Assembly (NCBI GenBank): GCA_028282325.1
Contig: JANQID010000107.1
Location: forward strand, 1 to 64,000
From: Chloroflexaceae bacterium
GTDB taxonomy: Bacteria; Chloroflexota; Chloroflexia; Chloroflexales; Chloroflexaceae
Direction of reading: 5' to 3'
DNA: 64,000 nt
The position numbers were made by a program, and so were the translations under genes. Under the pieces are notes generated by a model. That model made no database searches, had not been told where the DNA came from, and saw only the letters and a list, made by a program, of their open reading frames with translations. Position 1 is the stretch's first letter. Every line of letters begins with the position of its first letter. This document shows, one piece after another, positions 1 through 64,000 of this stretch.

Positions 1-13
1 TTGGGACGCCATC

Positions 14-83
14 GGCTACGTAACGCTCAAACGTTCTGATATGCGCTTTGCCACATCAGGCTACGAAATCGCTCAAACGTTCT
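14..83. repeat. Imperfect 24/25-bp direct repeat pair
   Basis: Two copies of GGCTACG-(3 or 4 nt)-CGCTCAAACGTTCT lie at 14-37 and 59-83, about 45 bp apart. They sit just beyond the last recognisable cassette of the attC-containing cluster and may be what remains of another cassette or attC site. No gene is supportable in positions 1-231. Confidence 0.5.
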
Positions 84-231
84 CTCGTTGTAGTACTAGC
101 ATTGAATATCTTTTTGGGTACACAGCTTTGTTTAGCGTTGTCACTAGTGACATGCCTAACTTTATCACAACTATACCAATATTTAGTATTCTCTTGCCAC
201 CTTATCATCGCCAGGTTTACCTTATTCAAAT

Positions 232-288
232 GCCGAACGCCGAAATCAGCCGCACGTCTTTTGCATCGACCGGATCTACTTGTTAGTC
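232..288 (-). other. attC-like recombination site after the methyltransferase gene
   Basis: Read on the minus strand, the site starts with a GACTAAC R'' core (282-288) and ends with GTTCGGC (232-238). The segments between the cores are GC-rich and partly complementary (GATCCGG / GTGCGGCTGATTTCGGC). The stop codon of the methyltransferase falls inside the left arm, a common arrangement for integron cassettes. Each core differs from RYYYAAC/GTTRRRY by about one base, so this site alone is only moderately convincing. The neighbouring sites strengthen it. Confidence 0.5.
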
Positions 289-983
289 GCTTTCAAACAT
301 GTGTATCTTGCAAGCAAACCACTTTCCATTGATTTATCAATAATCTCAAATCCGGCTCTCTCTATCATCTGCTCCAAAATCCAGTCAAAAGTCGAGAACT
401 CTTCTCTGAAATGCTGAACGGCATCTTCTCTAAGAAATTTGCCTCCAAGCGACTCCTGGTGATCAATCAGGTTGTTGATGTTTCTTTCAAAATCTTCTTC
501 TGCAATCACAACATCCTGTATGAATAGCTTTCCATTATCCTTAACAAAATTAATGATACGCTGTAATGCAATGAATTTATAAAAGTCAGGTAAATGATGA
601 AAAGAAAACGAGGTTGTCACATAATCAAACGCTTGCTCCATTAAAGGGATCGTTAAAAAGCCGCCCTTGATATAACTAATCTCTGCGTTTTCTGAATTTG
701 TTTTTTCCTTCGCGTACTGCAACATAGTTTCGGAAACATCGGCTGCTGTAACTTTCAAGCCTGCCTTCGATGCCTCGCGAGCAAAAACGCCCGTACCACA
801 GCCAATATCAAGAAGTGTTTGTCCCTTGGTTATATTCAGATGCGCCAGAATATCTTGACTTTCTTTTATAGCATCTCTGAATTTGGAGTGGCTTTCGTCA
901 TAAGAAGCCACCTCTTCGACAGATTCATAATCCTTCCCAATCTGCTGTATTTCGTTCCAAATCCAATCTTTAATGGTTGCCAT
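276..983 (-). CDS. Class I SAM-dependent methyltransferase (cassette gene)
   Basis: The protein has 235 residues, a normal size for a stand-alone UbiE/Methyltransf_11-type enzyme. Residues 57-66 carry the SAM-binding motif I (LLDIGCGTGV), followed by the acidic motif II (VTAADVSETM). The later TSFSFHHLPDF segment resembles the post-motif region of small-molecule methyltransferases. Family knowledge supports methyl transfer from SAM to a small acceptor; the substrate cannot be inferred. The ATG at 983 follows an ATTAGGC cassette-boundary-like sequence and has no strong Shine-Dalgarno. The gene is AT-richer than the backbone east of 9 kb and lies between two attC-like sites, so it is read as an integron cassette. 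Confidence 0.85.
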   Translation of the reverse strand: MATIKDWIWNEIQQIGKDYESVEEVASYDESHSKFRDAIKESQDILAHLNITKGQTLLDIGCGTGVFAREASKAGLKVTAADVSETMLQYAKEKTNSENAEISYIKGGFLTIPLMEQAFDYVTTSFSFHHLPDFYKFIALQRIINFVKDNGKLFIQDVVIAEEDFERNINNLIDHQESLGGKFLREDAVQHFREEFSTFDWILEQMIERAGFEIIDKSMESGLLARYTCLKATNK

Positions 984-1005
984 AAATTTGCCTAATGTCT
1001 AAATG

Positions 1006-1065
1006 GGCTAACGGTAGAGTTCAGCCGTGCCGCTAAACGGCGTCGGCTGGAACGACTTGTTTGGC
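1006..1065 (-). other. attC site (59-base-element type)
   Basis: On the minus strand the 60 bp begin with GCCAAAC (1059-1065) and AAGTCGTTCCAGCCGACG, pass a CGTTTAGCG tip, and return through CGGCTGAAC to GTTAGCC (1006-1012). The arms pair as TTCCAGCCG with CGGCTGAA, leaving one unpaired base, as expected of attC. The layout and the AACAAGTCGTTCCAGCCGA start closely resemble attC sites of mobile and environmental integrons. It separates the ACC deaminase-like gene from the methyltransferase gene. This is the clearest attC in the cluster. Confidence 0.8.
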
Positions 1066-1081
1066 AGTACTTTAAGCAGCA

Positions 1082-2056
1082 CTAGTAGTACAACCCTGCG
1101 TTTCCACCCGTGTGAATGAACAATACAGGACCGCCTCCGAACCGTTCGTTCTCCGAGTAGTCCAGCAGTGCAGCGGCTGCCTTGCCCGTGTACACGGGAT
1201 CCAACAGCACACCTTCCAGCTCAGCAAAGGTCTGCGACGCTATCTCACCTTCCTTCGAAGCGTGGGCGTAACCCGAACCAACGAAGCCATCATCGACGAT
1301 GATTTTGCCCGGATCCAGCTGCCTACCCAACAATTGCGCCGTAGATTGTGCGAGCTCATAGACTAGCTCAAACTGATCGGGCGCAGGTCTAGAGGCACTG
1401 ATACCGATGACCTGAGTCTCGTAGTTGGCGATGCACTGTCCCACAACAAGTCCTGCCTGTGTTCCCGCGGAGCTGGTGGAATGCACCATGTGGGAGAAAT
1501 GAACGCCGGTTCGTTCCGAGAATTCGCGGATTTCGTTAAGAACGCTCACATAGCTGAGTGCTCCGATCGCATCGCTTCCTCCCGGATGCAGAACATAGAC
1601 ATCCTCTCCTTGATCCCTCAAGGATGCAACCACCGATTCCAAGCGGTTTTCCAAAGCCGTCTTGTCGCCTATCTCGTAGTGGAGCTGGGCGCCCCACTTT
1701 GCAAAGACGGATTGGCTCAAGGGATTCTGATCCGATTCGGTGCCAGGCAGAACCACGTGGAAGCTTAACCCGCAGGCAGCCGCCCCGGCCGCGGCATTTC
1801 GACTGAAGCTCGTGGCCTTGGTGGTGGCTACCGTGGTTGCTTTCAGGGCGAGTGCATCTCCAAGGAGAAAGTCGACCTTCCGCGTTTTGTTTCCGCCGAG
1901 GCCAAATCCGGTCAGATCATCGCGCAAAACATAGATCTCGCGCCTAAGCCGCGACGACAGACGGGGCAGCTTGTGGATGATTGCAGGTATTTGAATGAGA
2001 TTGGCACGTTGATGAGCGACCAGACAGTCAGGTATGGTGTTGGTCAATTTGGTCAT
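1082..2056 (-). CDS. ACC deaminase / D-cysteine desulfhydrase family PLP enzyme (cassette gene)
   Basis: A 324-residue fold-type II PLP enzyme. The GLGGNKTRK motif (residues 52-60) carries the Schiff-base lysine K57, as in D-cysteine desulfhydrase (DcyD) and 1-aminocyclopropane-1-carboxylate deaminase. STSSAGTQAGLVVG is the phosphate-binding glycine loop region. The C-terminus has LLDPVYTGKAAAALL and VLFIHTGGNAGLY, typical of the family. It should release ammonia with pyruvate and sulfide from D-cysteine, or with 2-oxobutyrate from ACC. The sequence does not separate the two activities, but most bacterial homologues with this motif set act on D-cysteine. The ATG at 2056 gives the usual family length. 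It is flanked by an attC site 3' and by foldback-element sequence 5'. Confidence 0.88.
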   Translation of the reverse strand: MTKLTNTIPDCLVAHQRANLIQIPAIIHKLPRLSSRLRREIYVLRDDLTGFGLGGNKTRKVDFLLGDALALKATTVATTKATSFSRNAAAGAAACGLSFHVVLPGTESDQNPLSQSVFAKWGAQLHYEIGDKTALENRLESVVASLRDQGEDVYVLHPGGSDAIGALSYVSVLNEIREFSERTGVHFSHMVHSTSSAGTQAGLVVGQCIANYETQVIGISASRPAPDQFELVYELAQSTAQLLGRQLDPGKIIVDDGFVGSGYAHASKEGEIASQTFAELEGVLLDPVYTGKAAAALLDYSENERFGGGPVLFIHTGGNAGLYY

Positions 2057-2144
2057 TCTCCTATGCCGGTGGCAGTCAGAATGGTGTTATTCTGAGTACC
2101 GCTGGCCCGGCGGCCAATAGCACCGGGAGAAACGGGGCCATGTC

Positions 2145-2310
2145 ATTCTGAATGGAGCGCAGCGGAATGAAGAATCTCCGCCGTCCAATTGACACCCGGA
2201 TATGTTTCTTGAGAGCGCATAATCTCAGATCCCCACAATGCCGAGACCCTTCACGCCGCCTGCGGCTCCGTTCAGGGTGACATGTGGCATGGGTAGCATC
2301 GTTTGGTAGC
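2145..2310. mobile_element. Foldback MITE-like element, copy 1 (one end degraded)
   Basis: Contains the family's arms: a TTCTGAATGGAGCGCAGCGG segment near 2150, CCGAGACCCTTCACGCCG, GTTCAGGGTGACATG and the right end CATCGTTTGGTAGC at 2296-2310. The left CTACCAAAC end is not recognisable. Read on the minus strand it begins directly after CCCGAACAAGCGCAAG, which looks like the R''/L'' half of an attC site belonging to the NHL cassette. The element may have interrupted that site. Confidence 0.65.
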
Positions 2311-2365
2311 TTGCGCTTGTTCGGGCGCGACCTTGTCCCCAACTATCACGTTTGCGTGCCGAATA

Positions 2366-4753
2366 TCACTCTTCAATAAGAATACCCACTCTAGCGTTTT
2401 CGATATCGTAGAATACTACTGATGCCACTGGGATGCGGAGAATGGTGTTGCCAAGATTAAATCTTGTATGAGGTTTCTCTGGATCGCTAATCGGCCAAGG
2501 CACCTCGCCATCCCAAGTGCCAACAGCGACTGCGTTGGCTTTTTTATCAGGAGTGAACGAGTAAGAAGATACCGTTCCACTGCTGTCCGTAAACTCAACA
2601 GTTACGGTGCAGTTACCCTGTAACATCTTTGCATCGGAATGATATGGAGAACCAAACCAGCCTCTCCAAAATCCCTGTGTCGTAAAATACGCTGAATAGT
2701 CTGACGCATTCTGCGGGTTATTCTTATTCAGGCGCAATACCATTTGCGGGGCGCCTATATCAATGGTGGCCATCAGGCTCGGGGCTTCAATTTCTTTCAA
2801 CGCTCCTGTCAGGTCAGGAAACTCGAACCGCACTGTGAAGCCGGGCACCGCTTCTGGGCAAAAATTGATGTTCTTATTTGATCGCCAGTTGGGGATATCC
2901 GTGCGCCAACAAATCTGATCGGTTATTATTTTTGGATCAGCACCCAGCAAGAGATAGGACGCCCCTGACTTTGAAACGATACCCATTCCGAACCCTTGTT
3001 TTTTCTCTGCTGAATACTTTTCTGCAAGGGCGTAGGGCAGCGGTTTTAACCCGGTCTTGGGATCAACACTTGGAAATGCACCCACGATGGCTCCAAATTG
3101 CTGCTGATCTATTTTATCGCAAGATACGTCTGTACCATCTTCGTTTATGAGAGCAAAGAATTCATAGTCGTCTATCAAATACGTTGTCTTACCATCTTGA
3201 CTTTTCATTCCCAACTCGCCTTTGACTTTGACGGCAAGCTTACGCCAAGGATCGCGGATATGAAATTCTTCCTTAATCCGCTTCTTCTGTTTTTGACTAA
3301 GTGTAATCTTTTGTTTCTGCTCCTCAGTAAGATTACGCTCTAAGTCTGATTCTGACGGTTCTGCTTCTAACATAGAAAATAGTGCTTCCTCCGTGGCAAA
3401 TTCTTGATATAATTTCTTGCCATATTTGAACATCACATCAAAGCTTGAGAGGCCCAGGATACCCCCAAGGGTTCCTGGATCTGTGATTTTGTAGCGGGCA
3501 ACAGTAGTTATCTTGGCTTTATCAAGGCAACCGTATGGGATGCTTAGTGTCCAGCTACCAGTATCAAAGATGATTTTTTTGATTTCGATTTTTTCTTTGA
3601 TAGCTCCTCCAGTAAGTTGAACAAAAAGAGCCGATTGTCCGTATTCTTGGGTCAACGGAATCAAGTCTGCTGGATCAAAGTCAAACGGCTCGTCAGAAAT
3701 TTCAGATATAGCTCGAACTACCCAGTTACCTGAATCGGCAACGTACAAAGTACCCGTACTATCGAATACAATGCCGAGCGGCCGATTGAATCTCGCATTT
3801 TCACCGGAAGCTATCACATAACCAGATTTCCTTCCCTGCCCGGCGACGGTTTTGATGATTTTTGTGGTGAGATTTACCCTACGGATGCAGTGGTTGGTGG
3901 AGTCGGCAATGTAAAGGTATTTGCCTTGGTTGTCAATCGCCAAGCTATGTGGGTTAATATGCGCCTCCGTGGCGGCGTTCCCTTCATCCTCTTTCTTGTA
4001 AACACCTGGTGGTTTGCCATTGCCAGCAAAGGTGGTGATTTTTTGGGTACCTATGTCTATCTTGCGGACGCGGTAGCCGTACCACTCTGAAATATAAAGA
4101 TTACCTGACTTATCGAAGGCTAAGCCAGTTGGCTCAGAAAGCTTTGCATCTTTAGCAAGCCCTCCATCCCCTTCGGACTTTTTTGTACCGTTGCCAGCGA
4201 TGGTTTGGATGGTCTTTGTGGTGAGATTTACCCGGCGAATACAGTGGTGGTGTGTGTCGGCAATGTAGAGGAAATTGTCTCTAATCGCCAAACCAGATGG
4301 GTTACAGAGCGGCACCTGCGTGGCTGCCTTGTCTTCATCCGTCACTGCGTAACCACCTGGCGGATTTTGACCATTGCCAGCAATGGTAGTAATGTTTTTG
4401 GTGCGGTTGTCCACCATGCGAACACGATGGCTCAACCACTCTGAGATATAAAGATTGTCTGACTCATCAACTGCTATGTCAACTGGATCACTAAGTGTTG
4501 CATTTGTGGCAGGTCCCCCATCCCCTGAATAACCTGGTTTACCGGTACCAGCGACGGTGGTGATCGTCGTACCCTTCTTGTCAATCTTAAAAACCCGATA
4601 ATTTTTTTGATCTACAACATAAAGATTGTCCTGACTATCAATAGCAACCCCTGAAAGAGCCTTAAACTCCGCTTGGGTCGGAGTGCTGCCATCATTTACA
4701 TCAGAACCTGATACGCCGCTGCCCGCGAAGGTGATAACTCTATCTGTGGACAT
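2366..4753 (-). CDS. NHL-repeat beta-propeller fused to a pepsin-like aspartyl protease domain
   Basis: 795 residues from the ATG at 4753, chosen because AAGGAAAATCCTC precedes it; an upstream ATG in frame has no ribosome site. Residues 1 to about 350 hold at least five NHL repeats of the form LYVVDQKNYRVFKID or LYISEWLSHRVRMVD, each followed by ITTVAGTG or a variant. The propeller is followed from about residue 365 by a domain with IIFDTGSW (D397, the DTG/S catalytic motif of pepsin-like proteases) and a later ATIDIGAPQMVLRL that could be the second, degenerate half-site. No secretion signal is visible. NHL propellers bind protein or RNA ligands, so the fusion suggests a ligand-guided peptidase, but this is inference. 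At 2.4 kb it is a very long cassette. Confidence 0.75.
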   Translation of the reverse strand: MSTDRVITFAGSGVSGSDVNDGSTPTQAEFKALSGVAIDSQDNLYVVDQKNYRVFKIDKKGTTITTVAGTGKPGYSGDGGPATNATLSDPVDIAVDESDNLYISEWLSHRVRMVDNRTKNITTIAGNGQNPPGGYAVTDEDKAATQVPLCNPSGLAIRDNFLYIADTHHHCIRRVNLTTKTIQTIAGNGTKKSEGDGGLAKDAKLSEPTGLAFDKSGNLYISEWYGYRVRKIDIGTQKITTFAGNGKPPGVYKKEDEGNAATEAHINPHSLAIDNQGKYLYIADSTNHCIRRVNLTTKIIKTVAGQGRKSGYVIASGENARFNRPLGIVFDSTGTLYVADSGNWVVRAISEISDEPFDFDPADLIPLTQEYGQSALFVQLTGGAIKEKIEIKKIIFDTGSWTLSIPYGCLDKAKITTVARYKITDPGTLGGILGLSSFDVMFKYGKKLYQEFATEEALFSMLEAEPSESDLERNLTEEQKQKITLSQKQKKRIKEEFHIRDPWRKLAVKVKGELGMKSQDGKTTYLIDDYEFFALINEDGTDVSCDKIDQQQFGAIVGAFPSVDPKTGLKPLPYALAEKYSAEKKQGFGMGIVSKSGASYLLLGADPKIITDQICWRTDIPNWRSNKNINFCPEAVPGFTVRFEFPDLTGALKEIEAPSLMATIDIGAPQMVLRLNKNNPQNASDYSAYFTTQGFWRGWFGSPYHSDAKMLQGNCTVTVEFTDSSGTVSSYSFTPDKKANAVAVGTWDGEVPWPISDPEKPHTRFNLGNTILRIPVASVVFYDIENARVGILIEE

Positions 4754-4836
4754 GAGGATTTTCCTTTCTTTTCTAGCTCTCTGTGCTGCCGTTCTGGGTT
4801 GAGAGGGTAACGCCCGCCTGACCGCCGTCGCTAGCA

Positions 4837-5001
4837 CTAACACTTTGGTCTTGTCTTACCCGCTCGATGTTCTGCCAGGGCTTCATCTGCTAGCTTTTCT
4901 AGCAGCGCCTGCGCCTCGTCTGTCGCCAGGAATGCATCCCACTGTGCATTGTCGGCTTCAACCTCAGCCACACTTTCTTCCTGGAGCGGATAAGCTGCCA
5001 C
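4837..5001 (-). pseudogene. Truncated antitoxin-like small ORF
   Basis: Reading from a GTG at 5001 gives about 54 residues ending with DEAQALLEKLADEALAEHR and AGKTRPKC. This C-terminus resembles the tail of the small acidic antitoxin-like proteins (LADEALAEHRAGRTRPL type) that accompany ParE/RelE toxins in Chloroflexota and Cyanobacteria. The normal N-terminal half is missing: an in-frame stop lies just upstream, at the attC-like hairpin. No toxin gene follows; the NHL gene starts 84 bp downstream. I read it as a truncated cassette remnant, though a short functional peptide cannot be excluded. Confidence 0.4.
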
Positions 5002-5088
5002 CGCAGGCAGTCCGATTCATCCGCTTGTTATGCGGAGCTGCGCTCCGCATAACGCTTTTGGTTTCCGAGTGCATTTCCCTTGTTAGAG
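4985..5088 (-). other. attC-like sites and hairpin after the MBL-fold gene
   Basis: On the minus strand, TCTAAC (5083-5088) starts an attC-like left arm and a GTTATGC core lies at 5047-5053. The latter is one arm of a perfect 12-bp inverted repeat, GTTATGCGGAGC / GCTCCGCATAAC, at 5026-5053. A second left arm, GCATAACAAGCGGATG, follows, with a matching CTTATCCGCT near 4990. It looks like two attC sites fused or nested, possibly after loss of a cassette between them. Confidence 0.5.
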
Positions 5089-5090
5089 AT

Positions 5091-5828
5091 CTACACTTCC
5101 AAAATTTTGCCATCTTCCGCATAGTCATAAGGAATTTCTTCCAAGCGTTTCAACATATCGTCACTCATATGGGTGAGCACCAAGCGCTTGGGTGATATTT
5201 CAGGCAGATGCTCCAGCAAACTCATGTAATCCAGATGAAGCTGAACCTTCTTTTCATAGAAGTAAGCTTCAGCTATAAAGATATCAGCATTGTGGCCAGC
5301 CTCAATAAGCGCTTCAGTCCATTCTGTATCGCCCGTGTAGGCCAACACTCGATTTTCGCATTCAATTCTGTACGAGAAAAACGGCCCGTCTCGATTACCA
5401 TGATTTACGAGGTAGGCGGTAGCTGTTATCTCGCCGATTGATTGCGGTTGTCTATCTTCCAACTCGATGAATGTGACATCAAACCGGGTTTTGGTTTCAG
5501 ATGAACCGGGGAAACTTGTCTCCATTACTCGATCATACCAAAACCTCAAATCCTGCGGCCCGACGATTGTAAGTGGCTGCGTACGTTTGGAAAAAAACTG
5601 CGCATCGAGCATAAAGAACGGAATACCGCCAAAGTGGTCTGCATGAAAGTGAGTGAATAAAATGGCATTGATGCTATTCAAATCTATATTGTTGGCCTTT
5701 AACGCAATTAATGAAGAAGCTCCACAATCAATGAGAAAGTTAACCTTTTCCCCCGTGACGTGGAAACAGGTATTAAACTTACCGCCACTCCCAAATGCGT
5801 CTCCGCTTCCTATAAATTGTACCTGCAT
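5091..5828 (-). CDS. RNase Z-like metallo-beta-lactamase-fold hydrolase (cassette gene)
   Basis: A 245-residue protein of the MBL fold. The metal-binding motif THFHADHFGG gives H60, H62, D64 and H65, and GDTEWTEALIEAGHNADIFIAEA plus LVLTHMSDD supply the further metal ligands. The N-terminus (GSGDAFGSGGKFNTCF) is typical of the RNase Z/ElaC-like and PhnP-like branch. Likely a phosphodiesterase-type hydrolase; a role in tRNA 3' processing is possible but many stand-alone members act on other substrates. The ATG at 5828 follows AAAGGAAAG. The gene lies between attC-like sites and is AT-richer than the backbone. Confidence 0.82.
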   Translation of the reverse strand: MQVQFIGSGDAFGSGGKFNTCFHVTGEKVNFLIDCGASSLIALKANNIDLNSINAILFTHFHADHFGGIPFFMLDAQFFSKRTQPLTIVGPQDLRFWYDRVMETSFPGSSETKTRFDVTFIELEDRQPQSIGEITATAYLVNHGNRDGPFFSYRIECENRVLAYTGDTEWTEALIEAGHNADIFIAEAYFYEKKVQLHLDYMSLLEHLPEISPKRLVLTHMSDDMLKRLEEIPYDYAEDGKILEV

Positions 5829-5841
5829 GACTTTCCTTTAC

Positions 5842-5911
5842 CTCTAACGCTCGCCATCACCGGCGGGAATTCCGCTGCGCTCCATTCCCGTCCAAGTGCA
5901 CAGTGTTGTCA
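5842..5911 (-). other. attC-like recombination site
   Basis: On the minus strand the cores are TGACAAC (5905-5911) and GTTAGAG (5842-5848). Between them GGACGGGAATGG and CGGAATTCCCGCC form an imperfect hairpin around GAGCGCAGCG. It begins 10 bp after the stop of the 96-residue ORF and ends just before the ribosome site of the MBL gene, exactly where a cassette junction is expected. Confidence 0.65.
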
Positions 5912-5921
5912 GAAGTCGTTT

Positions 5922-6212
5922 TCACATCATCCTTACGTTTGACTTTACCATGGCTGCGTCGGGAAGACTTTTAATGGTTTTTATCAAATCCAAAATAGAG
6001 ATTGCGGCGAACCACCTCTCCCCTCGGTCATCACCGTAAAGCAACAATTCGTGAGTTCTGTCAAAAGGTGCAACGTAATAATCGGCTGTGCTTGGATCAG
6101 CGTGTGCGATCTTGTTGAATGCTTGCCGGAGCTTGAGAGGGACATACCCCTTAATGCCCAGGATATCTCTATACCCACCGGATCGCTTAGGCTTAATTGT
6201 ATCGCCGGGCAA
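5922..6212 (-). CDS. Unknown 96-residue protein (cassette gene)
   Basis: The ATG at 6212 is preceded by AAGGA at 8-bp spacing, which supports translation. The product is soluble and mixed alpha/beta (KSGGYRDILG-like basic start, then DYYVAPFDRTHELLLYGD and RWFAAISILDLIKTIKSL). I do not recognise the family. The LLYGDDRGERWFAAISIL part resembles small proteins that would pack as a beta-sheet with a C-terminal helix. It lies between two attC-like sites, and short unknown ORFs are the commonest cargo of integron cassettes. Confidence 0.55.
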   Translation of the reverse strand: MPGDTIKPKRSGGYRDILGIKGYVPLKLRQAFNKIAHADPSTADYYVAPFDRTHELLLYGDDRGERWFAAISILDLIKTIKSLPDAAMVKSNVRMM

Positions 6213-6233
6213 GGCATTACGTCATTCCTTGAC

Positions 6234-6356
6234 TCCTAATGCGCGGATAAGCTACCGGGAGGTCTTCCAGCCACACTTGAAGCCCCGACCGCGGATTTTT
6301 GATAGGATCTTGTAAATGGCGCAGGCCCCCGATCCGACTTGAGCGCATTGTTAAAC
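6234..6356 (-). other. attC-like site with long loop
   Basis: On the minus strand, GTTTAAC (6350-6356, a perfect RYYYAAC) is followed by AATGCGCTCAAGTCGGATCG, a classic attC left arm. The right arm ATCCGCGCATT returns to ATTAGGA (6234-6240), a degenerate GTTRRRY. The stem is formed by AATGCGC/GCGCATT and CGGAT/ATCCG. Length is 123 bp, within the range of long attC sites. Confidence 0.72.
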
Positions 6357-6377
6357 AGCCCTTCTCGGTATGACATG

Positions 6378-7136
6378 TTAAAGCGCTCTGCTTGTTCCAC
6401 CATCAATAATTATATTTGCACCTGTAATGTAACTAGCTCTATCAGAACACAAGAATGTGACAATATCGGAAAATTCTTCCGGTTTACCAAATCTACCAAG
6501 CGGAATATTAGATATGACCTTTTTCCGTTCAGTTTCAGAAAAATACTGTTCGTTTTGCGGTGATTCTATAAGGCCTGGAGAAACTGAATTAACAAGAATG
6601 TTGTCAGCAGCTAATTCTCGAGAAAGTGTTTTTGAAAAAGACAGTAAGCCAGACTTTGCGATATTTGAAATTACTAGTTCGCAACCCGGCTCTGTAGCTG
6701 AAAGAGCAGCAACATTAATAATTCGACCCCATTTTTGCGCTTGCATATATGGCACCACCGCTTTTGTGGCATATACAACGCTCATAAGATTTAGATCTAT
6801 TCCGTCATGAAATTTTTCAATGTCCATTTGAGCGAAAAAGCCTCGGATCGCTTGGCCGACATTATTTACTAATATATGGATAGTTTTGAATTCATCTGTT
6901 ACCCTCTTTACAAAAGAGCTAACGTCTGCATTTTTTGTCATATCACCGCTATAAGTTAATACTCGACTATCTGAAATTGCTTTTATTTCCAATGCTGTTT
7001 GCTGGAGCGCTTTTGGGTTACGACCTGATATTGCAACTGACACGCCTTCTTTTGAAAGACCTATCGATATAGCTCTCCCCAAACCAGCGCTTGCGCCAGT
7101 TACGATTGCAACTTTGTTTTGAAGATGTAGATCCAT
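6378..7136 (-). CDS. SDR-family oxidoreductase lacking the catalytic tyrosine
   Basis: 252 residues with the Rossmann motif TGASAGLGRAI (residues 13-23), the NNVG motif (91-94) and the conserved serine region NVAALSA. The active-site YxxxK motif is replaced: the sequence reads ISNIAKSGL, putting S157 where Tyr is expected and keeping K161. I checked this on the DNA. The rest (LSRELAADNILVNSVSPGLI, ITGANIIIDGG) is normal for FabG-like reductases. A subset of SDRs with SN-x-x-K/R in this position exists, so the protein may be a divergent enzyme or a binding protein rather than a mutant. It lies between two attC-like sites. Confidence 0.85.
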   Translation of the reverse strand: MDLHLQNKVAIVTGASAGLGRAISIGLSKEGVSVAISGRNPKALQQTALEIKAISDSRVLTYSGDMTKNADVSSFVKRVTDEFKTIHILVNNVGQAIRGFFAQMDIEKFHDGIDLNLMSVVYATKAVVPYMQAQKWGRIINVAALSATEPGCELVISNIAKSGLLSFSKTLSRELAADNILVNSVSPGLIESPQNEQYFSETERKKVISNIPLGRFGKPEEFSDIVTFLCSDRASYITGANIIIDGGTSRAL

Positions 7137-7179
7137 TTATAATACCAGAAGTTGGTATTGTATCAGTATTTGTTATGCT

Positions 7180-7304
7180 GTTTAACGTTCAAAGTGTGGC
7201 GATTGCGGGTTGGCGCAACCACCGCTGATAATTTAGATAAGTCGCAGCCCCAACCAACTACAAAAACCACAGCTTTAGCAATTCACACTACTGCCTTGTT
7301 GGGC
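7180..7304 (-). other. attC site with perfect core motifs
   Basis: On the minus strand GCCCAAC (7298-7304) and GTTAAAC (7180-7186) both match the RYYYAAC and GTTRRRY consensus exactly. They bound 125 bp whose ends pair as GTAGTGTG with CACACT, with a second internal hairpin GGTTGGCGCAACC. The R' end leads directly into the SDR gene's leader. Confidence 0.78.
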
Positions 7305-7459
7305 GGCTCGTTGGAATTGCAGATACAATGAACATCAAAATGAGTGCATTGGGTATCAAAACTTTAGCCGACAAATCCGCATCCTGACCGCCTGAAGCCC
7401 CGTTTCCGGCCAGTTATAGCGATTTAGCAGATATGAGTTTGCACTCTTTTCAAGGTCGT

Positions 7460-7759
7460 TCAGTATAGTTCGCTCACCTCATAGAATAGTATCAGAGTGC
7501 CAAGACTTTTCATGTATTCTTTTTCAGGCTGTCCGTCTGGAGGGACGGTCGCCATAAACTCATCCAACGAATCGAAGGAGGCTTCGACCACCCTCGAGTA
7601 GGGCGCAGGGCCTCCTGGTCTCATGAGGTCGCCCGCACTAAGTTTGAGCGAACGTAAGCCATCAGCTTGTTTGATCCCAGGGATAAACTTGCTGGATATG
7701 AATTCATCCAACGTCTTGAGGTCAGCAGATTTGGGGAAGAGAAACAGAACATTAATCAT
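7460..7759 (-). CDS. EthD-like ferredoxin-fold small protein (cassette gene)
   Basis: 99 residues starting MINVLFLFPKSADLKTLDEF and containing FIPGIKQADGLRSLKLSAGD and YSRVVEASFDSLDEFMATV. This is the pattern of EthD/REDY-type dimeric alpha-beta barrels, where strands carry hydrophobic residues and a short loop precedes the SxxxF helix. Such proteins bind or help degrade small hydrophobic molecules; no specific substrate is evident. About 155 bp separate its stop from the attC core, without another gene. Confidence 0.6.
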   Translation of the reverse strand: MINVLFLFPKSADLKTLDEFISSKFIPGIKQADGLRSLKLSAGDLMRPGGPAPYSRVVEASFDSLDEFMATVPPDGQPEKEYMKSLGTLILFYEVSELY

Positions 7760-7835
7760 CAGTGCCTCTGTACCGTAATTTTACTTTGAACACAGTTAAT
7801 CTTACAAAGATTTATGGCAAAAAAGAAGGGGGGAT

Positions 7836-7945
7836 TAAAATTCGGTCGTGGTCAGAACCGTACTGTCAGCTTTTCTACGCTGCGGCTCACCAGAGCATGA
7901 CGCGAACGTCAGTCGCAGTACGGTTCTGACCGCCACCTAAAATTC
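7836..7945. mobile_element. 94-bp MITE with 22-bp terminal inverted repeats and 8-bp target duplication
   Basis: The element (7844-7937) begins GGTCGTGGTCAGAACCG and ends with the inverse CGGTTCTGACCGCCACC. The terminal repeats are 22 bp with two mismatches, the inner 16 bp being perfect (7850-7865 and 7916-7931). It is bracketed by identical octamers TAAAATTC at 7836-7843 and 7938-7945. It encodes nothing. It lies in the leader of the EthD-like cassette, just after the GTTGGGC boundary. No autonomous relative is in the window. Confidence 0.82.
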
Positions 7946-7948
7946 AGC

Positions 7949-7988
7949 CGCCCAACGTCAAAGCTCACCTGCCGCTTTGGTCTGCCTT
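7949..7988 (-). other. Partial attC-like site at the end of the nuclease-domain gene
   Basis: On the minus strand, CAAAGCGGCAGGTGAGCTTTGAC is followed by a perfect GTTGGGC core (7949-7955). The gene's TGA stop lies inside the hairpin (CAAAGC / GCTTTG). No RYYYAAC partner is visible further into the gene, so either the site is truncated or its R'' core is degenerate within the coding sequence. Confidence 0.5.
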
Positions 7989-8891
7989 AATAGTGTCAAT
8001 TAACATTTCTTCTAACTGTGAAAGTGACGAAACAGTCATTGAGAACAATGATGTAAGAGCCGCAGACTTATCTGGTGTAATATCAGTAAGAACCATTATG
8101 GAATGCTCATGATCCAAATTTAAAATCCTGGACATCTTTGAGTATTTGCTTATGTGTTGCTGATAATCACCTGATTTTGCTTCAATCCAGTAAAATGATT
8201 CATTTACATGAAAAATTAAATCCAGTTCAAAATCGTCGCCATTTGGCAAAACCACTTGAGGATTTAACAAATATGAAAAAGCAAATTCTGTATCCAATTC
8301 TTTTGATGCAAGATTGACGGCACTTTGTACACTCAACAAAACGTAGCGTTCAAGCCATTTACCAGAGAAGAAATTCTGTGCGGTTGGCAATGTGGTTGTT
8401 TTTGCTTTTATTAAATACTGTGGCGACTTAAAATATTTGTACTGCTCCAAAAAAGCTATTTCATAAAGCCTTGTTGAAAACTGACAAACATTACTTACAT
8501 CTTGCTGAGGATAATCCTTTATGGAAAGGGTGATAAAGCCACCCTGCTGCATATTTCTTTTTATTTTTGTAAGTAGTTCTTGTAGTCCATCATAGTTTTT
8601 GCCAAGAAATTCTGATAGAGAATTTATTACCTCATCAGCCCCATCCTCAGGAGGAACCGTTTTTATTTTAATATTCCGCTTGTTGAGAAATTCCTCAATA
8701 GCATTACTCTCATCTTCTTCTTTCGCATCCGTCAAAACACCCTCGTCTTCAAGTATTTCACTCCTATTGACACCTTCACCAGTGACTGCTTCTGATATAG
8801 CATTGTTGTTGTTCCCGCTCAAGGAATCTGCAATTCGTTCAAGTGCAGTAGCAATACGCTCCAGCAAACTTGATATTTCATTATTTTCCAT
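7965..8891 (-). CDS. Protein with Card1/DUF1887-like PD-(D/E)XK nuclease domain (cassette gene)
   Basis: 308 residues. Residues 1-25 form a short amphipathic coiled coil (SLLERIATALERIADSL), followed by an acidic linker to about 65. The C-terminal domain has SGKWLERYVL (176-185) and FELDLIF...YWIEAKSGDY, giving a probable metal site D224, E237 and K239. The GxWLExY, ExD and (E)xKSG pattern is the signature of the DUF1887 nuclease domain of the CRISPR-associated effectors Card1/Can2. No CARF-like sensor domain is apparent at the N-terminus; residues 70-165 are unassigned. No CRISPR genes are nearby. A role in DNA or RNA cleavage, perhaps in defence, is inference. It is the first gene of the cassette cluster. 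Confidence 0.68.
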   Translation of the reverse strand: MENNEISSLLERIATALERIADSLSGNNNNAISEAVTGEGVNRSEILEDEGVLTDAKEEDESNAIEEFLNKRNIKIKTVPPEDGADEVINSLSEFLGKNYDGLQELLTKIKRNMQQGGFITLSIKDYPQQDVSNVCQFSTRLYEIAFLEQYKYFKSPQYLIKAKTTTLPTAQNFFSGKWLERYVLLSVQSAVNLASKELDTEFAFSYLLNPQVVLPNGDDFELDLIFHVNESFYWIEAKSGDYQQHISKYSKMSRILNLDHEHSIMVLTDITPDKSAALTSLFSMTVSSLSQLEEMLIDTIKADQSGR

Positions 8892-8924
8892 TCATCTCTT
8901 CCGTTTTTGCCTAACATGAATTAG

Positions 8925-9047
8925 ATGGCAATCATGCCGCCTCTGATCGCTTAGAGTAATGATACACAGCAATCATGCCGTCTATGAACGCCCGGAGCCA
9001 TCATAGACGGCAATCGTGCCGCTTCTGATCGCCTGGAGCCATCATAG
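8925..9047. repeat. Three 41-bp tandem repeats upstream of the cassette cluster
   Basis: Units at 8925-8965, 8966-9006 and 9007-9047 share the pattern GGCAATCATGCCG...GATCGC...AGCCATCATAG with some divergence. Each begins with a small GGCA/TGCC dyad. They lie immediately upstream of the nuclease-domain gene, in the place where an integron would have attI and its promoter. No spacer structure like CRISPR is present. Confidence 0.75.
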
Positions 9048-9219
9048 GATGAATAGCCTCCGCACCATCCGCGTGTCAGCCATCAGGCTCATAGCACATC
9101 TGATCGACTGCTTAACCATCCATGGGCGGCGTCTGCGCAGTCTCCTAACCGCACAGAACATCCCCGTGATTACCGCCCGCCACCCTGGAGGAGGATGCTC
9201 GGCGGCAACCGTTGCAGTT

Positions 9220-9353
9220 CTACCAAACCATATGGGACACACCGCATGGTGTCATTCTGAGCACAGCGAAGAATCTCAGGTTCCAATAACGCCGAGACAC
9301 TTCCCCTTCGCTTCGCTCAGGGTGATATGCGGCGTGTGTATCATCATTTGGTG
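9220..9353. mobile_element. Foldback MITE-like element, copy 2
   Basis: Starts CTACCAAACC and CCGCATGGTGTCATTCTGAG, continues with the AAGAATCTCAGG arm and the CTTCGCTTCGCTCAGGGTGA arm, and ends ATCATCATTTGGTG. Both arms and both ends of the family are present. No clear target duplication. Confidence 0.75.
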
Positions 9354-9756
9354 TCTTCCCTCAGCGGTGTGGTAGTATGCAGCCAATAATCGTGCGATGG
9401 AATGTCAGAGTGGATGCCTTGACTATATCACACAGGATGCGGATGTCAAGCAGCAAATGCAACGCCAGATCCCTGAGTACGGGTACGGCGAACCGGCGAC
9501 GGGGCGGGGATATGCGACGCGCGTCCGCGATCAGCGTCGCTCACCTTGCGTTCCATGATGAAGTGGCCCGGCGGGATCAGCAAGTTGTTGACCAGCTTCA
9601 GGGCAATGTCGGGCTTCCAGCGGGCACGTATGCGCACGACCGGGGGGCGACGGCGCTGGGCCGGAGGATGCACATTGCCAGGCGGCGGTAAAGGCGGGAT
9701 CGCTGTTGATTCAGAACCAACGCTCGCTCCGGGTCAAGCCGCGACGCCGTTCGCTA
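9354..9756. other. Stretch without supportable gene
   Basis: Several overlapping reading frames exist but none has a ribosome site or recognisable product. Positions 9558-9580 hold a 23-bp sequence (ATGAAGTGGCCCGGCG, then RGATCAG) repeated with one mismatch at 35737-35759. Confidence 0.5.
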
Positions 9757-10119
9757 TCAAACCAGCAGATCGAGCCCGCCGGCGAGGCCCGCGCCGAGGA
9801 TGAGGATCCATGAGAACGGGTTGTTGAAGCGGTTTTCGGGATGGTTGATAAACAGCAAATGCAGCCCGACGTGAATGATGCAGAAGATGTCGAGGCCAAC
9901 GACGAGCGCCGAGTTGATCGCAGCGCCGCCGGGGAACAGCCCCCACAGCAGGAGTATGTAGAGCGGGATGTGCAGCGCGGTGAAGACAATATAGCCCCGT
10001 TCGTCGGTCAGCCGCGAAAGGACGGGAAACAGCTTCCATTCCCGGCATCGAATGGCGTCCATTTCGTGGATCAGCAGAAAACTGAGCGCAATAAAGAAGA
10101 ACAGGTACGCGTTCATCAT
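9757..10119 (-). CDS. Small integral membrane protein (DUF6713-like)
   Basis: About 120 residues from the ATG at 10119, which overlaps the TGA of pabBC in an ATGA junction; AGGAGG lies directly before it, and a second ATG follows at 10116. Four hydrophobic segments are visible: AYLFFFIALSFLLI, IVFTALHIPLYILLLWGLF, ALVVGLDIFCIIHVGLHLLF and WILILGAGLAGGLDLLV. The HEMDAIRCREW motif after the first segment and the conserved histidines match small membrane proteins annotated as DUF6713; function unknown. Translational coupling to pabBC is likely, but the functional link is unclear. Confidence 0.72.
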   Translation of the reverse strand: MMNAYLFFFIALSFLLIHEMDAIRCREWKLFPVLSRLTDERGYIVFTALHIPLYILLLWGLFPGGAAINSALVVGLDIFCIIHVGLHLLFINHPENRFNNPFSWILILGAGLAGGLDLLV

Positions 10120-11864
10120 TCCTCCTGGCATAGCTCGACCTCCCACATCCCACGCACCGAGTTGACCAGATAGAGCCTGGAACGTCGGTGCAGGTCCTGA
10201 AGCGCAATCCTCGCCTCGCTGACACGCCCCTGCTCGATCAAGAAGGCGCGATACGTTCCCGAAAGGAGTCCGCATTGTACCGGCGGGGTCAGCAGCCGAC
10301 CGTCAAACTCGACGACAACATTGCCAATGCAGGATTCCGTTAGCTCCTGCTTCTCGTTCCAGAGCAACACATCATCGTATCCGGGCGCGTCGGCCAGCGC
10401 CTGTTCGTAGACGCGCCGACGGGTCGTTTTGTGGTAGAGGAAGCGATCCCCCGAATCGACAGGACTCCGGGCGAGCCGGACGCGGTATGGCTGTGCAACG
10501 GGAGACAGCACGCGCGCGGTGACAGTCGGCGCGCCGACTTGCCCAACCACTAACCGTACTTTGTGCGGGCAAGCGGGCAGGCTACGTGCCAACGCATCGA
10601 GCTGCTCGCGAACCGCCTCGATGTCAACAGAACGCGCGAAATAGGCCGCCGAGTCCGCCAGACGCTTCAAATGGGCGTCGAGCAAAACATAGCCGTCTTC
10701 CGGCATCCACAGGATCGTTTCGAGGAGGTCGAAATCAGGCATCGTCTGGACCAGGATGCGGGCTTTCGTGGCGCACTCCTGGAACTCATCGGCTTTTTCC
10801 GAATCCCAGACGATGCCGCCTCCGACGCCATACTCCGCTGTGTTGCGCCGCCGATCGACCAGGGCAGTTCTGATGGCCACATTGAACTGTGCTCGGCGTT
10901 CCGGCGAAAGAAAGCCGACCGTCCCGGTGTATATCCTGCGCGGCGCGCGTTCAAGCTCCGCGATGATCTGCATCGTGCGAACCTTGGGTGCGCCGGTAAT
11001 CGAGGCAGCCGGAAACAGCGCCCGCAAGATGTCTGTCACTCGCGTCTGCGACGTACAACGGACGGTGCTTGTCATTTGCCACAGCGTCGGATATTTCTCG
11101 ACGGCAAAGAGCGCCGGCGCGGCGACGCTTCCGATATCGCCAATCCGCCCGATGTCGTTCCGCACCATATCGACAATCATAAGGTTCTCGGCCCGGTTTT
11201 TCTCACAGCGCGCCAGTCGTTCGGCCTGGGCGAGGTCTTCGGCTTGCGTCAGGCCCCGCGCCATAGTGCCTTTCATAGGGCGGGATATCACAACGCCGTC
11301 GGCGGCCTGGAAAAACAGTTCAGGCGAAGCGGAGCATATCGCCCAGTTTTCAGCGGTCACGAAAGCCCCGTAACCATAGCCCTGAGCGTGGATCATGCGC
11401 ACAAACGCTTGCCACGGGTCGCCGGAAAAGGCGGCTCGCAGGCGAAACGAGTAGTTCACCTGGTACGTGTCTCCGGCCTCGATGTACTGCTTGATTTTGT
11501 GAAACGACCGTTGGTATTCGTCTTCGTCAACCGACGGCTCCCAGTGAATGGTCGGCGCGTCTACCGGCGGCGCGGCGGGAAAGGTGATCGGCTGCGGTCC
11601 GCGGTAGATGCCAAACCAGAGCAGCGGAAACCGCCCCGGCGCGTGGACGGCCAGCGCCGCATCGAAGGCGGGCGCCGCTTCGTAGGCGATAAAGCCCGCG
11701 GCGTAGAGGCCGTTTGTGGTTTCATGCTCGACGGCGTGCAAAGCGCTTGCAACCGTTTCCAGGGTGCGGGCGACATAAACCCGTAGCGGGCGTTCGAACA
11801 GCAGCCACTGTTGGCGGCGCGTGTCATAGAGAACCACGCAGTTTTCAGAACTCCCAGGCGTCAC
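10116..11864 (-). CDS. pabB: Aminodeoxychorismate synthase component I fused to 4-amino-4-deoxychorismate lyase (PabBC)
   Basis: About 582 residues from the GTG at 11864, which is preceded by AGGAAACAAC. An ATG 60 bp upstream lies inside a palindrome and has no ribosome site. The N-terminal two thirds are a chorismate-binding domain (ASPELFFQ, SRPMKGTMARG, KNRAENLMIVDMVRNDIGRI, SITGAPKVRTMQII). The C-terminal part, from FDLLETILWMPEDGYVLLDA, is a PLP aminotransferase class IV-like lyase (DDVLLWNEKQELTESCIGN). The fusion converts chorismate to aminodeoxychorismate and then p-aminobenzoate for folate, with glutamine amidotransferase PabA supplied elsewhere. Fusions of this order are well known. 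Confidence 0.93.
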   Translation of the reverse strand: MTPGSSENCVVLYDTRRQQWLLFERPLRVYVARTLETVASALHAVEHETTNGLYAAGFIAYEAAPAFDAALAVHAPGRFPLLWFGIYRGPQPITFPAAPPVDAPTIHWEPSVDEDEYQRSFHKIKQYIEAGDTYQVNYSFRLRAAFSGDPWQAFVRMIHAQGYGYGAFVTAENWAICSASPELFFQAADGVVISRPMKGTMARGLTQAEDLAQAERLARCEKNRAENLMIVDMVRNDIGRIGDIGSVAAPALFAVEKYPTLWQMTSTVRCTSQTRVTDILRALFPAASITGAPKVRTMQIIAELERAPRRIYTGTVGFLSPERRAQFNVAIRTALVDRRRNTAEYGVGGGIVWDSEKADEFQECATKARILVQTMPDFDLLETILWMPEDGYVLLDAHLKRLADSAAYFARSVDIEAVREQLDALARSLPACPHKVRLVVGQVGAPTVTARVLSPVAQPYRVRLARSPVDSGDRFLYHKTTRRRVYEQALADAPGYDDVLLWNEKQELTESCIGNVVVEFDGRLLTPPVQCGLLSGTYRAFLIEQGRVSEARIALQDLHRRSRLYLVNSVRGMWEVELCQEE

Positions 11865-11904
11865 GTTGTTTCCTGTTTCTCGCCGAACGATCCACCCTAT
11901 CCCC

Positions 11905-11970
11905 GCGGCAGCATGCTGCCGCATTCCCCATCGCTCTCAATACTCTCGGAGTGCGGGAGCTTGCTCCCGC
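11905..11970. repeat. Two short perfect hairpin palindromes
   Basis: GCGGCAGCATGCTGCCGC at 11905-11922 is an 18-bp perfect palindrome. GCGGGAGC-TT-GCTCCCGC follows at 11953-11970. They lie between pabBC and the next small gene. Similar GGAAGC/GCTTCC dyads occur between bchB and bciB and near 26360, so they may be one class of small palindromic repeat. Confidence 0.7.
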
Positions 11971-11980
11971 CGTAGCGGCG

Positions 11981-12199
11981 TTACGGAGCACCGGCCGCAG
12001 CGTCATTCGTCCCGGCGGCACCTTCGGACGATAGGAGAGCCGCGCCGCTGCCCTGGGTGATATCCCAACCCAGATGCGCCGACAGCGACTGTACCGTCGC
12101 GTCGATCTGGTACCCCGGCACGCCGCTCCTTCTCGCCGCCCGCTCGATGTGATCGCGGGCGATGGGGAGCGACACGCGCGGCGTGGCAATGAGGTCCAT
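11981..12199 (-). CDS. Small unknown soluble protein
   Basis: 72 residues from the ATG at 12199, preceded by AAAGGAG with about 10-bp spacing. The sequence opens MDLIATPRVSLPIARDHIER and contains a probable two-helix unit (RDHIERAARRSGV, DATVQSLSAHLGWDI) followed by an Ala/Gly-rich tail. The RxxIERAA-RxxGV...HLG pattern is compatible with a small helix-turn-helix-like fold, but I cannot assign a family. Confidence 0.5.
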   Translation of the reverse strand: MDLIATPRVSLPIARDHIERAARRSGVPGYQIDATVQSLSAHLGWDITQGSGAALLSSEGAAGTNDAAAGAP

Positions 12200-12303
12200 A
12201 GTGTCGGCGCTCCTTTGCATACAGACAAGCTCGATATCCGGTGATTGTCAGACGGCGTTCCTGGCGAGATCGGCGCAAGCGTTTGTGCTGCAATTATAAT
12301 CCA

Positions 12304-13059
12304 TTATGCAGCCAGACCCCAGATCACGTGCCAGACGATGTCCGTCCAGAAATGAATGACGACCGCCGCCAGGAAGCCGTACCGCCGGAAATAGTAGGCT
12401 GCGAACAGCGAAACAACGCCGTTCAGCAGCACGATCTCGAACAGCAGGGCAATCGGTATCTGCTGGATCGTCTCAAATCCCAGAATGAGCATGGCGGAAG
12501 GCAGATGCCCCAGCGCAAAAGCCAGGGCCGAAGCCAGCGCAACGACCCAGAACGTCGCCTCGCGCCCGCGGCCCCTCAACAACACGCTTGAGATAAGCCA
12601 CATCCAGAAGGGAATGAAAAACAGCCGGAAGATGACCTCTTCGCCGATGCCGGCGGTCGCCGAGGCGACGAGTGATGTTGGAAAGGGCGGGTGGGGCAGC
12701 GCGCCCAGGGAATGCCAGCGTTGAAACAGCGCATCCGCGATGATGAAGAAGACGCCTACGCCCGCGCCGACCAGCGCCGGGATCGCAAACCGCTGCACGT
12801 TGGAAACCGCAGGGTCCCAGATATCGGGGAAGCCCAGCCCTGACGCGATTCGCAAGCCCAGAAAGCCCAGCCCGCCGTAGACTATCAGCAATATGCCCGC
12901 CGTCGCCAGGGCGAGGATCGGCTTCGACGCCGGAAGCTGTTGATCGGGCGGCGTCACTGCGAACGCGCCCTGAGGGAGGAACGTATTCACCGCGCCCAAC
13001 ACCGCCAGGATAATAATCAGAACCGCATACACGCGGATCGAAGGTGAGATTCGTTGCAT
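12304..13059 (-). CDS. CPBP-family intramembrane metalloprotease
   Basis: About 251 residues from the ATG at 13059, which has AAAGGAGG at 5-bp spacing; the frame is open 105 bp further upstream without a ribosome site. Seven or eight hydrophobic helices are visible. The signature motifs of the CPBP (Abi/CAAX, Rce1-like) family are present: GIGEEVIFRLFF (the EExxxR motif), FALGHL (FxxxH) and VVIHFWTDI near the C-terminus. Members cleave within the membrane or handle prenylated/peptide substrates; the substrate here is unknown. It stands alone between a small gene and a foldback element. Confidence 0.88.
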   Translation of the reverse strand: MQRISPSIRVYAVLIIILAVLGAVNTFLPQGAFAVTPPDQQLPASKPILALATAGILLIVYGGLGFLGLRIASGLGFPDIWDPAVSNVQRFAIPALVGAGVGVFFIIADALFQRWHSLGALPHPPFPTSLVASATAGIGEEVIFRLFFIPFWMWLISSVLLRGRGREATFWVVALASALAFALGHLPSAMLILGFETIQQIPIALLFEIVLLNGVVSLFAAYYFRRYGFLAAVVIHFWTDIVWHVIWGLAA

Positions 13060-13193
13060 CAGCGCCTCCTTTCGCATCGCACGAGTAATACCAAGTCCGA
13101 CTGAAGGATACATTCGCCTCAAGGATAACCGCACCACCGCACTGGATGCAAGGGGAAGAAACAAAAAGCCGCCGCGACTGGCAATCGGGCGGA

Positions 13194-13332
13194 GCTACCA
13201 AACGATGCTACCCATGCCGCATGTCACCCTTCCCCTTCGCTTCGCTCAGGGTCAGGGTCTCGGCGTTATTGGAGCCTGAGATTCTTCGCTTCGCTCAGAA
13301 TGACACCATGCGGTGTCTCCAGTATTGTTAGC
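13194..13332. mobile_element. Foldback MITE-like element, copy 3
   Basis: Left end GCTACCAAACGATGC, then CCGCATGTCACCC, the CTTCGCTTCGCTCAGGGTC arm, the GATTCTTCGCTTCGCTCAG arm, and a degraded right end ATTGTTAGCT. It fills most of the gap between the CPBP gene and the alpha/beta hydrolase. No further gene in the gap. Confidence 0.78.
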
Positions 13333-13398
13333 TTCAGAGATGGCTATTGGCGGAGATATTGGGGTCTGGCAAGCTTCAAGGATGCGCAACGCGCGGCG

Positions 13399-14238
13399 CT
13401 ACAGATACTCGCGCTGATTAACGCGCCGCCGCCACTCATTTTTGATTTCGACGGGCGAACCCTCGCTGACAATAAAATCGGTGATGAGGCGACTAAACAC
13501 CGTCGTCTTCTCCAGAAACACAAAATGATTCGCCTTCGGCAAGACAATCAACTGATGTGGCTGATTGGAATCTTCGTTCAAAAATTCCGCATGGTTATAC
13601 GGAACAATCGTATCTTTCTCGCCATAGACCGCCAGCAGCGGCATAGAATCTAACGCTTGCAGGGCCGGTCGCAGATCCGTGTCGGTGATCGAGTCATAGA
13701 CGCCTTGCAACACATTCGCACTCAGGCTATCGGTATCCTCATACAGCTCTTGTTGGATGATCTTATCGTCAATCGGCATCTGGCGAACCAGCTTTGAGCC
13801 AATGCTGGTCAGATTATTGCGCCCCAGAAAACGCGAGAAAGCGCCGCTCTTCATCGTTTCGTTCACAATCGAACCGATCAGCGGCGTCGAAACCGTTACC
13901 AGGCGGAGGAAGCGATCGGACTGCTCACGCGCGGCGCGGATCGCCACCATGCCGCCGAGCCCATGTCCGACAAGATTCGCTTTACGAATACCCATACGCT
14001 CCATAAAGCGACTGAGCATATCGACATACTCAGAGATCGTAAAAAGATCGCCGCTCCGATCCGAGTCACCGAAGCCCCAGAAATCAAGGGCATACGTACG
14101 ATAACGCTCGGACACCAACTCCATCGTCGGCACCCAATAACGCCAGGAGCCAAGCCAGCTATGCAGAAATATGATCGGCTGGCCCCGCCCAAACGCTTCA
14201 TAATGAACGAGTCGATTGTCGAGGTGTATTGCGCTCAC
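13399..14238 (-). CDS. Alpha/beta-hydrolase with glycine at the nucleophile position
   Basis: 279 residues starting at a GTG whose GTGA overlaps the stop of the giant kinase, so the two are translationally coupled. The fold markers are IIFLHSWLGSWRYW (oxyanion region), DFWGFGDSDR, and the nucleophile elbow LVGHGLGGMVAI. The elbow reads G-H-G-L-G, so G93 replaces the usual Ser; the DNA codon is GGG. The downstream acid (YGEKDTIVPY) and His (PKANHFVFLE) are kept. Either the protein is non-hydrolytic, for example a ligand binder like some plant receptors of this fold, or another residue acts. Coupling to a sensor kinase would suit a sensing role (inference). Confidence 0.88.
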   Translation of the reverse strand: MSAIHLDNRLVHYEAFGRGQPIIFLHSWLGSWRYWVPTMELVSERYRTYALDFWGFGDSDRSGDLFTISEYVDMLSRFMERMGIRKANLVGHGLGGMVAIRAAREQSDRFLRLVTVSTPLIGSIVNETMKSGAFSRFLGRNNLTSIGSKLVRQMPIDDKIIQQELYEDTDSLSANVLQGVYDSITDTDLRPALQALDSMPLLAVYGEKDTIVPYNHAEFLNEDSNQPHQLIVLPKANHFVFLEKTTVFSRLITDFIVSEGSPVEIKNEWRRRVNQREYL

Positions 14239-17200
14239 TCAGCATCCTCATCAGCTTTGTCAGGCTCCGGCTGTTGGAGCGGGAGGATGAAGCTAAAGGC
14301 GCTTCCTTTCCCAAGCTCGCTGGCGACCCACATTTCACCATTGTGCTGTTCAACCAACGCCTTCGCGATTGACAAGCCTAAACCCGTACCGCCAGCAACT
14401 TCGCGTAGCGGATTATCGGCGCGGTAGAACGGACGGAACAGCTTCTGTCGCTGTTCAAACGACATGCCCACGCCATTATCCACAACTTCGACTTGCATCA
14501 TGTGCGCCTGGTTCATAAATGCGCGCACTATCACCTGACCCTGCTCATAGGTATATTTTAACGCATTTGAGTAGAGATTGAATATGACCTGGGTCAAACG
14601 TTTCTGATCCGCCGCCACCAGCGGCAAGTTATCCGGCACATCGACGATCACATTCATCTGTTTGTTTTTGGCCTCAATTTGCAGCGACTGGATAACATCG
14701 CCAATAACGTGCGCGATATTAACCTGGGCGAAGTTCAGTTGGATCTTGCCGCCTTCCAGGCGCGAAATATCGAGAATATCATCAATCAGCGATTTCAAGC
14801 GATTCGCGTTGGTTCGTACGACGTTGAGATAGCCGATTTGCTCTTCATTTAACGAGTGTACTGAGCTAATCAGCAACACATCGACATACCCCTTGATCGA
14901 CGTTAGCGGCGTCCGCAATTCGTGCGACACGTCAGAGATGAACTTGCGCTTGGCGCGATCGGATTCAATCTCACGGGTGATGTCGCGTAAAACCGCAACA
15001 TCGCCATACCGCTGACCGCCGGGGCCAATCACCGGCGCCAGATTCATCGCGATCACTTGCTGCGGCGAAATGAGATCCATCGACAAACTATAAATGCCCT
15101 GGCTCTTCTTCGCCCGCTCCAACCCATCGTGCAAGCCATTGTAGACAATCTGCGCCCGCTGGCGTTGCGTTTCATTCCGGCCAAATGATTTGAGCATATC
15201 CATAGGATGATTCAGCACTTCATCGGACGGAATATCAAGCACATGCTCGGCAGCCGGGTTGAACAGGCTGATCTGGCGATCTTGATCGAGCACGATAACG
15301 CCCTCGGTCACGCTCTGCAAAATAGCCCGGCTCTTGCTGGCTTCTTCACGCTGCTGGACAAGCAGATCGGATAGACGCGACGCCATTTCCGTGATGTAGT
15401 TGTACAACTGAGCGTTATTGATCGCAATCGCCACCTCGCGTGCGATCGTCTCCAGCAGACGCACCTGCGGTTCCGTGAAATAGGCGCGCTCCGGACTGGA
15501 GAGAATGATCACGCCAAGGGTGGTATCGCTGGTCATCAACGGCACGGCAACGACCGACCGCACGTCATCAGCCCGTCCGGCTTCGATCACCCAGCGACTA
15601 TCCTCAAGCACATCGTCAATGCACACGGCTTGTTGGTGCCGCATCACCCAATCGCTCAATCCCTCTTGGTCATCGAAGGAAATGGGCATATTCGCCGTCT
15701 TGGCATCACCCTGACTTTCAAGCACCGCTCGACATATGAGATGGTTATCCCGCTGATCGTGCAGCATTATCGAGCCACGCGACACGCCAATATTCGTCGA
15801 GACCATACTCAACGCTTTTTTCAGAATGTCATCCAGATTGAGCGTGGAAGTCAACTCAAGCGTAATGCGGTGTACGGCCTCCAAACGTTCTTTTTCCTGC
15901 GAAACCTGTCTGGTGGCTTCCTCGACCCGTTGCTCCAACTCAGATGCAAAGTTCCTGATCCGATCAAACAAGCGTGCGTTTTGAACGGCTTGCGACGCCT
16001 GGCTCGCCAGCGCGAACGTGACCTCGGATTCTTCTGGCCCATAAGCGCCTGAAGTAAAGCTGCCGACGAGAAGAACGCCGATCAATTCATCATCAACGAG
16101 CAGCGGCGCGCCGATCCAGGCCTGAATGTTCGGCGCCATCAGAATGATCCGGTCAAAGCGCGCATCTTTGGAAACATCTTCGACCAGAACCGGACGGCGA
16201 CTCTCAGCCATCAATGCAATAACCGCGTTGGTATCGATAGTAAAGTGATTATCAGGCAGCTTTTCAAGAGAAAGCCCCCGCACGTTCGTGAGTTGGAATG
16301 CGCTCGCCGAATTATCACGCAGCAACACAGCGGCGCTATCATACGGCACAACTCGCGCCAACTGGTCAAGGATCAAGGTCTGGATCTCGCCAAGCGCCAG
16401 GGTGCTGGTAAACGAGCGCGCCACGTCGCGCAAAGTATCAGCAGTGCGACGACGGGCTTGTTCAAGTTCGAAGAGTTGAGCGCTTTTCAGCGCCTGACCG
16501 GCCTGACTGGTGAGGATCGAGAGCAGTGACTGCTGATGCTCGCTCCATTCAAAAGATTGCTCACAGCCAACCCAGATTACGCCCAGGCGATCATCACGCG
16601 ACCCAATGGCCATACCCATCACACTGCGTATTCCGGCTTGCAGCGCGAGGGGGTTGGGATTGTCAATCTCCAGAAGATCGGTTATCGCCAGGGGCGTATC
16701 GCTCTCCAGCAGTTTTCTCGTTAGTCCATCCTCACGCAGCGTGACTTCCAGATCATTGCGGATGCCAGATTGATCGGCTAAGACCAAGTGAGTGAAGTTG
16801 CCACGACGATCGAGCTGGCACACCGCACACATCTGAGCATTCAAGAGCCACAATACAGCATCGGCAACCATCCGCCGCACTTCGTGCGGATCCAGCGTGC
16901 CTGAAAGATTCGACGTCACCTCATACAGCATCGTCATTTCGACGGCGTTCTGACGTGTTTCGCTAAACAAGCGCGCGTTATTAAGCGCGATAGCCGCCTG
17001 GTTAGCTACCGTGGTGACAAAGCGTTGATCGTCTTCATTGAACGCGCGTTGATCATAGCCCTGCACATTAATGATGCCCAGGACAGCATCGCCAAACATC
17101 ATCGGAACTACCAGGAACGACTGCGGCTCAGATCCTGCTGCTCCAATGCGATCATCCTCAATCGCAACGCCCATCCGGCGAGCCTGATCGGCAGTATGAA

Positions 17201-20200
17201 TCAGCAACGACTGCCGATGGCGCACAACCCACCCGCTCATCCCATTCGCCAATGGTCGCACCTCTAGCTCCACCGGCTGGCCACGATCGTAGCCGATCGG
17301 GAGAGCCAATGTATCAGAGCTTTCATCGTATAAAGCGACGAGCGCAGCGCCAACATCAACAACCTGAGCTATACCGTGATACAGAGTTTGCAACAACCCG
17401 CGCTCGTCTAGTGTAGAGCCGACTTCCGAGCTGATTCGGTTGATCGCGCGCAATTCCCCAATCTGACGCTCGCGCTCTTGGAAAAGGCGGGCGTTTTCTA
17501 ACGCTGTCGCCGCCTGATCAGCGAGGCCGACCAGGAGCATCATTTCGTCATTACTAAACTCACGACGAGCGTTGGTCATCACGCTCAACACGCCAATGGC
17601 CTGACCGCGATAGATAACTGGAATGCCCATATATGAGATCAGGCCATATTCGCGTTGGAAATCTGGATAGAGCGAACCGCTATGCTCGTCCACATCACTT
17701 ACAATCAGCGGCATGACCGTTTCTGCCACAGTGCCGGTAAGTCCTGCTCCAACCGGAACTATCATGTCCTGGGCAATTTCCTCTGGAATACCGTCCATAG
17801 CCGCCGGGCGCATCATCCGATCGGCGTCGATTCTCCACAATGCAACAGTGGTGACACCAAGCTGCCGTCTGACCAGATCCATCAGATGCGCCAGCACTTC
17901 GCCCGGCTGAAGAAGCGAGTTAAGAATTCGGGCGGCATCCAAAAGCGTTGAAAGCTCTTTGACTTTCGTTTGCAGCTCTTTCGCTTTGGTTTGCACTTCA
18001 TCGAAGAGGCGCGCATTCACAATCGCCGTAACGGTCTGATTGGCGATAGTCTGGCATAGTTCCAGACTCTGCTTGCCGAAACTTCCCCGCCGCCCAACAA
18101 AATCCAGGCCGACGCAACCGATGACCTTGCCGCCCTCAAGCAATGGGATCAACCCGATTGATTGAATATCGAGTGCACGAAATGTGTCATACGAGCGAAC
18201 GAAGAGCGGATCATTCTGTGCATCGTTGGCGGCAAGCGGCGAGTTATGCTCATCTAGCCAATCAACCGCCGGGTTGTCGTGCAATTGAATAGCAATCGTA
18301 TCGGCGACATCCGTCGGCTTATATTCGGCGACAACCGATGCAATGCCCGCATCGCGATCATACAGAACCAGGCGCGCCTGATCTACGCCGGTAGCTTGAG
18401 CCATTGCCTCGACCATCGCGTGGTAAATGCGCTCTTTTTCGAGCGTAGCCGCCGCCACGAGAGAAACCCGGTTGAGCAATCCAAGCTGTTTGACTTGCTC
18501 TTGCGCCTGCGCCAATAATTGAATATTTTGCACTTCCAACGCCAACTGGCTGGCAACTGTAGCAAGAAACACTTTTTCCCGCTCACCATAGAGATTTGGA
18601 GTATAGCTTTGCACCGAGATGACCCCAATCACCTCGCCGTTGCCGATAATCAACGGAACCCCCAACCACGACGCGGGAATACGATTGGCCTGACCAAAGA
18701 CAACCGGTTTCAGATCTTCTTCGATATACTCTTGCTCCAGATTCCGAAAGAGGAGCGGTTGCTGTGAATGAATAATGCGGTCAACCAAGCTTCCGGCTTC
18801 CGGACGACGCGTCATCCGATCCAGAGATTGCACGCCGGAATCTACACGCAGCGACATCGAGATTTCGTTGCTCTCTGCGCGATAGATCACGATAAAGAAG
18901 GCATCCATATCCAGGAGATCGGCGAGGGAGCTATGCACCTGGCGTAGAACCTGTTCCAGATCCTGGGTCAAATTCGTAATATTGGCGATCCGGTTGACTA
19001 CATCTAATTCGGCGATACGTTGCTCGCGTTCGTAGAACAACAGCGCATTTTCCATCGCAACCGCGAGCTGGTTAGCCAGAGCGGTGAGGAATTGCAAATC
19101 GCGCGACGAAAATGCGTTGGGTTCAAAATCTTGCACCGAGAGTACGCCAATCACCCGATTCTGGCTGCGCAGCGGCACGCCCAACCACGAACGCACATCC
19201 TCGCCCAGCGAAATCGCGGTTTGTACATATTCGAGATCGGCGTTGTGCCAATCAGGGATCAAGATAGATTCGTTCCGGTCGATAACCAATCCGGCCAACC
19301 CCGATCGAGGAAAGATCGCTTTATGATAGCGCTCGACCAACTCTCCTTCGCGCATCAAAAACTCTATGCGCAACTGATCGTGCTCTGGCAGATATGAGGC
19401 GATGAAGAAAAAGCTCGGCGTTCCAACGTAGGTCAAAATCTCATGACAGACTCGATCCAGAAGTTCATCGAGTTCTATCGTAGATGTGGCAGCCGTTCCG
19501 ACGCGGAACAGCGCAGTCATCTGTTCAGCGTGAGCGTGCGCATCACGCAGCAGATAGTTATTCTCTATAGCAATAGCCGCCTGATTCGCAAAGATCTCCA
19601 ACGGCTCAACTGTTCGTCGATCAGGTTGACACCGATCAATAGGATCGCCGACAATCATTAACCCGAGCAAACGACCCTCAGTCGTATACAGCGGAAGGAA
19701 CAACCGATCATTGCGCTGCCATTCGCCAGGAGCACGTTCTTCATCGAAAGACTGGTAGCTATAGAGTCCAGCGTCGAGATCGCGCTCGATTTCGTGCGCC
19801 GCTTCGGAAGGAACGAAATAGCTATGACTGACAAGAAAACGCGGCTCAAGATAGCGAACCGCAAACTCTACTGGAAAGGGGGATTGCGCAATGCGCTCAA
19901 GCTCGTTGAGCGGAATGCCTGCACCAGCCACTGCACGCAGGTATTGCGGCTTATCCGGCTCAACCAACGTGAAAAGAACCGTACGAAAGTTTGTGGTTTC
20001 CGATATGCTATACCCAATCTGCTCCAGCAAATCTTCGATAGTTCGATCGGCGCGCAATTCCTGACCGATTTCAAGCATATTATTGAGAATGGATGCACGA
20101 CGTTGGAGCAGTTGTGAAACATTACTCAACTCTGCATAGCGTTGCGCATTCCCAATGCCAATCGCTGCCTGATGGGACAAAGCGCGCATAAACTCTATCG

Positions 20201-22649
20201 CATCATAATCAAAGCTCTGCAATTGCGACGAGAGCAACAATACGACGCCAACAACGTTAGCTTCGTACCAGATTGGAACCGCGAGCGCCGACCGAGCTGC
20301 GACATAATGCACAGCCTGCGCCTCCAGCTCCGATAATTCCTCGGAGAACGCCGGTTCGCCGCTTTGCAATGCCGTCTGGGCGGTGATAATGCGTTCATCG
20401 AGGCCACGCTGAAGCATCGCCGCACGATCGGCGGCGTCAAAGCCAGCTGTCTCAACGACAATGCAATCATCGCTCGTCAGCGTTGCATTGCGTCGAGAAG
20501 ATGACAAGCCATCATCGGATGAGAAATGGGGCTGGAGCAGCGTCTCCGGGGTCTGGCGCTCATTTTCATTTAACGGGTATAAACTCCGCAACGCGATCAA
20601 ACCGTGACTGGCGTTGGTTGCTTTCAGCGCCTGATCAAGCACGAATGCAAGAATGTCTTCCTGTGCAAGCGTGATCGCAAGCTGGCTACTCACTCGTTGT
20701 AATGCACGTAGTTGCGCGATGCGCGATTTCAGGTGCTCATCTGCCTGCTCATAACGTAATGCATTGACAATCGCCTGAGCGGCCTGGCTGGCAACAATTG
20801 CCAACAACCGCTCATCATCAGCCGAAAAAGCGCTGCTCCTATCGCTCGCCAGTTCCAGCGTAGCAACGACATCATTCCCCATACTCAAGGGCAATCCAAG
20901 ATATGACCGGATTGGGGCTCCGCCCTCCAAAACCAGGGGTTGCTCAGATTTCGAGATTCCAAAGAAGCGCTCTGCATGCAGCGTGTCGAGCCGCAATGCG
21001 CGACGACGACGAATCAGCCATTCGGTGGGGCCATTGCCGACAAATTGTTCGTTGGCATAGAGGCCGCGCTGTATCTCCGGTCGCAGCGTCTGGGTGCGCG
21101 TATCGTACAAAACAATTCGCGCTCCTACGAAATCCGCCAATCTCTGTACATTGCGCAGCACCGCTTCCAGAGTCTCGTCAAGCGCCAGATCCGCATTTAA
21201 TTGATGGCCGATGTCCTGAAGCAACTCTAACTCAGACACGCGTCGCTGATCCGCTGTAAAGAGCTGCTGATTCACGATGGTCGTTGCGACCTGATCGGCG
21301 AGCACATGCGCGAGATTGTTTTCCGCCTGCGTGATGACACGGTGGGACTGGAGATACCCCAAAGCCATTACGCCAACGACCTGCCCTTTCGCGTGAAGCG
21401 GGAGCAACCATGCTTGCCGGCAACCCAGTTCGCACAACATTTCCGCAATTGGGTTGGGGTTGTGATGCAGCGACAGATCTTCAACAAGTTGCGCATTGTC
21501 GTTTTGCAATAGATCGACAAACGTCGCTGCATCATCAACAGACAATACCGATGGGAAAGTGCTCTGAACATTATGACTCTGATCAACATAGATCGCGGTT
21601 AATCGCAGTTTCGTTAAGTCGCTCTGGTTAAATAACAATATAGAGCACGTGTCCGCCTGCAACGCCATTGCAATATTCTCAACAATCCGCGTCAACATGG
21701 CATCCAGCGGAGCTGCCGAATTGCTAGCCTGGCTATTCTCGTAGAGCACGAACAATTCGCGACCACGCTGTTGTTGTTGGGCGAGGATATCAACGTGGCG
21801 AATCAAGAGCGCCACACGGCTGGCGAACAACTCGATCTGATGGCGCAGGTCTTCAGTATGCAGAAGTTCTAGTTCAGCAGAGTACAGCAGCAATGCGCCC
21901 ACGACGTCATTCTGGTCAATCAGCGGCACGGCAATGTATACATCATCGGCCTTGACAGCCCGATCCTGAACGGCTCTTTCTAGCAACCGTTTTGACGTCG
22001 GAGTCGTGGCGCCAGCAGACTCAGTCAACGTGGTCACTGCCAGATCAAGCTCATCCGCGCCTGGGCGTTGCACATAAAAAGATCCGCTGTCAAAGCCAAG
22101 ACACTGGACTGCCGACGAAGCTATATTGGTCAATAGCGTACGCAGATCGGCCTGGCCGACAAGCGCATGATTGGCATCAACCAGTTCGCGTAGTTTCTGC
22201 GATCGCCGAGTCGCCAGGGCGCGCCGATGGGAAACCAGCAGGAAGCTAAGTTGAGCAGTCAGAGCATTGGCAAAAGACGGATCAATACGATCTTCGGGCG
22301 CTGCATTCGCAAGCAGCAGTATGCCCAACAACTGTTGTTCACCATGCAACTGATACATCTGACCATCAGACGCTTCCCAATGGCCATTGTGGCTAATCAA
22401 TACGCGCTTCTGATCATCGCCCAGCCCCCAGTCGACTTGCGACCGGATGCAAGCATTCTGAATGGTCGCCACCACACCCCATTGGGCTGGCAAATAGCGC
22501 TGCAACACCTCGACAATTTCAGACAGCAAGGCGTTCTCGTCAAACTCTAGAGCATTCGTTTGACCACAGCGTGCGATTTGAGCAAGTAATTCCCAACCAT
22601 ATGACTGGTGGGGCTGTATCACGGAGTCCATTCTTCTATTCGGGCTCAC
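14235..22649 (-). CDS. Giant sensor histidine kinase with 14 tandem GAF modules
   Basis: 2,804 residues; the GTG at 22649 is used here, with an ATG at 22631 as alternative. There is no membrane segment, so it should be cytosolic. Fourteen GAF-like modules can be delimited by their shared exit helices (QAATALENARLF type). These end near residues 140, 285, 463, 631, 838, 1030, 1205, 1376, 1548, 1720, 1893, 2062, 2226 and 2420, a repeat of about 172 from module 6 on. A PAS domain (2445-2555) follows, then HisKA with phospho-acceptor H2576 (SHELRTPLTSIKGY) and an HATPase with NLYSNALKY, DNGVGM and GTGLGLSIAKAL. No receiver is attached. I saw no cNMP-binding NKFDE signature. The ligands are unknown. 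It overlaps the alpha/beta hydrolase gene. Confidence 0.95.
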   Translation of the reverse strand: MSPNRRMDSVIQPHQSYGWELLAQIARCGQTNALEFDENALLSEIVEVLQRYLPAQWGVVATIQNACIRSQVDWGLGDDQKRVLISHNGHWEASDGQMYQLHGEQQLLGILLLANAAPEDRIDPSFANALTAQLSFLLVSHRRALATRRSQKLRELVDANHALVGQADLRTLLTNIASSAVQCLGFDSGSFYVQRPGADELDLAVTTLTESAGATTPTSKRLLERAVQDRAVKADDVYIAVPLIDQNDVVGALLLYSAELELLHTEDLRHQIELFASRVALLIRHVDILAQQQQRGRELFVLYENSQASNSAAPLDAMLTRIVENIAMALQADTCSILLFNQSDLTKLRLTAIYVDQSHNVQSTFPSVLSVDDAATFVDLLQNDNAQLVEDLSLHHNPNPIAEMLCELGCRQAWLLPLHAKGQVVGVMALGYLQSHRVITQAENNLAHVLADQVATTIVNQQLFTADQRRVSELELLQDIGHQLNADLALDETLEAVLRNVQRLADFVGARIVLYDTRTQTLRPEIQRGLYANEQFVGNGPTEWLIRRRRALRLDTLHAERFFGISKSEQPLVLEGGAPIRSYLGLPLSMGNDVVATLELASDRSSAFSADDERLLAIVASQAAQAIVNALRYEQADEHLKSRIAQLRALQRVSSQLAITLAQEDILAFVLDQALKATNASHGLIALRSLYPLNENERQTPETLLQPHFSSDDGLSSSRRNATLTSDDCIVVETAGFDAADRAAMLQRGLDERIITAQTALQSGEPAFSEELSELEAQAVHYVAARSALAVPIWYEANVVGVVLLLSSQLQSFDYDAIEFMRALSHQAAIGIGNAQRYAELSNVSQLLQRRASILNNMLEIGQELRADRTIEDLLEQIGYSISETTNFRTVLFTLVEPDKPQYLRAVAGAGIPLNELERIAQSPFPVEFAVRYLEPRFLVSHSYFVPSEAAHEIERDLDAGLYSYQSFDEERAPGEWQRNDRLFLPLYTTEGRLLGLMIVGDPIDRCQPDRRTVEPLEIFANQAAIAIENNYLLRDAHAHAEQMTALFRVGTAATSTIELDELLDRVCHEILTYVGTPSFFFIASYLPEHDQLRIEFLMREGELVERYHKAIFPRSGLAGLVIDRNESILIPDWHNADLEYVQTAISLGEDVRSWLGVPLRSQNRVIGVLSVQDFEPNAFSSRDLQFLTALANQLAVAMENALLFYEREQRIAELDVVNRIANITNLTQDLEQVLRQVHSSLADLLDMDAFFIVIYRAESNEISMSLRVDSGVQSLDRMTRRPEAGSLVDRIIHSQQPLLFRNLEQEYIEEDLKPVVFGQANRIPASWLGVPLIIGNGEVIGVISVQSYTPNLYGEREKVFLATVASQLALEVQNIQLLAQAQEQVKQLGLLNRVSLVAAATLEKERIYHAMVEAMAQATGVDQARLVLYDRDAGIASVVAEYKPTDVADTIAIQLHDNPAVDWLDEHNSPLAANDAQNDPLFVRSYDTFRALDIQSIGLIPLLEGGKVIGCVGLDFVGRRGSFGKQSLELCQTIANQTVTAIVNARLFDEVQTKAKELQTKVKELSTLLDAARILNSLLQPGEVLAHLMDLVRRQLGVTTVALWRIDADRMMRPAAMDGIPEEIAQDMIVPVGAGLTGTVAETVMPLIVSDVDEHSGSLYPDFQREYGLISYMGIPVIYRGQAIGVLSVMTNARREFSNDEMMLLVGLADQAATALENARLFQERERQIGELRAINRISSEVGSTLDERGLLQTLYHGIAQVVDVGAALVALYDESSDTLALPIGYDRGQPVELEVRPLANGMSGWVVRHRQSLLIHTADQARRMGVAIEDDRIGAAGSEPQSFLVVPMMFGDAVLGIINVQGYDQRAFNEDDQRFVTTVANQAAIALNNARLFSETRQNAVEMTMLYEVTSNLSGTLDPHEVRRMVADAVLWLLNAQMCAVCQLDRRGNFTHLVLADQSGIRNDLEVTLREDGLTRKLLESDTPLAITDLLEIDNPNPLALQAGIRSVMGMAIGSRDDRLGVIWVGCEQSFEWSEHQQSLLSILTSQAGQALKSAQLFELEQARRRTADTLRDVARSFTSTLALGEIQTLILDQLARVVPYDSAAVLLRDNSASAFQLTNVRGLSLEKLPDNHFTIDTNAVIALMAESRRPVLVEDVSKDARFDRIILMAPNIQAWIGAPLLVDDELIGVLLVGSFTSGAYGPEESEVTFALASQASQAVQNARLFDRIRNFASELEQRVEEATRQVSQEKERLEAVHRITLELTSTLNLDDILKKALSMVSTNIGVSRGSIMLHDQRDNHLICRAVLESQGDAKTANMPISFDDQEGLSDWVMRHQQAVCIDDVLEDSRWVIEAGRADDVRSVVAVPLMTSDTTLGVIILSSPERAYFTEPQVRLLETIAREVAIAINNAQLYNYITEMASRLSDLLVQQREEASKSRAILQSVTEGVIVLDQDRQISLFNPAAEHVLDIPSDEVLNHPMDMLKSFGRNETQRQRAQIVYNGLHDGLERAKKSQGIYSLSMDLISPQQVIAMNLAPVIGPGGQRYGDVAVLRDITREIESDRAKRKFISDVSHELRTPLTSIKGYVDVLLISSVHSLNEEQIGYLNVVRTNANRLKSLIDDILDISRLEGGKIQLNFAQVNIAHVIGDVIQSLQIEAKNKQMNVIVDVPDNLPLVAADQKRLTQVIFNLYSNALKYTYEQGQVIVRAFMNQAHMMQVEVVDNGVGMSFEQRQKLFRPFYRADNPLREVAGGTGLGLSIAKALVEQHNGEMWVASELGKGSAFSFILPLQQPEPDKADEDAE

Positions 22650-22871
22650 CTTTCGATAGTGATTGAGGGGTATTGGTTTTTTCCCGGCCTGATTTGCGGC
22701 AACTGGTACGGTTTTTCAGCCCCTTCTGATTAACGAAGGCACGAAAACCACCAGAGTGCGCCACCAATATTGGGCTATATTCCACCGTAGCAGCTACTCA
22801 TTTGTTCTATTCCTGAAAGGTGAGTTCGGGAGCTACTATGATATTCTTAAAGATGCAACCGATGCGACGCA

Positions 22872-23005
22872 GCTACCAAACGATCAAAGTCATACCGCAT
22901 GTCACCCTGAGCAAAGCGAAGGGGAAGGGTTTCGACCTCGGAGCCAGGGATTCTTCGCTGCGCTCAGAATGACCGCATGCGGTACATCCAATATTGTTTG
23001 GTAGC
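22872..23005. mobile_element. Foldback MITE-like element, copy 4
   Basis: Both ends are nearly perfect inverted repeats: GCTACCAAACGAT (22872) and ATTGTTTGGTAGC (ending 23005). The interior has CCGCATGTCACCCTGAGC, AAGCGAAGGGGAAGGG, GATTCTTCGCTGCGCTCAG and ACCGCATGCGG. It lies upstream of the giant kinase gene. The rest of the gap (22650-22871 and 23006-23200) holds nothing recognisable. Confidence 0.85.
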
Positions 23006-23200
23006 ACCGCCCCTAATCACCAGACCTTGCACCGACATCCTATCACATAACTACTATGCTTGGGTGAACTATCGATACAATAAACGAGAGGATCTCATCT
23101 TCTCCCCGCCTAAAGCGAAATGTGTCATCGTTCTATCATATTTGCCTGAGGAGCTACAAACATATCGGCCCATCCGAAATGCCTGCCCGTCAGACGAGGA

Positions 23201-23238
23201 GGGGGATAGCCGCGGCTTTATCAGCCTGCCTATCCCCC
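23201..23238 (-). terminator. Hairpin downstream of the response regulator gene
   Basis: GGGGGATAG (23201-23209) pairs with CTATCCCCC (23230-23238) around a 20-nt loop. It follows the stop of the minus-strand regulator by about 40 bp. The T-run after it on the minus strand is weak, so factor assistance is possible. Confidence 0.55.
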
Positions 23239-23278
23239 ATAAAACACTCATGCGACGCACCCGCCACACGACATACAC

Positions 23279-24235
23279 TTATGTTGAGTGTACACGACCA
23301 AAACAGAGAAAACTCTTCTTGAGTCCTTGTTCACGAGCAAGCGCAAAAGCCTTTTGGCGCGTCTCTTCAGCAGTTTCATTCAACTCGCGGATATCATAAA
23401 ACGGTCCGTCATTACTCGTTAATACACCAACCGATAATGACATCAGCGGAACTTGACGCGTCACGCCATTTTCATCGACGACCTCGATATACCCCTGTTT
23501 GCGATGCTTATAGTTGTAATGCAGCCCAATTTGCTCATCAAAGCTCGCGATAATGCGCTCGCATATAGCTTTCACGCGCTCCGGCGACGTTGTGATGACA
23601 AAATCTGGCCCGACAACCATCTGACCGATAAAATCATTGACCCCGCCCAACTCATTGATCGCATCGTTCAACAGCAGGGCGACATATTTCAGCACATCCT
23701 CGCCAACTACAGTTCCATACGATTGGATAAAACTCTCAAACCCATTGATATGCAACAGCGCCAGCGCCCAACCAGACGTTGAAAGCAGCGTGCGCAGGTG
23801 ATCGTTGATAATTTCCGCCGTCGGCAAATGCGTCACCGGATGTGACTGATTCTTCCGACGCGCTTCTTCAAGCTGGTTCTTAACAATAGTGTGGACTTCT
23901 TCAATGTCAAAAGGCTTCACAATGTAGTATTGAGCCTGAACTTCGCCTAGGCCAATCAGTCGATCACGCCGCTCGCCGCGCGCCGTCAGGAAGATAATCG
24001 GGATGTGCCGTGTTCGCGGACTTGCGCGGAGCGCCCGACCAATATCGTACCCTTCCATATCCGGCAAATTCACATCGAGCAAGGCCAGATTGGGCGGAGC
24101 TTTGCGACACAGTTCCAGAGCCACCTGCCCGCGCATTGCAACGAGCACTTCATAACCTTGCGAGGTAAAGTATATCTTCAGCAGGCTGGATATATCAGGA
24201 GCATCTTCAACAACGAGAATCCGTTCTTTACTCAC
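23279..24235 (-). CDS. Response regulator with receiver and degenerate GGDEF domain
   Basis: 318 residues. The receiver (5-120) has the acidic pair E10/D11, phospho-acceptor D54 (LALLDVNLPD) and K near IVKPFD. The second half (about 135-290) is a GGDEF-like cyclase fold (HPVTHLPTAEIINDHL, NGFESFIQSYGTVVGEDVLKYVA), but the GGDEF loop reads VVGPDF, so diguanylate cyclase activity is improbable. Such degenerate domains often bind GTP or act as protein-interaction units. The start codon overlaps the end of the upstream beta-helix gene by 8 bp, indicating one operon. The giant GAF kinase next door has no receiver and is a possible partner (inference). Confidence 0.88.
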   Translation of the reverse strand: MSKERILVVEDAPDISSLLKIYFTSQGYEVLVAMRGQVALELCRKAPPNLALLDVNLPDMEGYDIGRALRASPRTRHIPIIFLTARGERRDRLIGLGEVQAQYYIVKPFDIEEVHTIVKNQLEEARRKNQSHPVTHLPTAEIINDHLRTLLSTSGWALALLHINGFESFIQSYGTVVGEDVLKYVALLLNDAINELGGVNDFIGQMVVGPDFVITTSPERVKAICERIIASFDEQIGLHYNYKHRKQGYIEVVDENGVTRQVPLMSLSVGVLTSNDGPFYDIRELNETAEETRQKAFALAREQGLKKSFLCFGRVHST

Positions 24236-25733
24236 CGGTCTCGCCTCCTAAGGTAGCGTAATGGGCGCGAATAGCCGTCGCATTGCGCGTGGATATCTGC
24301 AATGCTGTATGCTGATGATCGCCATCATTCCGGGATATGCCATTCGCGTCAGCGGATTCGTTTCCATCAGCATTATACACGTTTGGCCAACGATAGACAA
24401 TCCGGCGAGGCTCACCAGTGACTTCGTCAACATCATCAGGGTTGCCGCCCGCTACGCTTCCACTAATCAAACCGCCATCGTCATGGTAGATGATGACCGT
24501 ATTGGATTCGATCATCCGACCTGGATAAACGACAAACCCGCTGCCAACCTTGCAGTTGTGGCCAACCGCCGAACCTAGCACCGGAAGCCCCGCATCTTCC
24601 AGGCGATCTTTGTAAGGCACTTGAATTGGCTCACCCAAAAGGTTAAAGTCAGTAAAACAGTTATTGGCGCCAATAAATGTATTTCGCCCTACCACACACA
24701 ATTGGAGCGTTGAATTCTGGGCGACCATACTGTTATCCATAAGCGTCGTCATAAACAATCCGGCATTGAAAGGCAAGAAGCAACGATCGCTGACCACGCT
24801 TAACATCACCTGGGAGCCTTGCATAACATTGACATTGTTGCCAATCAAGCTATTAGAAATGACCGTACCGGGCCCTATATAGACGTTGTCGCCGATAACG
24901 GTTGGCCCATGAATCACGGCAGTTGGATCGATCGAGCAGTTCTTGCCGACTTTCACCAATTTTCTGGATGCCAAAAAATGATTGCGCCATCGCTCCTCAA
25001 ATGGGTTAAGCCATTCTCCAAACGCAGTAAATACGACCCCCAGCTTGTGCCACAATGCCACCCAATCTTCACGCGTCCAGCGGAAAAAGTCCTTGACGCG
25101 GCCCCGATTCATCTCTCCATCCAACGTACCCGCCCAGGAGAACACGCCCATCGGCGTATTCGCGATATAGATATGAACCCAATGCTCGATAGAGAGAAAT
25201 GCGCGCCGCGGAATCTGAAAAACGAGTTCGCCTTTGAGGGCCATATAGCTGGGAATGTGATAGTACCCCATCTCATAGGCGTTGGTATCAATGATCAGAG
25301 GTTCCGGCTCATCATAAACGCCCGCTGGATAATAGTACATATCGGCGACATAGACATCGCCCTGGCGTCGAATGCCTTCTTGCAAACGCAAAGCATGCGC
25401 TGAAATTGACCGATCAGCCTTGCGTTGACCATCAGCGCTGTCGGCTGCAAAAGCTATCTGGCACGCACGCTTTAAAGCGCGCGCTTTCGTAACAAACTCG
25501 TTGATTAATGCAGCATTGAAGAACAAATTATTCTTATGAATAAACCGTTCTTCTTGTTCAAGCGACAATTGTTGCGCTTCTGCAAGAGAATCTACTTCAT
25601 AAGCGCCTTTGCAATAACGCGACAGGATATCACGCTGGAGCAACCAGAGAGGTTTATTGAGAATTCGCAAATCACGCGCCGCGTCGCCGAAGGGGGGTAT
25701 TGGTGTATAGTCGCGAATAACAATTCTTTTCAT
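24228..25733 (-). CDS. Left-handed beta-helix (hexapeptide repeat) protein
   Basis: About 501 residues from the ATG at 25733 (GGGG lies 7 bp upstream); an ATG 36 bp further upstream is also open. Residues from about 270 on hold hexapeptide repeats such as IDPTAVIHGPTVIGDNVYIG, ISNSLIGNNVNVMQGSQVML and VVGRNTFIGANNCF, the left-handed beta-helix of acyl- and nucleotidyl-transferases. The N-terminal 260 residues are not recognised. The IGANNCFTDFNLLGEPIQV part and a C-terminal tail rich in Asn/Asp distinguish it from GlmU. Possibly an acyltransferase or a carbonic-anhydrase-like scaffold; no function is assigned. The regulator gene overlaps its end. Confidence 0.7.
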   Translation of the reverse strand: MKRIVIRDYTPIPPFGDAARDLRILNKPLWLLQRDILSRYCKGAYEVDSLAEAQQLSLEQEERFIHKNNLFFNAALINEFVTKARALKRACQIAFAADSADGQRKADRSISAHALRLQEGIRRQGDVYVADMYYYPAGVYDEPEPLIIDTNAYEMGYYHIPSYMALKGELVFQIPRRAFLSIEHWVHIYIANTPMGVFSWAGTLDGEMNRGRVKDFFRWTREDWVALWHKLGVVFTAFGEWLNPFEERWRNHFLASRKLVKVGKNCSIDPTAVIHGPTVIGDNVYIGPGTVISNSLIGNNVNVMQGSQVMLSVVSDRCFLPFNAGLFMTTLMDNSMVAQNSTLQLCVVGRNTFIGANNCFTDFNLLGEPIQVPYKDRLEDAGLPVLGSAVGHNCKVGSGFVVYPGRMIESNTVIIYHDDGGLISGSVAGGNPDDVDEVTGEPRRIVYRWPNVYNADGNESADANGISRNDGDHQHTALQISTRNATAIRAHYATLGGETGE

Positions 25734-26187
25734 TGTAAAACCCCACAATATGTTTTCTGAAAAAACCAACGACTCATACTAGTTTTTTTGCAGCGCTTTT
25801 GGAAGAATCTATGATTACTATACACAATAGGCAACTTTTATCACAAGCCAATGAGATTACAGTCAGATTACACGGTACACAACACATTTTCTATATTATT
25901 GTACAGAGCGACTCGTAGTAAGTCAATCTGCAAAACGTTGACAAAGTTTTCAGCAAGATGCTATCACTGGAGATCTGATGTTTGACAAACGGCATTCAAT
26001 AGCAATATAGCAATCCCAGAGCAGTTGAAACCTCGTGCTTAACGTATTGGTAGCACGGCCCTGCGCGGCAATCGATCCGCGGAGGAGGCGAGACGCTGTA
26101 TCTGACCGGTCTCAGCCCGCTGCGACCTCGACGCGCATGCCTCGTTTTTCAGCGCAGCCAATCTGGTAGAATTAGCTCGTCGATCTG
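25734..26187. other. Intergenic region without gene
   Basis: About 450 bp, AT-rich near 25770-25980 (runs such as CTAGTTTTTTTGC). It should carry the promoter of the beta-helix/regulator operon. No gene, RNA or repeat is recognised before the foldback element at 26188. Confidence 0.5.
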
Positions 26188-26328
26188 TTACCAAACAATA
26201 TTGGAGGCGCCGCATGCGGTCATTCTGAGCGCAGCAAAGAATCTCAAGTTCCAATAACGCCGAGACCCTTCCCCTTCGCTTCGCTCAGGGTCAGGGTGAC
26301 ATGCGGTGTGTGTATCATCATTTGGTAG
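26188..26328. mobile_element. Foldback MITE-like element, copy 5
   Basis: Left end GTTACCAAACAATATTGG, then CCGCATGCGGTCATTCTGAG, AAGAATCTCAAG, CCGAGACCC, CTTCGCTTCGCTCAGGG, TGACATGCGG and the right end ATCATTTGGTAG. It is in opposite orientation to copies 4 and 6-8. Confidence 0.82.
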
Positions 26329-26410
26329 TTGCACTTCATTCAGAGCATTCGACGGAATGCGGAAGCTTGCTACCACAATCTATGCTTTCTCAAATCAAGG
26401 AGACGCCACG

Positions 26411-26926
26411 ATGGATCTTGTCGCATACAGCGCTCGGCTTGACGCGCAGCGCACGATCATCGCCGAACTGTTCACGCCGTTGACCGATGCGGAGGCGCGC
26501 TGGAAGCCCGCGACCGATGACTGGTCGGCGCTCGAAGTGATCAACCACCTCGCCGATGAGGAGGCCGACGACTTTCGCACCCGGTTGCGCCTGACTCTGG
26601 AAGATGCCAACGCCGCCTGGCCGCCGATTGACCCGAACGGCTGGGCGATTGAACGAGCGTATAATCAGCGCGACCCGGCCCAATCGCTGCGACGGTTTCT
26701 GACCGAGCGCGATCGGTCGTTGGTCTGGCTGCGCACCCTCGACGGCGCGACGATTGACTGGGATGTGGCGCACCAACACCTGGCCGGCGAGATCCGGGCC
26801 GGCGATCTGCTGGCGTCGTGGGCGGCCCACGATCTGCTGCACATCCGGCAACTGATCGAGTTGCGTTGGAAACGCTTCGCCCAGATTGCGGCGCCCTACG
26901 ACACACGTTACGCCGGAGAGTGGTAG
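26411..26926 (+). CDS. DinB-superfamily protein
   Basis: 171 residues from the ATG at 26411, chosen for AAGGAG with 8-bp spacing. The four-helix DinB/YfiT-like fold is suggested by the metal-ligand positions: EVINHLADEE (His after helix 2) and WAAHDLLHIRQL (HxxxH in helix 4), with W-rich SALEV and WKPATDDWS segments early on. Family members are metal-dependent thiol transferases or hydrolases, often linked to stress; the substrate is unknown. It precedes the bch operon by 380 bp with no sign of co-transcription. Confidence 0.82.
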   Translation: MDLVAYSARLDAQRTIIAELFTPLTDAEARWKPATDDWSALEVINHLADEEADDFRTRLRLTLEDANAAWPPIDPNGWAIERAYNQRDPAQSLRRFLTERDRSLVWLRTLDGATIDWDVAHQHLAGEIRAGDLLASWAAHDLLHIRQLIELRWKRFAQIAAPYDTRYAGEW

Positions 26927-27116
26927 CCGAGCATAGCGGCGAACCGCATGCCGAGAAGGACGGACGTTCGCCGAACCGGAGCGAAAACAACCTTTTACCT
27001 TTTGTGCATGATTCGCAACATATGCTGGCCCATCGCCGATCCCTTCGGGAAGCGCTTCTTAGCTTTGCAAAGACTTTGCACGTCGCTTGCCACACGAAAG
27101 CGCCGGTTGACTTTTA

Positions 27117-27125
27117 TGTTATAAT
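27117..27125 (+). promoter_or_regulatory. Putative extended -10 promoter of the bch operon
   Basis: TGTTATAAT is an extended -10 element (TGn plus TATAAT at 27120-27125) about 180 bp before bchN. A TTGACT at 27107 is too close to serve as its -35. Start site and regulators are not visible; the 5' leader would be about 175 nt. Confidence 0.35.
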
Positions 27126-27305
27126 TTGCGCAGATTCGTAGTTTTTAATCTGCACTACTCTGTCTATGTTCGCTGGTTGGCCCGACGGTTCGATCCAGGG
27201 CTATGGTTGAAGTTGCAGTGATGCACGGCGATCGAATCGGTTCGCGCGGGTCGACGCAGCGCGAGTATTGCGTGCGCGTCGTTATCATGCTTCAGGGAGA
27301 ACTTC

Positions 27306-28583
27306 ATGCCTCCAAAGCCACAGATCATTCGCGAAAACGGTCTCAACCATTCGTTCTGCGGCCTGGTCAGTGTTGGCTGGCTGTATCAAAAGATTAAAGA
27401 TAGTTTCTTCCTCATTCTGGGCACCCACACCTGCGCCCACTTGTTGCAAAATACCCTTGGGGTGATGATCTTCGCCCGCCCGCGATTCGCCGTCGCTTTG
27501 ATGGAAGAAGGCGATCTCTCGGCATCACAACCGCATCTGCAAGAGCTGATCGACGAGGTGTGCCAGGAGTACACGCCGTCGGTCATTTTTCTGCTTTCCT
27601 CGTGTACGCCGGAGGTGATCAAGGTCGAGTTCGAGGGTCTGGCCCGGTCGCTGTCGCGCCCCGATTTGCCGGTGCTCTTCGTTCCCGCGTCGGGTCTCGA
27701 CTACACCTTCTCGCAATCGGAAGACACGGTGTTGCAGGCGCTGATCCCGTTCTGCCCCGTAGCGCCGCCCGAAGATAAGCGGGTGGTTTTCCTCGGCTCG
27801 GTCAACGAGGTGATCGCGGACGATTTCTTGACCGAGGCCGACCGGCTGGGCATCCCGGTTGCCGGGTTCCTGCCCGCCGATCATTTCCACGACATGCCGC
27901 CGATCGGGCCGGGCACGGTCATCGCCCCGATCCAGCCGTTTGTCGCAAAAACCGCCAACCAACTGCGCAACGAGCGCGGTGCGACGGTCATCTCGTCGCT
28001 GTTCCCCTTCGGCCCCGACGGCACACGCGATTTCTGGGAGAAGCTGGCTCAGGCGTTTGGCAAAGAGATTGATCTCGCCGAACGCGAGGCGGCGGCCTGG
28101 GAGCGCATCCGCGAGCATACGGATCTGCTGAAGGGCAAGCGCGTGTTTTTCGCCACCGATATCCTGATGGAATTGCCGCTGACGCGTTTCCTGCGCGCAT
28201 GTGGCGCCGAAGTCCTCGAGTGCAGCACGCCGTACATCAACCGCCGCTTTCTCGCGCGCGAACTGGAGAAGCTGGAAGGTGTGAAACTGGTCGAGCAAGC
28301 CAACTTCGACCGCCAGTTGCGCGACATCGCCGAACTCCAGCCCGATCTGGTGATCTCGAATATCCTCTCGACCAACCCGCTGGTCGGCAAGGGCGTGGTG
28401 GCCAAGTGGGGCACCGAGTTCGCCTTTATGACCATTCACGGCTGGACCGGCGTCAACACGTTGGTCGGGATGTTCACTCGTTCGATCAAGCGTCACCGGC
28501 AACTCGACCCGCTGGGTAGCGATCCGGTCTGGACAACGGGAATTATGCCATCGGCGCCGAAAGTCATTCCACTTGTGTCGTAA
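27306..28583 (+). CDS. bchN: Light-independent protochlorophyllide reductase subunit N
   Basis: 425 residues. BchN and BchB form the catalytic NB component of dark-operative protochlorophyllide oxidoreductase (DPOR), which reduces ring D of protochlorophyllide without light. The three cluster-ligand cysteines are visible: C18 (NHSFCGL), C43 ([10 protein letters not shown]) and C100 (LSSCTPEV), the counterparts of C26, C51 and C112 in Rhodobacter BchN. The [14 protein letters not shown] and [14 protein letters not shown] motifs separate it from BchY and NifD. GGGAG lies 7 bp before the ATG. First gene of the bchN-bchB-bciB-bchL operon. The C-terminal [19 protein letters not shown] is typical. 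Confidence 0.97.
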
Positions 28584-28658
28584 TTCGCCACGCATGCGCC
28601 CTGATCGTCGTCCGGCCTGACCGGTGACGGGGCGCCCTGGTGTTAAGGAGAGCCTGCT

Positions 28659-30272
28659 ATGCGCCTGGCCTATTGGATGTACGAGGGCACTGCTCACTAT
28701 GGCATTGCGCGCCTGATTAACAGCTTGCGCGGCGTCCACGCGGTGTTCCACGCCCCGCAAGGTGATGACTACATCCACGGGATTTTCGCGATGCTCGAAC
28801 GTGCGCCCGATTTTCCACCGGTGACGACCAGCGTGGTGGATGGACGCGACCTGGCCCAGGGGACTATTCGCCTGCCCGATACGCTGCGCCAGATCGAGGC
28901 AAGTTACAAACCGGAGCTGATCGTCGTCACGCCGTCGTGCTCGACAATTTTGCTGCAAGAGAACCTGGAAGTTACCGCCATGGTGTCAGGCATCGATTGC
29001 GAGGTGATCGTCTACGAGGCCAACCCGTATCGAATGCAAGAGCATCTCGCTGCGGATAACCTGTTCACCGTGCTGGTGAAGCGCTATGCCGAAGCGACTC
29101 TAATCACCGAACGACCCAGCGTGAATATCATCGGCCCGGCGTCGCTCGGTTTCCATGCTCGGCATGACCTCGTCAGCTTGCGGCGGATGCTGAACACACT
29201 CGGCGTGCAGGTCAACGTGGTTGCGCCGTGGGGGGCATCGCTCGACGATCTGCGTCGCCTGCCGGCAGCCTGGGTCAACGTTGCACCTTACCGCGAACTA
29301 GGCCAGAAGGCCGCCGTTCATCTCGAAGAGCGTTTCGGCACACTGCTGCTGCGCGATACGCCGATCGGCGTGCAACCGACGTTGCGCTGGCTCAATCAGC
29401 TCATCGAGATGCTTAACACGGCCGCAGTGCAACACGACAAAAACGTTGAAATTACCCTGCCGCCGCTGACCGCTTTCTCGCTCGATGGTATGTCGGCCCC
29501 GTCGATGGTGCCCTGGTTCAGCCGCACCGCAGATATGGACAGCTTTTCCGGCAAGACCGCTTTTATGTTCGGCGACGCCACGCACGTTGTCGGCGTGACG
29601 AAGTTCCTGGCCGACGAGCTGGGCATGCCGATCTGCGGCGCGGGCACCTATCTGCGCCACGAGGCCGACTGGGTGCGCGAGCAACTGGATGGCTACGTCG
29701 ATGATCTGCTCGTCACCGACGAATTCCAAACCGTCGCCCGCCGCATCGAGGAGCTACGACCCGAAGTAGTGTGCGGCACGCAAATGGAACGCCATACGGC
29801 GCGCAAGCTCGATCTCAACTGTATGGTCATCGCGCCGCCGACGCATATCGAGAATCACCTGTTGTCGTACCGGCCATTCCTGGGCTTCGACGGCGCGGAT
29901 GTGATCGCCGATGAGGTGTCTACGACGGCGACGCTGGGTATGGAGAAGCACCTGATCGATCTGTTCGGCGACGCCGGATTGGAGGCGCCGGTGCATTCGA
30001 CGAACGGTCATACGGCGAGCGCGCCGACCAACGGCGTCGCCGCTGCCGTCGCCGACGCGCCGCCCGTCGCAGCGCCTCCGGCGAGCAGCGGGCCGCTGGC
30101 CGCCGACGCGCCGGTGCAGTGGGATGCCGACGCCGAGCGCCTGTTGAAGAAGATCCCGTTCTTCGTGCGGGCCAAAGCGCGCGCGAACGTCGAAAAGTAC
30201 GCTCGCGAGCATGGCCACAGCCTGATCACAGCGGACATTCTCAACACGGCGCGCGAGCACATCGGCGGCTAA
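28659..30272 (+). CDS. bchB: Light-independent protochlorophyllide reductase subunit B
   Basis: 537 residues, a normal BchB size, starting MRLAYWMYEGTAHYGIARL. D36 (HAPQGDDYIHG) is the unusual aspartate that completes the NB [4Fe-4S] cluster. The body has the nitrogenase-like fold (TPSCSTILLQENLE, FMFGDATHVVGVTKF). An Ala/Pro-rich linker (about 450-480) leads to the C-terminal PCP_red domain (WDADAERLLKKIPFFVRAKAR). AAGGAG precedes the ATG by 8 bp, and 75 bp separate it from bchN. The Ala/Pro linker is long for the family. Confidence 0.97.
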   Translation: MRLAYWMYEGTAHYGIARLINSLRGVHAVFHAPQGDDYIHGIFAMLERAPDFPPVTTSVVDGRDLAQGTIRLPDTLRQIEASYKPELIVVTPSCSTILLQENLEVTAMVSGIDCEVIVYEANPYRMQEHLAADNLFTVLVKRYAEATLITERPSVNIIGPASLGFHARHDLVSLRRMLNTLGVQVNVVAPWGASLDDLRRLPAAWVNVAPYRELGQKAAVHLEERFGTLLLRDTPIGVQPTLRWLNQLIEMLNTAAVQHDKNVEITLPPLTAFSLDGMSAPSMVPWFSRTADMDSFSGKTAFMFGDATHVVGVTKFLADELGMPICGAGTYLRHEADWVREQLDGYVDDLLVTDEFQTVARRIEELRPEVVCGTQMERHTARKLDLNCMVIAPPTHIENHLLSYRPFLGFDGADVIADEVSTTATLGMEKHLIDLFGDAGLEAPVHSTNGHTASAPTNGVAAAVADAPPVAAPPASSGPLAADAPVQWDADAERLLKKIPFFVRAKARANVEKYAREHGHSLITADILNTAREHIGG

Positions 30273-30294
30273 CCGCGCGAGCACAGTGTAGCGA

Positions 30295-30315
30295 GACGGA
30301 AGCCATGCTTCCGTC
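30295..30315. repeat. Small hairpin between bchB and bciB
   Basis: GACGGAAGC-CAT-GCTTCCGTC, a 9-bp stem with 3-nt loop, no T-run. It may be a transcript-stability element or partial attenuator within the bch operon, or one of the small palindromic repeats seen near 11.9 kb. Confidence 0.65.
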
Positions 30316-30353
30316 AGGTGCAGCGAAATCTATCTTTGCAGAGGGTAGAATCC

Positions 30354-31586
30354 ATGATCGAAGTAACAGCCAGTACGGTACAAGACATTGCCCTGATGAG
30401 CCAGAGCGAACGACTCAAGGGCCGTCCGAAGATTTGCAGCGACTGCGGATTGTGCCTGAGTTCGTACCGTCCGTTGATGCCGGAAACCTGCGCGTTCGTC
30501 AAAAACCAGACCCGCGAGATCGAGCAGCGACTGCACGGGCGCAATCGCAAGTCGGGCGATGAGTTGCTCTTCGGCGTCTATCGAGGCATGTATGCCACAC
30601 GGTTGCGACAGCCGCGCCCCGGCGCACAGTGGTCGGGAATGATCACCACGCTGGGCGCGCGCCTGCTGGAGTTGGGGTTGGTTGAAGGCGTGATCACCAC
30701 CCGCGCCGCGCCGGGCACGCGCTATGCTCCGCTGCCGTTCCTAGCCTGTACGCCGGAGGAAGTGCTGGCCAGCGCCGGCAACAAGCCCTGCATCTCGCCC
30801 AACCTGAGTGTGATGGATGAGGTGCGCGAGCGCGGCATCAAGCGGCTGGCGTTCATCGGCGCGAGTTGTCACGTCCACGCGTTGCGCGCCGCCGAGGCTG
30901 AACTGAGCCTGGAAAAGCTCTACGTCATCGGCATTCCCTGCACCGACAACGTGGCCTATCCCGACCTGCTACGCTTCCTGCGGGTGGTCTCCGCGTCACC
31001 CGATACGGTCGTACATCACGAATTTATGACCGATTATCGCATCTGGCTGCGGCACGAAGATGGTCACGTCGAGAAGGTCAATTACGTCGATCTGCCGATG
31101 GGCGAGCTGGATGACGTGTTTCCCGATTCATGCCTCGCGTGTTTCGACTATGTGAATTCGCTCACCGACGTTACTATCGGCTATATGGGTGCGCCGATGG
31201 GATGGCAGTGGCTGTTCGTGCGCACGGAGATCGGCGAAGAGTTGTTCCGCCTGATCGAGCCTGACCTGGAGTTCACCGACTTCTTCGAGCGCGGCAGCCG
31301 CCAGAAAAGCAACGAGGATTTGATCCGGATCCTGGCGATGACCAATCGCAAGCGCACGCCATTGCCCATTCGCAAGCTGATCGCGTTTATGCAGCGCCGG
31401 AGCGGTCCCGCCGGGCTGGAGTTCGCCCGCTCGGTGATCGAGATGAAGTTGCTGCGGAATTTGCGGCATATTCGCACCAAGTTTCCGCGTCATGAGGCGC
31501 GCGTCATACCCTATTTCGTCTACTCGGCGCTCGAAGCGTATGCTCCGGTCTACGAGAAAACATTCGATCAGCCCCTAAGCCAATAG
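30354..31586 (+). CDS. bciB: Ferredoxin-dependent divinyl (proto)chlorophyllide 8-vinyl reductase BciB
   Basis: About 410 residues from the ATG at 30354 (AGAGGG upstream). It belongs to the F420 hydrogenase/dehydrogenase beta-subunit (FrhB) family. Cysteines C28, C31, C34 and C46 (KICSDCGLCLS, ETCAFV) build the N-terminal Fe-S site. PCISPN, GASCHVHALR, GIPCTDN and the CLACFDYVNSLTDVTIGYMG block are characteristic of BciB rather than of FrhB. The enzyme reduces the 8-vinyl group to ethyl with ferredoxin. Its place between bchB and bchL supports this over other family members. Start choice: an ATG at 30318 is in frame but without a ribosome site. Confidence 0.9.
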   Translation: MIEVTASTVQDIALMSQSERLKGRPKICSDCGLCLSSYRPLMPETCAFVKNQTREIEQRLHGRNRKSGDELLFGVYRGMYATRLRQPRPGAQWSGMITTLGARLLELGLVEGVITTRAAPGTRYAPLPFLACTPEEVLASAGNKPCISPNLSVMDEVRERGIKRLAFIGASCHVHALRAAEAELSLEKLYVIGIPCTDNVAYPDLLRFLRVVSASPDTVVHHEFMTDYRIWLRHEDGHVEKVNYVDLPMGELDDVFPDSCLACFDYVNSLTDVTIGYMGAPMGWQWLFVRTEIGEELFRLIEPDLEFTDFFERGSRQKSNEDLIRILAMTNRKRTPLPIRKLIAFMQRRSGPAGLEFARSVIEMKLLRNLRHIRTKFPRHEARVIPYFVYSALEAYAPVYEKTFDQPLSQ

Positions 31587-31646
31587 ACGATAATCGATAG
31601 CCGAAAGGCTCAATCACTACTGTGTTACTGTGAGGAGGAATCGCTC

Positions 31647-32468
31647 ATGTCTCTGGTCCTCGCGATCTATGGGAAAGGCGGGATTGGAAAATCGACCACG
31701 TCGGCGAATCTGTCGGCGGCGATGGCGCTCAAGGGCGCGAAGGTGTTGCAGATCGGCTGCGACCCCAAGCACGACTCGACATTCCCGCTGACGGGCGAGT
31801 TGCAGACGACGGTGATCGACGTGCTCGACGAAGTCGATTTCCATATGGAAGACGTGATGCCCGAAGATGTGATTAAAACCGGATTTGCCGGCGTCGACGC
31901 GCTGGAGGCGGGCGGGCCGCCGGCGGGCAGCGGATGCGGCGGCTATGTGGTTGGCGAAACAGTCAAATTGTTGAAAGAGTTTGGGCTTTACAGTAAATAT
32001 GATGTGATTGTTTTTGATGTTTTGGGTGACGTGGTGTGCGGCGGTTTCTCCGCCCCGTTGAACTATGCCGACTATGGCTTGATCATCGCCACCAACGACT
32101 TCGACAGCATCTTCGCCGCGAACCGGCTGTGCCTGGCCATCTCGCAGAAGAGCCAGCGCCACAAAGTGCGAATGGCCGGCATCATCGCCAACCGCGTCGA
32201 TTACGTCCACGGCGGCGGCGTCTCGGTCCTCCAGCAGTTCGCCGAGTCTGTCGGCACACGCATCGTCGGCCAGGTACCCTACCACGACCTGATCCGCCGC
32301 TCGCGTCTGGCCGGCAAGACGCTGTTCGAGATGGAGGGCGAGGGCAAAGCCGAGTGCATTCGCCCTTTCGAGCAGATGGCCGAGGAGATGCTCAGCACGC
32401 CGCAGGCGAACGTGCCCCAGGCGATGGGCGACCGCGAGATTTTCGAAGTGATCGGCGGGTGGAAGTAG
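31647..32468 (+). CDS. bchL: Light-independent protochlorophyllide reductase iron protein BchL
   Basis: 273 residues, the ATP-dependent electron donor of DPOR and a NifH relative. The P-loop is GKGGIGKST (9-17). The switch regions and the [4Fe-4S] ligands C97 ([11 protein letters not shown]) and C131 (DVVCGGFS) of the homodimer are intact. GGAGG precedes the ATG. It is the last gene of the operon, followed by a strong terminator. Codons 106-130 are strikingly AT-rich (AAATTGTTGAAAGAG, TTTTTGATGTTTTGGG) compared with the GC-rich rest, while the protein stays typical. Distinguished from BchX by the [20 protein letters not shown] stretch. Confidence 0.97.
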
Positions 32469-32498
32469 CCCCTCCTGACGACCAAAGCTAACGCCGGA

Positions 32499-32528
32499 GG
32501 GCGAGCGCCAATGACGCTCGCCCTTTAT
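32499..32528 (+). terminator. Intrinsic terminator of the bch operon
   Basis: GGGCGAGCG (32499-32507), a 7-nt loop, CGCTCGCCC (32515-32523) and TTTAT. A 9-bp perfect GC-rich stem 31 bp after the bchL stop. Confidence 0.88.
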
Positions 32529-32652
32529 CGTCAACGTTATAGCCCTCGGCGGCCTGACACATTGCAGTCGTCAGGCCTTCCAGCTCCAATGATGGTAGGT
32601 GTACACACTATGCACTCACCCCAGCGCAACGCGGCATCAGTCGAAGTGCTGC

Positions 32653-33327
32653 TCAGCGCACCACACAAATGGACAGGCCGTCGTGGCCTTTCAAGCCGAC
32701 CATTTGGATAATCGTCGCCTCGACCCGTTCATCAACCGCCAGCGCGGCGTTAAAGCGCTGCACGCCAACAACGCTTTCGTCGGTCGCCTGCGCATCAAGC
32801 ACCTGCCCCCCGCGCACAACATTGTCGGCGATGATCAGCGTACCGGGATGCGCCAGCCGGATCGACCAATCAAGGTACTCGGTATAGGGCATCTTGTCGG
32901 CATCGACAAACACCATATCAAACGGACCGGCCTGCTCGTTCACCAGTTGGGGCAGAAGATCCAGCGCGCTGCCTTCCCGCACTTCCACCCGGTCGGACAA
33001 GCCGGCGCGGGCGATATTGGCGCGGGCGACCTCGGCATGCTTCGGGTTATGTTCCAGCGTGATCAGGCGACCATCGGCAGGCAAGGCGCGGGCCATCCAG
33101 ATCGCGCTGTAGCCGCCCAGCGCGCCGATTTCGAGGATCGTGCGCGCACGGCTCAGCAACGCCATCAGATACAAGAATTTGCCCTGGTTCGGCGAGATAT
33201 GAATCGTCGGCAAGTCTGCGGCGATAGAATCATCGAGCGCGGCCTGGAGCGCTTCATCGTGGACTACAAAGAGCGCGTGGATATATTCATCGACCGAGGC
33301 GAACAGATCTTCGTTCAGATTAGTCAT
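32653..33327 (-). CDS. O-methyltransferase family 3 (COMT-like)
   Basis: 224 residues with the caffeoyl-CoA O-methyltransferase/TrmR-like pattern: QGKFLYLMALLSRARTILEI, the SAM site EIGALGGYSAIWMARAL, the acidic LEHNP, the metal/substrate loop DMVFVDADKMPYTEYLDW and TLIIADNVVRGG. Uses SAM and a divalent metal to methylate a hydroxyl group; the acceptor is unknown. It ends convergently 125 bp after the bch terminator and is not part of that operon. Confidence 0.88.
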   Translation of the reverse strand: MTNLNEDLFASVDEYIHALFVVHDEALQAALDDSIAADLPTIHISPNQGKFLYLMALLSRARTILEIGALGGYSAIWMARALPADGRLITLEHNPKHAEVARANIARAGLSDRVEVREGSALDLLPQLVNEQAGPFDMVFVDADKMPYTEYLDWSIRLAHPGTLIIADNVVRGGQVLDAQATDESVVGVQRFNAALAVDERVEATIIQMVGLKGHDGLSICVVR

Positions 33328-33587
33328 AGTCTCCCTCTCACTGCAGATCGGATCGCTTCATAGTGTACCACGCCCAATTGCGATAGATGCCATCGAATTC
33401 GGAGATTATCCGAGCTGTTGTGGGAAAGCGTTCACTTTTAGAACGTTGCATCGCGCAGGAACGTCGGTATATGGCTGAGCAACTTCTGAGGATCAATACC
33501 GGCAATTGAATGGCGCCGTACGATTTCGAACAGCGGCCCAAAGCCGTTGCAGATCCCAAATTCTCACTAACACATATTCTGCAACTC
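33328..33587. other. Gap without supportable gene
   Basis: A reading frame on the minus strand runs through this gap and into the GH13 gene end, but its product is not recognised and no ribosome site is present. Confidence 0.4.
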
Positions 33588-35579
33588 TCAGGTCGCGAAC
33601 ACCCGAACTTGATATGGCGCCAACGACAGTCGCACTGAACCGGCATCGTTGGGTTCCAGGCGTGCATAATGTTGCAGTGGCGCGATCTCTCTTACTGCAT
33701 CCAGATGCATCCAGTGCCAAGGCAGGTTGTATCGGTCGTACGACTGCGGTCCGATGTTGCCGATTACAACAATCTGATCGCCAGCCCCTAGCCCAGCGCC
33801 ACCGGTGCGGCAGTAAGCAAACACCTTGGCGCCATCGTTGCGATTGAAATCGGGGTGGAAGTGGAAAAACTCCGTTTCATTGCGGGTCAATGCCGGACGC
33901 CTGGTTCGCAATGCTATCAACTCGGCAACCTTGTGCCACAAATCGCGATTGTTGGCCGAGGCATTGAGCCGATCCCAGTCCACCGGATCGGACATCTTCA
34001 GTCGCCAGTTGGTATGATCGAGATCATGGACATCACCAAACTCATCGCCGGCAAGGAGCATCGGTATACCGACTGCCGTCATCAACAGACAGAAGGCGCT
34101 ACGCAGACGTTCTAGAGCCAGACCATGGAGAAAGCGTTGCTGATCGTCGGCTCGCTCGTCAGACCCGGCATCGAGATGATCAGCCACCCAGCGGATATCG
34201 TCCACCGTACCGCGATAGCCATGGGCCTCCAGCAATGGCTCCAGGAGATAGTTCATGATACGTTTTTCACTATCTTTTTCGACGTCGTGAGATGTCAGGT
34301 AATTGACTGCCTGGGAGATATCATAAAAGCCGGGCCTGGCCTGCCGGTTCCAGTCATCCCAGGTCTGGTTGCCGGTAATCATCCAGCGGATACGCTCCTG
34401 CCGCGAGGGTTGTCCCAACTCGGTGTAAAGATGACCGGAAAAAGCCCGGCGCAGTTCATCGCGAAAGGCGAAGTTCCACATAGAGTCTGCAGCCTTGCAG
34501 CCATTGGGGTTATCCGCCCGTTGATGGGTGATGATGGCCCGCCGCCAGGAGTCCTCGGCGATGACAAGAAACGGCCGACCGGGAAAGGCCTGTTGATGGG
34601 TATGCCAGGCATGATCACGAAACTGCTGGATGAAATCCCAGTTATTGATACCCTTGAATTCATCGATCCTGAATCCGTCTGCGTGATACTCAGTGATCAG
34701 GTAATCGACCATCCGTAGCTGAAAATCTTGTGCCGGGGTTTGGCCATCATCGTCCGGCCAGTAGCGAAACAGGTTTGCCGCATAGTCCTCGCCTCGATAA
34801 GAGCGCTCATCATCTTCGTCGGACAAAAAGTAGCGGGCGTAGTCAAGCTGCGCCAGGGGGCAGTTGCGAGCGTGATTCATCACTACGTCGAAGATGACCC
34901 GGATGCCCCGCCGATGACAATGCTTGACGAAGAATTTAAGTTCGACGGGTAGCCCCATATCGATATCGGGGGCGAAGAAGAAACGCGTACCATAACCCCA
35001 GTTGAGAGTATCCGGCGAGTCCTGCACCGGCAGCAGTTCGATTGCATTGATGCCCAGGGTCTTGAGCCTGTCGAGATGGACGAACACCACCTTCTCGAAG
35101 GTACCGAGGCCCACCTGGCGAGCCTTCTCCGGCGCGCTTTCCATCCAACGCATCGGCATCTCATAGATCACCAACTGGTGGTTGTTGCGCAACTCATTAC
35201 CGGGAGTAAATTCGTCATCCCAGGAAAACGGTTGCTGCCAGCGCCGGCCTTCACGGATCTGAAATACCCCTCGATAACCGCCAAAGCGGGTGATATGAAC
35301 GGCATAAGGATCGGCGACAGGCGTATCGGTTGCCCCGTTCAAGACAAATTCGTATTCATAATCGCCATCGTTCAGTCCCAGTGTATCGAGGTCGATCTCG
35401 AACCAACCGGACTGTCCGGCGACCGGTTCCAGTTCTACGCTATGCCAACTCTGCGGATCGAAACGGTCGCGTTGCAAAAGATCGGCAAAGCGCATCTCGA
35501 TGCAACTGCCGGCGGGTGCGGGTATCTGCAGATGCGGGTCTATCCCTATTCCATAGGGGTAGTTATGATTGTTTGGCAT
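33588..35579 (-). CDS. GH13 alpha-amylase-family glycoside hydrolase with N-terminal CBM48-like domain
   Basis: 663 residues. Residues 10-115 look like a CBM48/E-set domain (MRFADLLQRDRFDPQSW, DGDYEYEFVLNG). The TIM barrel carries the four GH13 regions: IRVIFDVVMNHA, DGFRIDEF with nucleophile D306, LVIAEDSW with acid/base E342, and YLTSHD with D432. A C-terminal beta-domain (FAYCRTGG...VIGNIGPQ) closes the protein. The layout is closest to branching-enzyme or maltooligosyl-trehalose-type GH13 enzymes; no signal peptide, so probably glycogen/alpha-glucan metabolism in the cytosol. The exact activity is uncertain. Confidence 0.88.
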   Translation of the reverse strand: MPNNHNYPYGIGIDPHLQIPAPAGSCIEMRFADLLQRDRFDPQSWHSVELEPVAGQSGWFEIDLDTLGLNDGDYEYEFVLNGATDTPVADPYAVHITRFGGYRGVFQIREGRRWQQPFSWDDEFTPGNELRNNHQLVIYEMPMRWMESAPEKARQVGLGTFEKVVFVHLDRLKTLGINAIELLPVQDSPDTLNWGYGTRFFFAPDIDMGLPVELKFFVKHCHRRGIRVIFDVVMNHARNCPLAQLDYARYFLSDEDDERSYRGEDYAANLFRYWPDDDGQTPAQDFQLRMVDYLITEYHADGFRIDEFKGINNWDFIQQFRDHAWHTHQQAFPGRPFLVIAEDSWRRAIITHQRADNPNGCKAADSMWNFAFRDELRRAFSGHLYTELGQPSRQERIRWMITGNQTWDDWNRQARPGFYDISQAVNYLTSHDVEKDSEKRIMNYLLEPLLEAHGYRGTVDDIRWVADHLDAGSDERADDQQRFLHGLALERLRSAFCLLMTAVGIPMLLAGDEFGDVHDLDHTNWRLKMSDPVDWDRLNASANNRDLWHKVAELIALRTRRPALTRNETEFFHFHPDFNRNDGAKVFAYCRTGGAGLGAGDQIVVIGNIGPQSYDRYNLPWHWMHLDAVREIAPLQHYARLEPNDAGSVRLSLAPYQVRVFAT

Positions 35580-35791
35580 ATCATCCCTTCATCCCAAGTG
35601 ATGTATATGATCGCCGATGGCCTTATGCAGCGGCCGCGGGTTCGATGAGATCCGCACTGCATTGAACTGAGCCGCTGTGCTTATGCCATCTACCATCCGC
35701 AAAGCCTAACTTCGTGATTGCAATCTACTACCCCTAATGAAGTGGCCCGGCGAGATCAGATGTTTGACTCCCGATCATACTTAATATTCTA
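35580..35791. other. Intergenic region with 23-bp repeat
   Basis: Positions 35737-35759 repeat the sequence at 9558-9580 (23 bp, one mismatch). Otherwise nothing is recognised. Confidence 0.4.
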
Positions 35792-36673
35792 TCACTCTTC
35801 CTGCAAGTAAGGATCGAGCACATCGCGCAGACCGTCGCCCAGCAAATTGAATGCCAGCACGGTCAACAGAATCGCCAGACCGGGGAACACCGACAACCAG
35901 GGCGCGTTGGTGAGGTGCTGCGTTCCATCGCGGATCATATTGCCCCAGGTTGGCGTAGGCGGCGAAACACCGAGCCCGATGAAGCTCAGGCTGGCCTCGA
36001 TACGAATGGCCGAGGCCGTCCACAAACTCGCTAGGACAACAATCTCGCCGACGATGTTCGGCAGCACATGGCGTCCGACAATGCGCAACTGGCTGGCGCC
36101 GATCGTCCGCGCAGCTGTGACAAACTCGGCGCGTTTCAGCGTCAGCGTGGCCCCGTGCGTCACACGGGCAAACGCCGGCGCCATCACAACGCCAATTGCC
36201 AGTATCATCTTGAACACGCCCGAACCCAGCACGGCCAGCACGGTCAGACCCAGCAACAGGCTGGGAAAAGCCATCAACACATCGACCGAGCGCATCAGAA
36301 ACTCTTCCGTTTTCCCGCCAATATAGCCCGCGAGAAGGCCGATCAGAGCGCCGATCGAACTACCGATAACGACCGATCCGACGCCGACCAGCAACGAAAT
36401 CCGCCCGGCATAGAGTATCCGCGACCAGATGTCGCGCCCGAAATCATCGCGGCCCAAGATGTATTCCTGGCTCGGCGGATCGAGGCGATAACGCGCCTGC
36501 TGGCGCAGCGGATCATGCTGGGAGAGCCAGGGTGCAGCCAGAGACATCAATGTAATGATTACAGACATCGCCAGACCGACCAGCGCCGCTCGGTTACGGG
36601 TAAAAGCGCGCCAGACACGCTGACTCTGGCTGCGCTCGCGAATGGCTTCGGGTTCGATTGCTACGGCGCTCAT
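35792..36673 (-). CDS. Peptide-type ABC transporter permease (DppC/OppC-like)
   Basis: 293 residues with a first membrane helix near residue 35, the OppC_N segment (RYRLDPPSQEYILGRDDFGRD) and five further helices. The EAA-type coupling loop is AARTIGASQLRIVGRHVLPN. RDIWSRILYAGRISLLVG and ASLSFIGLGVSPPTPTWGNM are hallmarks of DppC. It follows the DppB-like gene with a 15-bp gap in the same operon. No ATPase gene is adjacent. Confidence 0.93.
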   Translation of the reverse strand: MSAVAIEPEAIRERSQSQRVWRAFTRNRAALVGLAMSVIITLMSLAAPWLSQHDPLRQQARYRLDPPSQEYILGRDDFGRDIWSRILYAGRISLLVGVGSVVIGSSIGALIGLLAGYIGGKTEEFLMRSVDVLMAFPSLLLGLTVLAVLGSGVFKMILAIGVVMAPAFARVTHGATLTLKRAEFVTAARTIGASQLRIVGRHVLPNIVGEIVVLASLWTASAIRIEASLSFIGLGVSPPTPTWGNMIRDGTQHLTNAPWLSVFPGLAILLTVLAFNLLGDGLRDVLDPYLQEE

Positions 36674-36688
36674 GCCACATCACTCCAT

Positions 36689-37627
36689 TTAACGCTGCAC
36701 CCGTGGATCAACGACGCCATACAGGATGTCGGTCAGCAGGTTGATCGCCACCACAAACGCGGCATAAATCACCATCACCGACTGCAAGGTCGTGTAATCG
36801 CGCTGCAGAATAGCATTGACCATCATTTTGCCCAGACCAGGACGGTTGAACACGACCTCGGTCAGAACCGAATCGCCGACGAGGCCGGCCGCCCAGACGC
36901 CGGTCAGCGAGACAATCGGAACCAGCGCCGAACGCAGGGCGTGGCGCAGCAGCACAATCCGCTCGCTCAATCCTTTCGCACGTGCGGTGCGCACATAGTC
37001 CTGGCGCAAAACATTGAGCATCGCCGAGCGGGCTAGACGCGTGATCGACGCAGTCATCACCAGACCCAACGTCAGCGCGGGCAGAGCCATATGGTAAAGC
37101 AGACTGCCAAGATCATCGGGGTCGCCGGCGCCAATTGCCGGGAAGATGCGCAATTGGATCGCAAAGAGCAGGATCAGCAGAATGCCGAGATAGAATGCCG
37201 GAGCCGAGAGGCCGGTCAGCGAGATCACACGCCCGACGTAGTCCGGCATGCGGTTACGATGAATTGCAGTGTACACACCCAACGGGATGCCGAGAACAAT
37301 GCCGATAACTACCGATACAATCGTCAACTGCAACGTGAAGGGCAGCGCATAGGCGATTTGATCGCGCACGGGCAGGCCGTTGATTAACGAGCGACCCAGA
37401 TCGCCGCGCAACAGATCGCCCAGGAAGCGAACATACTGCACGATCAACGGATCGTTCAAGCCCATCTGCTCGCGGAGCGCCTCGACCGCTTCTCTCGATG
37501 CATAGTCGCCCAACGCGGCGGTGGCCGGGTCGCCGGGAAGGACACGCACCACGAAAAACACGATCGTCAGTACAGCCAGCAGCACAGGAATGGAAAACAG
37601 CAGGCGGGTAACGATATATCTGAACAT
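36689..37627 (-). CDS. Peptide-type ABC transporter permease (DppB/OppB-like)
   Basis: 312 residues from the ATG at 37627 (MFRYIVTRLLFSIPVLLAV), the normal DppB start; the frame is open upstream but that part is not protein-like. Six helices, FVVRVLPGDPATAAL, the coupling loop YVRTARAKGLSERIVLLRHA and the end VINLLTDILYGVVDPRVQR-type (AINLLTDILYGVVDPRV) are typical. Forms the heteromeric channel with the DppC-like protein. The binding-protein gene lies 190 bp upstream. Confidence 0.93.
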   Translation of the reverse strand: MFRYIVTRLLFSIPVLLAVLTIVFFVVRVLPGDPATAALGDYASREAVEALREQMGLNDPLIVQYVRFLGDLLRGDLGRSLINGLPVRDQIAYALPFTLQLTIVSVVIGIVLGIPLGVYTAIHRNRMPDYVGRVISLTGLSAPAFYLGILLILLFAIQLRIFPAIGAGDPDDLGSLLYHMALPALTLGLVMTASITRLARSAMLNVLRQDYVRTARAKGLSERIVLLRHALRSALVPIVSLTGVWAAGLVGDSVLTEVVFNRPGLGKMMVNAILQRDYTTLQSVMVIYAAFVVAINLLTDILYGVVDPRVQR

Positions 37628-37819
37628 GAGGTCGCCAGTGCTAAAACCGAAAACTTGCCCGATGGAACGCCAGGGCCGGCACATGCGCGAGTGCGCCGCC
37701 GCCTGTGGCGACACACGGTGTCGCACCTGGCAGGTTGTCCAGGTGCGCCGGTCAGATGTGCGCGCGCCTGACCGGGCCAGACGTGCGCACATTGCCTAGC
37801 GTTCGTTATCGATTATCGA

Positions 37820-39547
37820 TCACCGATTGAGGCTGGTCTGCTCGGTAATCTGCGGATAGAGCGCCAGGCTTGACTTCAACTCGTGGCCGTAATCCACTGC
37901 CGACGAACGCGCGTACACCTGATTCTGGTACACCAGCGGAACGGCGACGGCATCGCCCAGCAACTTGAGCTGGGCTTCCTTCCACAACGCCTCCTGTGCA
38001 GCACTATCCGTCTCGGCGCGGGCCTCAAGAATGAGATCGTCGATCTGGTCGTAGTGCGAGAAATTGGTATCCGGCTGCGCGCCGGTAACAACGATCGAGT
38101 CGGAGAGGAAGAAGCGCGTCAGATAGACATCGGCGTTTGGACGCCAGGCGACGTACACCACCAGCGGGTTAACGTTCTCGCGAATCAAGTTGTGCATGCT
38201 GGAGTGATCGACGACTTCGAGTTCCATATCGATGCCAACCTGCGCGAGCTGACTCTGAATGCTCTCGTAGGTGCGTCGATACGCATCCATCTCCGAGGTG
38301 ACAGCTTTGAACGAGAAGCCGTCAGGGTAGCCCGCGTCGGCAAGCAGTTGCTGCGCCGTTTCAACGTTATAGGCATACTCAGCGTCGGCGGCCTGCACCT
38401 CTTCCTGCGTCAGACCACCGGGCAAAAACTGCACCGGCACCGGCGAGTAGACCTTTTCGCCGACGCGCTCGCCGAAGAGCGCCAGGAATTCTTCCCGATC
38501 GAGTGCATATGCAATGGCCTTGCGCACGTCCGAATTATCCATCGGCTCGATGCTCATATTGAAATGAACAACGACGACTTCGCCAACGCCAAACACATCA
38601 ACGTTTACGTCGGGCAGCTGCTCGATCTTCTCGACCCAGGCTTGGTCAGGCGCACCGTTGATGACATCAAGCTGACCGGCCTGGAGACCCAACTCGCGGC
38701 TGGAGAGATCGGCCATATAGCGGAATTCAACGCCATCGAGGAGCGGACGACCGCGGAAGTAATCTTCGTTCGCAACCAGTTCAACCTTCTCGCCGGGGCT
38801 GTACGACGAGAACATAAAGGGGCCGGTGCCGACCGGATGGGTCTTCAAATCTTCGCCCAGGGCCTCGGCGCCTTTCTGACACACAATAAAGCCGCCGGAG
38901 TAGTTCGCAACTTTGGGCAAGAACAGCGACTCAGAAATTGGCTGCTCCAGGGTCACCTTCACGCCATACGGGCCGTCGGCCTCGAACGTCATGCCGTTGT
39001 ACTCACTGGCATATGCAGACGTTTCGGTGTTGGCTGCCTTCTGGAGCGAATAGATCACGTCGTCGCTGGTCAATTCATAGGCGGCGACATCTTCGGTCGG
39101 GTGGCACATCACGCCTTCACGCAGTTGGAAGGTCCAGACCTGGCTTCCGTCAACGATCTCGGCGGTGGGCAATTCCACAGCCAGATCGGGATCGAAAACG
39201 GAACTATCGCCTGGCTTGTAGCGCACCAGGCCATTGTAGACCATATCAACCAAACTGCGATCCTGGGTGCCGGTGGCGAAATGTGGGTCAAGGCTGCCCA
39301 GATCGGCTGCATTCTGACCAAAACGCAACACGCCTCCGCCGTCCATCGGCTCTTCGGAGGCAGCATCATCTGCAGTAGGTTCTTCCATCGGGGCTTCGGT
39401 CGCTTCGGTCGCCGGAGCTTCGGTCGCTTCGGTCGCTTCCGCCGCCGGGGCTTCGGTTGCTTCTGGGGCTGCTGGCTGAGGCGCGCCGCCGCACCCCGCG
39501 ATAAACAAGAGTGTAGCTATCACTGCTACGATCCAGCCTTTGCGCAT
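37820..39547 (-). CDS. ABC transporter substrate-binding lipoprotein (SBP family 5)
   Basis: 575 residues from the ATG at 39547, preceded by AGGAGG. The lipoprotein signal ends LLFIAGCGG, so the protein should be membrane-anchored outside the cell. An Ala/Glu/Thr-rich tether of about 60 residues (repeats of EATEAP) precedes the SBP_bac_5 domain (GGVLRFGQNAADLGSLDPHF). The domain ends about ten residues before the stop (AVPLVYQNQVYARSSAVDYG). Binds peptides or similar solutes for the DppBC-like permeases. A strikingly long antisense frame across it is a codon-bias shadow. Confidence 0.92.
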   Translation of the reverse strand: MRKGWIVAVIATLLFIAGCGGAPQPAAPEATEAPAAEATEATEAPATEATEAPMEEPTADDAASEEPMDGGGVLRFGQNAADLGSLDPHFATGTQDRSLVDMVYNGLVRYKPGDSSVFDPDLAVELPTAEIVDGSQVWTFQLREGVMCHPTEDVAAYELTSDDVIYSLQKAANTETSAYASEYNGMTFEADGPYGVKVTLEQPISESLFLPKVANYSGGFIVCQKGAEALGEDLKTHPVGTGPFMFSSYSPGEKVELVANEDYFRGRPLLDGVEFRYMADLSSRELGLQAGQLDVINGAPDQAWVEKIEQLPDVNVDVFGVGEVVVVHFNMSIEPMDNSDVRKAIAYALDREEFLALFGERVGEKVYSPVPVQFLPGGLTQEEVQAADAEYAYNVETAQQLLADAGYPDGFSFKAVTSEMDAYRRTYESIQSQLAQVGIDMELEVVDHSSMHNLIRENVNPLVVYVAWRPNADVYLTRFFLSDSIVVTGAQPDTNFSHYDQIDDLILEARAETDSAAQEALWKEAQLKLLGDAVAVPLVYQNQVYARSSAVDYGHELKSSLALYPQITEQTSLNR

Positions 39548-39980
39548 TATCGTCCTCCTAGACTTTATTGACTTTTCCATATGCACAGCGAACACTCGAT
39601 GCATATCCGCAGACGTCAGCGAGGAAATGTAGCGGGATACCGATCGTGGACACGTCGTGTCGGGCGGGTCAACCTCCTTTCTTTTCTTTGCAGGCCATAT
39701 GAACGAGATTATCGCCGGACGTCTCGCCGACAGCGATGCAATTATTCATAGTGAACACACAAACGGCAAACAACCAAGAGCAAGTCAGGAGCAAGGAATG
39801 AGGAAACTTTAATACACAGTATACCATACTTCTGCGCTTGAAATCACGGATAATCCTGTTGAACCATCTGTTCCAAACTCATCATCTCAGGCATATTGAC
39901 AACACGGTTGCCAATAAGGACGTGAAATACCGTGTCGATAGCGCTTGTTATCTCCTGGCCTTTTTGTATCACACCCAGTT
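39548..39980. other. Intergenic region, likely promoter of the ABC operon
   Basis: 430 bp, AT-richer around 39740-39900. No gene or repeat recognised. It must contain the promoter for the minus-strand binding-protein gene. Confidence 0.4.
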
Positions 39981-41009
39981 TTAACGCCAGGCTAGTTCGG
40001 CAATCACAGGACGATGATCGGAGCCGGCGTCAGGCCCTACCCAGGCCCGCACAGCCTGGAGATCGGACGTGTGCCAGACATAGTCCACGCGCGTCAACGG
40101 CGTCCTGAGCAAGGGCCCAATACGGGTGTTGCCAAGACCCCATCCTGCCTCAACAAAGCTATCCTGTAGATCAGAGCGGAAAACGGCATAGACCTCGGAC
40201 GTATTGTTCGCATTACAGTCGCAAAGCAGCAGCGCCGGCTCCTCAGCCTCGCGCACAACCGCCAGCAGCCTTTTGGCATGCTGCTCACGGCGCGCAAAAC
40301 GTTCTGTAACCATCATCGACAGTTCGCTGATGTCACGATGATCGAAGACGGTATGCAGGATGTCGCCAATTGACGTTGGGATCAGGTGGGCGACAATCAC
40401 CGTGAGCGGGCGCTCATCGACGCGCAGGCGGACGCTGAGCGCCCGTTCAAAGATGGCATTGTCGAGCGTCGTCATCGACTCAATCGGAAAGCGGCTTAAC
40501 AGACCGATGGTATGATACCCTTCGCTTGCCAGGCTGGCCTGATAGGGATATGCGACATCAAGGCGAGCATTAATCTCCGTCAAGTGTTCTGATTGAAGTT
40601 CCTGGAAGCCCACAATGTCGGGATCGGCGGCGGCGATGACCTCCGCGATGCGATCGTAATCATCGTTGCTCCAGAGCACGTTGAAGCTCATCGCGGTAAT
40701 GGTCGCACGGTTTTCACCGCCAGGGCCGGCTGTCGCGGGCGGCAATAGCGTTTCACCGAAAAGCCAGACGAATAGCGCCAAGGGTATGGCCAGGACAAAA
40801 AGCAACCAGGGCCGACGATACCAAAGCGCCAGCAGAATCAGCAGCACCAGGGGAATAAACAGAACCAGTGCGAATGTATTCAGCAACGCCAGCCACCACA
40901 GCCCGTCGAAGAACGCCAGTCGTAAGAGCCACCATATCACAAGCAGGACGACATAGCCCACGCTGAGTAGTTCAAGCCAGCGACGGCGCGGTTTTGTTAT
41001 ACCCTGCAA
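39981..41009 (-). CDS. Membrane-anchored endonuclease/exonuclease/phosphatase family protein
   Basis: 342 residues starting at a TTG (41009) with AGAGGA 6 bp upstream. Three hydrophobic segments (ELLSVGYVVLLVIWWLLRLAF, LALLNTFALVLFIPLVLLIL, LLFVLAIPLALFVWLF) form an N-terminal anchor. The EEP domain follows with MSFNVLWSND, DIVGFQELQ (metal-binding Glu), LLCDCNANN and the C-terminal GSDHRPVIAEL (catalytic Asp-His). Similar membrane-anchored EEP proteins are thought to hydrolyse phosphodiesters outside the membrane. Substrate unknown. Confidence 0.88.
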   Translation of the reverse strand: MQGITKPRRRWLELLSVGYVVLLVIWWLLRLAFFDGLWWLALLNTFALVLFIPLVLLILLALWYRRPWLLFVLAIPLALFVWLFGETLLPPATAGPGGENRATITAMSFNVLWSNDDYDRIAEVIAAADPDIVGFQELQSEHLTEINARLDVAYPYQASLASEGYHTIGLLSRFPIESMTTLDNAIFERALSVRLRVDERPLTVIVAHLIPTSIGDILHTVFDHRDISELSMMVTERFARREQHAKRLLAVVREAEEPALLLCDCNANNTSEVYAVFRSDLQDSFVEAGWGLGNTRIGPLLRTPLTRVDYVWHTSDLQAVRAWVGPDAGSDHRPVIAELAWR

Positions 41010-41335
41010 CTTCGATCCTCTTTCTAAGTTTGAGTCACATCATATGAGGCGACACTGGTAAACAACGCACGAAATCATTAGTCGCGCAGATCGTAGCCGA
41101 CATCGATCATCAGGTCAAGCCTGCGTGTAACGCTTTCTCGGCGCACAAACGCGAATTTGGCGACGGTATTCTCCATCTCGCCGTCGTGTAACAGGCCGCG
41201 TGGGAACGGCCTGCCAGGGGCTGATTACCGCTTACGACGCGTCGAATCGCCGGTTCAGATCGATTGTACCACTATTAAAACCTGATCCTCAACGGTATAA
41301 TTATTATGTAAGATTGCGATGAAGCTATGATGATC
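41010..41335. other. Intergenic region without recognised feature
   Basis: About 325 bp between the EEP-family gene and a decayed kinase fragment. No RNA, repeat or gene is recognised. Confidence 0.4.
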
Positions 41336-41480
41336 GTATGTTTAAGGAACGGTCAGGGGACGGACACGTATTACGCGCCCGCAAAGAAGACGTCCACTGA
41401 TGAGCTTACGAATGAGATTCGCATCGTGAGCGCAAACCCTCTGGTGTCGGGACTCTTACACTCAGTAAGCGGTCTGGTCG
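41336..41480 (+). pseudogene. Remnant of a PAS-type histidine kinase N-terminus
   Basis: The reading frame contains TSTDELTNEIRIVSANPLVS and GLLHSVSGLVAI, which closely resembles the conserved leader that precedes a PAS domain in many bacterial kinases (EIxxVSxNPVxxGLLxSVSGLLAVLNE type). The similarity stops at about 41480 and the rest of the frame is unrelated. No kinase body follows. I read it as a truncated gene. Confidence 0.35.
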
Positions 41481-41874
41481 CCATAGCGGCGCATTTCTAT
41501 TACGCCGAAGCAACACAGCGAAGTCTGCCAAAATCGAAATCAATAGCCTTCAGGAACATATCCCACGTTTATCGGGACTCCATCCCAACCACAATCGCAG
41601 AGATTTCCCAGGCCGACTAGGCATCTGCCTCATGACAGCCTGCTAGTGTGCTATGTATAGTGCAACTATACCAACCGCCACGTGTCTCGAACGCACCGCT
41701 TCTTGGCGAAGCCAGCTTCGGACAACTTCCCTGCGTCACACCTGATCGGGGGATAGGGCGGCATCGGCGTTATTGACAATACCGCCGATTTCGCACGCGC
41801 CACCTATAACAAAATACAAGGCGCCGAACATACGGACAATCCACCTTTACTTTGACACAGTCAGGAGTATGGAG
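41481..41874. other. Intergenic region upstream of the Gly-rich lipoprotein gene
   Basis: A TTGACA at 41772 and TATAAC at 41804 are present but spaced 26 bp, too far for a standard promoter. Nothing else recognised. Confidence 0.35.
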
Positions 41875-43284
41875 ATGAAAGGCATCAAACGCGTTGTGGC
41901 CTGGACATGGCTGCTATTGTTTTTAGCGGCCTGCGGCGTGCAAAACGTTCCCACCGAGGAATTGACATCAGCTATGAATGTCAGTCAAGCGGATCCGGAT
42001 GCAGAAGGCCCCGCAGTGAGCTATGTGCAACACAAGGTGACACAATGCACCGGCACCATGGATTCGGAAAGCAACCAGCTACGCGTCACGTTTCAGCTGG
42101 AGGCAGGTAATGAAGTCCTCGGCCTTGGCAAGGACGAGACGATCGCATTGTTTGGCGGCGGAACGGGTCTGATGGACAACATCGACGGCGATACGAGCGG
42201 CGCTTTCCGCCTGCGCTGCGCCGAAGCGGCGGAGATGACCGCCATCCCGCTCTATGTTGATGGCGAGCGGGTAAGCTGGCTGGGCGCGCTTAACGCTCCC
42301 CAATTGGGAGTGGTAGCTCCAGACGGTGCGCGCCAACTCTTGAACAACATCACCTTCAATGGTTTTGTCGCTTCTTCCGCCGAGGAAATTTCTGCTGTGA
42401 TCGGGAAAATATACGGCGCGAAAGCAAAGGACGGCTATGAGTCTTTTCTGACCGTTCAGAGGGCGTTATACGAAAATTACCCCAACCAGGACGGTATCGA
42501 AAAGCAGGCGTTGCAAAATGGTCTTTCGGAGGCGAACGCAACTCGACTGGGAGAATTGTTTGTTGAGCAAGATGTTACGAAACAACGCGCCCTGCTGCTT
42601 GACATCATCACGACCGAGAACGATGCCTATATCGAGGCAGTCGTCGGCGCTACGGTAAGGACATTGCAAGTTATGGGGCTTTCCTCAGCAGAGATTGCCC
42701 AGATGTTTGACGAAGAGACGAATGGCCGCATCACTATCAAATTTGCGGACACTGACGCCGCTCAAGGCGTGAAGGTCACCGATCGCAATGAGTCGGACAA
42801 TAGCGTTGTGGTCACGGCTTCCTCGCAAGAAGAGGCGCCGTCCGGCGGCGGAACCGGTGGCGGTAGTCCTGGCGGCGGCGACGGCGGAACTGGCGGTGGC
42901 AGCGACGGCGGAACCGGCGACGGAACCGGCGGTGGCGGTGGCGACGGAACCGGCGGCGGCGACGGAACCGGCGGTGGCGACGGAACCGGCGGTGGCGACG
43001 GAACCGGCGGTGGCGATGGAACCGGCGGCGGCAGCGACGGCGGAACCGGCGGTGGCGGTGGCGACGACGGCGGCTCGAACGTCTGGGATCTGCTGTGGAA
43101 TATGTTCCAGGGCGCTGCGGCAGGCGCCACCCTCGGCACATCAGCTGGACCCGAAGGAACTGTCGTCGGCGCCGCTCTCGGCGCCCTTGGCGGCGCTATA
43201 TATACGGCTCACGGCAGCGGCTTTTACGACCCCAACCCGGACGACCCCAACAGCCCGTGCAGCAGCCCATTAGTGTTGTGTTAA
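41875..43284 (+). CDS. Large lipoprotein with Gly-rich linker and glycine-zipper tail
   Basis: 469 residues from the ATG at 41875, which has AGGAG at 7-bp spacing; an ATG two codons earlier is too close to it. The signal ends LLLFLAACG, a lipobox. The N-terminal domain (to about 320) is not recognised and is rich in Asp/Glu. A run of GTGGGDGTGGGDG-type repeats spans about 325-400 and is followed by a Gly/Ala-zipper segment AAGATLGTSAGPEGTVVGAA and LGALGGAIYTAHG. The tail looks membrane-associating. Likely an exported envelope protein, function unknown. Confidence 0.78.
   Translation: MKGIKRVVAWTWLLLFLAACGVQNVPTEELTSAMNVSQADPDAEGPAVSYVQHKVTQCTGTMDSESNQLRVTFQLEAGNEVLGLGKDETIALFGGGTGLMDNIDGDTSGAFRLRCAEAAEMTAIPLYVDGERVSWLGALNAPQLGVVAPDGARQLLNNITFNGFVASSAEEISAVIGKIYGAKAKDGYESFLTVQRALYENYPNQDGIEKQALQNGLSEANATRLGELFVEQDVTKQRALLLDIITTENDAYIEAVVGATVRTLQVMGLSSAEIAQMFDEETNGRITIKFADTDAAQGVKVTDRNESDNSVVVTASSQEEAPSGGGTGGGSPGGGDGGTGGGSDGGTGDGTGGGGGDGTGGGDGTGGGDGTGGGDGTGGGDGTGGGSDGGTGGGGGDDGGSNVWDLLWNMFQGAAAGATLGTSAGPEGTVVGAALGALGGAIYTAHGSGFYDPNPDDPNSPCSSPLVLC
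42841..43077 (+). repeat. Gly-rich coding microsatellite (18-bp unit)
   Basis: The DNA repeats GGCGGTGGCGACGGAACC and single-base variants, encoding GGGDGT. All three frames on both strands stay open, which produces Pro-rich shadow frames. Copy number changes would lengthen the linker in frame. Confidence 0.9.
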
Positions 43285-43344
43285 GGGTTTGCTAAACTCT
43301 TGACGTCGCGGAAAACGTGACACAAGAATAGCGGAACGCGAGAC

Positions 43345-43394
43345 CCTGAAGAGCCTGGTTTCTTGAGTTTTTATCAGAAGCCGGGCTTTTCAGG
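43345..43394. terminator. 19-bp stem hairpin after the lipoprotein gene
   Basis: CCTGAAGAGCCTGGTTTCT (43345-43363) pairs with AGAAGCCGGGCTTTTCAGG (43376-43394): 16 Watson-Crick pairs plus three positions that are G-U on one RNA strand. The loop is 12 nt and contains TTTTT. It follows the lipoprotein stop by 60 bp. It may be a terminator, or the end of the decayed IS66-type element that follows. Confidence 0.55.
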
Positions 43395-43507
43395 AAACGC
43401 AGTCTGATATGCATAGAGTAATCTGTAGTTGCAATAATCCGGGGTGGTCGCACACTGCCCGTAAGATCGTGTATGCTCTCGCCGATCCGAACGCTCCCTA
43501 ACGGAGG

Positions 43508-44269
43508 ATGCTGCTGATGCTCGACGACCTCCAGCTTGACCAGATTGCTGACCCGCAGGTGCGGGAGGTGATGCGGCGGCTGATGAATATGGTCGAGCAG
43601 CTCAGCGCAGAAAACCAGCGCTTGCGGGAAGAAAATAACCGTCTGAAGGGCGAGCAGGGTCAGCCGACCTTCCCGAAGGCCCGCCCCAAACCGACCGACC
43701 ATTCGTCGGACGCCGAGCGGCGCGTGCCGCGCGGGCGGGTCAAGCGGGCCAAGAACGCGACCATCTCGATTGACCGCGAGGAAACGCGGAAAGTCGACCG
43801 TGACATCCTGCCGCCGGATGCGGAGTTTAAGGGCTATGAGGCGGTCATTGTCCAAGACGTGACCTTCCACACGGACAACGTGCGCTTCTGCAAAGAGAAA
43901 TGGTATGCGCCCAGCCAGCAGCGCACCTACCTCGCGGATCTCCCCGCGGGCTATGATGGGCAGTTTGGCCCGACGCTGAAGGCGCTGATCTGGATTTGGT
44001 ACTTCGCCAGTCAGATGACCGAGCCCAAGTGGGTGCATGACGGGCGGCATTACCAGAAGCTGCGCCCGCGCTTTGCGGCGCATCTGACCGCCTTGACCAC
44101 CTTCGAGCGCGACTACTGGGCCTTCTATTCGGTGCATCCTGGGTATGATTTGACTTACCCCGGATTATTGAGCAACTACAGTAATCTTGCACAACGTGCG
44201 TTACAATACATCATATCTGCTATCAATAGGCAATACGGCAGCCTGGCGAGCGCACGGCGGGTGTGGTGA
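43508..44269 (+). pseudogene. Internally deleted IS66-type transposase
   Basis: The N-terminal part is normal for the IS66/TnpC group: a leucine-zipper start (QVREVMRRLMNMVEQLSAEN, NQRLREENNRLKGEQ), then YEAVIVQDVTFHTDNVRF and the PAGYDGQFGPTLKALIWIWY segment. Directly after SQMTEPK the sequence jumps to WVHDGRHYQKLRPRFAAHL, a C-terminal block (cf. DDGR-Y-KL in full enzymes). The whole DDE catalytic core is deleted, so it cannot transpose by itself. The frame then runs into unrelated sequence. The full family length is about 450-530 residues. Confidence 0.8.
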
Positions 44270-44431
44270 TCTCCACCGTTTTGTCGCCCGCGCCGTTTAA
44301 GCCCAAGTCGATTGAAGACTTGCGCAAAAGCCTGACATGGCTTGATAATCTGACAGATCTAAAAAACCAAATCTTAAGCCAAACTGATCATCAAACTATT
44401 GCAGAATTTACGGCAATAAGGAATTTATTAA

Positions 44432-46510
44432 TTGGCAGGCATCGGCAAAGAACAACAGTTGTCCGCTCCAACAACGCCTGTTGGCGCAGCTAGTCGCCAG
44501 GGAAGCTCTTTAGAGCCAACCTCGTTCCTCCTGATCGGGCGCTGGATCAGCCTCGCCCATGCCGCCTGGCTGATCCTGGCGCTGGCAGTGGCCGGGATCT
44601 ACCTCTGGGCGCTCCGGATCTGGACAGTGGAAGGCAACTACTGGGGCAGTACGCTGCTTGACGTGCCCTACGCCATTCTTATGCCGACCGGCTATTTTGT
44701 CATTGCTACGGTGATTTTCATACGTAAGCCCAATGATATGACGGCCATCCTGACTTCACTCATGCTCATCTTCCTGGGGCCGTATCTCCTATCCAGCGTG
44801 AACGTCACTATTGGCCAGCAACCCGGTTGGGAGATTGTCAACCGATTGCTGGTAGCTCTGGGCGGCGTCCTATTCTGGCTGTTTCTGTTTACGTTCCCCG
44901 ATGGGCGTTTCCCGTCCGGGCAGGTGCGCTGGTCGGCGTTGCTGCTGATCGGCGCATACTCTTTTGGTATTTTCTTCTCGGCGGAAGTATATGCGGGATT
45001 TAACGTAGTGTTTATCCCGACAGCTATATTGCTGGGAATTTCCGTGCAAATCTATCGCTACCGGCGACTCTCTTCCCCGATCCAGCGCCAGCAAACGAAG
45101 TGGGTTGTCGCTGGATCGGTAGGCCCGGCGATCGAGATCCTCTACTGGATACTGCTCCTGGAACCGGGCATATGCGCTCCTCCCGCCGAGCCGCTGCTGT
45201 TTTACGTACACCAAAGTATTCAAGCTGCCCTGGCCCTGCTTTTGCCCATTGCCCTGGCATTTTCGATCCTGCGTTATCGGTTGTGGGATATTGACTCCAT
45301 CATCAGCCGTACGCTGGTGTATAGCGTATTAACAGCCATTATCATCGGCTTGTATGCGCTATTGGTCGGAGCAATGGGCGCATTGTTTCAAGCACAATCC
45401 AACTGGCTGATTGCATTGATTGCTACTGGGTTGGTGGCCGTGCTCTTCCAACCGCTGCGTGAGCGCTTGCAGCATCGTGTCAACCGGCTGGTGTACGGCC
45501 ACCGCGATGAGCCGTTTGAGGTGCTGACGCGGCTGGGACAACGGTTAGAGAACGCTCTCGCTCCGGAATTGGTTCTGCCGACTATAGTCGAGACCATTGC
45601 CCAGGCTTTAAAGCTGCCCTACGCGGCCATTGCTTTGCAGCAAGGCGAAACGCTGCAACCGATAGAGTCCTACGGCGCACCTGCCGCCGACTTGCATACC
45701 TATTCGCTCGCTTACCAGGGAGCGGTGATAGGCCAGTTACTGGTTTCGCCGCGCTCTCCAGACGAGCCCTTTACCGAAGAAGAGGAGCGTTTGCTATATA
45801 ACGTCGCCCAGCAAGCAGGAACAGCCGTACACGCACTACAACTTACGGCCGATTTGCAACACGCCCGTCAGCAAATCGTAACCAGCCGCGAAGAAGAGCG
45901 CCGTCGATTGCGCCGCGATCTGCACGATGGGCTCGGACCGTCGCTGGCAGCGCAGTTGCTCAAAATCGGATCGGCGCGGGCGTTGCTGGCCAATCGACCG
46001 GATATGACCGACAAGCTGTTGGCTGAAATAGAGACCGACATCGAGAACACGTTGGCCGAGGTGCGCCGCATTGTCTATGATCTGCGACCGCCGGCGCTGG
46101 ATCAGTGGGGGCTGGTCAGGGCGCTGCGCGCGTATGCCGAAACTTGTGAAAGCGGCAACTCAAACACCGCCGCGTTGACGCTGCACGTGGATGCACCCGA
46201 TGCATTGCCGCCGTTGCCTGCTGCCGTAGAAGTGGCCGCCTATCACATTGCGCGAGAAGGGTTGACCAACGCAATGCGCTATGCACAGGCACGTCACTGT
46301 ACGCTGCATATCAGCATAGATCCCGGAGAGAACAGCCGCTTGCGCCTGACCATCAAGGACGACGGGCAAGGCTTCGCCAACGACGTGCGCGCCGGTGTGG
46401 GCTTTACCGCGATGCGCGAACGCGCCGCCGAATTGGGCGGAACATGCACCATTGAAGGGAAGCCTGGCGCAGGCGTACGCATAACGGCTGTGCTCCCCTT
46501 GAAAATATGA
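44432..46510 (+). CDS. NarL-family sensor histidine kinase (multi-TM, GAF, HisKA_3)
   Basis: 692 residues. The first available start is a TTG at 44432 with AAGGA 9 bp before. About eight membrane helices fill residues 30-330 (7TM-type sensor: LAHAAWLILALAVAGIYLW, YAILMPTGYFVIATVIF and others). A GAF domain follows (about 345-480), then HisKA_3 with H498 (RRLRRDLHDGLGPSLAAQL) and an HATPase domain with DDGQGF and VRAGVGFTAMRERAAELGG. The next gene, 18 bp on, is its NarL-type regulator. An extracytoplasmic or membrane-borne cue is likely but unknown. Confidence 0.92.
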   Translation: MAGIGKEQQLSAPTTPVGAASRQGSSLEPTSFLLIGRWISLAHAAWLILALAVAGIYLWALRIWTVEGNYWGSTLLDVPYAILMPTGYFVIATVIFIRKPNDMTAILTSLMLIFLGPYLLSSVNVTIGQQPGWEIVNRLLVALGGVLFWLFLFTFPDGRFPSGQVRWSALLLIGAYSFGIFFSAEVYAGFNVVFIPTAILLGISVQIYRYRRLSSPIQRQQTKWVVAGSVGPAIEILYWILLLEPGICAPPAEPLLFYVHQSIQAALALLLPIALAFSILRYRLWDIDSIISRTLVYSVLTAIIIGLYALLVGAMGALFQAQSNWLIALIATGLVAVLFQPLRERLQHRVNRLVYGHRDEPFEVLTRLGQRLENALAPELVLPTIVETIAQALKLPYAAIALQQGETLQPIESYGAPAADLHTYSLAYQGAVIGQLLVSPRSPDEPFTEEEERLLYNVAQQAGTAVHALQLTADLQHARQQIVTSREEERRRLRRDLHDGLGPSLAAQLLKIGSARALLANRPDMTDKLLAEIETDIENTLAEVRRIVYDLRPPALDQWGLVRALRAYAETCESGNSNTAALTLHVDAPDALPPLPAAVEVAAYHIAREGLTNAMRYAQARHCTLHISIDPGENSRLRLTIKDDGQGFANDVRAGVGFTAMRERAAELGGTCTIEGKPGAGVRITAVLPLKI

Positions 46511-46528
46511 CCTATGAAAGAGTAGCCT

Positions 46529-47191
46529 ATGGATACCATTCGAGTTTTGATTGCCGATGACCACCAGCTCTTTCGCGATGGGCTGAAGGCGCTGCTTCTG
46601 TCCGCACCGGATACCGAAGTGGTAGGCGAAGCAGCTACCGGCGCCGAGGTTATCCAACTGGCCGCGCAAACGCAACCTGATGTTATTTTAATGGACATCC
46701 AGATGCCGGATATGGACGGCGTAGAAGCCACTCGCGCGATTATCCAGGCGAGCCCAAACATCAATGTGCTGATGGTGACGATGTTTGATGACGACCAGTC
46801 GGTTTTTGCCGCTATGCGCACCGGGGCACGGGGATATGTGCTAAAAGGCGCCAAGCACGACGAAATGCTGCGCGCCATCCGAGCCGTCAACAGCGGAGCA
46901 GCCATATTTAGCCCCAATATCGCCGCCCGTATGATGCGTTTTTTCACCGTCAGCCGCAACACCGCTGAAAACACAGCATCCAGATCAGAAGAAACGTTTG
47001 CCGACTTGACCGACCGCGAACGGGAAATTCTCGCACTCATCGCCCGCGGCCAGTCAAATGCAGCTATCGCCGAGACTCTGACCATCAGCGTGAAGACGGT
47101 GCGCAATCACGTCTCGAACATCCTCAACAAACTCCAGGTGGCCGACCGGGCTCAGGCTGCCATTCGAGCCAGGGAAGCAGGATTGCAGTAA
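46529..47191 (+). CDS. NarL/LuxR-type response regulator
   Basis: 220 residues. Receiver with D12/D13-type acidic pair (IADDHQLFRDG), phospho-acceptor D56 (VILMDIQMPD), and Lys in VLKGAKHDEML. The LuxR-type helix-turn-helix (LTDREREILALIARGQSNAA, IAETLTISVKTVRNHVSNIL) occupies residues 155-215. It is 18 bp from the kinase gene and is surely its partner. Confidence 0.95.
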   Translation: MDTIRVLIADDHQLFRDGLKALLLSAPDTEVVGEAATGAEVIQLAAQTQPDVILMDIQMPDMDGVEATRAIIQASPNINVLMVTMFDDDQSVFAAMRTGARGYVLKGAKHDEMLRAIRAVNSGAAIFSPNIAARMMRFFTVSRNTAENTASRSEETFADLTDREREILALIARGQSNAAIAETLTISVKTVRNHVSNILNKLQVADRAQAAIRAREAGLQ

Positions 47192-47402
47192 TCGCGTCGG
47201 GGCATAAGGAACGCCCGTATGCGCTCACGCTTCTCGGCCCGAGGAAAACAACCCAGGTACACCATTCCCGTGTTGCCCCACGTAGCATTGATTCTCTCAG
47301 CGTTGTCACTCTTGACGCAGTTGCACGCGTAACCAATCGTGGTTGTTAGCGCTGCGAACCATTCGACACAGTCGAGTCAGGTGCAATTTGGTTTAGGCAG
47401 CG

Positions 47403-47699
47403 TCATCGACGACTCGCAGCCCCGCCTCCGCTTCCTCCGAAGATAATCGACGCACCTAACAGAAAACCAAAGTTATACCAACCTCCATTGTTATGGACTT
47501 CATAAATATGCACGGTATCGGAGAAGAGCGAAATCAAAAAGGTAATGGGAGAGATAATGCCATGCCATAAGCCTTGCCAGAAGCCAGCGACCTGTTCCTG
47601 AGCATCAGGCACATTCACCAGCTCATTAGGACCGGCCGTACATGCGGAAATTGCAAGCAACATCACTGCAACCATCAGCAATACGAATAGTCTCTTCAT
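47403..47699 (-). CDS. Small conserved lipoprotein
   Basis: 98 residues from the ATG at 47699 with GGAGGG upstream. The signal peptide ends MLLAISACTAG, a lipobox. The body has WQGLWHGIISPITFLISLF, DTVHIYEVHNNGGWYNFG and FLLGASIIFGGSGGG. This compact pattern (GLWHG-ISP-TF..SLF, Y-VHN-G--Y--GF-LG) occurs in small lipoproteins of unknown function across many phyla. A single helix after the Cys plus a C-terminal hydrophobic helix suggest an envelope location. Confidence 0.82.
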   Translation of the reverse strand: MKRLFVLLMVAVMLLAISACTAGPNELVNVPDAQEQVAGFWQGLWHGIISPITFLISLFSDTVHIYEVHNNGGWYNFGFLLGASIIFGGSGGGAASRR

Positions 47700-47929
47700 C
47701 TCAAACCCTCCGGGAAATATCAGCAACTCCCTGTTTCGCGAGTAGTGGACATCATCAAACTTCATCAAACAATGCGCAAATTCTGCGATCTGTTCCGCCT
47801 GGATTAACAAAGATGTACTGAGGCGTTTGCGATTTCCTTTACGCGCGCCAGTCGCAGTATATCACGCGGGAATGCGGCTCACAAGAAATACTTTATGGAT
47901 GCTGATCGGTAATCAGACAACGAGGTGAA

Positions 47930-48100
47930 GCTGATGAGCATCTGCTTCGTTGCTCATCAGCTTTGCGGAAGCGCGCCGCGCGGTGAATGTCTGGATCGAG
48001 GCCAAGGATACAACCGCGAGCGACCGCATCAGACGCTGGGCAGCATGATTACCAACGAATATCGAGCCAGGGAGCGGATGCTGATGCCTGATCTGCCCAA
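47930..48100 (+). pseudogene. Decayed IS3-family transposase C-terminus
   Basis: One frame reads ISFAEARRAVNVWIEAK and a second, shifted by one, continues GYNRERPHQTLGSMITNEYR. Joined, they give the xxxWIEdYNxxRPHQxLGxxTPxEY end of an IS3-type (OrfB/integrase core) transposase. The frameshift and missing catalytic core make it a dead remnant. Confidence 0.72.
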
Positions 48101-48384
48101 CAACATATAAAAGCCGAAACCCCTTCCGTGATTGCATCATCCGTCGTGTACCTTCGCTCTGGCAATTTGTTGCAATCTGCTAGGTATTTCTGTGTGCTCA
48201 TTTCTGCCAAATTGCGTGGTGATGGAACTATAGCGTACAATAGAAGGGCAGTTCTGTGCCGAATGAATCATGTGCTCAGCCAGGCAGACACCTCACTGCA
48301 TATCTTCAACTGCGTCCAACGCGCCAATCCTCAGCGGCTTTGTTCGTATCGCTCATATGCCGCCAATAGAGAAAGGAGTCGCCG

Positions 48385-51300
48385 ATGACCAGATCGAGGC
48401 CATCTGGAGCAATCGCGCCAACGTCAACGATGCGTAACAACAGCTTACTTGCAACGGGGCTCGTTTTTGTGGTGATGGTTCTTTTCGCTTTGATCATCCT
48501 GCCCCCGCTTGTGGGCAATCAGACCAATCATGTTCAAACCCGCCTCGACAATGATGTGCAATTGCTGGCAAATACGTTATATGCAACGGAAAACGAATTG
48601 CAACAGATGCAGGCGGCAGTACGAGGGTATCTCTTTTCACAATCGCCGCAATATCTTGAGCAGTACCGCGCAGCCAGGATGCGCCTCGCGACCAATCTTC
48701 AGCATACGGCGCAATTAGCGTCACGCGTCGATCCTGAACTTGGACCTCAGATCGACGACCTGACCGCGATCATCGAGCGCTGGCAGATCGAAGGTAGTGA
48801 CAGTCAGGCAGCCTTGATTCAGCAGGGCCGGACGGTCGAGGCCGTTGAAACGGTAGCAGGGGGCGCCAATCAGGCGCTGTTTGACGCTAGTCTGAGTCGC
48901 ATCAACGATTTGCAAGCCCAAAACCAGGAAATTCGCGATCAACTCAAAGAGCAGCTTGCGCAAATTCAGGCATTAGACAGCGCGATCACCACAGGCTTGA
49001 GCGTTCTGGGCCTGGTTGCCGCTGCTTTCGTGATCGTTGGCTTCCACCGTCTAAGCATACTCACCCGTGGCATTGAGACGGCGAGCGTCGAGAGCACAAA
49101 GCTGGCGCAGCAAGTACACGACCAACTCGCAGACAGCCGCTCGCGCAATCGTCAGCTCACGGTGTTGCACAATGTGGCTATGGCATCGGCAATGAATATC
49201 CAGCTTGAACAACGCGCCCAGAGCGTGCTTGAAGCCATTACCAGCACGCTCGATTTACCGTTTGGGATCATCTGGTCGTATGATCCCAAACACGATCGTT
49301 TCTCTCCAATCGCCTGGCGGTTGCAAGGAACGTTGAGCCATCTCGATGCTCCGTCCACGTGGGTCAGCGATGAAGACTGGCTGGTTGTCAATAGCGCCGC
49401 CCCGCCATCGGCTATTGACGTGCTACACCATAACCGCCTGCTAGTCATTAGCGACGCCATTGCCGAAAGCCCGCCCGATATGGACAATCTGCATAACAAA
49501 CTGGGTTTCACTGTTCGCAGCAGCCTGTTATTGCCGCTACGGGGACGCAGCCAGCCGATTGCCGTGCTTATGCTCGCCTCTGCGAAAAAGGGCTTCTTAG
49601 ACAACGCCGATATGGCCTTTTTCGAAACGTTGGCGCTTCAGGTCGGCCTGGTGCTCGAAAACGCCTTGCTCTCTACCGGCGCTCAGGTGCAATATCAGTG
49701 GCTTCAGGCTGTGTTCGATCATTCGCCCGACGGCATTGTGGTGGTGGAAGCGACCGAGGGCGCAATTGTGCTAGTAAATTACGCGGCGATGGAACTGATA
49801 ACCGATCTTGTTCCCGATGCCGTTCTGGCGGATCATCCGATGTTGCAACGATTGTATCAACCGGGCGGCGCTTCTTGCCCACCGGAACAATTTCCGTTGC
49901 TGCAAACCCTACGCGATGGCGACGCACGCCGTGGCGTTGATCTGGTTCTTGAACAGACCGACGGGCCGCGCGTTCCGATCCGCGTCACCAGCGTGCCAAT
50001 GTATCACGAAGATGGGCGGTTGCAAGGAGCCGTCGCGGTGATTCAAGATCTGCGCCATATCCGCGAAGTCGAGCGGATGAAGTCAAACTTTGTGGCGATG
50101 GTCAGCCATGAACTGCGTACGCCCCTGACGATTATCCGCGGCTGTACGGAAACCTTGATGGCGGGCAATGCCAGTCCCGCACGAACGCGCGAGTTTCTGC
50201 GCATCATTGACGATAAGGGTGAGCAGTTGCAAGAGCTGATCGACAATCTGTTGAATATGTCGCAGGTGGAGGCCGGAGCGCTGCCGTTGCGCTGCGAGCC
50301 GGTTGCGCTGCCGTTGCTCGTGCGCAACGTTGTGCGCCAGATGCGCGATCGCCTGGCCGGTCTCCGCATCCAGACCGATCTGTCCCAGCGTTTGCCCCTC
50401 GTCAATGTCGATTCCCGCCGGATCGAGCAAGTCTTCTTCAATCTCCTCGACAATGCCCGCAAATTCTCGCCGGCCGGCAGCGTCATTACCATCACTGCCG
50501 CTGCTGACGCTGACGAGGTTCACGTAACGGTGCGCGACCAGGGGCCGGGCATCCCGCCTTCCGAGCGCACAAGGGTTTTCGAGCGCTTCTATCAGGCGCC
50601 CCAGCCGGGCATCGCTAATACCAGCGGTACGGGGCTGGGTCTGGCTATCTGCAAGGCGCTGGTTGAAGCCCACCAGGGGCGTATCTCGATCAACCCCGCC
50701 GCCGGAGGCGGTGCGAATGTCGAAATCACTTTGCCGGCATTGGTCGATCAAGAACCCCTGCCGCTTACGCATCCGAGCCTGATAGTTCGCAACTCCGGCC
50801 CGCAACCGCGGGTGCTGGTGGTTGATGATGACTCTGCCTTGCGACGCTTGCTCGAAAGCAACCTGAGCGATGCCGGTTACGCCGTCCAGACAGCCATCGA
50901 GGGCCAATCCGCCATCACCGCGGTCGCCAACCAACAACCGGATATCGTCCTCCTCGACTTGATGTTGCCCGGACCTGATGGGATTGCAATTTGTCGCCAG
51001 TTGCGCGAGTGGAGTTCGGTACCGATTATTATGTTAACTGCACGTTCGTCAATGCACGACATCGAACTCGGCTTTCAAGCCGGCGCCGACGACTACCTGA
51101 CGAAGCCGTTTCATTTGAGCGAGCTTCACGCACGAATACAAGCGGTTATGCGGCGATCCCAAATGGCCGTTACGGCTGATGGCCTCGCGATCTTCCATAA
51201 TGACGATCTGATGGTCGATCTAGCCAAACGACGGGTGTTTGTCAACGACGCTCCGGTCGGGCTTACGCCTATTGAGTACAATATCCTCAGCTTCTTGGTT

Positions 51301-51489
51301 CGCCACGCTGGTCAGATATTGACACACGAACAAATACTGCGCGAAGTCTGGGGCGATGAATACCACAATGAACATCACTATGTGTGGGTGCATATCGCCC
51401 ATCTACGCCAAAAGATCGAGCCTGATCCCAAGCGCCCGCGCTACATTCTGACCGAACGCGGCGTCGGTTATCGATTAGCCAAAACGTAG
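48385..51489 (+). CDS. Histidine kinase fused to a complete OmpR-type response regulator
   Basis: 1,034 residues from the ATG at 48385 (AAAGGAG, 6 bp). Order: membrane helix (22-42), CHASE3-like four-helix sensor (45-190), second helix (195-222), GAF (255-410), PAS (430-550), HisKA with H575 (VSHELRTPLTIIRG), HATPase (about 670-790, GTGLGLAICKAL), receiver with D858 (VLLDLMLPG), then a winged-helix DNA-binding domain (945-1034, LTPIEYNILSFLVRHAGQIL and ERGVGYRLAKT). The last two domains form a whole OmpR/PhoB regulator. A membrane-bound single-chain two-component system with DNA-binding output is unusual. A putative operator with phased repeats lies 60 bp downstream. Confidence 0.95.
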   Translation: MTRSRPSGAIAPTSTMRNNSLLATGLVFVVMVLFALIILPPLVGNQTNHVQTRLDNDVQLLANTLYATENELQQMQAAVRGYLFSQSPQYLEQYRAARMRLATNLQHTAQLASRVDPELGPQIDDLTAIIERWQIEGSDSQAALIQQGRTVEAVETVAGGANQALFDASLSRINDLQAQNQEIRDQLKEQLAQIQALDSAITTGLSVLGLVAAAFVIVGFHRLSILTRGIETASVESTKLAQQVHDQLADSRSRNRQLTVLHNVAMASAMNIQLEQRAQSVLEAITSTLDLPFGIIWSYDPKHDRFSPIAWRLQGTLSHLDAPSTWVSDEDWLVVNSAAPPSAIDVLHHNRLLVISDAIAESPPDMDNLHNKLGFTVRSSLLLPLRGRSQPIAVLMLASAKKGFLDNADMAFFETLALQVGLVLENALLSTGAQVQYQWLQAVFDHSPDGIVVVEATEGAIVLVNYAAMELITDLVPDAVLADHPMLQRLYQPGGASCPPEQFPLLQTLRDGDARRGVDLVLEQTDGPRVPIRVTSVPMYHEDGRLQGAVAVIQDLRHIREVERMKSNFVAMVSHELRTPLTIIRGCTETLMAGNASPARTREFLRIIDDKGEQLQELIDNLLNMSQVEAGALPLRCEPVALPLLVRNVVRQMRDRLAGLRIQTDLSQRLPLVNVDSRRIEQVFFNLLDNARKFSPAGSVITITAAADADEVHVTVRDQGPGIPPSERTRVFERFYQAPQPGIANTSGTGLGLAICKALVEAHQGRISINPAAGGGANVEITLPALVDQEPLPLTHPSLIVRNSGPQPRVLVVDDDSALRRLLESNLSDAGYAVQTAIEGQSAITAVANQQPDIVLLDLMLPGPDGIAICRQLREWSSVPIIMLTARSSMHDIELGFQAGADDYLTKPFHLSELHARIQAVMRRSQMAVTADGLAIFHNDDLMVDLAKRRVFVNDAPVGLTPIEYNILSFLVRHAGQILTHEQILREVWGDEYHNEHHYVWVHIAHLRQKIEPDPKRPRYILTERGVGYRLAKT

Positions 51490-51548
51490 GCGGTGCAATA
51501 TAGATCTCGCCTTCGCCTGACCTCGTTCTGACGAGATATTTTGGCATT

Positions 51549-51602
51549 CTTAAGGGATAGCGTTCGCACCTTAAGGTTGGCTTAAGGGTAGCGCGATACA
51601 CT
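51549..51602 (+). promoter_or_regulatory. Three phased CTTAAGG repeats upstream of the kamA-like gene
   Basis: CTTAAGG occurs at 51549, 51570 and 51581, that is with 21- and 11-bp spacings, on one DNA face. The first and third are followed by GGATAGCG or GGTAGCG. OmpR/PhoB-type regulators bind direct repeats of 11-bp period that replace the -35 element. A TACACT at 51596 could be the -10. The likely target is the kamA-like gene 230 bp downstream; the likely binder is the fused regulator just upstream (inference). Confidence 0.5.
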
Positions 51603-51827
51603 ATGCGACGATACGGCATAGTATGCCTTATACTGTGTCATCACCCAATTCCCATCTCAACTCTGACGCCCTCCAAAGGAATCGCAACATTCTATGTGGA
51701 GACGCCGCCACGATTTGCGGCGTGTTTAGTGAGCATCAGCCACGCTAGCGTGTTGGTGCGTGTCGGTGTGACTTGCAAAGCGTTATGCGTCACAATGCTG
51801 TGGTTTTGAATTATAGAGGAGGTCTGT

Positions 51828-53258
51828 ATGTTGCCCGCTCCAGTATCTCATATGAAGCCGATTGTAGTAGAGACCGCGATGAAATTTCAACCTTACGGGC
51901 TACACAATTTTCGCGCCATTCCCCAAATCGAGCGCCTTTCTGAAGCGCAGAAACATAACATAGAGGTTGTTGGACATGTGCTGCCGTTTCGTACAAATAA
52001 TTATGTCATTCAAGAATTGATCGATTGGGACAATGTTCCTGATGATCCAATTTTCACCCTGACCTTTCCCCAGCGCGGTATGCTCAAATCCTATCATTTC
52101 AATCTGGTGGCCGATGCGCTCAAACGAGGCGTAGAACGCGCCGAGCTTGCTGAAATCGTGAATCGCATTCGCTGGGAGCTCAATCCCCACCCTGCAGGCC
52201 AGATCGAGCATAACGTGCCCACATTGAACGGCAAGCGACTCAATGGATTTCAGCATAAATATCGTCAGACAGTGCTCTTCTTCCCCAATAAGGGCCAGAC
52301 CTGCCACGCCTTTTGCACATTCTGCTTCCGCTGGCCGCAGTTTGTCGGCTTCGACGATATCCACTTTGCAAGCCGGGAAGCCGAGACGCTGGTCAGTTAT
52401 GTGCGGGCGCATCCCGAAGTTTCCGATGTGCTCTTTACCGGCGGCGATCCGATGATTATGCGCACCCGTAGCTTCGCGACATACATCAATGCGCTGCTTG
52501 ACGCCGATTTGCCCAACCTACACACCATCCGCATCGGCACCAAGACGCTGGGCTATTGGCCCTATCGATATGTGAGCGATCCCGACGCCGATGAGTTGCT
52601 CCGTTTGTTTGAGCGCATTGTTCAACACGGATTGCATCTGGCGATAATGGCGCATTTTAGCCATCCGGTTGAACTAAGCACGCCGGCGGTGCAGGAGGCG
52701 ATTCGGCGCATTCGCAGCACGGGCGCGCAGATCCGCACGCAGTCGCCGATTCTGCACCACATCAACGCCAGCGCCGCGATCTGGGCCGAGATGTGGAAAG
52801 AGCAAGTGCGCCAGGGGTTAATCCCTTACTATATGTTTGTAGCCCGTGACACTGGGTCGCAACACTTCTTCGAGATCCCGCTGGCAAAAGCATGGAATAT
52901 CTATCAGGAGGCGTATCAGCAGGTAAGCGGCATCTGCCGCACTGTGCGCGGACCGAGCATGTCATGCCATCCGGGCAAAGTGCAAATCTTGGGCGTCAGC
53001 GATATAGCCGGACAGCAAGTGTTCGTATTGCAGATGTTGCAGGGGCGCAATCCAGACTGGGTTCGGCGACCGTTTTTCGCCCGCTTTGATGAGGTTGCTA
53101 CCTGGTTCGACGACCTACGGCCTGCGTTCGACGAAAAGGAGTTTTTCTTCAGTCGCGAGCTGGAGGAGATGAGCGCGTTGAGTTGTCCCCTCAACATTCC
53201 GCCGGACCTGGCGCAACCATTTGCCAGCAAGCCCGAATCGACCTGGATCTCGGCGTAG
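51828..53258 (+). CDS. KamA-family radical SAM protein
   Basis: 476 residues from the ATG at 51828 (GAGGAGG). The radical SAM cluster motif is C159-x3-C163-x2-C166 (GQTCHAFCTFCFRW). FTGGDPMIM is the SAM-binding GGE/GGD-type loop, and SCHPGKVQILG supplies a Lys in the place of the PLP lysine of lysine 2,3-aminomutase. The N-terminal region (FTLTFPQRGMLKSYHF) differs from classic KamA. Probably an aminomutase-type enzyme on lysine, glutamate or a related substrate; the exact activity is unknown. Terminated by a good hairpin. Confidence 0.88.
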   Translation: MLPAPVSHMKPIVVETAMKFQPYGLHNFRAIPQIERLSEAQKHNIEVVGHVLPFRTNNYVIQELIDWDNVPDDPIFTLTFPQRGMLKSYHFNLVADALKRGVERAELAEIVNRIRWELNPHPAGQIEHNVPTLNGKRLNGFQHKYRQTVLFFPNKGQTCHAFCTFCFRWPQFVGFDDIHFASREAETLVSYVRAHPEVSDVLFTGGDPMIMRTRSFATYINALLDADLPNLHTIRIGTKTLGYWPYRYVSDPDADELLRLFERIVQHGLHLAIMAHFSHPVELSTPAVQEAIRRIRSTGAQIRTQSPILHHINASAAIWAEMWKEQVRQGLIPYYMFVARDTGSQHFFEIPLAKAWNIYQEAYQQVSGICRTVRGPSMSCHPGKVQILGVSDIAGQQVFVLQMLQGRNPDWVRRPFFARFDEVATWFDDLRPAFDEKEFFFSRELEEMSALSCPLNIPPDLAQPFASKPESTWISA

Positions 53259-53296
53259 TCGTTCCTAGAACGCCGCAGCAATAAACACGGTTTGAA

Positions 53297-53325
53297 GACG
53301 GGCAGTCCGGCAAGGACTGCCCGTC
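53297..53325 (+). terminator. Intrinsic terminator after the kamA-like gene
   Basis: GACGGGCAGTCC-GGCAA-GGACTGCCCGTC is a 12-bp perfect stem with 5-nt loop, followed by CTCTTTCATCTTTCTTTC. It lies 39 bp after the stop, between two convergent genes. Confidence 0.85.
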
Positions 53326-53341
53326 CTCTTTCATCTTTCTT

Positions 53342-54988
53342 TCACCTGGTCATCCTATCCGAACCGGTAGGATCGGTACAAGCGGCATCCCGCCAGCCGG
53401 CCCGCCATGTTCGACGCAGATCATGCATCACGACACGCGCAACGTTCATCCCGCCGGCCCCGAACACGCCGCCGCCCGGATGCGTACCCGCGCCGGTCAA
53501 ATAGAGCCCGCGTATCGGCGTGCGATAGCCGGCCAATTCGGGCAACGGACGAAAGAAGAACATCTGGTCCAGGTTCATCTCGACATGCATCACGTTGCCG
53601 TTCACTAACCCGATGCGGCGCTCCAGATCCAACGGCGTCTGCACAAAACGTTCGCCGATTGCGCCGCGCATATTGGGGGCGTAGCGATATAGCACGTCGA
53701 GAATGCTGTCGGCGACGCGATCACCAATGACGTCCCAGTGTTGTCCATTTGCCAGGTGATAGGAAAAATACTGCGCCCAGAGAAAGATCGTGTGTCGATC
53801 TGGCGGGGCCATATCGGGATCGATGGCGCTGAAGGTCATTGCCAGTACCGCCGGATCGCTCGCCGGCAAGCCGCGTCGATAATCGTCATACGCGCGGCGA
53901 ACGTGTTCCATTGTCGGCGCCAGCAGTTGCAACCCATAATGGCTGGCGTGCGGCGTCCCTCCACTTGGCGCGGCAATGTAGTCGGGGAGCGCGCTGGCCG
54001 TACAACGCACTGCCATACCGAAGCCGTCGCCGACCCGGACATGTCGCAGGCGTTGGCGAAACACGGCGGGAAGTTGGTCTGGCTCGACCAGGTGTAACAA
54101 TGTTGTCAGGACGTGCGCGTTTGAAACGACCGTCGGCGCGCTGTAGCGCTCGCCATCCTCGGTCTCGATGCCGCAAACTCTGCCGCCACGGGCGATAATC
54201 GTTTTCACCGGCGCGTCGAGTATCACGTCGCCGCCAAAGCTGGTCAATGCGCGGGCCAGCGCCTGAGTGAGCATGCCGCTGCCGCCGCGGGGATGTTTGG
54301 CGCCGCTGGCGTGGAGCATCGCGTGCCAGCCGAAAAAATCTCCCGTGCCGATCTCGTCGGGCGGCGGGCCGCTTTGCGCCGCCAGCCAGGTCATCGCCGC
54401 CCGCATCGCCTCGCTGGCGAACGTCTCGCGAATGTGCCGACCATAGCTGGTAAGCAGTCGCCGCGCCGCTTCATAGACGCCGCGCGATCCGGCGGGCAGG
54501 CGGGGCAAGCTTGCGGCAACCTTGCCGAACAGTCGCAACGCTGAAGGCGGATGCAGAAAAGCGTCGAACACAGCCTCGTTGATTGGTTGCCAGAAGGCGA
54601 CGAATTGACGGTAGGCCTCGGCATCACGCGGACAGATGCGTTCGATGCTGGCGCATGTGCGATCAACGTCTCGATACAAGCTGATCGCACCGCTGCCGTC
54701 GGGCAAGGGATAGAACGCATAGGGATCCATATCGATGTATTCCAGCCCAAAGCACGCAAGCTGGAGATCACGCACAATCGGCGTGAGATGGATCATAATA
54801 TGGGTTGATGATCCTGTATCGATACGATAGCCAGGAAAAATCTCCTCGGTACAGACCGCCCCGCCAACGATCCCACGGCGCTCCAACACCAGCACACGAT
54901 ACCCGGCGCGAGCCAGGTATCCGGCGCACACCAGACCGTTGTGCCCGCCGCCGACAACAATCACGTCATAGTCTGGAGAAAGGGACAT
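53342..54988 (-). CDS. CrtI/PYROXD2-like FAD-dependent oxidoreductase
   Basis: 548 residues from the ATG at 54988 (AGGAG 9 bp upstream); a TTG eight codons earlier overlaps that ribosome site. The FAD-binding motif is DVIVVGGGHNGLVCAGYLAR and the adjacent LERRGIVGGAVCTEEIFPGY is typical of phytoene desaturase-like enzymes. The end (YLTGAGTHPGGGVFGAGGMN) is the FAD-contact motif. It belongs to the CrtI/PYROXD2 group. Carotenoid desaturation is possible in this organism, but PYROXD2-like members often have other unknown substrates, and no other crt gene is near. Confidence 0.88.
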   Translation of the reverse strand: MSLSPDYDVIVVGGGHNGLVCAGYLARAGYRVLVLERRGIVGGAVCTEEIFPGYRIDTGSSTHIMIHLTPIVRDLQLACFGLEYIDMDPYAFYPLPDGSGAISLYRDVDRTCASIERICPRDAEAYRQFVAFWQPINEAVFDAFLHPPSALRLFGKVAASLPRLPAGSRGVYEAARRLLTSYGRHIRETFASEAMRAAMTWLAAQSGPPPDEIGTGDFFGWHAMLHASGAKHPRGGSGMLTQALARALTSFGGDVILDAPVKTIIARGGRVCGIETEDGERYSAPTVVSNAHVLTTLLHLVEPDQLPAVFRQRLRHVRVGDGFGMAVRCTASALPDYIAAPSGGTPHASHYGLQLLAPTMEHVRRAYDDYRRGLPASDPAVLAMTFSAIDPDMAPPDRHTIFLWAQYFSYHLANGQHWDVIGDRVADSILDVLYRYAPNMRGAIGERFVQTPLDLERRIGLVNGNVMHVEMNLDQMFFFRPLPELAGYRTPIRGLYLTGAGTHPGGGVFGAGGMNVARVVMHDLRRTWRAGWRDAACTDPTGSDRMTR

Positions 54989-55032
54989 ACCAGGCTGCTC
55001 CTGATTCTGCAATGAGCTTTGCAGATGGGGAA

Positions 55033-55176
55033 GCTACCAAACGATGATACCCAATGCCGCAAGTCACCCTGAACGGAGCCGCCGGCAGCGTGAAGGGTCT
55101 CGGCGTTGGGGGAATCTGCGATTCTTCGCTGCGCTCAGAATGATCCCATGCGGTGTCTCCCACATTGTTTGGTAGC
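55033..55176. mobile_element. Foldback MITE-like element, copy 6
   Basis: Left end GCTACCAAACGATGATACCC, right end ATTGTTTGGTAGC. Interior CACCCTGAACGGAGCCGCC, GAAGGGTCTCGGCGTTGGGG and GATTCTTCGCTGCGCTCAG. Only about 130 bp separate it from copy 7, in the same orientation. Confidence 0.85.
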
Positions 55177-55300
55177 TAGCAGGGCATCATACCATAAACC
55201 CGCCAGATGCGGCGATGCACAATATGAGAGACTGTCTGAAAAAACCGGGCCAGTCTCACAGCCGGCATACCATTGAACGTCCGAGTGCAATGTCCGGCGA

Positions 55301-55459
55301 AGACTGCTCCAAACGATGCTCCCCATGCCGCATGTCACCCTGACCCTGAGCGCAGCGAAGGGGAAGGGTCTCGGCGTTGGGGGAATCTGAGATTCTTCGC
55401 TGCGCTCAGAATGACACTATGCGGTGTCTACAATATTGTTTGGTAGACTGCTCCAAACG
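55301..55459. mobile_element. Foldback MITE-like element, copy 7, with 15-bp flanking direct repeat
   Basis: Left end CTCCAAACGATGC, right end ATTGTTTGGTAG. The 15-bp sequence AGACTGCTCCAAACG occurs at 55301-55315 and again at 55445-55459, overlapping both ends. This could be a target duplication, or a recombination scar in which part of the terminal repeat was copied. Confidence 0.8.
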
Positions 55460-55562
55460 TTGTTATGGAAGACTCTGCTTTCTGTCACCATCCAGACAGG
55501 TTCTGAGGCTTTTGCGAAACCTGAAAAGCTGCATCGAAACGGCTTGTCGGGTATGCCGGCTG

Positions 55563-56261
55563 CTAGAGGTTTGAAGACAGCGGTTCGACGGAGCGGGGAT
55601 AGGTGCGCATATGATCCAGGATCGCATCCAGGGTCATCGCGTCGAGCGATTGAAGCAGCAGATCCGCGTCGGGAAGTTTGAGCAAGCGCGAGACGCTGCC
55701 GGGAACCACTACGCAACGCATTCCGGCGGCACGAGCGGCGATGATTCCGTTCGGCGAGTCTTCAAACACCAGGCAAGCGCCCGCTTCGACGTGCATACAC
55801 TCCGCCGCCCGAAGGAATAAATCCGGCGCGGGCTTGGTCTGCGCTACATCTTCAGCGGTGCAAACGCAGACAAACCGCTCGTAGATGCCGTGTTGACGGA
55901 GCCAGCCTTCGACCCACCAGCGGTGATTGCTGGAGGCGATCGCGCACAGCAGATCCATCGCCTCGGCCTGATCGAGGATTGCGCTGACGCCGGGCAGCAA
56001 AGGTTGGCTGGCGCTCAGTTGCCGTTTAATTTCCAGACGCCGAGCGGCGGCTTGTGCAGCATCGAAGGCGTGTTCCGCATCGAGCAACGAAGCAAGATGA
56101 TCCAATCCATTAAAGCCATGCCGGGAACCCAGGGCATCCTGCCAGAGTTCTATCGGAAACGAACGCTCGTACTCGGCGTACAACATCTGCCAACTCTGGA
56201 GAGCCGGCGTTTCGGTATCGACAATCAAGCCGTCAAAGTCAAAAATCAGCGCATTGATCAT
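55563..56261 (-). CDS. HAD-superfamily hydrolase (beta-phosphoglucomutase/phosphatase-like)
   Basis: 232 residues from the ATG at 56261, whose ATGA overlaps the stop of the ABC ATPase gene. Motif I is LIFDFDGLIVDTE (nucleophile Asp and general acid Asp), motif II the S in CAIASSNHRWW, motif III K in QTKPAPDLF, and motif IV VFEDSPNGIIAA. A helical cap lies between motifs I and II (subclass I). Likely a phosphatase or phosphomutase on a sugar phosphate. The coupling to an ABC ATPase gene is not functionally obvious. Confidence 0.92.
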   Translation of the reverse strand: MINALIFDFDGLIVDTETPALQSWQMLYAEYERSFPIELWQDALGSRHGFNGLDHLASLLDAEHAFDAAQAAARRLEIKRQLSASQPLLPGVSAILDQAEAMDLLCAIASSNHRWWVEGWLRQHGIYERFVCVCTAEDVAQTKPAPDLFLRAAECMHVEAGACLVFEDSPNGIIAARAAGMRCVVVPGSVSRLLKLPDADLLLQSLDAMTLDAILDHMRTYPRSVEPLSSNL

Positions 56262-57031
56262 ATAGCTGTATTGCTCATCTGGTGTTGTATTGGCGGCGTT
56301 CCCCTGTCCGTGTTTGCGATTTCGCCCTCCCACTCGTCGCGCAACTCGATCCGCTGCACCTGGCCGTCGAGCAAGCGCACGATCCGATCGGCATATCGCG
56401 CCACGTTCATATCGTGCGTCACCAGCAGCAAGGTCAGCCCTTCCTCACGAATGAGTCGTTGAAGCAGACTCATAATCTCTCGACCGGTGGCGCTGTCCAG
56501 GTTGCCGGTTGGTTCATCGGCCAGAATGAGCTTGGGATGGTTGGCAAGGGCGCGGGCGATAGCGACGCGTTGTTGTTCGCCGCCGCTCAGTTCTGAAGGT
56601 CGATGGCCGGCACGGGAATGCAGACCGAGTTGCTCAAGCAGCGCCAGTGATCGCGTTCGGCGCTCGCTGCGCGGCAATTGCTGGAGCATCAACGGCACTT
56701 CCACATTTTCAACGGCATTGTACACCGGCATCAAATTGAAATTCTGAAATACAAAACCCAGGGCGTTGCGTCGGTAATCGACCAGTTGCCGGTCGCTGCT
56801 GCGCCCCAGATCGAGGCCATCAACCCAGATCTCGCCTTCTGTGGGGCGAACAAGGCCGCCTACAAGGTGGAGCAGAGTCGATTTGCCGCTGCCGCTTGGG
56901 CCTACCAGCGAGACAAACTCACCGCGCTCAATCTCCAGATTGACGCCGCGCAGCGCATCGACGTACATCTTGCCCATTTGATAACGCCGCGATAATTGTA
57001 CTGCGCAAATGAGGGGTGTAGTATCAGGCAT
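56258..57031 (-). CDS. ABC transporter ATP-binding protein (LolD/MacB type)
   Basis: 257 residues. Walker [18 protein letters not shown]-loop, signature [15 protein letters not shown], Walker [14 protein letters not shown] and the H-loop VTHDMNVA are intact. NLDS after the Walker B and the signature form place it in the LolCDE/MacB/FtsE group, which usually pairs with FtsX-like permeases. No permease gene is in the window's vicinity. The upstream LolA-like lipoprotein gene, 79 bp away in the same direction, suggests a lipoprotein or envelope role. Confidence 0.93.
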
Positions 57032-57109
57032 AATCCGGCATCAAACAAGGAGCAAGCGACGAACAGCCATGCTGCTCGCCGCTCACCGCTACTAGAAGTT
57101 GCGGCACGA

Positions 57110-58261
57110 TTACTTCAGCGACTCGGCCACTTGCAAGGCTTCATCGGCGCTCAACGTACCGGCGATGATAACCCGACGGCCGTCTTCTGTCCAACTCAAC
57201 AAGGCGCCCTGCTGATCGTCCGCGCCGGTGACCAACGTTGCGGTATGTCCGCGCACCATCACTTCCTCGACCACGCTGTCCGCTGGCGGCTGGTCGGCAT
57301 CGCCGACATCGCCGCGCCCCTGAACAACACTCAATGACACGCCCGGAGCGGCATAATTTTGGATCACGGTGTGGGTTCCGATTAGTCGCACTTCGACGAG
57401 CGTCGCGTCGTCGGGCGTAAACTCCGGTGTGAGCACCGGGAAATCGACGCTATCTTGCGCTTCATCCAATGTGGTCAAACGCGGCTGCATCTCGGCCAGC
57501 AGGTCGGCGGCTTGCAACACCTCAACACCTTCCGGCGGAGTGAACACAAAGAGCGAATCGTCCAGGCCGACGTTCATTTCAATGGATTGCACTTCAATCG
57601 TAACCTGGCCCATATCGCTGGCGTCGACATCCAACTTCAGCGGGATGGCCTGCTCTTGTTCCACCCACATCGTTGCTTCAATAATACCATCAAGCTGCAA
57701 TTGCTGCTGCGTTTCGGTCTTGGGCGTCAACTTCAGCTTCCAGGCTGCGCGTCCGGCGATTGTTTCTTCGCCGAGCACCTCGATGTCAACAGCATCCAGC
57801 CCTTGCTGCAGCATATCCTGAAACGCTTCGGTCATTCCGGTCGGATCGCCGGAAAAAGCCGAGGAATCGGGCCGGTTGGCTTTCATCTCCGCGATGTCGC
57901 CGGTTATCGCCGTTTGTTCGTAGGGGTTGTAGAGCCAGAAGATTTCGCCATCGCTGACGACCAATGAGTCGCTGAGTTTCTCCTCATCGGCGTCAATCAC
58001 GGTTGCACGCACCTTGTTGATCGGCATGCCATCGGCATCGGTCTGACCGGTCTTTTCCAGCCAGCCTTCGATGACCAGATAGCCGTCTCGTTCGTTGGTG
58101 TTGAAGTTCATTGCCACTGTGGCATGCACATCCTGCATCGAGTCGCGGGTGGCTTCCATTCGCTCGACAATCTCTTCGGCGGTAATGAGCTGCTGACCGC
58201 AAGCTCCCAGCAGAAGCGCGCCAACCAGGGCCAGGATCATAGAAAAGAGACGAAAACGCAT
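57110..58261 (-). CDS. LolA-like lipoprotein with DUF4367-like C-terminus
   Basis: 383 residues from the ATG at 58261 (AAGGAG, 6 bp). The lipobox is GALLLGACGQQ. Residues 30-235 resemble the LolA/LppX/RseB-type half-barrel (ITAEEIVERMEATRDSMQDV, GRAAWKLKLTPKT, MWVEQEQAIPLKLDV), which binds lipids or acts as a sigma-pathway sensor. The C-terminal part (VLTPEFTPDDATLVEVRL, VMVRGHTATLVTG, LLSWTEDGRRVIIAGTL) resembles DUF4367. The ECF sigma/anti-sigma pair lies upstream in the same direction, beyond a foldback element. A sensing function is possible (inference). Confidence 0.82.
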   Translation of the reverse strand: MRFRLFSMILALVGALLLGACGQQLITAEEIVERMEATRDSMQDVHATVAMNFNTNERDGYLVIEGWLEKTGQTDADGMPINKVRATVIDADEEKLSDSLVVSDGEIFWLYNPYEQTAITGDIAEMKANRPDSSAFSGDPTGMTEAFQDMLQQGLDAVDIEVLGEETIAGRAAWKLKLTPKTETQQQLQLDGIIEATMWVEQEQAIPLKLDVDASDMGQVTIEVQSIEMNVGLDDSLFVFTPPEGVEVLQAADLLAEMQPRLTTLDEAQDSVDFPVLTPEFTPDDATLVEVRLIGTHTVIQNYAAPGVSLSVVQGRGDVGDADQPPADSVVEEVMVRGHTATLVTGADDQQGALLSWTEDGRRVIIAGTLSADEALQVAESLK

Positions 58262-58433
58262 CGCTTTCTCCTTCGGGTTGCGTAGTAACAGAAACTGCTT
58301 CTTTATGATCAGTTTTGGATTGCCAATGCATACAGGATAGCAGGTATGTGTTGCTATTGCCACCCGCCGACGCAACGAAAGGGTAAACGGAATGTTACAA
58401 CATGTTACCATCGTTACGGAAACGTGTGATGAT

Positions 58434-58576
58434 GCTACCAAACGATAATGAACAGGCCGCATGTCACCCTGACCCTGAGCGCAGCGAAGGGGAAGGGTCT
58501 CGGCATCCCCGACAGCCGGGATTCTTCGCTCCGCTCAGAATGACCGCTTGCGGCAGATCCAAATTCGTTTGACAGC
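58434..58576. mobile_element. Foldback MITE-like element, copy 8
   Basis: Left end GCTACCAAACGATAATG, right end TTCGTTTGACAGC. Interior CCGCATGTCACCCTGACC, GAGCGCAGCGAAGGGGAAGG, GATTCTTCGCTCCGCTCAG. It sits between the lipoprotein and anti-sigma genes. Confidence 0.82.
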
Positions 58577-58765
58577 TATCACGTGGAAGAGATTCCGCAG
58601 GCAAGATCTGCCAGATGGACGCAGCGGTTATTCGGCTTCAGCAAGTGCAATTCCGTCACCCGCCTGATAGGTCTTTGTCGGGATGCACCAATGCTTTGGT
58701 AAAGCAAGCGAAACGGGCATGATCCGCATCACGCCCGTCTCGCAGCAGATGTTTCAACTTGTCGA

Positions 58766-59665
58766 TCAGCGTGCGGTTCGTCGTTGCCAGATCACCCAGA
58801 CCGCCAGGGCAAGGATTGCGATCACGGCGACGCCGATCACCCAACCGACGGCGCTCGTTCCAGATTGCGTAGCGTCTGTCTCGGCGGCGCGTAGTTGCGA
58901 CGCCTGCGTAGGTGCGCGCGCTGGCGTCATGACTACCGTAGAGTCGGTGGTAGCTGCGCCGACGCCGTTAGCATCTTCCGACGCTTCCATATTCACCGAC
59001 GGCGGCGCTTCGCCGTCAGCTTGCGCCCCGCTTTCCAGCCCTTCCGCCGCGGTCGGCGCTCGAGGCTCTTCAGACAGAGTAGCGCCGCCGGATGGCGCAG
59101 TCAGGGTAGCATGGCGAACCGGCTGCGGCTCCTCGGCTGCCGACTCTTCAGCAACCGCTTCTTCCAATTCGGCGTCTGCCATTGCCGTCTCCGGCACACT
59201 CGCCGCAACCGGAGGCTCGGCATCTTGCGCCACAGCTTCCGGTTCACGCACCAGCTCCGGTTGTTCCGCTCCGATCACAGTAGTGGGCGCTATTGCGATC
59301 TGGCTGTCCGACGACTGTGTGCCGAAGGACAGATTGAGCAATGCTGCGCTCACCAGAACCACCAGCACGAGACTGGCCAGGGCGCCGCCGAAGCGGGCGA
59401 ACCAGCCGAATGACCAGAACTGGCGAGTTTGAACACTCGCTGAGTTGATAGTAAACGAACGCGGCAACGCAACCGGCGCCAGATCTTGCAGTAGCTCCCT
59501 GGTGATCCGCAACTCGTCTAACTCAACCCGGAGTTGCTGTTCCAGCCGCAGACGTTGTTCAAGGTGCAGCCGCTCATCAGGCGAGAGCCGATCATCAAGA
59601 TAGGCCGAGAGCAAATCGAGATCATCATCAGAGAGCATATTCGATTGTGGAGAACGATCGGTCAT
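58766..59665 (-). CDS. Transmembrane anti-sigma factor-like protein
   Basis: 299 residues. The N-terminal 55 residues (DDDLDLLSAYLDDRLSPDER, LHLEQRLRLEQQLRVELDEL) have the shape of an anti-sigma domain, without the HxxxCxxC zinc motif. A membrane helix follows at about 95-117 (ALASLVLVVLVSAALLNLSF). The long outer part is Ala/Glu/Pro-rich. A second hydrophobic helix near the end (AVGWVIGVAVIAILALAVWV) is unusual and would put the C-terminus back in the cytosol. It lies 34 bp after the ECF sigma gene, so it should bind that sigma. Confidence 0.8.
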   Translation of the reverse strand: MTDRSPQSNMLSDDDLDLLSAYLDDRLSPDERLHLEQRLRLEQQLRVELDELRITRELLQDLAPVALPRSFTINSASVQTRQFWSFGWFARFGGALASLVLVVLVSAALLNLSFGTQSSDSQIAIAPTTVIGAEQPELVREPEAVAQDAEPPVAASVPETAMADAELEEAVAEESAAEEPQPVRHATLTAPSGGATLSEEPRAPTAAEGLESGAQADGEAPPSVNMEASEDANGVGAATTDSTVVMTPARAPTQASQLRAAETDATQSGTSAVGWVIGVAVIAILALAVWVIWQRRTAR

Positions 59666-59699
59666 CAGTTTCTGTGCATTTTATGGATGTCGCCCTGCT

Positions 59700-60314
59700 T
59701 CAGAGCGGAGAAGTTGACTCGCCTTCATGACGATAGCGTGAAGGCAACAGTTCCGTGGCCTTCAAGAAATTGCGCAGCCGCGCACGCCCGCGACTCAGGC
59801 GTGATTTCACCGTTCCCAGGTTTGCACTAGTAATGTGGGCGATTTCTTCGTAGGACATGCCCTGGATGTCACAGAGGATCACCACCGCACGTTGATCTTC
59901 AGGCAGCGTCGCTAAGCCTTGCTGAATAGCTACGCCAAGCTCGTGGCGCAAAGCAAATTCATCAGGCGCTTCACCTCGATCGGCAAGTTCGATGGGTCGG
60001 CTTTCATCGTCTGTGTCAAACGCTGCATCGAGAGATGTTGACGGACGACGCTTGCGAACCCGTAACACGTCATAACACGTATTGGTGGCAATACGCAACA
60101 TCCAGGAACGAAATGATCCGCCCCGGAAGGAGTGAATATTGCGAAACGCCGAAAGAAAGGAATCCTGCGCTGCATCGGCGGCCGAGTCCGGATCGCCGAG
60201 CATACGATAGCACAGATTATAGACCCGCCCTTCATAGAGCCGAACAAGCTGATTAAACGCTTCAACGTCGCCGCGCTGACCAGCCTGCGCCAGGCGCAAC
60301 TCTTCGTCCGCCAT
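59700..60314 (-). CDS. ECF-type RNA polymerase sigma factor
   Basis: 204 residues. Region 2: EAFNQLVRLYEGRVYNLCYR, DPDSAADAAQDSFLSAFRNI, SWMLRIATNTCYDVLR. Region 4: LPEDQRAVVILCDIQGMSYE, EIAHITSANLGTVKSRLSRG. This is an RpoE/SigW-like group IV sigma. The anti-sigma gene follows in the same transcript. No target promoters could be identified by eye. Confidence 0.95.
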   Translation of the reverse strand: MADEELRLAQAGQRGDVEAFNQLVRLYEGRVYNLCYRMLGDPDSAADAAQDSFLSAFRNIHSFRGGSFRSWMLRIATNTCYDVLRVRKRRPSTSLDAAFDTDDESRPIELADRGEAPDEFALRHELGVAIQQGLATLPEDQRAVVILCDIQGMSYEEIAHITSANLGTVKSRLSRGRARLRNFLKATELLPSRYRHEGESTSPL

Positions 60315-60371
60315 AACTCATTGCTGCCTTGTCATCCTGCAACATGGAGCTATTATAGCAGAGGCGCGGCG

Positions 60372-60551
60372 ATGTCCCGTCTTGTTCAGCGGCCATACGC
60401 CGATCCAAACAAGCGACTTATCCGCGCAAACGAGAATCTGGTTGCGATAACCCAGGATGCTTCTACACAAGAATTCCTGGCGTATAAAATGGGGAAAGCA
60501 GGAGAAAAACAGCTAGCGGAATTACAACGGCACAATGCACGCGACGCGTGA
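60372..60551 (+). CDS. Possible 59-residue protein
   Basis: The ATG at 60372 has AGAGG at 7-bp spacing and a TATTATAG about 20 bp further up. The product begins MSRLVQRPYADPNKRLIRAN and ends AEKQLAELQRHNARDA-like (GEKQLAELQRHNARDA). It is basic and helical, with no recognised family. It is divergent from the sigma gene and overlaps the 3' end of the PSD-like gene by 30 bp on the other strand, which lowers confidence. Confidence 0.35.
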   Translation: MSRLVQRPYADPNKRLIRANENLVAITQDASTQEFLAYKMGKAGEKQLAELQRHNARDA

Positions 60552-61196
60552 GACGCCTGCGAGAACGCGTTCGCCAGCGCCGAGAAGAAGTTCGATGCTA
60601 TCGCGCTGCACAATCAGATCGACGCGAGCGCCGAAACGCACCGTACCAATGCGTCCCCCCGCTTCTAGTCGTTCGCCCAGTTCGATAGGGCTGATAATGC
60701 GACGCGCGATAGGGCTGGCAATTTGCACGATCATCAGCGGCCCCCACGTCGAGTCCAGACCGATATACAGACGCGTATTGCGCTCTGGAGCCTGTGGATC
60801 ATTCAGGGGCCTAAATTCACCGCTCACGTATTCAAGATAGCGAACCTCTCCATCCACGGGACTCCGATTCACCGACACATCAATAGGCGAACGCATCGTT
60901 ACAATTCGCAGGCAATCGGTGTGCAGATATCGATGTTCATAGACCTCGTCGATATGCTGTACGATGCCGTCAGACACAGCGAATAGAGTATCGGTTTCGT
61001 TCGGCGTCGTTCGCTCCGGGTCACGGTAAAGCATAGCCGTCAGCGCTGTCAGCGCGATGGGCAGAGGCGCCAGCTTTGGCCGCAAACCAAGCGCTAATCC
61101 TGTGAGCCCTAACCCGATTCCGAGAAACGTGTTCGCTTCGGCATCTAGCCCAGGGATATGCGGAGATCGTTCTTTAATCGTTGTTTGCTCTGGCAT
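60522..61196 (-). CDS. Phosphatidylserine decarboxylase-like protein without the pyruvoyl serine
   Basis: 224 residues with the short PSD-A-type layout: one hydrophobic stretch (TFLGIGLGLTGLALGL), PERTTPNETDTLFAVSDGIV, MRSPIDVSVNRSPVDGEV and GPLMIVQIASPIARRI. The self-cleavage site, normally FGS-RVD, reads RFGARVD, so A190 replaces the serine that becomes the pyruvoyl cofactor; the DNA codon is GCT. The His of the DVHVNR motif is S108. Without the serine, no pyruvoyl group can form, so classical decarboxylation is not expected. It may be a lipid-binding or regulatory relative. The upstream region (61197-61494) has no gene. Confidence 0.85.
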   Translation of the reverse strand: MPEQTTIKERSPHIPGLDAEANTFLGIGLGLTGLALGLRPKLAPLPIALTALTAMLYRDPERTTPNETDTLFAVSDGIVQHIDEVYEHRYLHTDCLRIVTMRSPIDVSVNRSPVDGEVRYLEYVSGEFRPLNDPQAPERNTRLYIGLDSTWGPLMIVQIASPIARRIISPIELGERLEAGGRIGTVRFGARVDLIVQRDSIELLLGAGERVLAGVSRVACIVPL

Positions 61197-61494
61197 AGCG
61201 GTAATTTTGCAGATGTCGTTTTACTGATTCTAGCATGCCCTATGCTAAAGCGCAACCAGAAGATAGAAATTTTTATCGCGTATATGCAAAACGGATACAG
61301 GAGCGGAACAGCCTGATGTGGATGAGCAAGCCTCGTCGCAGAGATCACATCGCCTCGCATACCATCGAATTCTGACAACGCCGCACAGCAAGCATCGAAC
61401 GCAAATGGCATAGATAAGGCAAAAGCGTGGCGATGAACGCAAGTGCAACATGCATTCATCATCACACAACCGCGCTCTTGGAGCAGAGAGCGTT

Positions 61495-62253
61495 TTATCC
61501 TTCAACAAGCAGTTCGGCTATATATTTCAGCGTAGCGCGGCGTCCCTGGGGGTGCAATTGACGCCAGAGATTCACCAGATGGATCTCTTCCGATGTGTAC
61601 TCAGGATTGAGCGTCGCCGGTTCAGCATATTCTGATGCAAGCCTGACATCATGAACATTCGTGGCATCAACGCTTTTCTCAGCATCAACAGCATGCTCTG
61701 CAACCTTGTAGCGCTCCGCTTCTTTTGGCTTACTCGCAGACATTGGCGGTTCAGGCGGTATAGTTTCACCGCCGCTGCGCAATGTTTGATCGGCGACAAT
61801 CACCATGGCCAATTCGATAAACGGCACGTCGAACGCCTCGGCTAAACGGCGGGCTTGATCGGTATCGGGGAGAGTCTGACCGGATAGGTAGTTGCGCAAT
61901 GCACCATCGCTGATTCGGGTTTCGTTCGTCAATTTGGCTCGTGAGAATCGCCCCTTCATATGCTTTTGCAACCACTCGCTAAACAGCGGCGCGGCAGTCG
62001 GGAGAAGCGTAGCTCGATGGCGCACCTCTTCGATTGGCATCTCCAACATTTCCGCCATCGACTCAAGCGTTTTCCCACGGGGGCGACGAGTCTTCCCTGA
62101 AATAAATTGACGCAGTGATATTGTCCCAATATCAAGCTGTTCGGCAAAATCACTCAACGCGACATCCCGACTCATAGCGGATTCAAAGAGCACCACTGAA
62201 AGAGGCAGATTTGCAGGCAAGGTATTATTTGCTGGATTTGATGCTGTGTTCAT
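61495..62253 (-). CDS. Transcriptional regulator with two XRE-type HTH domains
   Basis: 252 residues from the ATG at 62253 (AAGGAG, 9 bp). Two helix-turn-helix units: residues 33-85 (DFAEQLDIGTISLRQFISGK, TLESMAEMLEMP) and about 100-155 (NETRISDGALRNYLSGQTLP, DTDQARRLAEAFDVP). A Pro/Glu-rich linker of about 70 residues leads to a short C-terminal helix pair (EIHLVNLWRQLHPQGRRATL). Two XRE domains in one chain are uncommon. No effector domain, so the signal is unclear. Confidence 0.82.
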   Translation of the reverse strand: MNTASNPANNTLPANLPLSVVLFESAMSRDVALSDFAEQLDIGTISLRQFISGKTRRPRGKTLESMAEMLEMPIEEVRHRATLLPTAAPLFSEWLQKHMKGRFSRAKLTNETRISDGALRNYLSGQTLPDTDQARRLAEAFDVPFIELAMVIVADQTLRSGGETIPPEPPMSASKPKEAERYKVAEHAVDAEKSVDATNVHDVRLASEYAEPATLNPEYTSEEIHLVNLWRQLHPQGRRATLKYIAELLVEG

Positions 62254-62901
62254 CGGGAACCGCTCCTTATTAACAATGAAGACATCCGCTACTTCCATGA
62301 TCAAGTCAACTTCGTACAGAAACTATCGACAGATAATTGACAGAACAACAAACGGGTTAAACTTAGTAGTTTCACCACAAACAGGAGGTGTGCTACATAG
62401 CAATCCACGTATGCGTCAATGTTAGTATTACATTGTGGCAATTATTTTATCACAAAAAGTAGAAAAAGAAAACTGTACTGAAGGGTAAAGTGGCAAATAT
62501 TTTCTAAATGCACTTTCTGTCCAAGTGTTTTCGCGTCATGGAAAATGCTTAGAATACCTTTATCAAGACAGATCATTTGCTGCATCACTATAAAGAACTT
62601 TAATACAATGTCAAGAATAATACGCAACACAATGCTTCGTCGCCTAAGTTGATCCTATGTACTATTGTCAAGTTGCTACACTGAACAACTATTTTAAACC
62701 GACAGGAAATCGTATGCTCCTTGCTGATGAAAGTGCGCTTCCATGGTACAATTGAACGCACGTTTCGTTAGCTTCATATCCCATCCCTGGCGAGCATTTG
62801 AACGTTGTTTTATTCACGCCTGTCTTACATTTTATCCTATGCCTTGCTCGTAAATATACTGAATGATTGCGCTTATCGATACTACGTAGAAAGTTCTACC
62901 C
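62254..62901. other. AT-rich intergenic region
   Basis: 650 bp clearly AT-richer than its surroundings, with runs such as ATTATTTTATCACAAAAAG near 62440. A 62-codon frame at 62442-62630 is hydrophobic but has no ribosome site. It lies between divergent genes, so promoters and regulator sites are expected. No clear dyads or RNA are recognised. Confidence 0.5.
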
Positions 62902-64000
62902 GTGACCAATCCAAAAAGCTGCTTTCAAATTCAAGATCTCTATCAACTTGACTGGATTGAGGACGTTCGCATAAGTCCCGATGGGCGGATGCTTGCTTTT
63001 GTGCGAGTCAGCCCGGATCGTCTGCACAATACGTATCGGCGGGCGATTTATGTCGCGTCGATTGACGGCGGCGCGCCACGACGTTTGAGCGCCGGCATCA
63101 AACAAGATCATACGCCACGCTGGAGTGCGGATAGTCGTCGGCTGGCCTTTGTCTCTACACGTCACGATGATCAGGGCCAGATCTTCATTATCAATGTTGA
63201 TGGCGGCGAAGCCCAACAATTGACCGCAATGCATCATGGGGTCAGCGATCCCTCCTGGAGCCCTGATGGCGCGCACATTGCATTTTTATCTGGCAGTAAT
63301 GCGGAGGAGCGCACCCAGGAAGATGCCGGCGTAGCGCAGCCGGAACCTGAAGACGCCTGGGAAGAGCAGCGTCTGCGAGAACAAATCCAGCATGAAAACG
63401 AAGAGCGCAATGATCCACGCGTTGTTACACGATTACCGTATCGCACCGGGACAGCTTTTTTGGACGACCGCAAGCAACATATCTATCTGGTTGATGTTCC
63501 AAACGATGATGTTCTCGAACCGCTGGAGCCGCGACGGCTCACCGACGGCGAAGTTGACTACACAACGCCTGTCTGGATGCCCGACGGATCCGCGCTTCTG
63601 ACGACCGTGCTTCGCGATTCTGATATCGATACGCTGTTCAGCTATCGTGATGTACTCCGAATCTCTGTGGAAGGCGGCGCGCCCCAAACTATCACCGCTG
63701 CCGGTTATACATACTTTGATCCACTGCCATCATCTGATGGAGCATTCATCGCAACGCAACGGGTCTGCGAAGATCGGTTGCTGACCGCGAATCGCACGGT
63801 GGCCATAATTCCTCTGACGGGCGATGAGCTATGGGATGTGAATGCGTCGTCTGATCTCAATGTTGAGCACTTTCGCTGGGGTCCCAATGATCAGAGCATT
63901 TTGTTTAGCGCCGGGTGGCGCGGCAATACACATATCTATACCTGCGCGCTGCATAAACAAGCCGATGGCGACCACTGCGTTCCACTCGTCCAGGGGCAAC
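62902..64000 (+). CDS. S9-type peptidase / beta-propeller protein, N-terminal part (cut by window edge)
   Basis: A frame opens at GTG 62902, 12 bp after an in-frame stop, and runs off the window. It begins VTNPKSCFQIQDLYQLDWIE and has DVRISPDGRMLAFV, PRWSADSRRLAFVSTR, DPSWSPDGAHIAFLSGS and VWMPDGSALL blades. These are the DPP4/acylaminoacyl-peptidase or WD40-like propeller repeats preceding a prolyl-oligopeptidase catalytic domain, which would lie outside. No signal peptide, so cytosolic. Pure TolB-like propellers are the alternative. The ATG at 62989 would remove the conserved LYQLDWIEDV start. Confidence 0.85.
   Translation, partial: MTNPKSCFQIQDLYQLDWIEDVRISPDGRMLAFVRVSPDRLHNTYRRAIYVASIDGGAPRRLSAGIKQDHTPRWSADSRRLAFVSTRHDDQGQIFIINVDGGEAQQLTAMHHGVSDPSWSPDGAHIAFLSGSNAEERTQEDAGVAQPEPEDAWEEQRLREQIQHENEERNDPRVVTRLPYRTGTAFLDDRKQHIYLVDVPNDDVLEPLEPRRLTDGEVDYTTPVWMPDGSALLTTVLRDSDIDTLFSYRDVLRISVEGGAPQTITAAGYTYFDPLPSSDGAFIATQRVCEDRLLTANRTVAIIPLTGDELWDVNASSDLNVEHFRWGPNDQSILFSAGWRGNTHIYTCALHKQADGDHCVPLVQGQ

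Follow-up and report, generated by a model that had tools for sequence, protein, structure and literature searches.

A membrane-bound single-chain two-component system with an OmpR-type output domain in Chloroflexales

Introduction

Can a complete OmpR-type response regulator work as the tail of a membrane-bound sensor kinase? This question is raised by the gene at 48385-51489 of the window, the whole stretch of 64,000 nucleotides analysed here. A chain that begins as a membrane sensor and ends as a DNA-binding regulator is generally regarded as unfavourable, since its ends belong in different places; a clade of Chloroflexales nevertheless has such chains, and their output is of the OmpR type, which has been studied more than any other kind of regulator. 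In the open-access literature that was searched we found no description of an OmpR-type membrane fusion of this kind, which does not prove that none exists.

Gene structure and domain composition

The gene is one uninterrupted frame from an ATG at 48385 to a stop at 51487-51489. All seven Pfam domain calls lie above the curated cut-offs, and the order of the parts is TM, CHASE3, TM, GAF, PAS, HisKA, HATPase_c, Response_reg, Trans_reg_C. The features are as follows.

48373..48378, + strand: Shine-Dalgarno AAGGAG, 6 nt 5' of the start codon (from sequence)
48385..51489, + strand: complete gene, encoding sensor kinase, response regulator and winged helix as a single chain of 1034 aa, unbroken in other genomes too
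48445..48501, + strand: TM helix 1 (aa 21-39), by hydropathy
48562..48951, + strand: CHASE3 extracytoplasmic sensor domain (aa 60-189), PF05227, E 4e-14, helical in the model
48982..49038, + strand: TM helix 2 (aa 200-218), by hydropathy
49204..49659, + strand: GAF domain (aa 274-425), PF13185
49702..50052, + strand: PAS domain (aa 440-556), PF13426/PF00989
50077..50277, + strand: HisKA (aa 565-631), PF00512, phospho-acceptor H575 (codon 50107-50109)
50410..50739, + strand: HATPase_c (aa 676-785), PF02518, with intact N, G1 and G2 boxes
50746..50799, + strand: linker between kinase and receiver (aa 788-805), of low pLDDT and rapid evolution; the receiver is not preceded by a ribosome-binding site
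50812..51141, + strand: receiver (aa 810-919), PF00072, acceptor D858 (codon 50956-50958)
51253..51477, + strand: OmpR/PhoB-type winged helix Trans_reg_C (aa 957-1031), PF00486, recognition helix YVWVHIAHLRQKI

The initial annotation had described an OmpR-type regulator, DNA-binding domain included, fused behind a membrane-bound kinase; the single frame, the Pfam domains and the two TM helices bear this out. It had also named the two phospho-acceptors correctly, H575 lying within HELRTP and D858 within LLDLM. Kinase, receiver and DNA-binding domain share one open frame, the acceptor His and Asp are present with their motifs (kinase H, N and G1 boxes; receiver D/D/T/K) intact, and the succession of a receiver and a Trans_reg_C winged helix is the architecture of the OmpR/PhoB family. 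The product is a single-chain (hybrid) two-component system with an OmpR-type output, which probably works in the manner of the Bacteroides hybrid two-component systems (HTCS). In the genome from which the window was taken, which has 20 Trans_reg_C genes, this is the one among 141 matches to the protein that carries a kinase and a winged helix in the same chain.

The model of the receiver and winged helix matches OmpR-type regulators, both kinase-bound (6lgq, of which chain 6lgq_D is the best match among solved structures) and DNA-bound (KdpE, 4kfc). The structure model as a whole has a pTM of 0.35 and so leaves the arrangement of the domains unpredicted. Residues 788-805, the kinase-receiver linker, have a pLDDT below 50 and are predicted to be disordered, and the winged helix is tethered in turn by another hinge (927-933), predicted with low confidence. 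The residue that we take to correspond to R91 of PhoB, in the alpha4-beta5-alpha5 dimer patch, is a Leu here, which counts against the mechanism proposed below.

Upstream in the window (44432-47191) lies a separate NarL-type pair, a HisKA_3 kinase followed by a LuxR-type regulator, and just 5' of the gene (48000-48110) a frame ends whose product, on visual inspection, looks like an IS transposase. The gene neighbourhood was discarded as a guide to function, since that of the window has nothing in common with those of the other fused genes; an operon around the fused gene is conserved in genus g21 only.

Proposed mechanism

We propose, as a probable reading, that the chain is a complete two-component system in which the phosphoryl group passes from His to Asp in cis and membrane-held winged helices bind 11-bp repeats. 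A dimeric HisKA kinase would be tuned from outside by CHASE3, which sits between the two TM helices, and from the cytoplasm by GAF and PAS. Once phosphorylated, H575 would hand its phosphoryl group to D858 in the receiver, which hangs on a flexible linker of about 18 residues; the phosphorylated receiver would then free or pair the OmpR-type winged helices, which would bind direct repeats spaced by 11 bp without the protein leaving the membrane. From the sequence we infer the transfer from H575 to D858, the membrane localisation and the membrane-anchored DNA binding. Since membrane sensor, kinase, regulator and DNA-binding domain are one chain, the protein probably controls genes from the membrane.

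Distribution in Chloroflexota

Unbroken homologues of the protein were found in G032 (60% over the kinase-to-winged-helix part and over the C-terminal 600 residues) and in G011 and G023 (44% over the whole protein). The unbroken fused frame also occurs in G046, as a fragment, and in genus g21, which belongs to another family of the order and of which many genomes have it. The 12 fused Chloroflexales proteins form one clade (100/100) in a tree of kinase and regulator, their recognition helix reads Y[LV]WVH[IMV] in 12/12, and all those fetched at full length have two TM helices at equivalent positions. Within Chloroflexota the membrane-bound fusion is a genuine family, conserved in a single order, the Chloroflexales. 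In genus g21 (L165-L171) the G1 box of the kinase is altered to DYGTPL, and in the conserved operon the fused gene comes directly after a gene for a polytopic membrane protein with weak similarity to PMT_2 and ahead of a DegT-like aminotransferase gene and of genes resembling FtsY and glutamine synthetase (all these names except PMT_2 were assigned by eye). In G032 the fused gene is followed on the same strand by a second hybrid kinase (L161:1248-4565, - strand) with PAS, GAF, HisKA, HATPase and two receivers, lacking a DNA-binding domain.

A survey of related genomes, as suggested at the outset, placed the membrane-bound fusions, among the proteins fetched at full length, in Chloroflexales and soluble fusions elsewhere in the phylum. 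Of 400 Chloroflexota genomes, 103 strongly match the region from PAS to winged helix, and about 80 of some 145 matches are fused and stop-free (hand count of the table). In samples of about 300 genomes from each of three other phyla, to which genomes of Rubrobacter, Desulfovirgula and Sutterella belong, the 20 strong matches are all split by stops. The genome and pair counts vary with the E-value cut-offs chosen and with how closely a sequence resembles this protein, so that fusions in other phyla would escape them if divergent. Outside Chloroflexales, none of the 26 fused proteins from Chloroflexota that were fetched at full length has TM helices. The fusion of kinase, receiver and winged helix is widespread in Chloroflexota and mostly soluble, and the membrane form marks the Chloroflexales clade. 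The soluble fused group is itself a clade (84/92); fused and split sequences fall into separate clades, and a single origin of the fusion for the membrane and soluble groups, set against two origins, is neither supported nor rejected (p-AU 0.39).

According to the statement in PMC3018481 that cites Cock and Whitworth, TM helices and DNA-binding outputs associate with unfused genes, and membrane-bound kinases are under-represented among fusions with DNA-binding outputs; going by that statement, the membrane-bound design is mechanically awkward. Our overall pattern agrees with it as it stands there, and the Chloroflexales membrane form is the exception.

Selection on the domains and alternative readings

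Strong selection acts on every domain, and the winged helix is the best-conserved part: in four homologous pairs its dN/dS is 0.02-0.04, the lowest of the protein's parts, compared with 0.06-0.13 for the receiver and 0.07-0.13 for the kinase. The frame of the kinase-receiver linker is open throughout, with a dN/dS of about 0.85 in two pairs and saturation in the other two. Such a fast-evolving linker, together with its predicted disorder and low pLDDT at 788-805, would fit a chain that is cut there, near 788-805, releasing a soluble OmpR-type regulator, with no DNA binding at the membrane. The aligned linkers, however, hold no conserved sequence that a protease could recognise, and across the fused genes they range from 13 to 25 residues and vary freely in length and sequence, so that we regard cleavage as improbable.

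The receiver might instead be part of a phosphorelay or a phosphate sink, the winged helix being driven by conformational coupling and no phosphoryl group passing to D858. Related soluble fusions in which N, S, A or E has replaced the acceptor Asp although the kinase His persists lend themselves to this reading, but D858 and its acidic pocket are retained in all Chloroflexales membrane forms, and Pfam finds no Hpt domain in this protein; we give the alternative very little weight.

The soluble relatives concerned are six f18 members with N (L176, L201, L202, L203, L204, L207), the f24 members L177, L179, L209-L212 and L219 with a gap, S or A, and the f40 member L178 with E, all of which keep the kinase His; these losses rest on one column of a MAFFT alignment. 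A further fused frame, L208 (822 aa), has a degenerate kinase (MVSRGLRTP in place of SHELRTP, N and G1 boxes broken) and keeps the winged helix. The acceptor-less soluble fusions suggest a phosphate-independent coupling. They invite a speculative evolutionary series, which we consider rather doubtful, in which tethering made phosphotransfer dispensable: the Chloroflexales would have kept the His-to-Asp transfer and bind CTTAAGG (see below) from the membrane, while soluble branches would have lost the Asp (N; S or A; E) and signal by conformation alone. Set beside these soluble, acceptor-less cousins, the membrane form allows one to ask what need for phosphotransfer is left when a regulator is joined to its kinase.

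An additional soluble response regulator could in principle arise by internal translation initiation near the start of the receiver, where there are in-frame GTG codons, one of them with GGTG 3 nt upstream. An AGGAG-like signal is nevertheless absent before the receiver in this gene, and a lenient test for a Shine-Dalgarno sequence plus start codon before the receiver was passed by 21 of the 25 split pairs and by only 5 of the 24 genes with a fusion (Fisher p 1e-5). Because of this difference we conclude that the regulator is, as a rule, not translated separately in fused genes, and although those five pass the test, an internal start is most improbable here.

Finally, the initial annotation had asked for a check on a stop or frameshift near 50780, between kinase and receiver, and many homologues elsewhere are indeed split by one stop at this place, but an assembly or sequencing error merging two genes is excluded in practice because independent assemblies from several genera of the order carry stop-free, full-length fused homologues with the linker open in all of them, and the fused and split sequences belong to separate clades.

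A candidate operator and candidate target genes

Regulators of the OmpR family, such as PhoB and OmpR, usually bind 11-bp direct repeats. In genus g21 three CTTTAGG copies, 11 and 20 bp apart, lie 5' of the operon to which the fused gene belongs, the repeat being perfect over 11 bases in G079. Searching the window with this g21 pattern uncovered CTTAAGG sites: a perfect pair starts 81 bases 3' of the gene, and a third copy stands 21 bp before the pair. Direct repeats were not found 5' of the gene itself.

51549..51587, + strand: candidate operator, three CTTAAGG half-sites (51549-51555, 51570-51576, 51581-51587) with spacings of 21 and 11 bp
51597..51602, + strand: candidate -10 element TACACT, 9 nt past the last half-site; same spacing to CATACT in G011 and G023
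51828..53258, + strand: candidate target gene for a KamA-family (lysine 2,3-aminomutase-like) radical SAM protein; TIGR00238 122 bits against a cut-off of 199, PF04055 below its cut-off
L247, 7232-7280: four half-sites before the SBP_bac_5 gene 7570-9297
L248, about 7773-7821: four half-sites before the gene 7874-9604

A perfect CTTAAGG triple occurred in 0 of 300 resampled sequences of the same region, and the window contains one other such triple, inside GC-rich coding sequence. The exact two-site pattern is expected 0.03 times per genome; with at most one mismatch it is found at one place in the genome of the window, 3' of this gene (a reverse-strand hit is the same place). The L247 and L248 sites belong to G011 and G023, which both have the fused gene and carry four CTTAAGG-type half-sites, spaced 11-21-11 bp, before orthologous Opp-type peptide transporter operons. 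The two-site pattern is absent from three genomes in which the fused gene went undetected, but, as a point against the operator, also from G032, the closest homologue's genome, and from G046, both with the fused gene. One-mismatch CTTAAGG pairs in G023 at C212 (5' of an OpuAC-type binding protein) and C802 were discarded as being at chance level, about one per genome, and a TTTAGG pair located elsewhere in G074 was likewise taken as chance.

The layout of half-site followed by -10 element resembles that of PhoB-activated promoters. A promoter scan was marginal against shuffled sequences, and a terminator scan gave no excess over shuffles. The candidate target genes differ from genome to genome. 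The CTTAAGG repeats are a lead to an operator, and another OmpR-type regulator could own the sites; this protein may bind them and may control the downstream KamA-like candidate gene. With this candidate site beside the gene, the locus is a clean case in which to study the search for tandem DNA repeats, and their binding, by a dimer anchored in the membrane.

Comparison with known systems

The family and structure matches of the receiver, winged helix and kinase core are best with KdpE/PhoB/RpaB/MtrA-type regulators and PhoR/PnpS-type kinases, which, unlike the present protein, work as two separate proteins. All NCBIfam scores listed fall below their curated cut-offs (PnpS 247 versus 400, RpaB 232 versus 330, KdpE 206 versus 325), and we therefore rejected an assignment as KdpDE, PhoBR, PnpS or RpaB equivalog. 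The soluble Chloroflexota fusions (650-875 aa) share one frame and the same order from catalytic to DNA-binding domains, but they lack TM helices and CHASE3, and several lack the acceptor Asp.

Among membrane-bound systems, the Bacteroides HTCS are likewise single chains that run from a membrane sensor through kinase and receiver to a DNA-binding domain (PMC11253607), a transmembrane kinase being fused to the regulator in both. Their output is of the AraC type, whereas here it is an OmpR-type winged helix, combined with a CHASE3 sensor and cytoplasmic GAF and PAS domains; having a Trans_reg_C output, the protein stands outside the AraC-type HTCS family. The initial annotation, which held that the DNA-binding domain would have to work at the membrane as in Bacteroides hybrids with their AraC-type outputs, was right in this comparison and contrast, but an OmpR-type domain working at the membrane has a precedent in ToxR/CadC (PMC5430869). 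In ToxR/CadC a membrane-held OmpR-type winged helix is connected by a single TM helix to a periplasmic sensor and acts with no kinase, receiver or phosphorylation, whereas the present protein has two TM helices, a kinase and a receiver and does not belong to that group. ChiS of Vibrio cholerae is a membrane-anchored hybrid sensor kinase that itself binds DNA (PMC8092284, PMC11856585); it does so through a cryptic variant of the HTH, in contrast to the OmpR-type winged helix found here.
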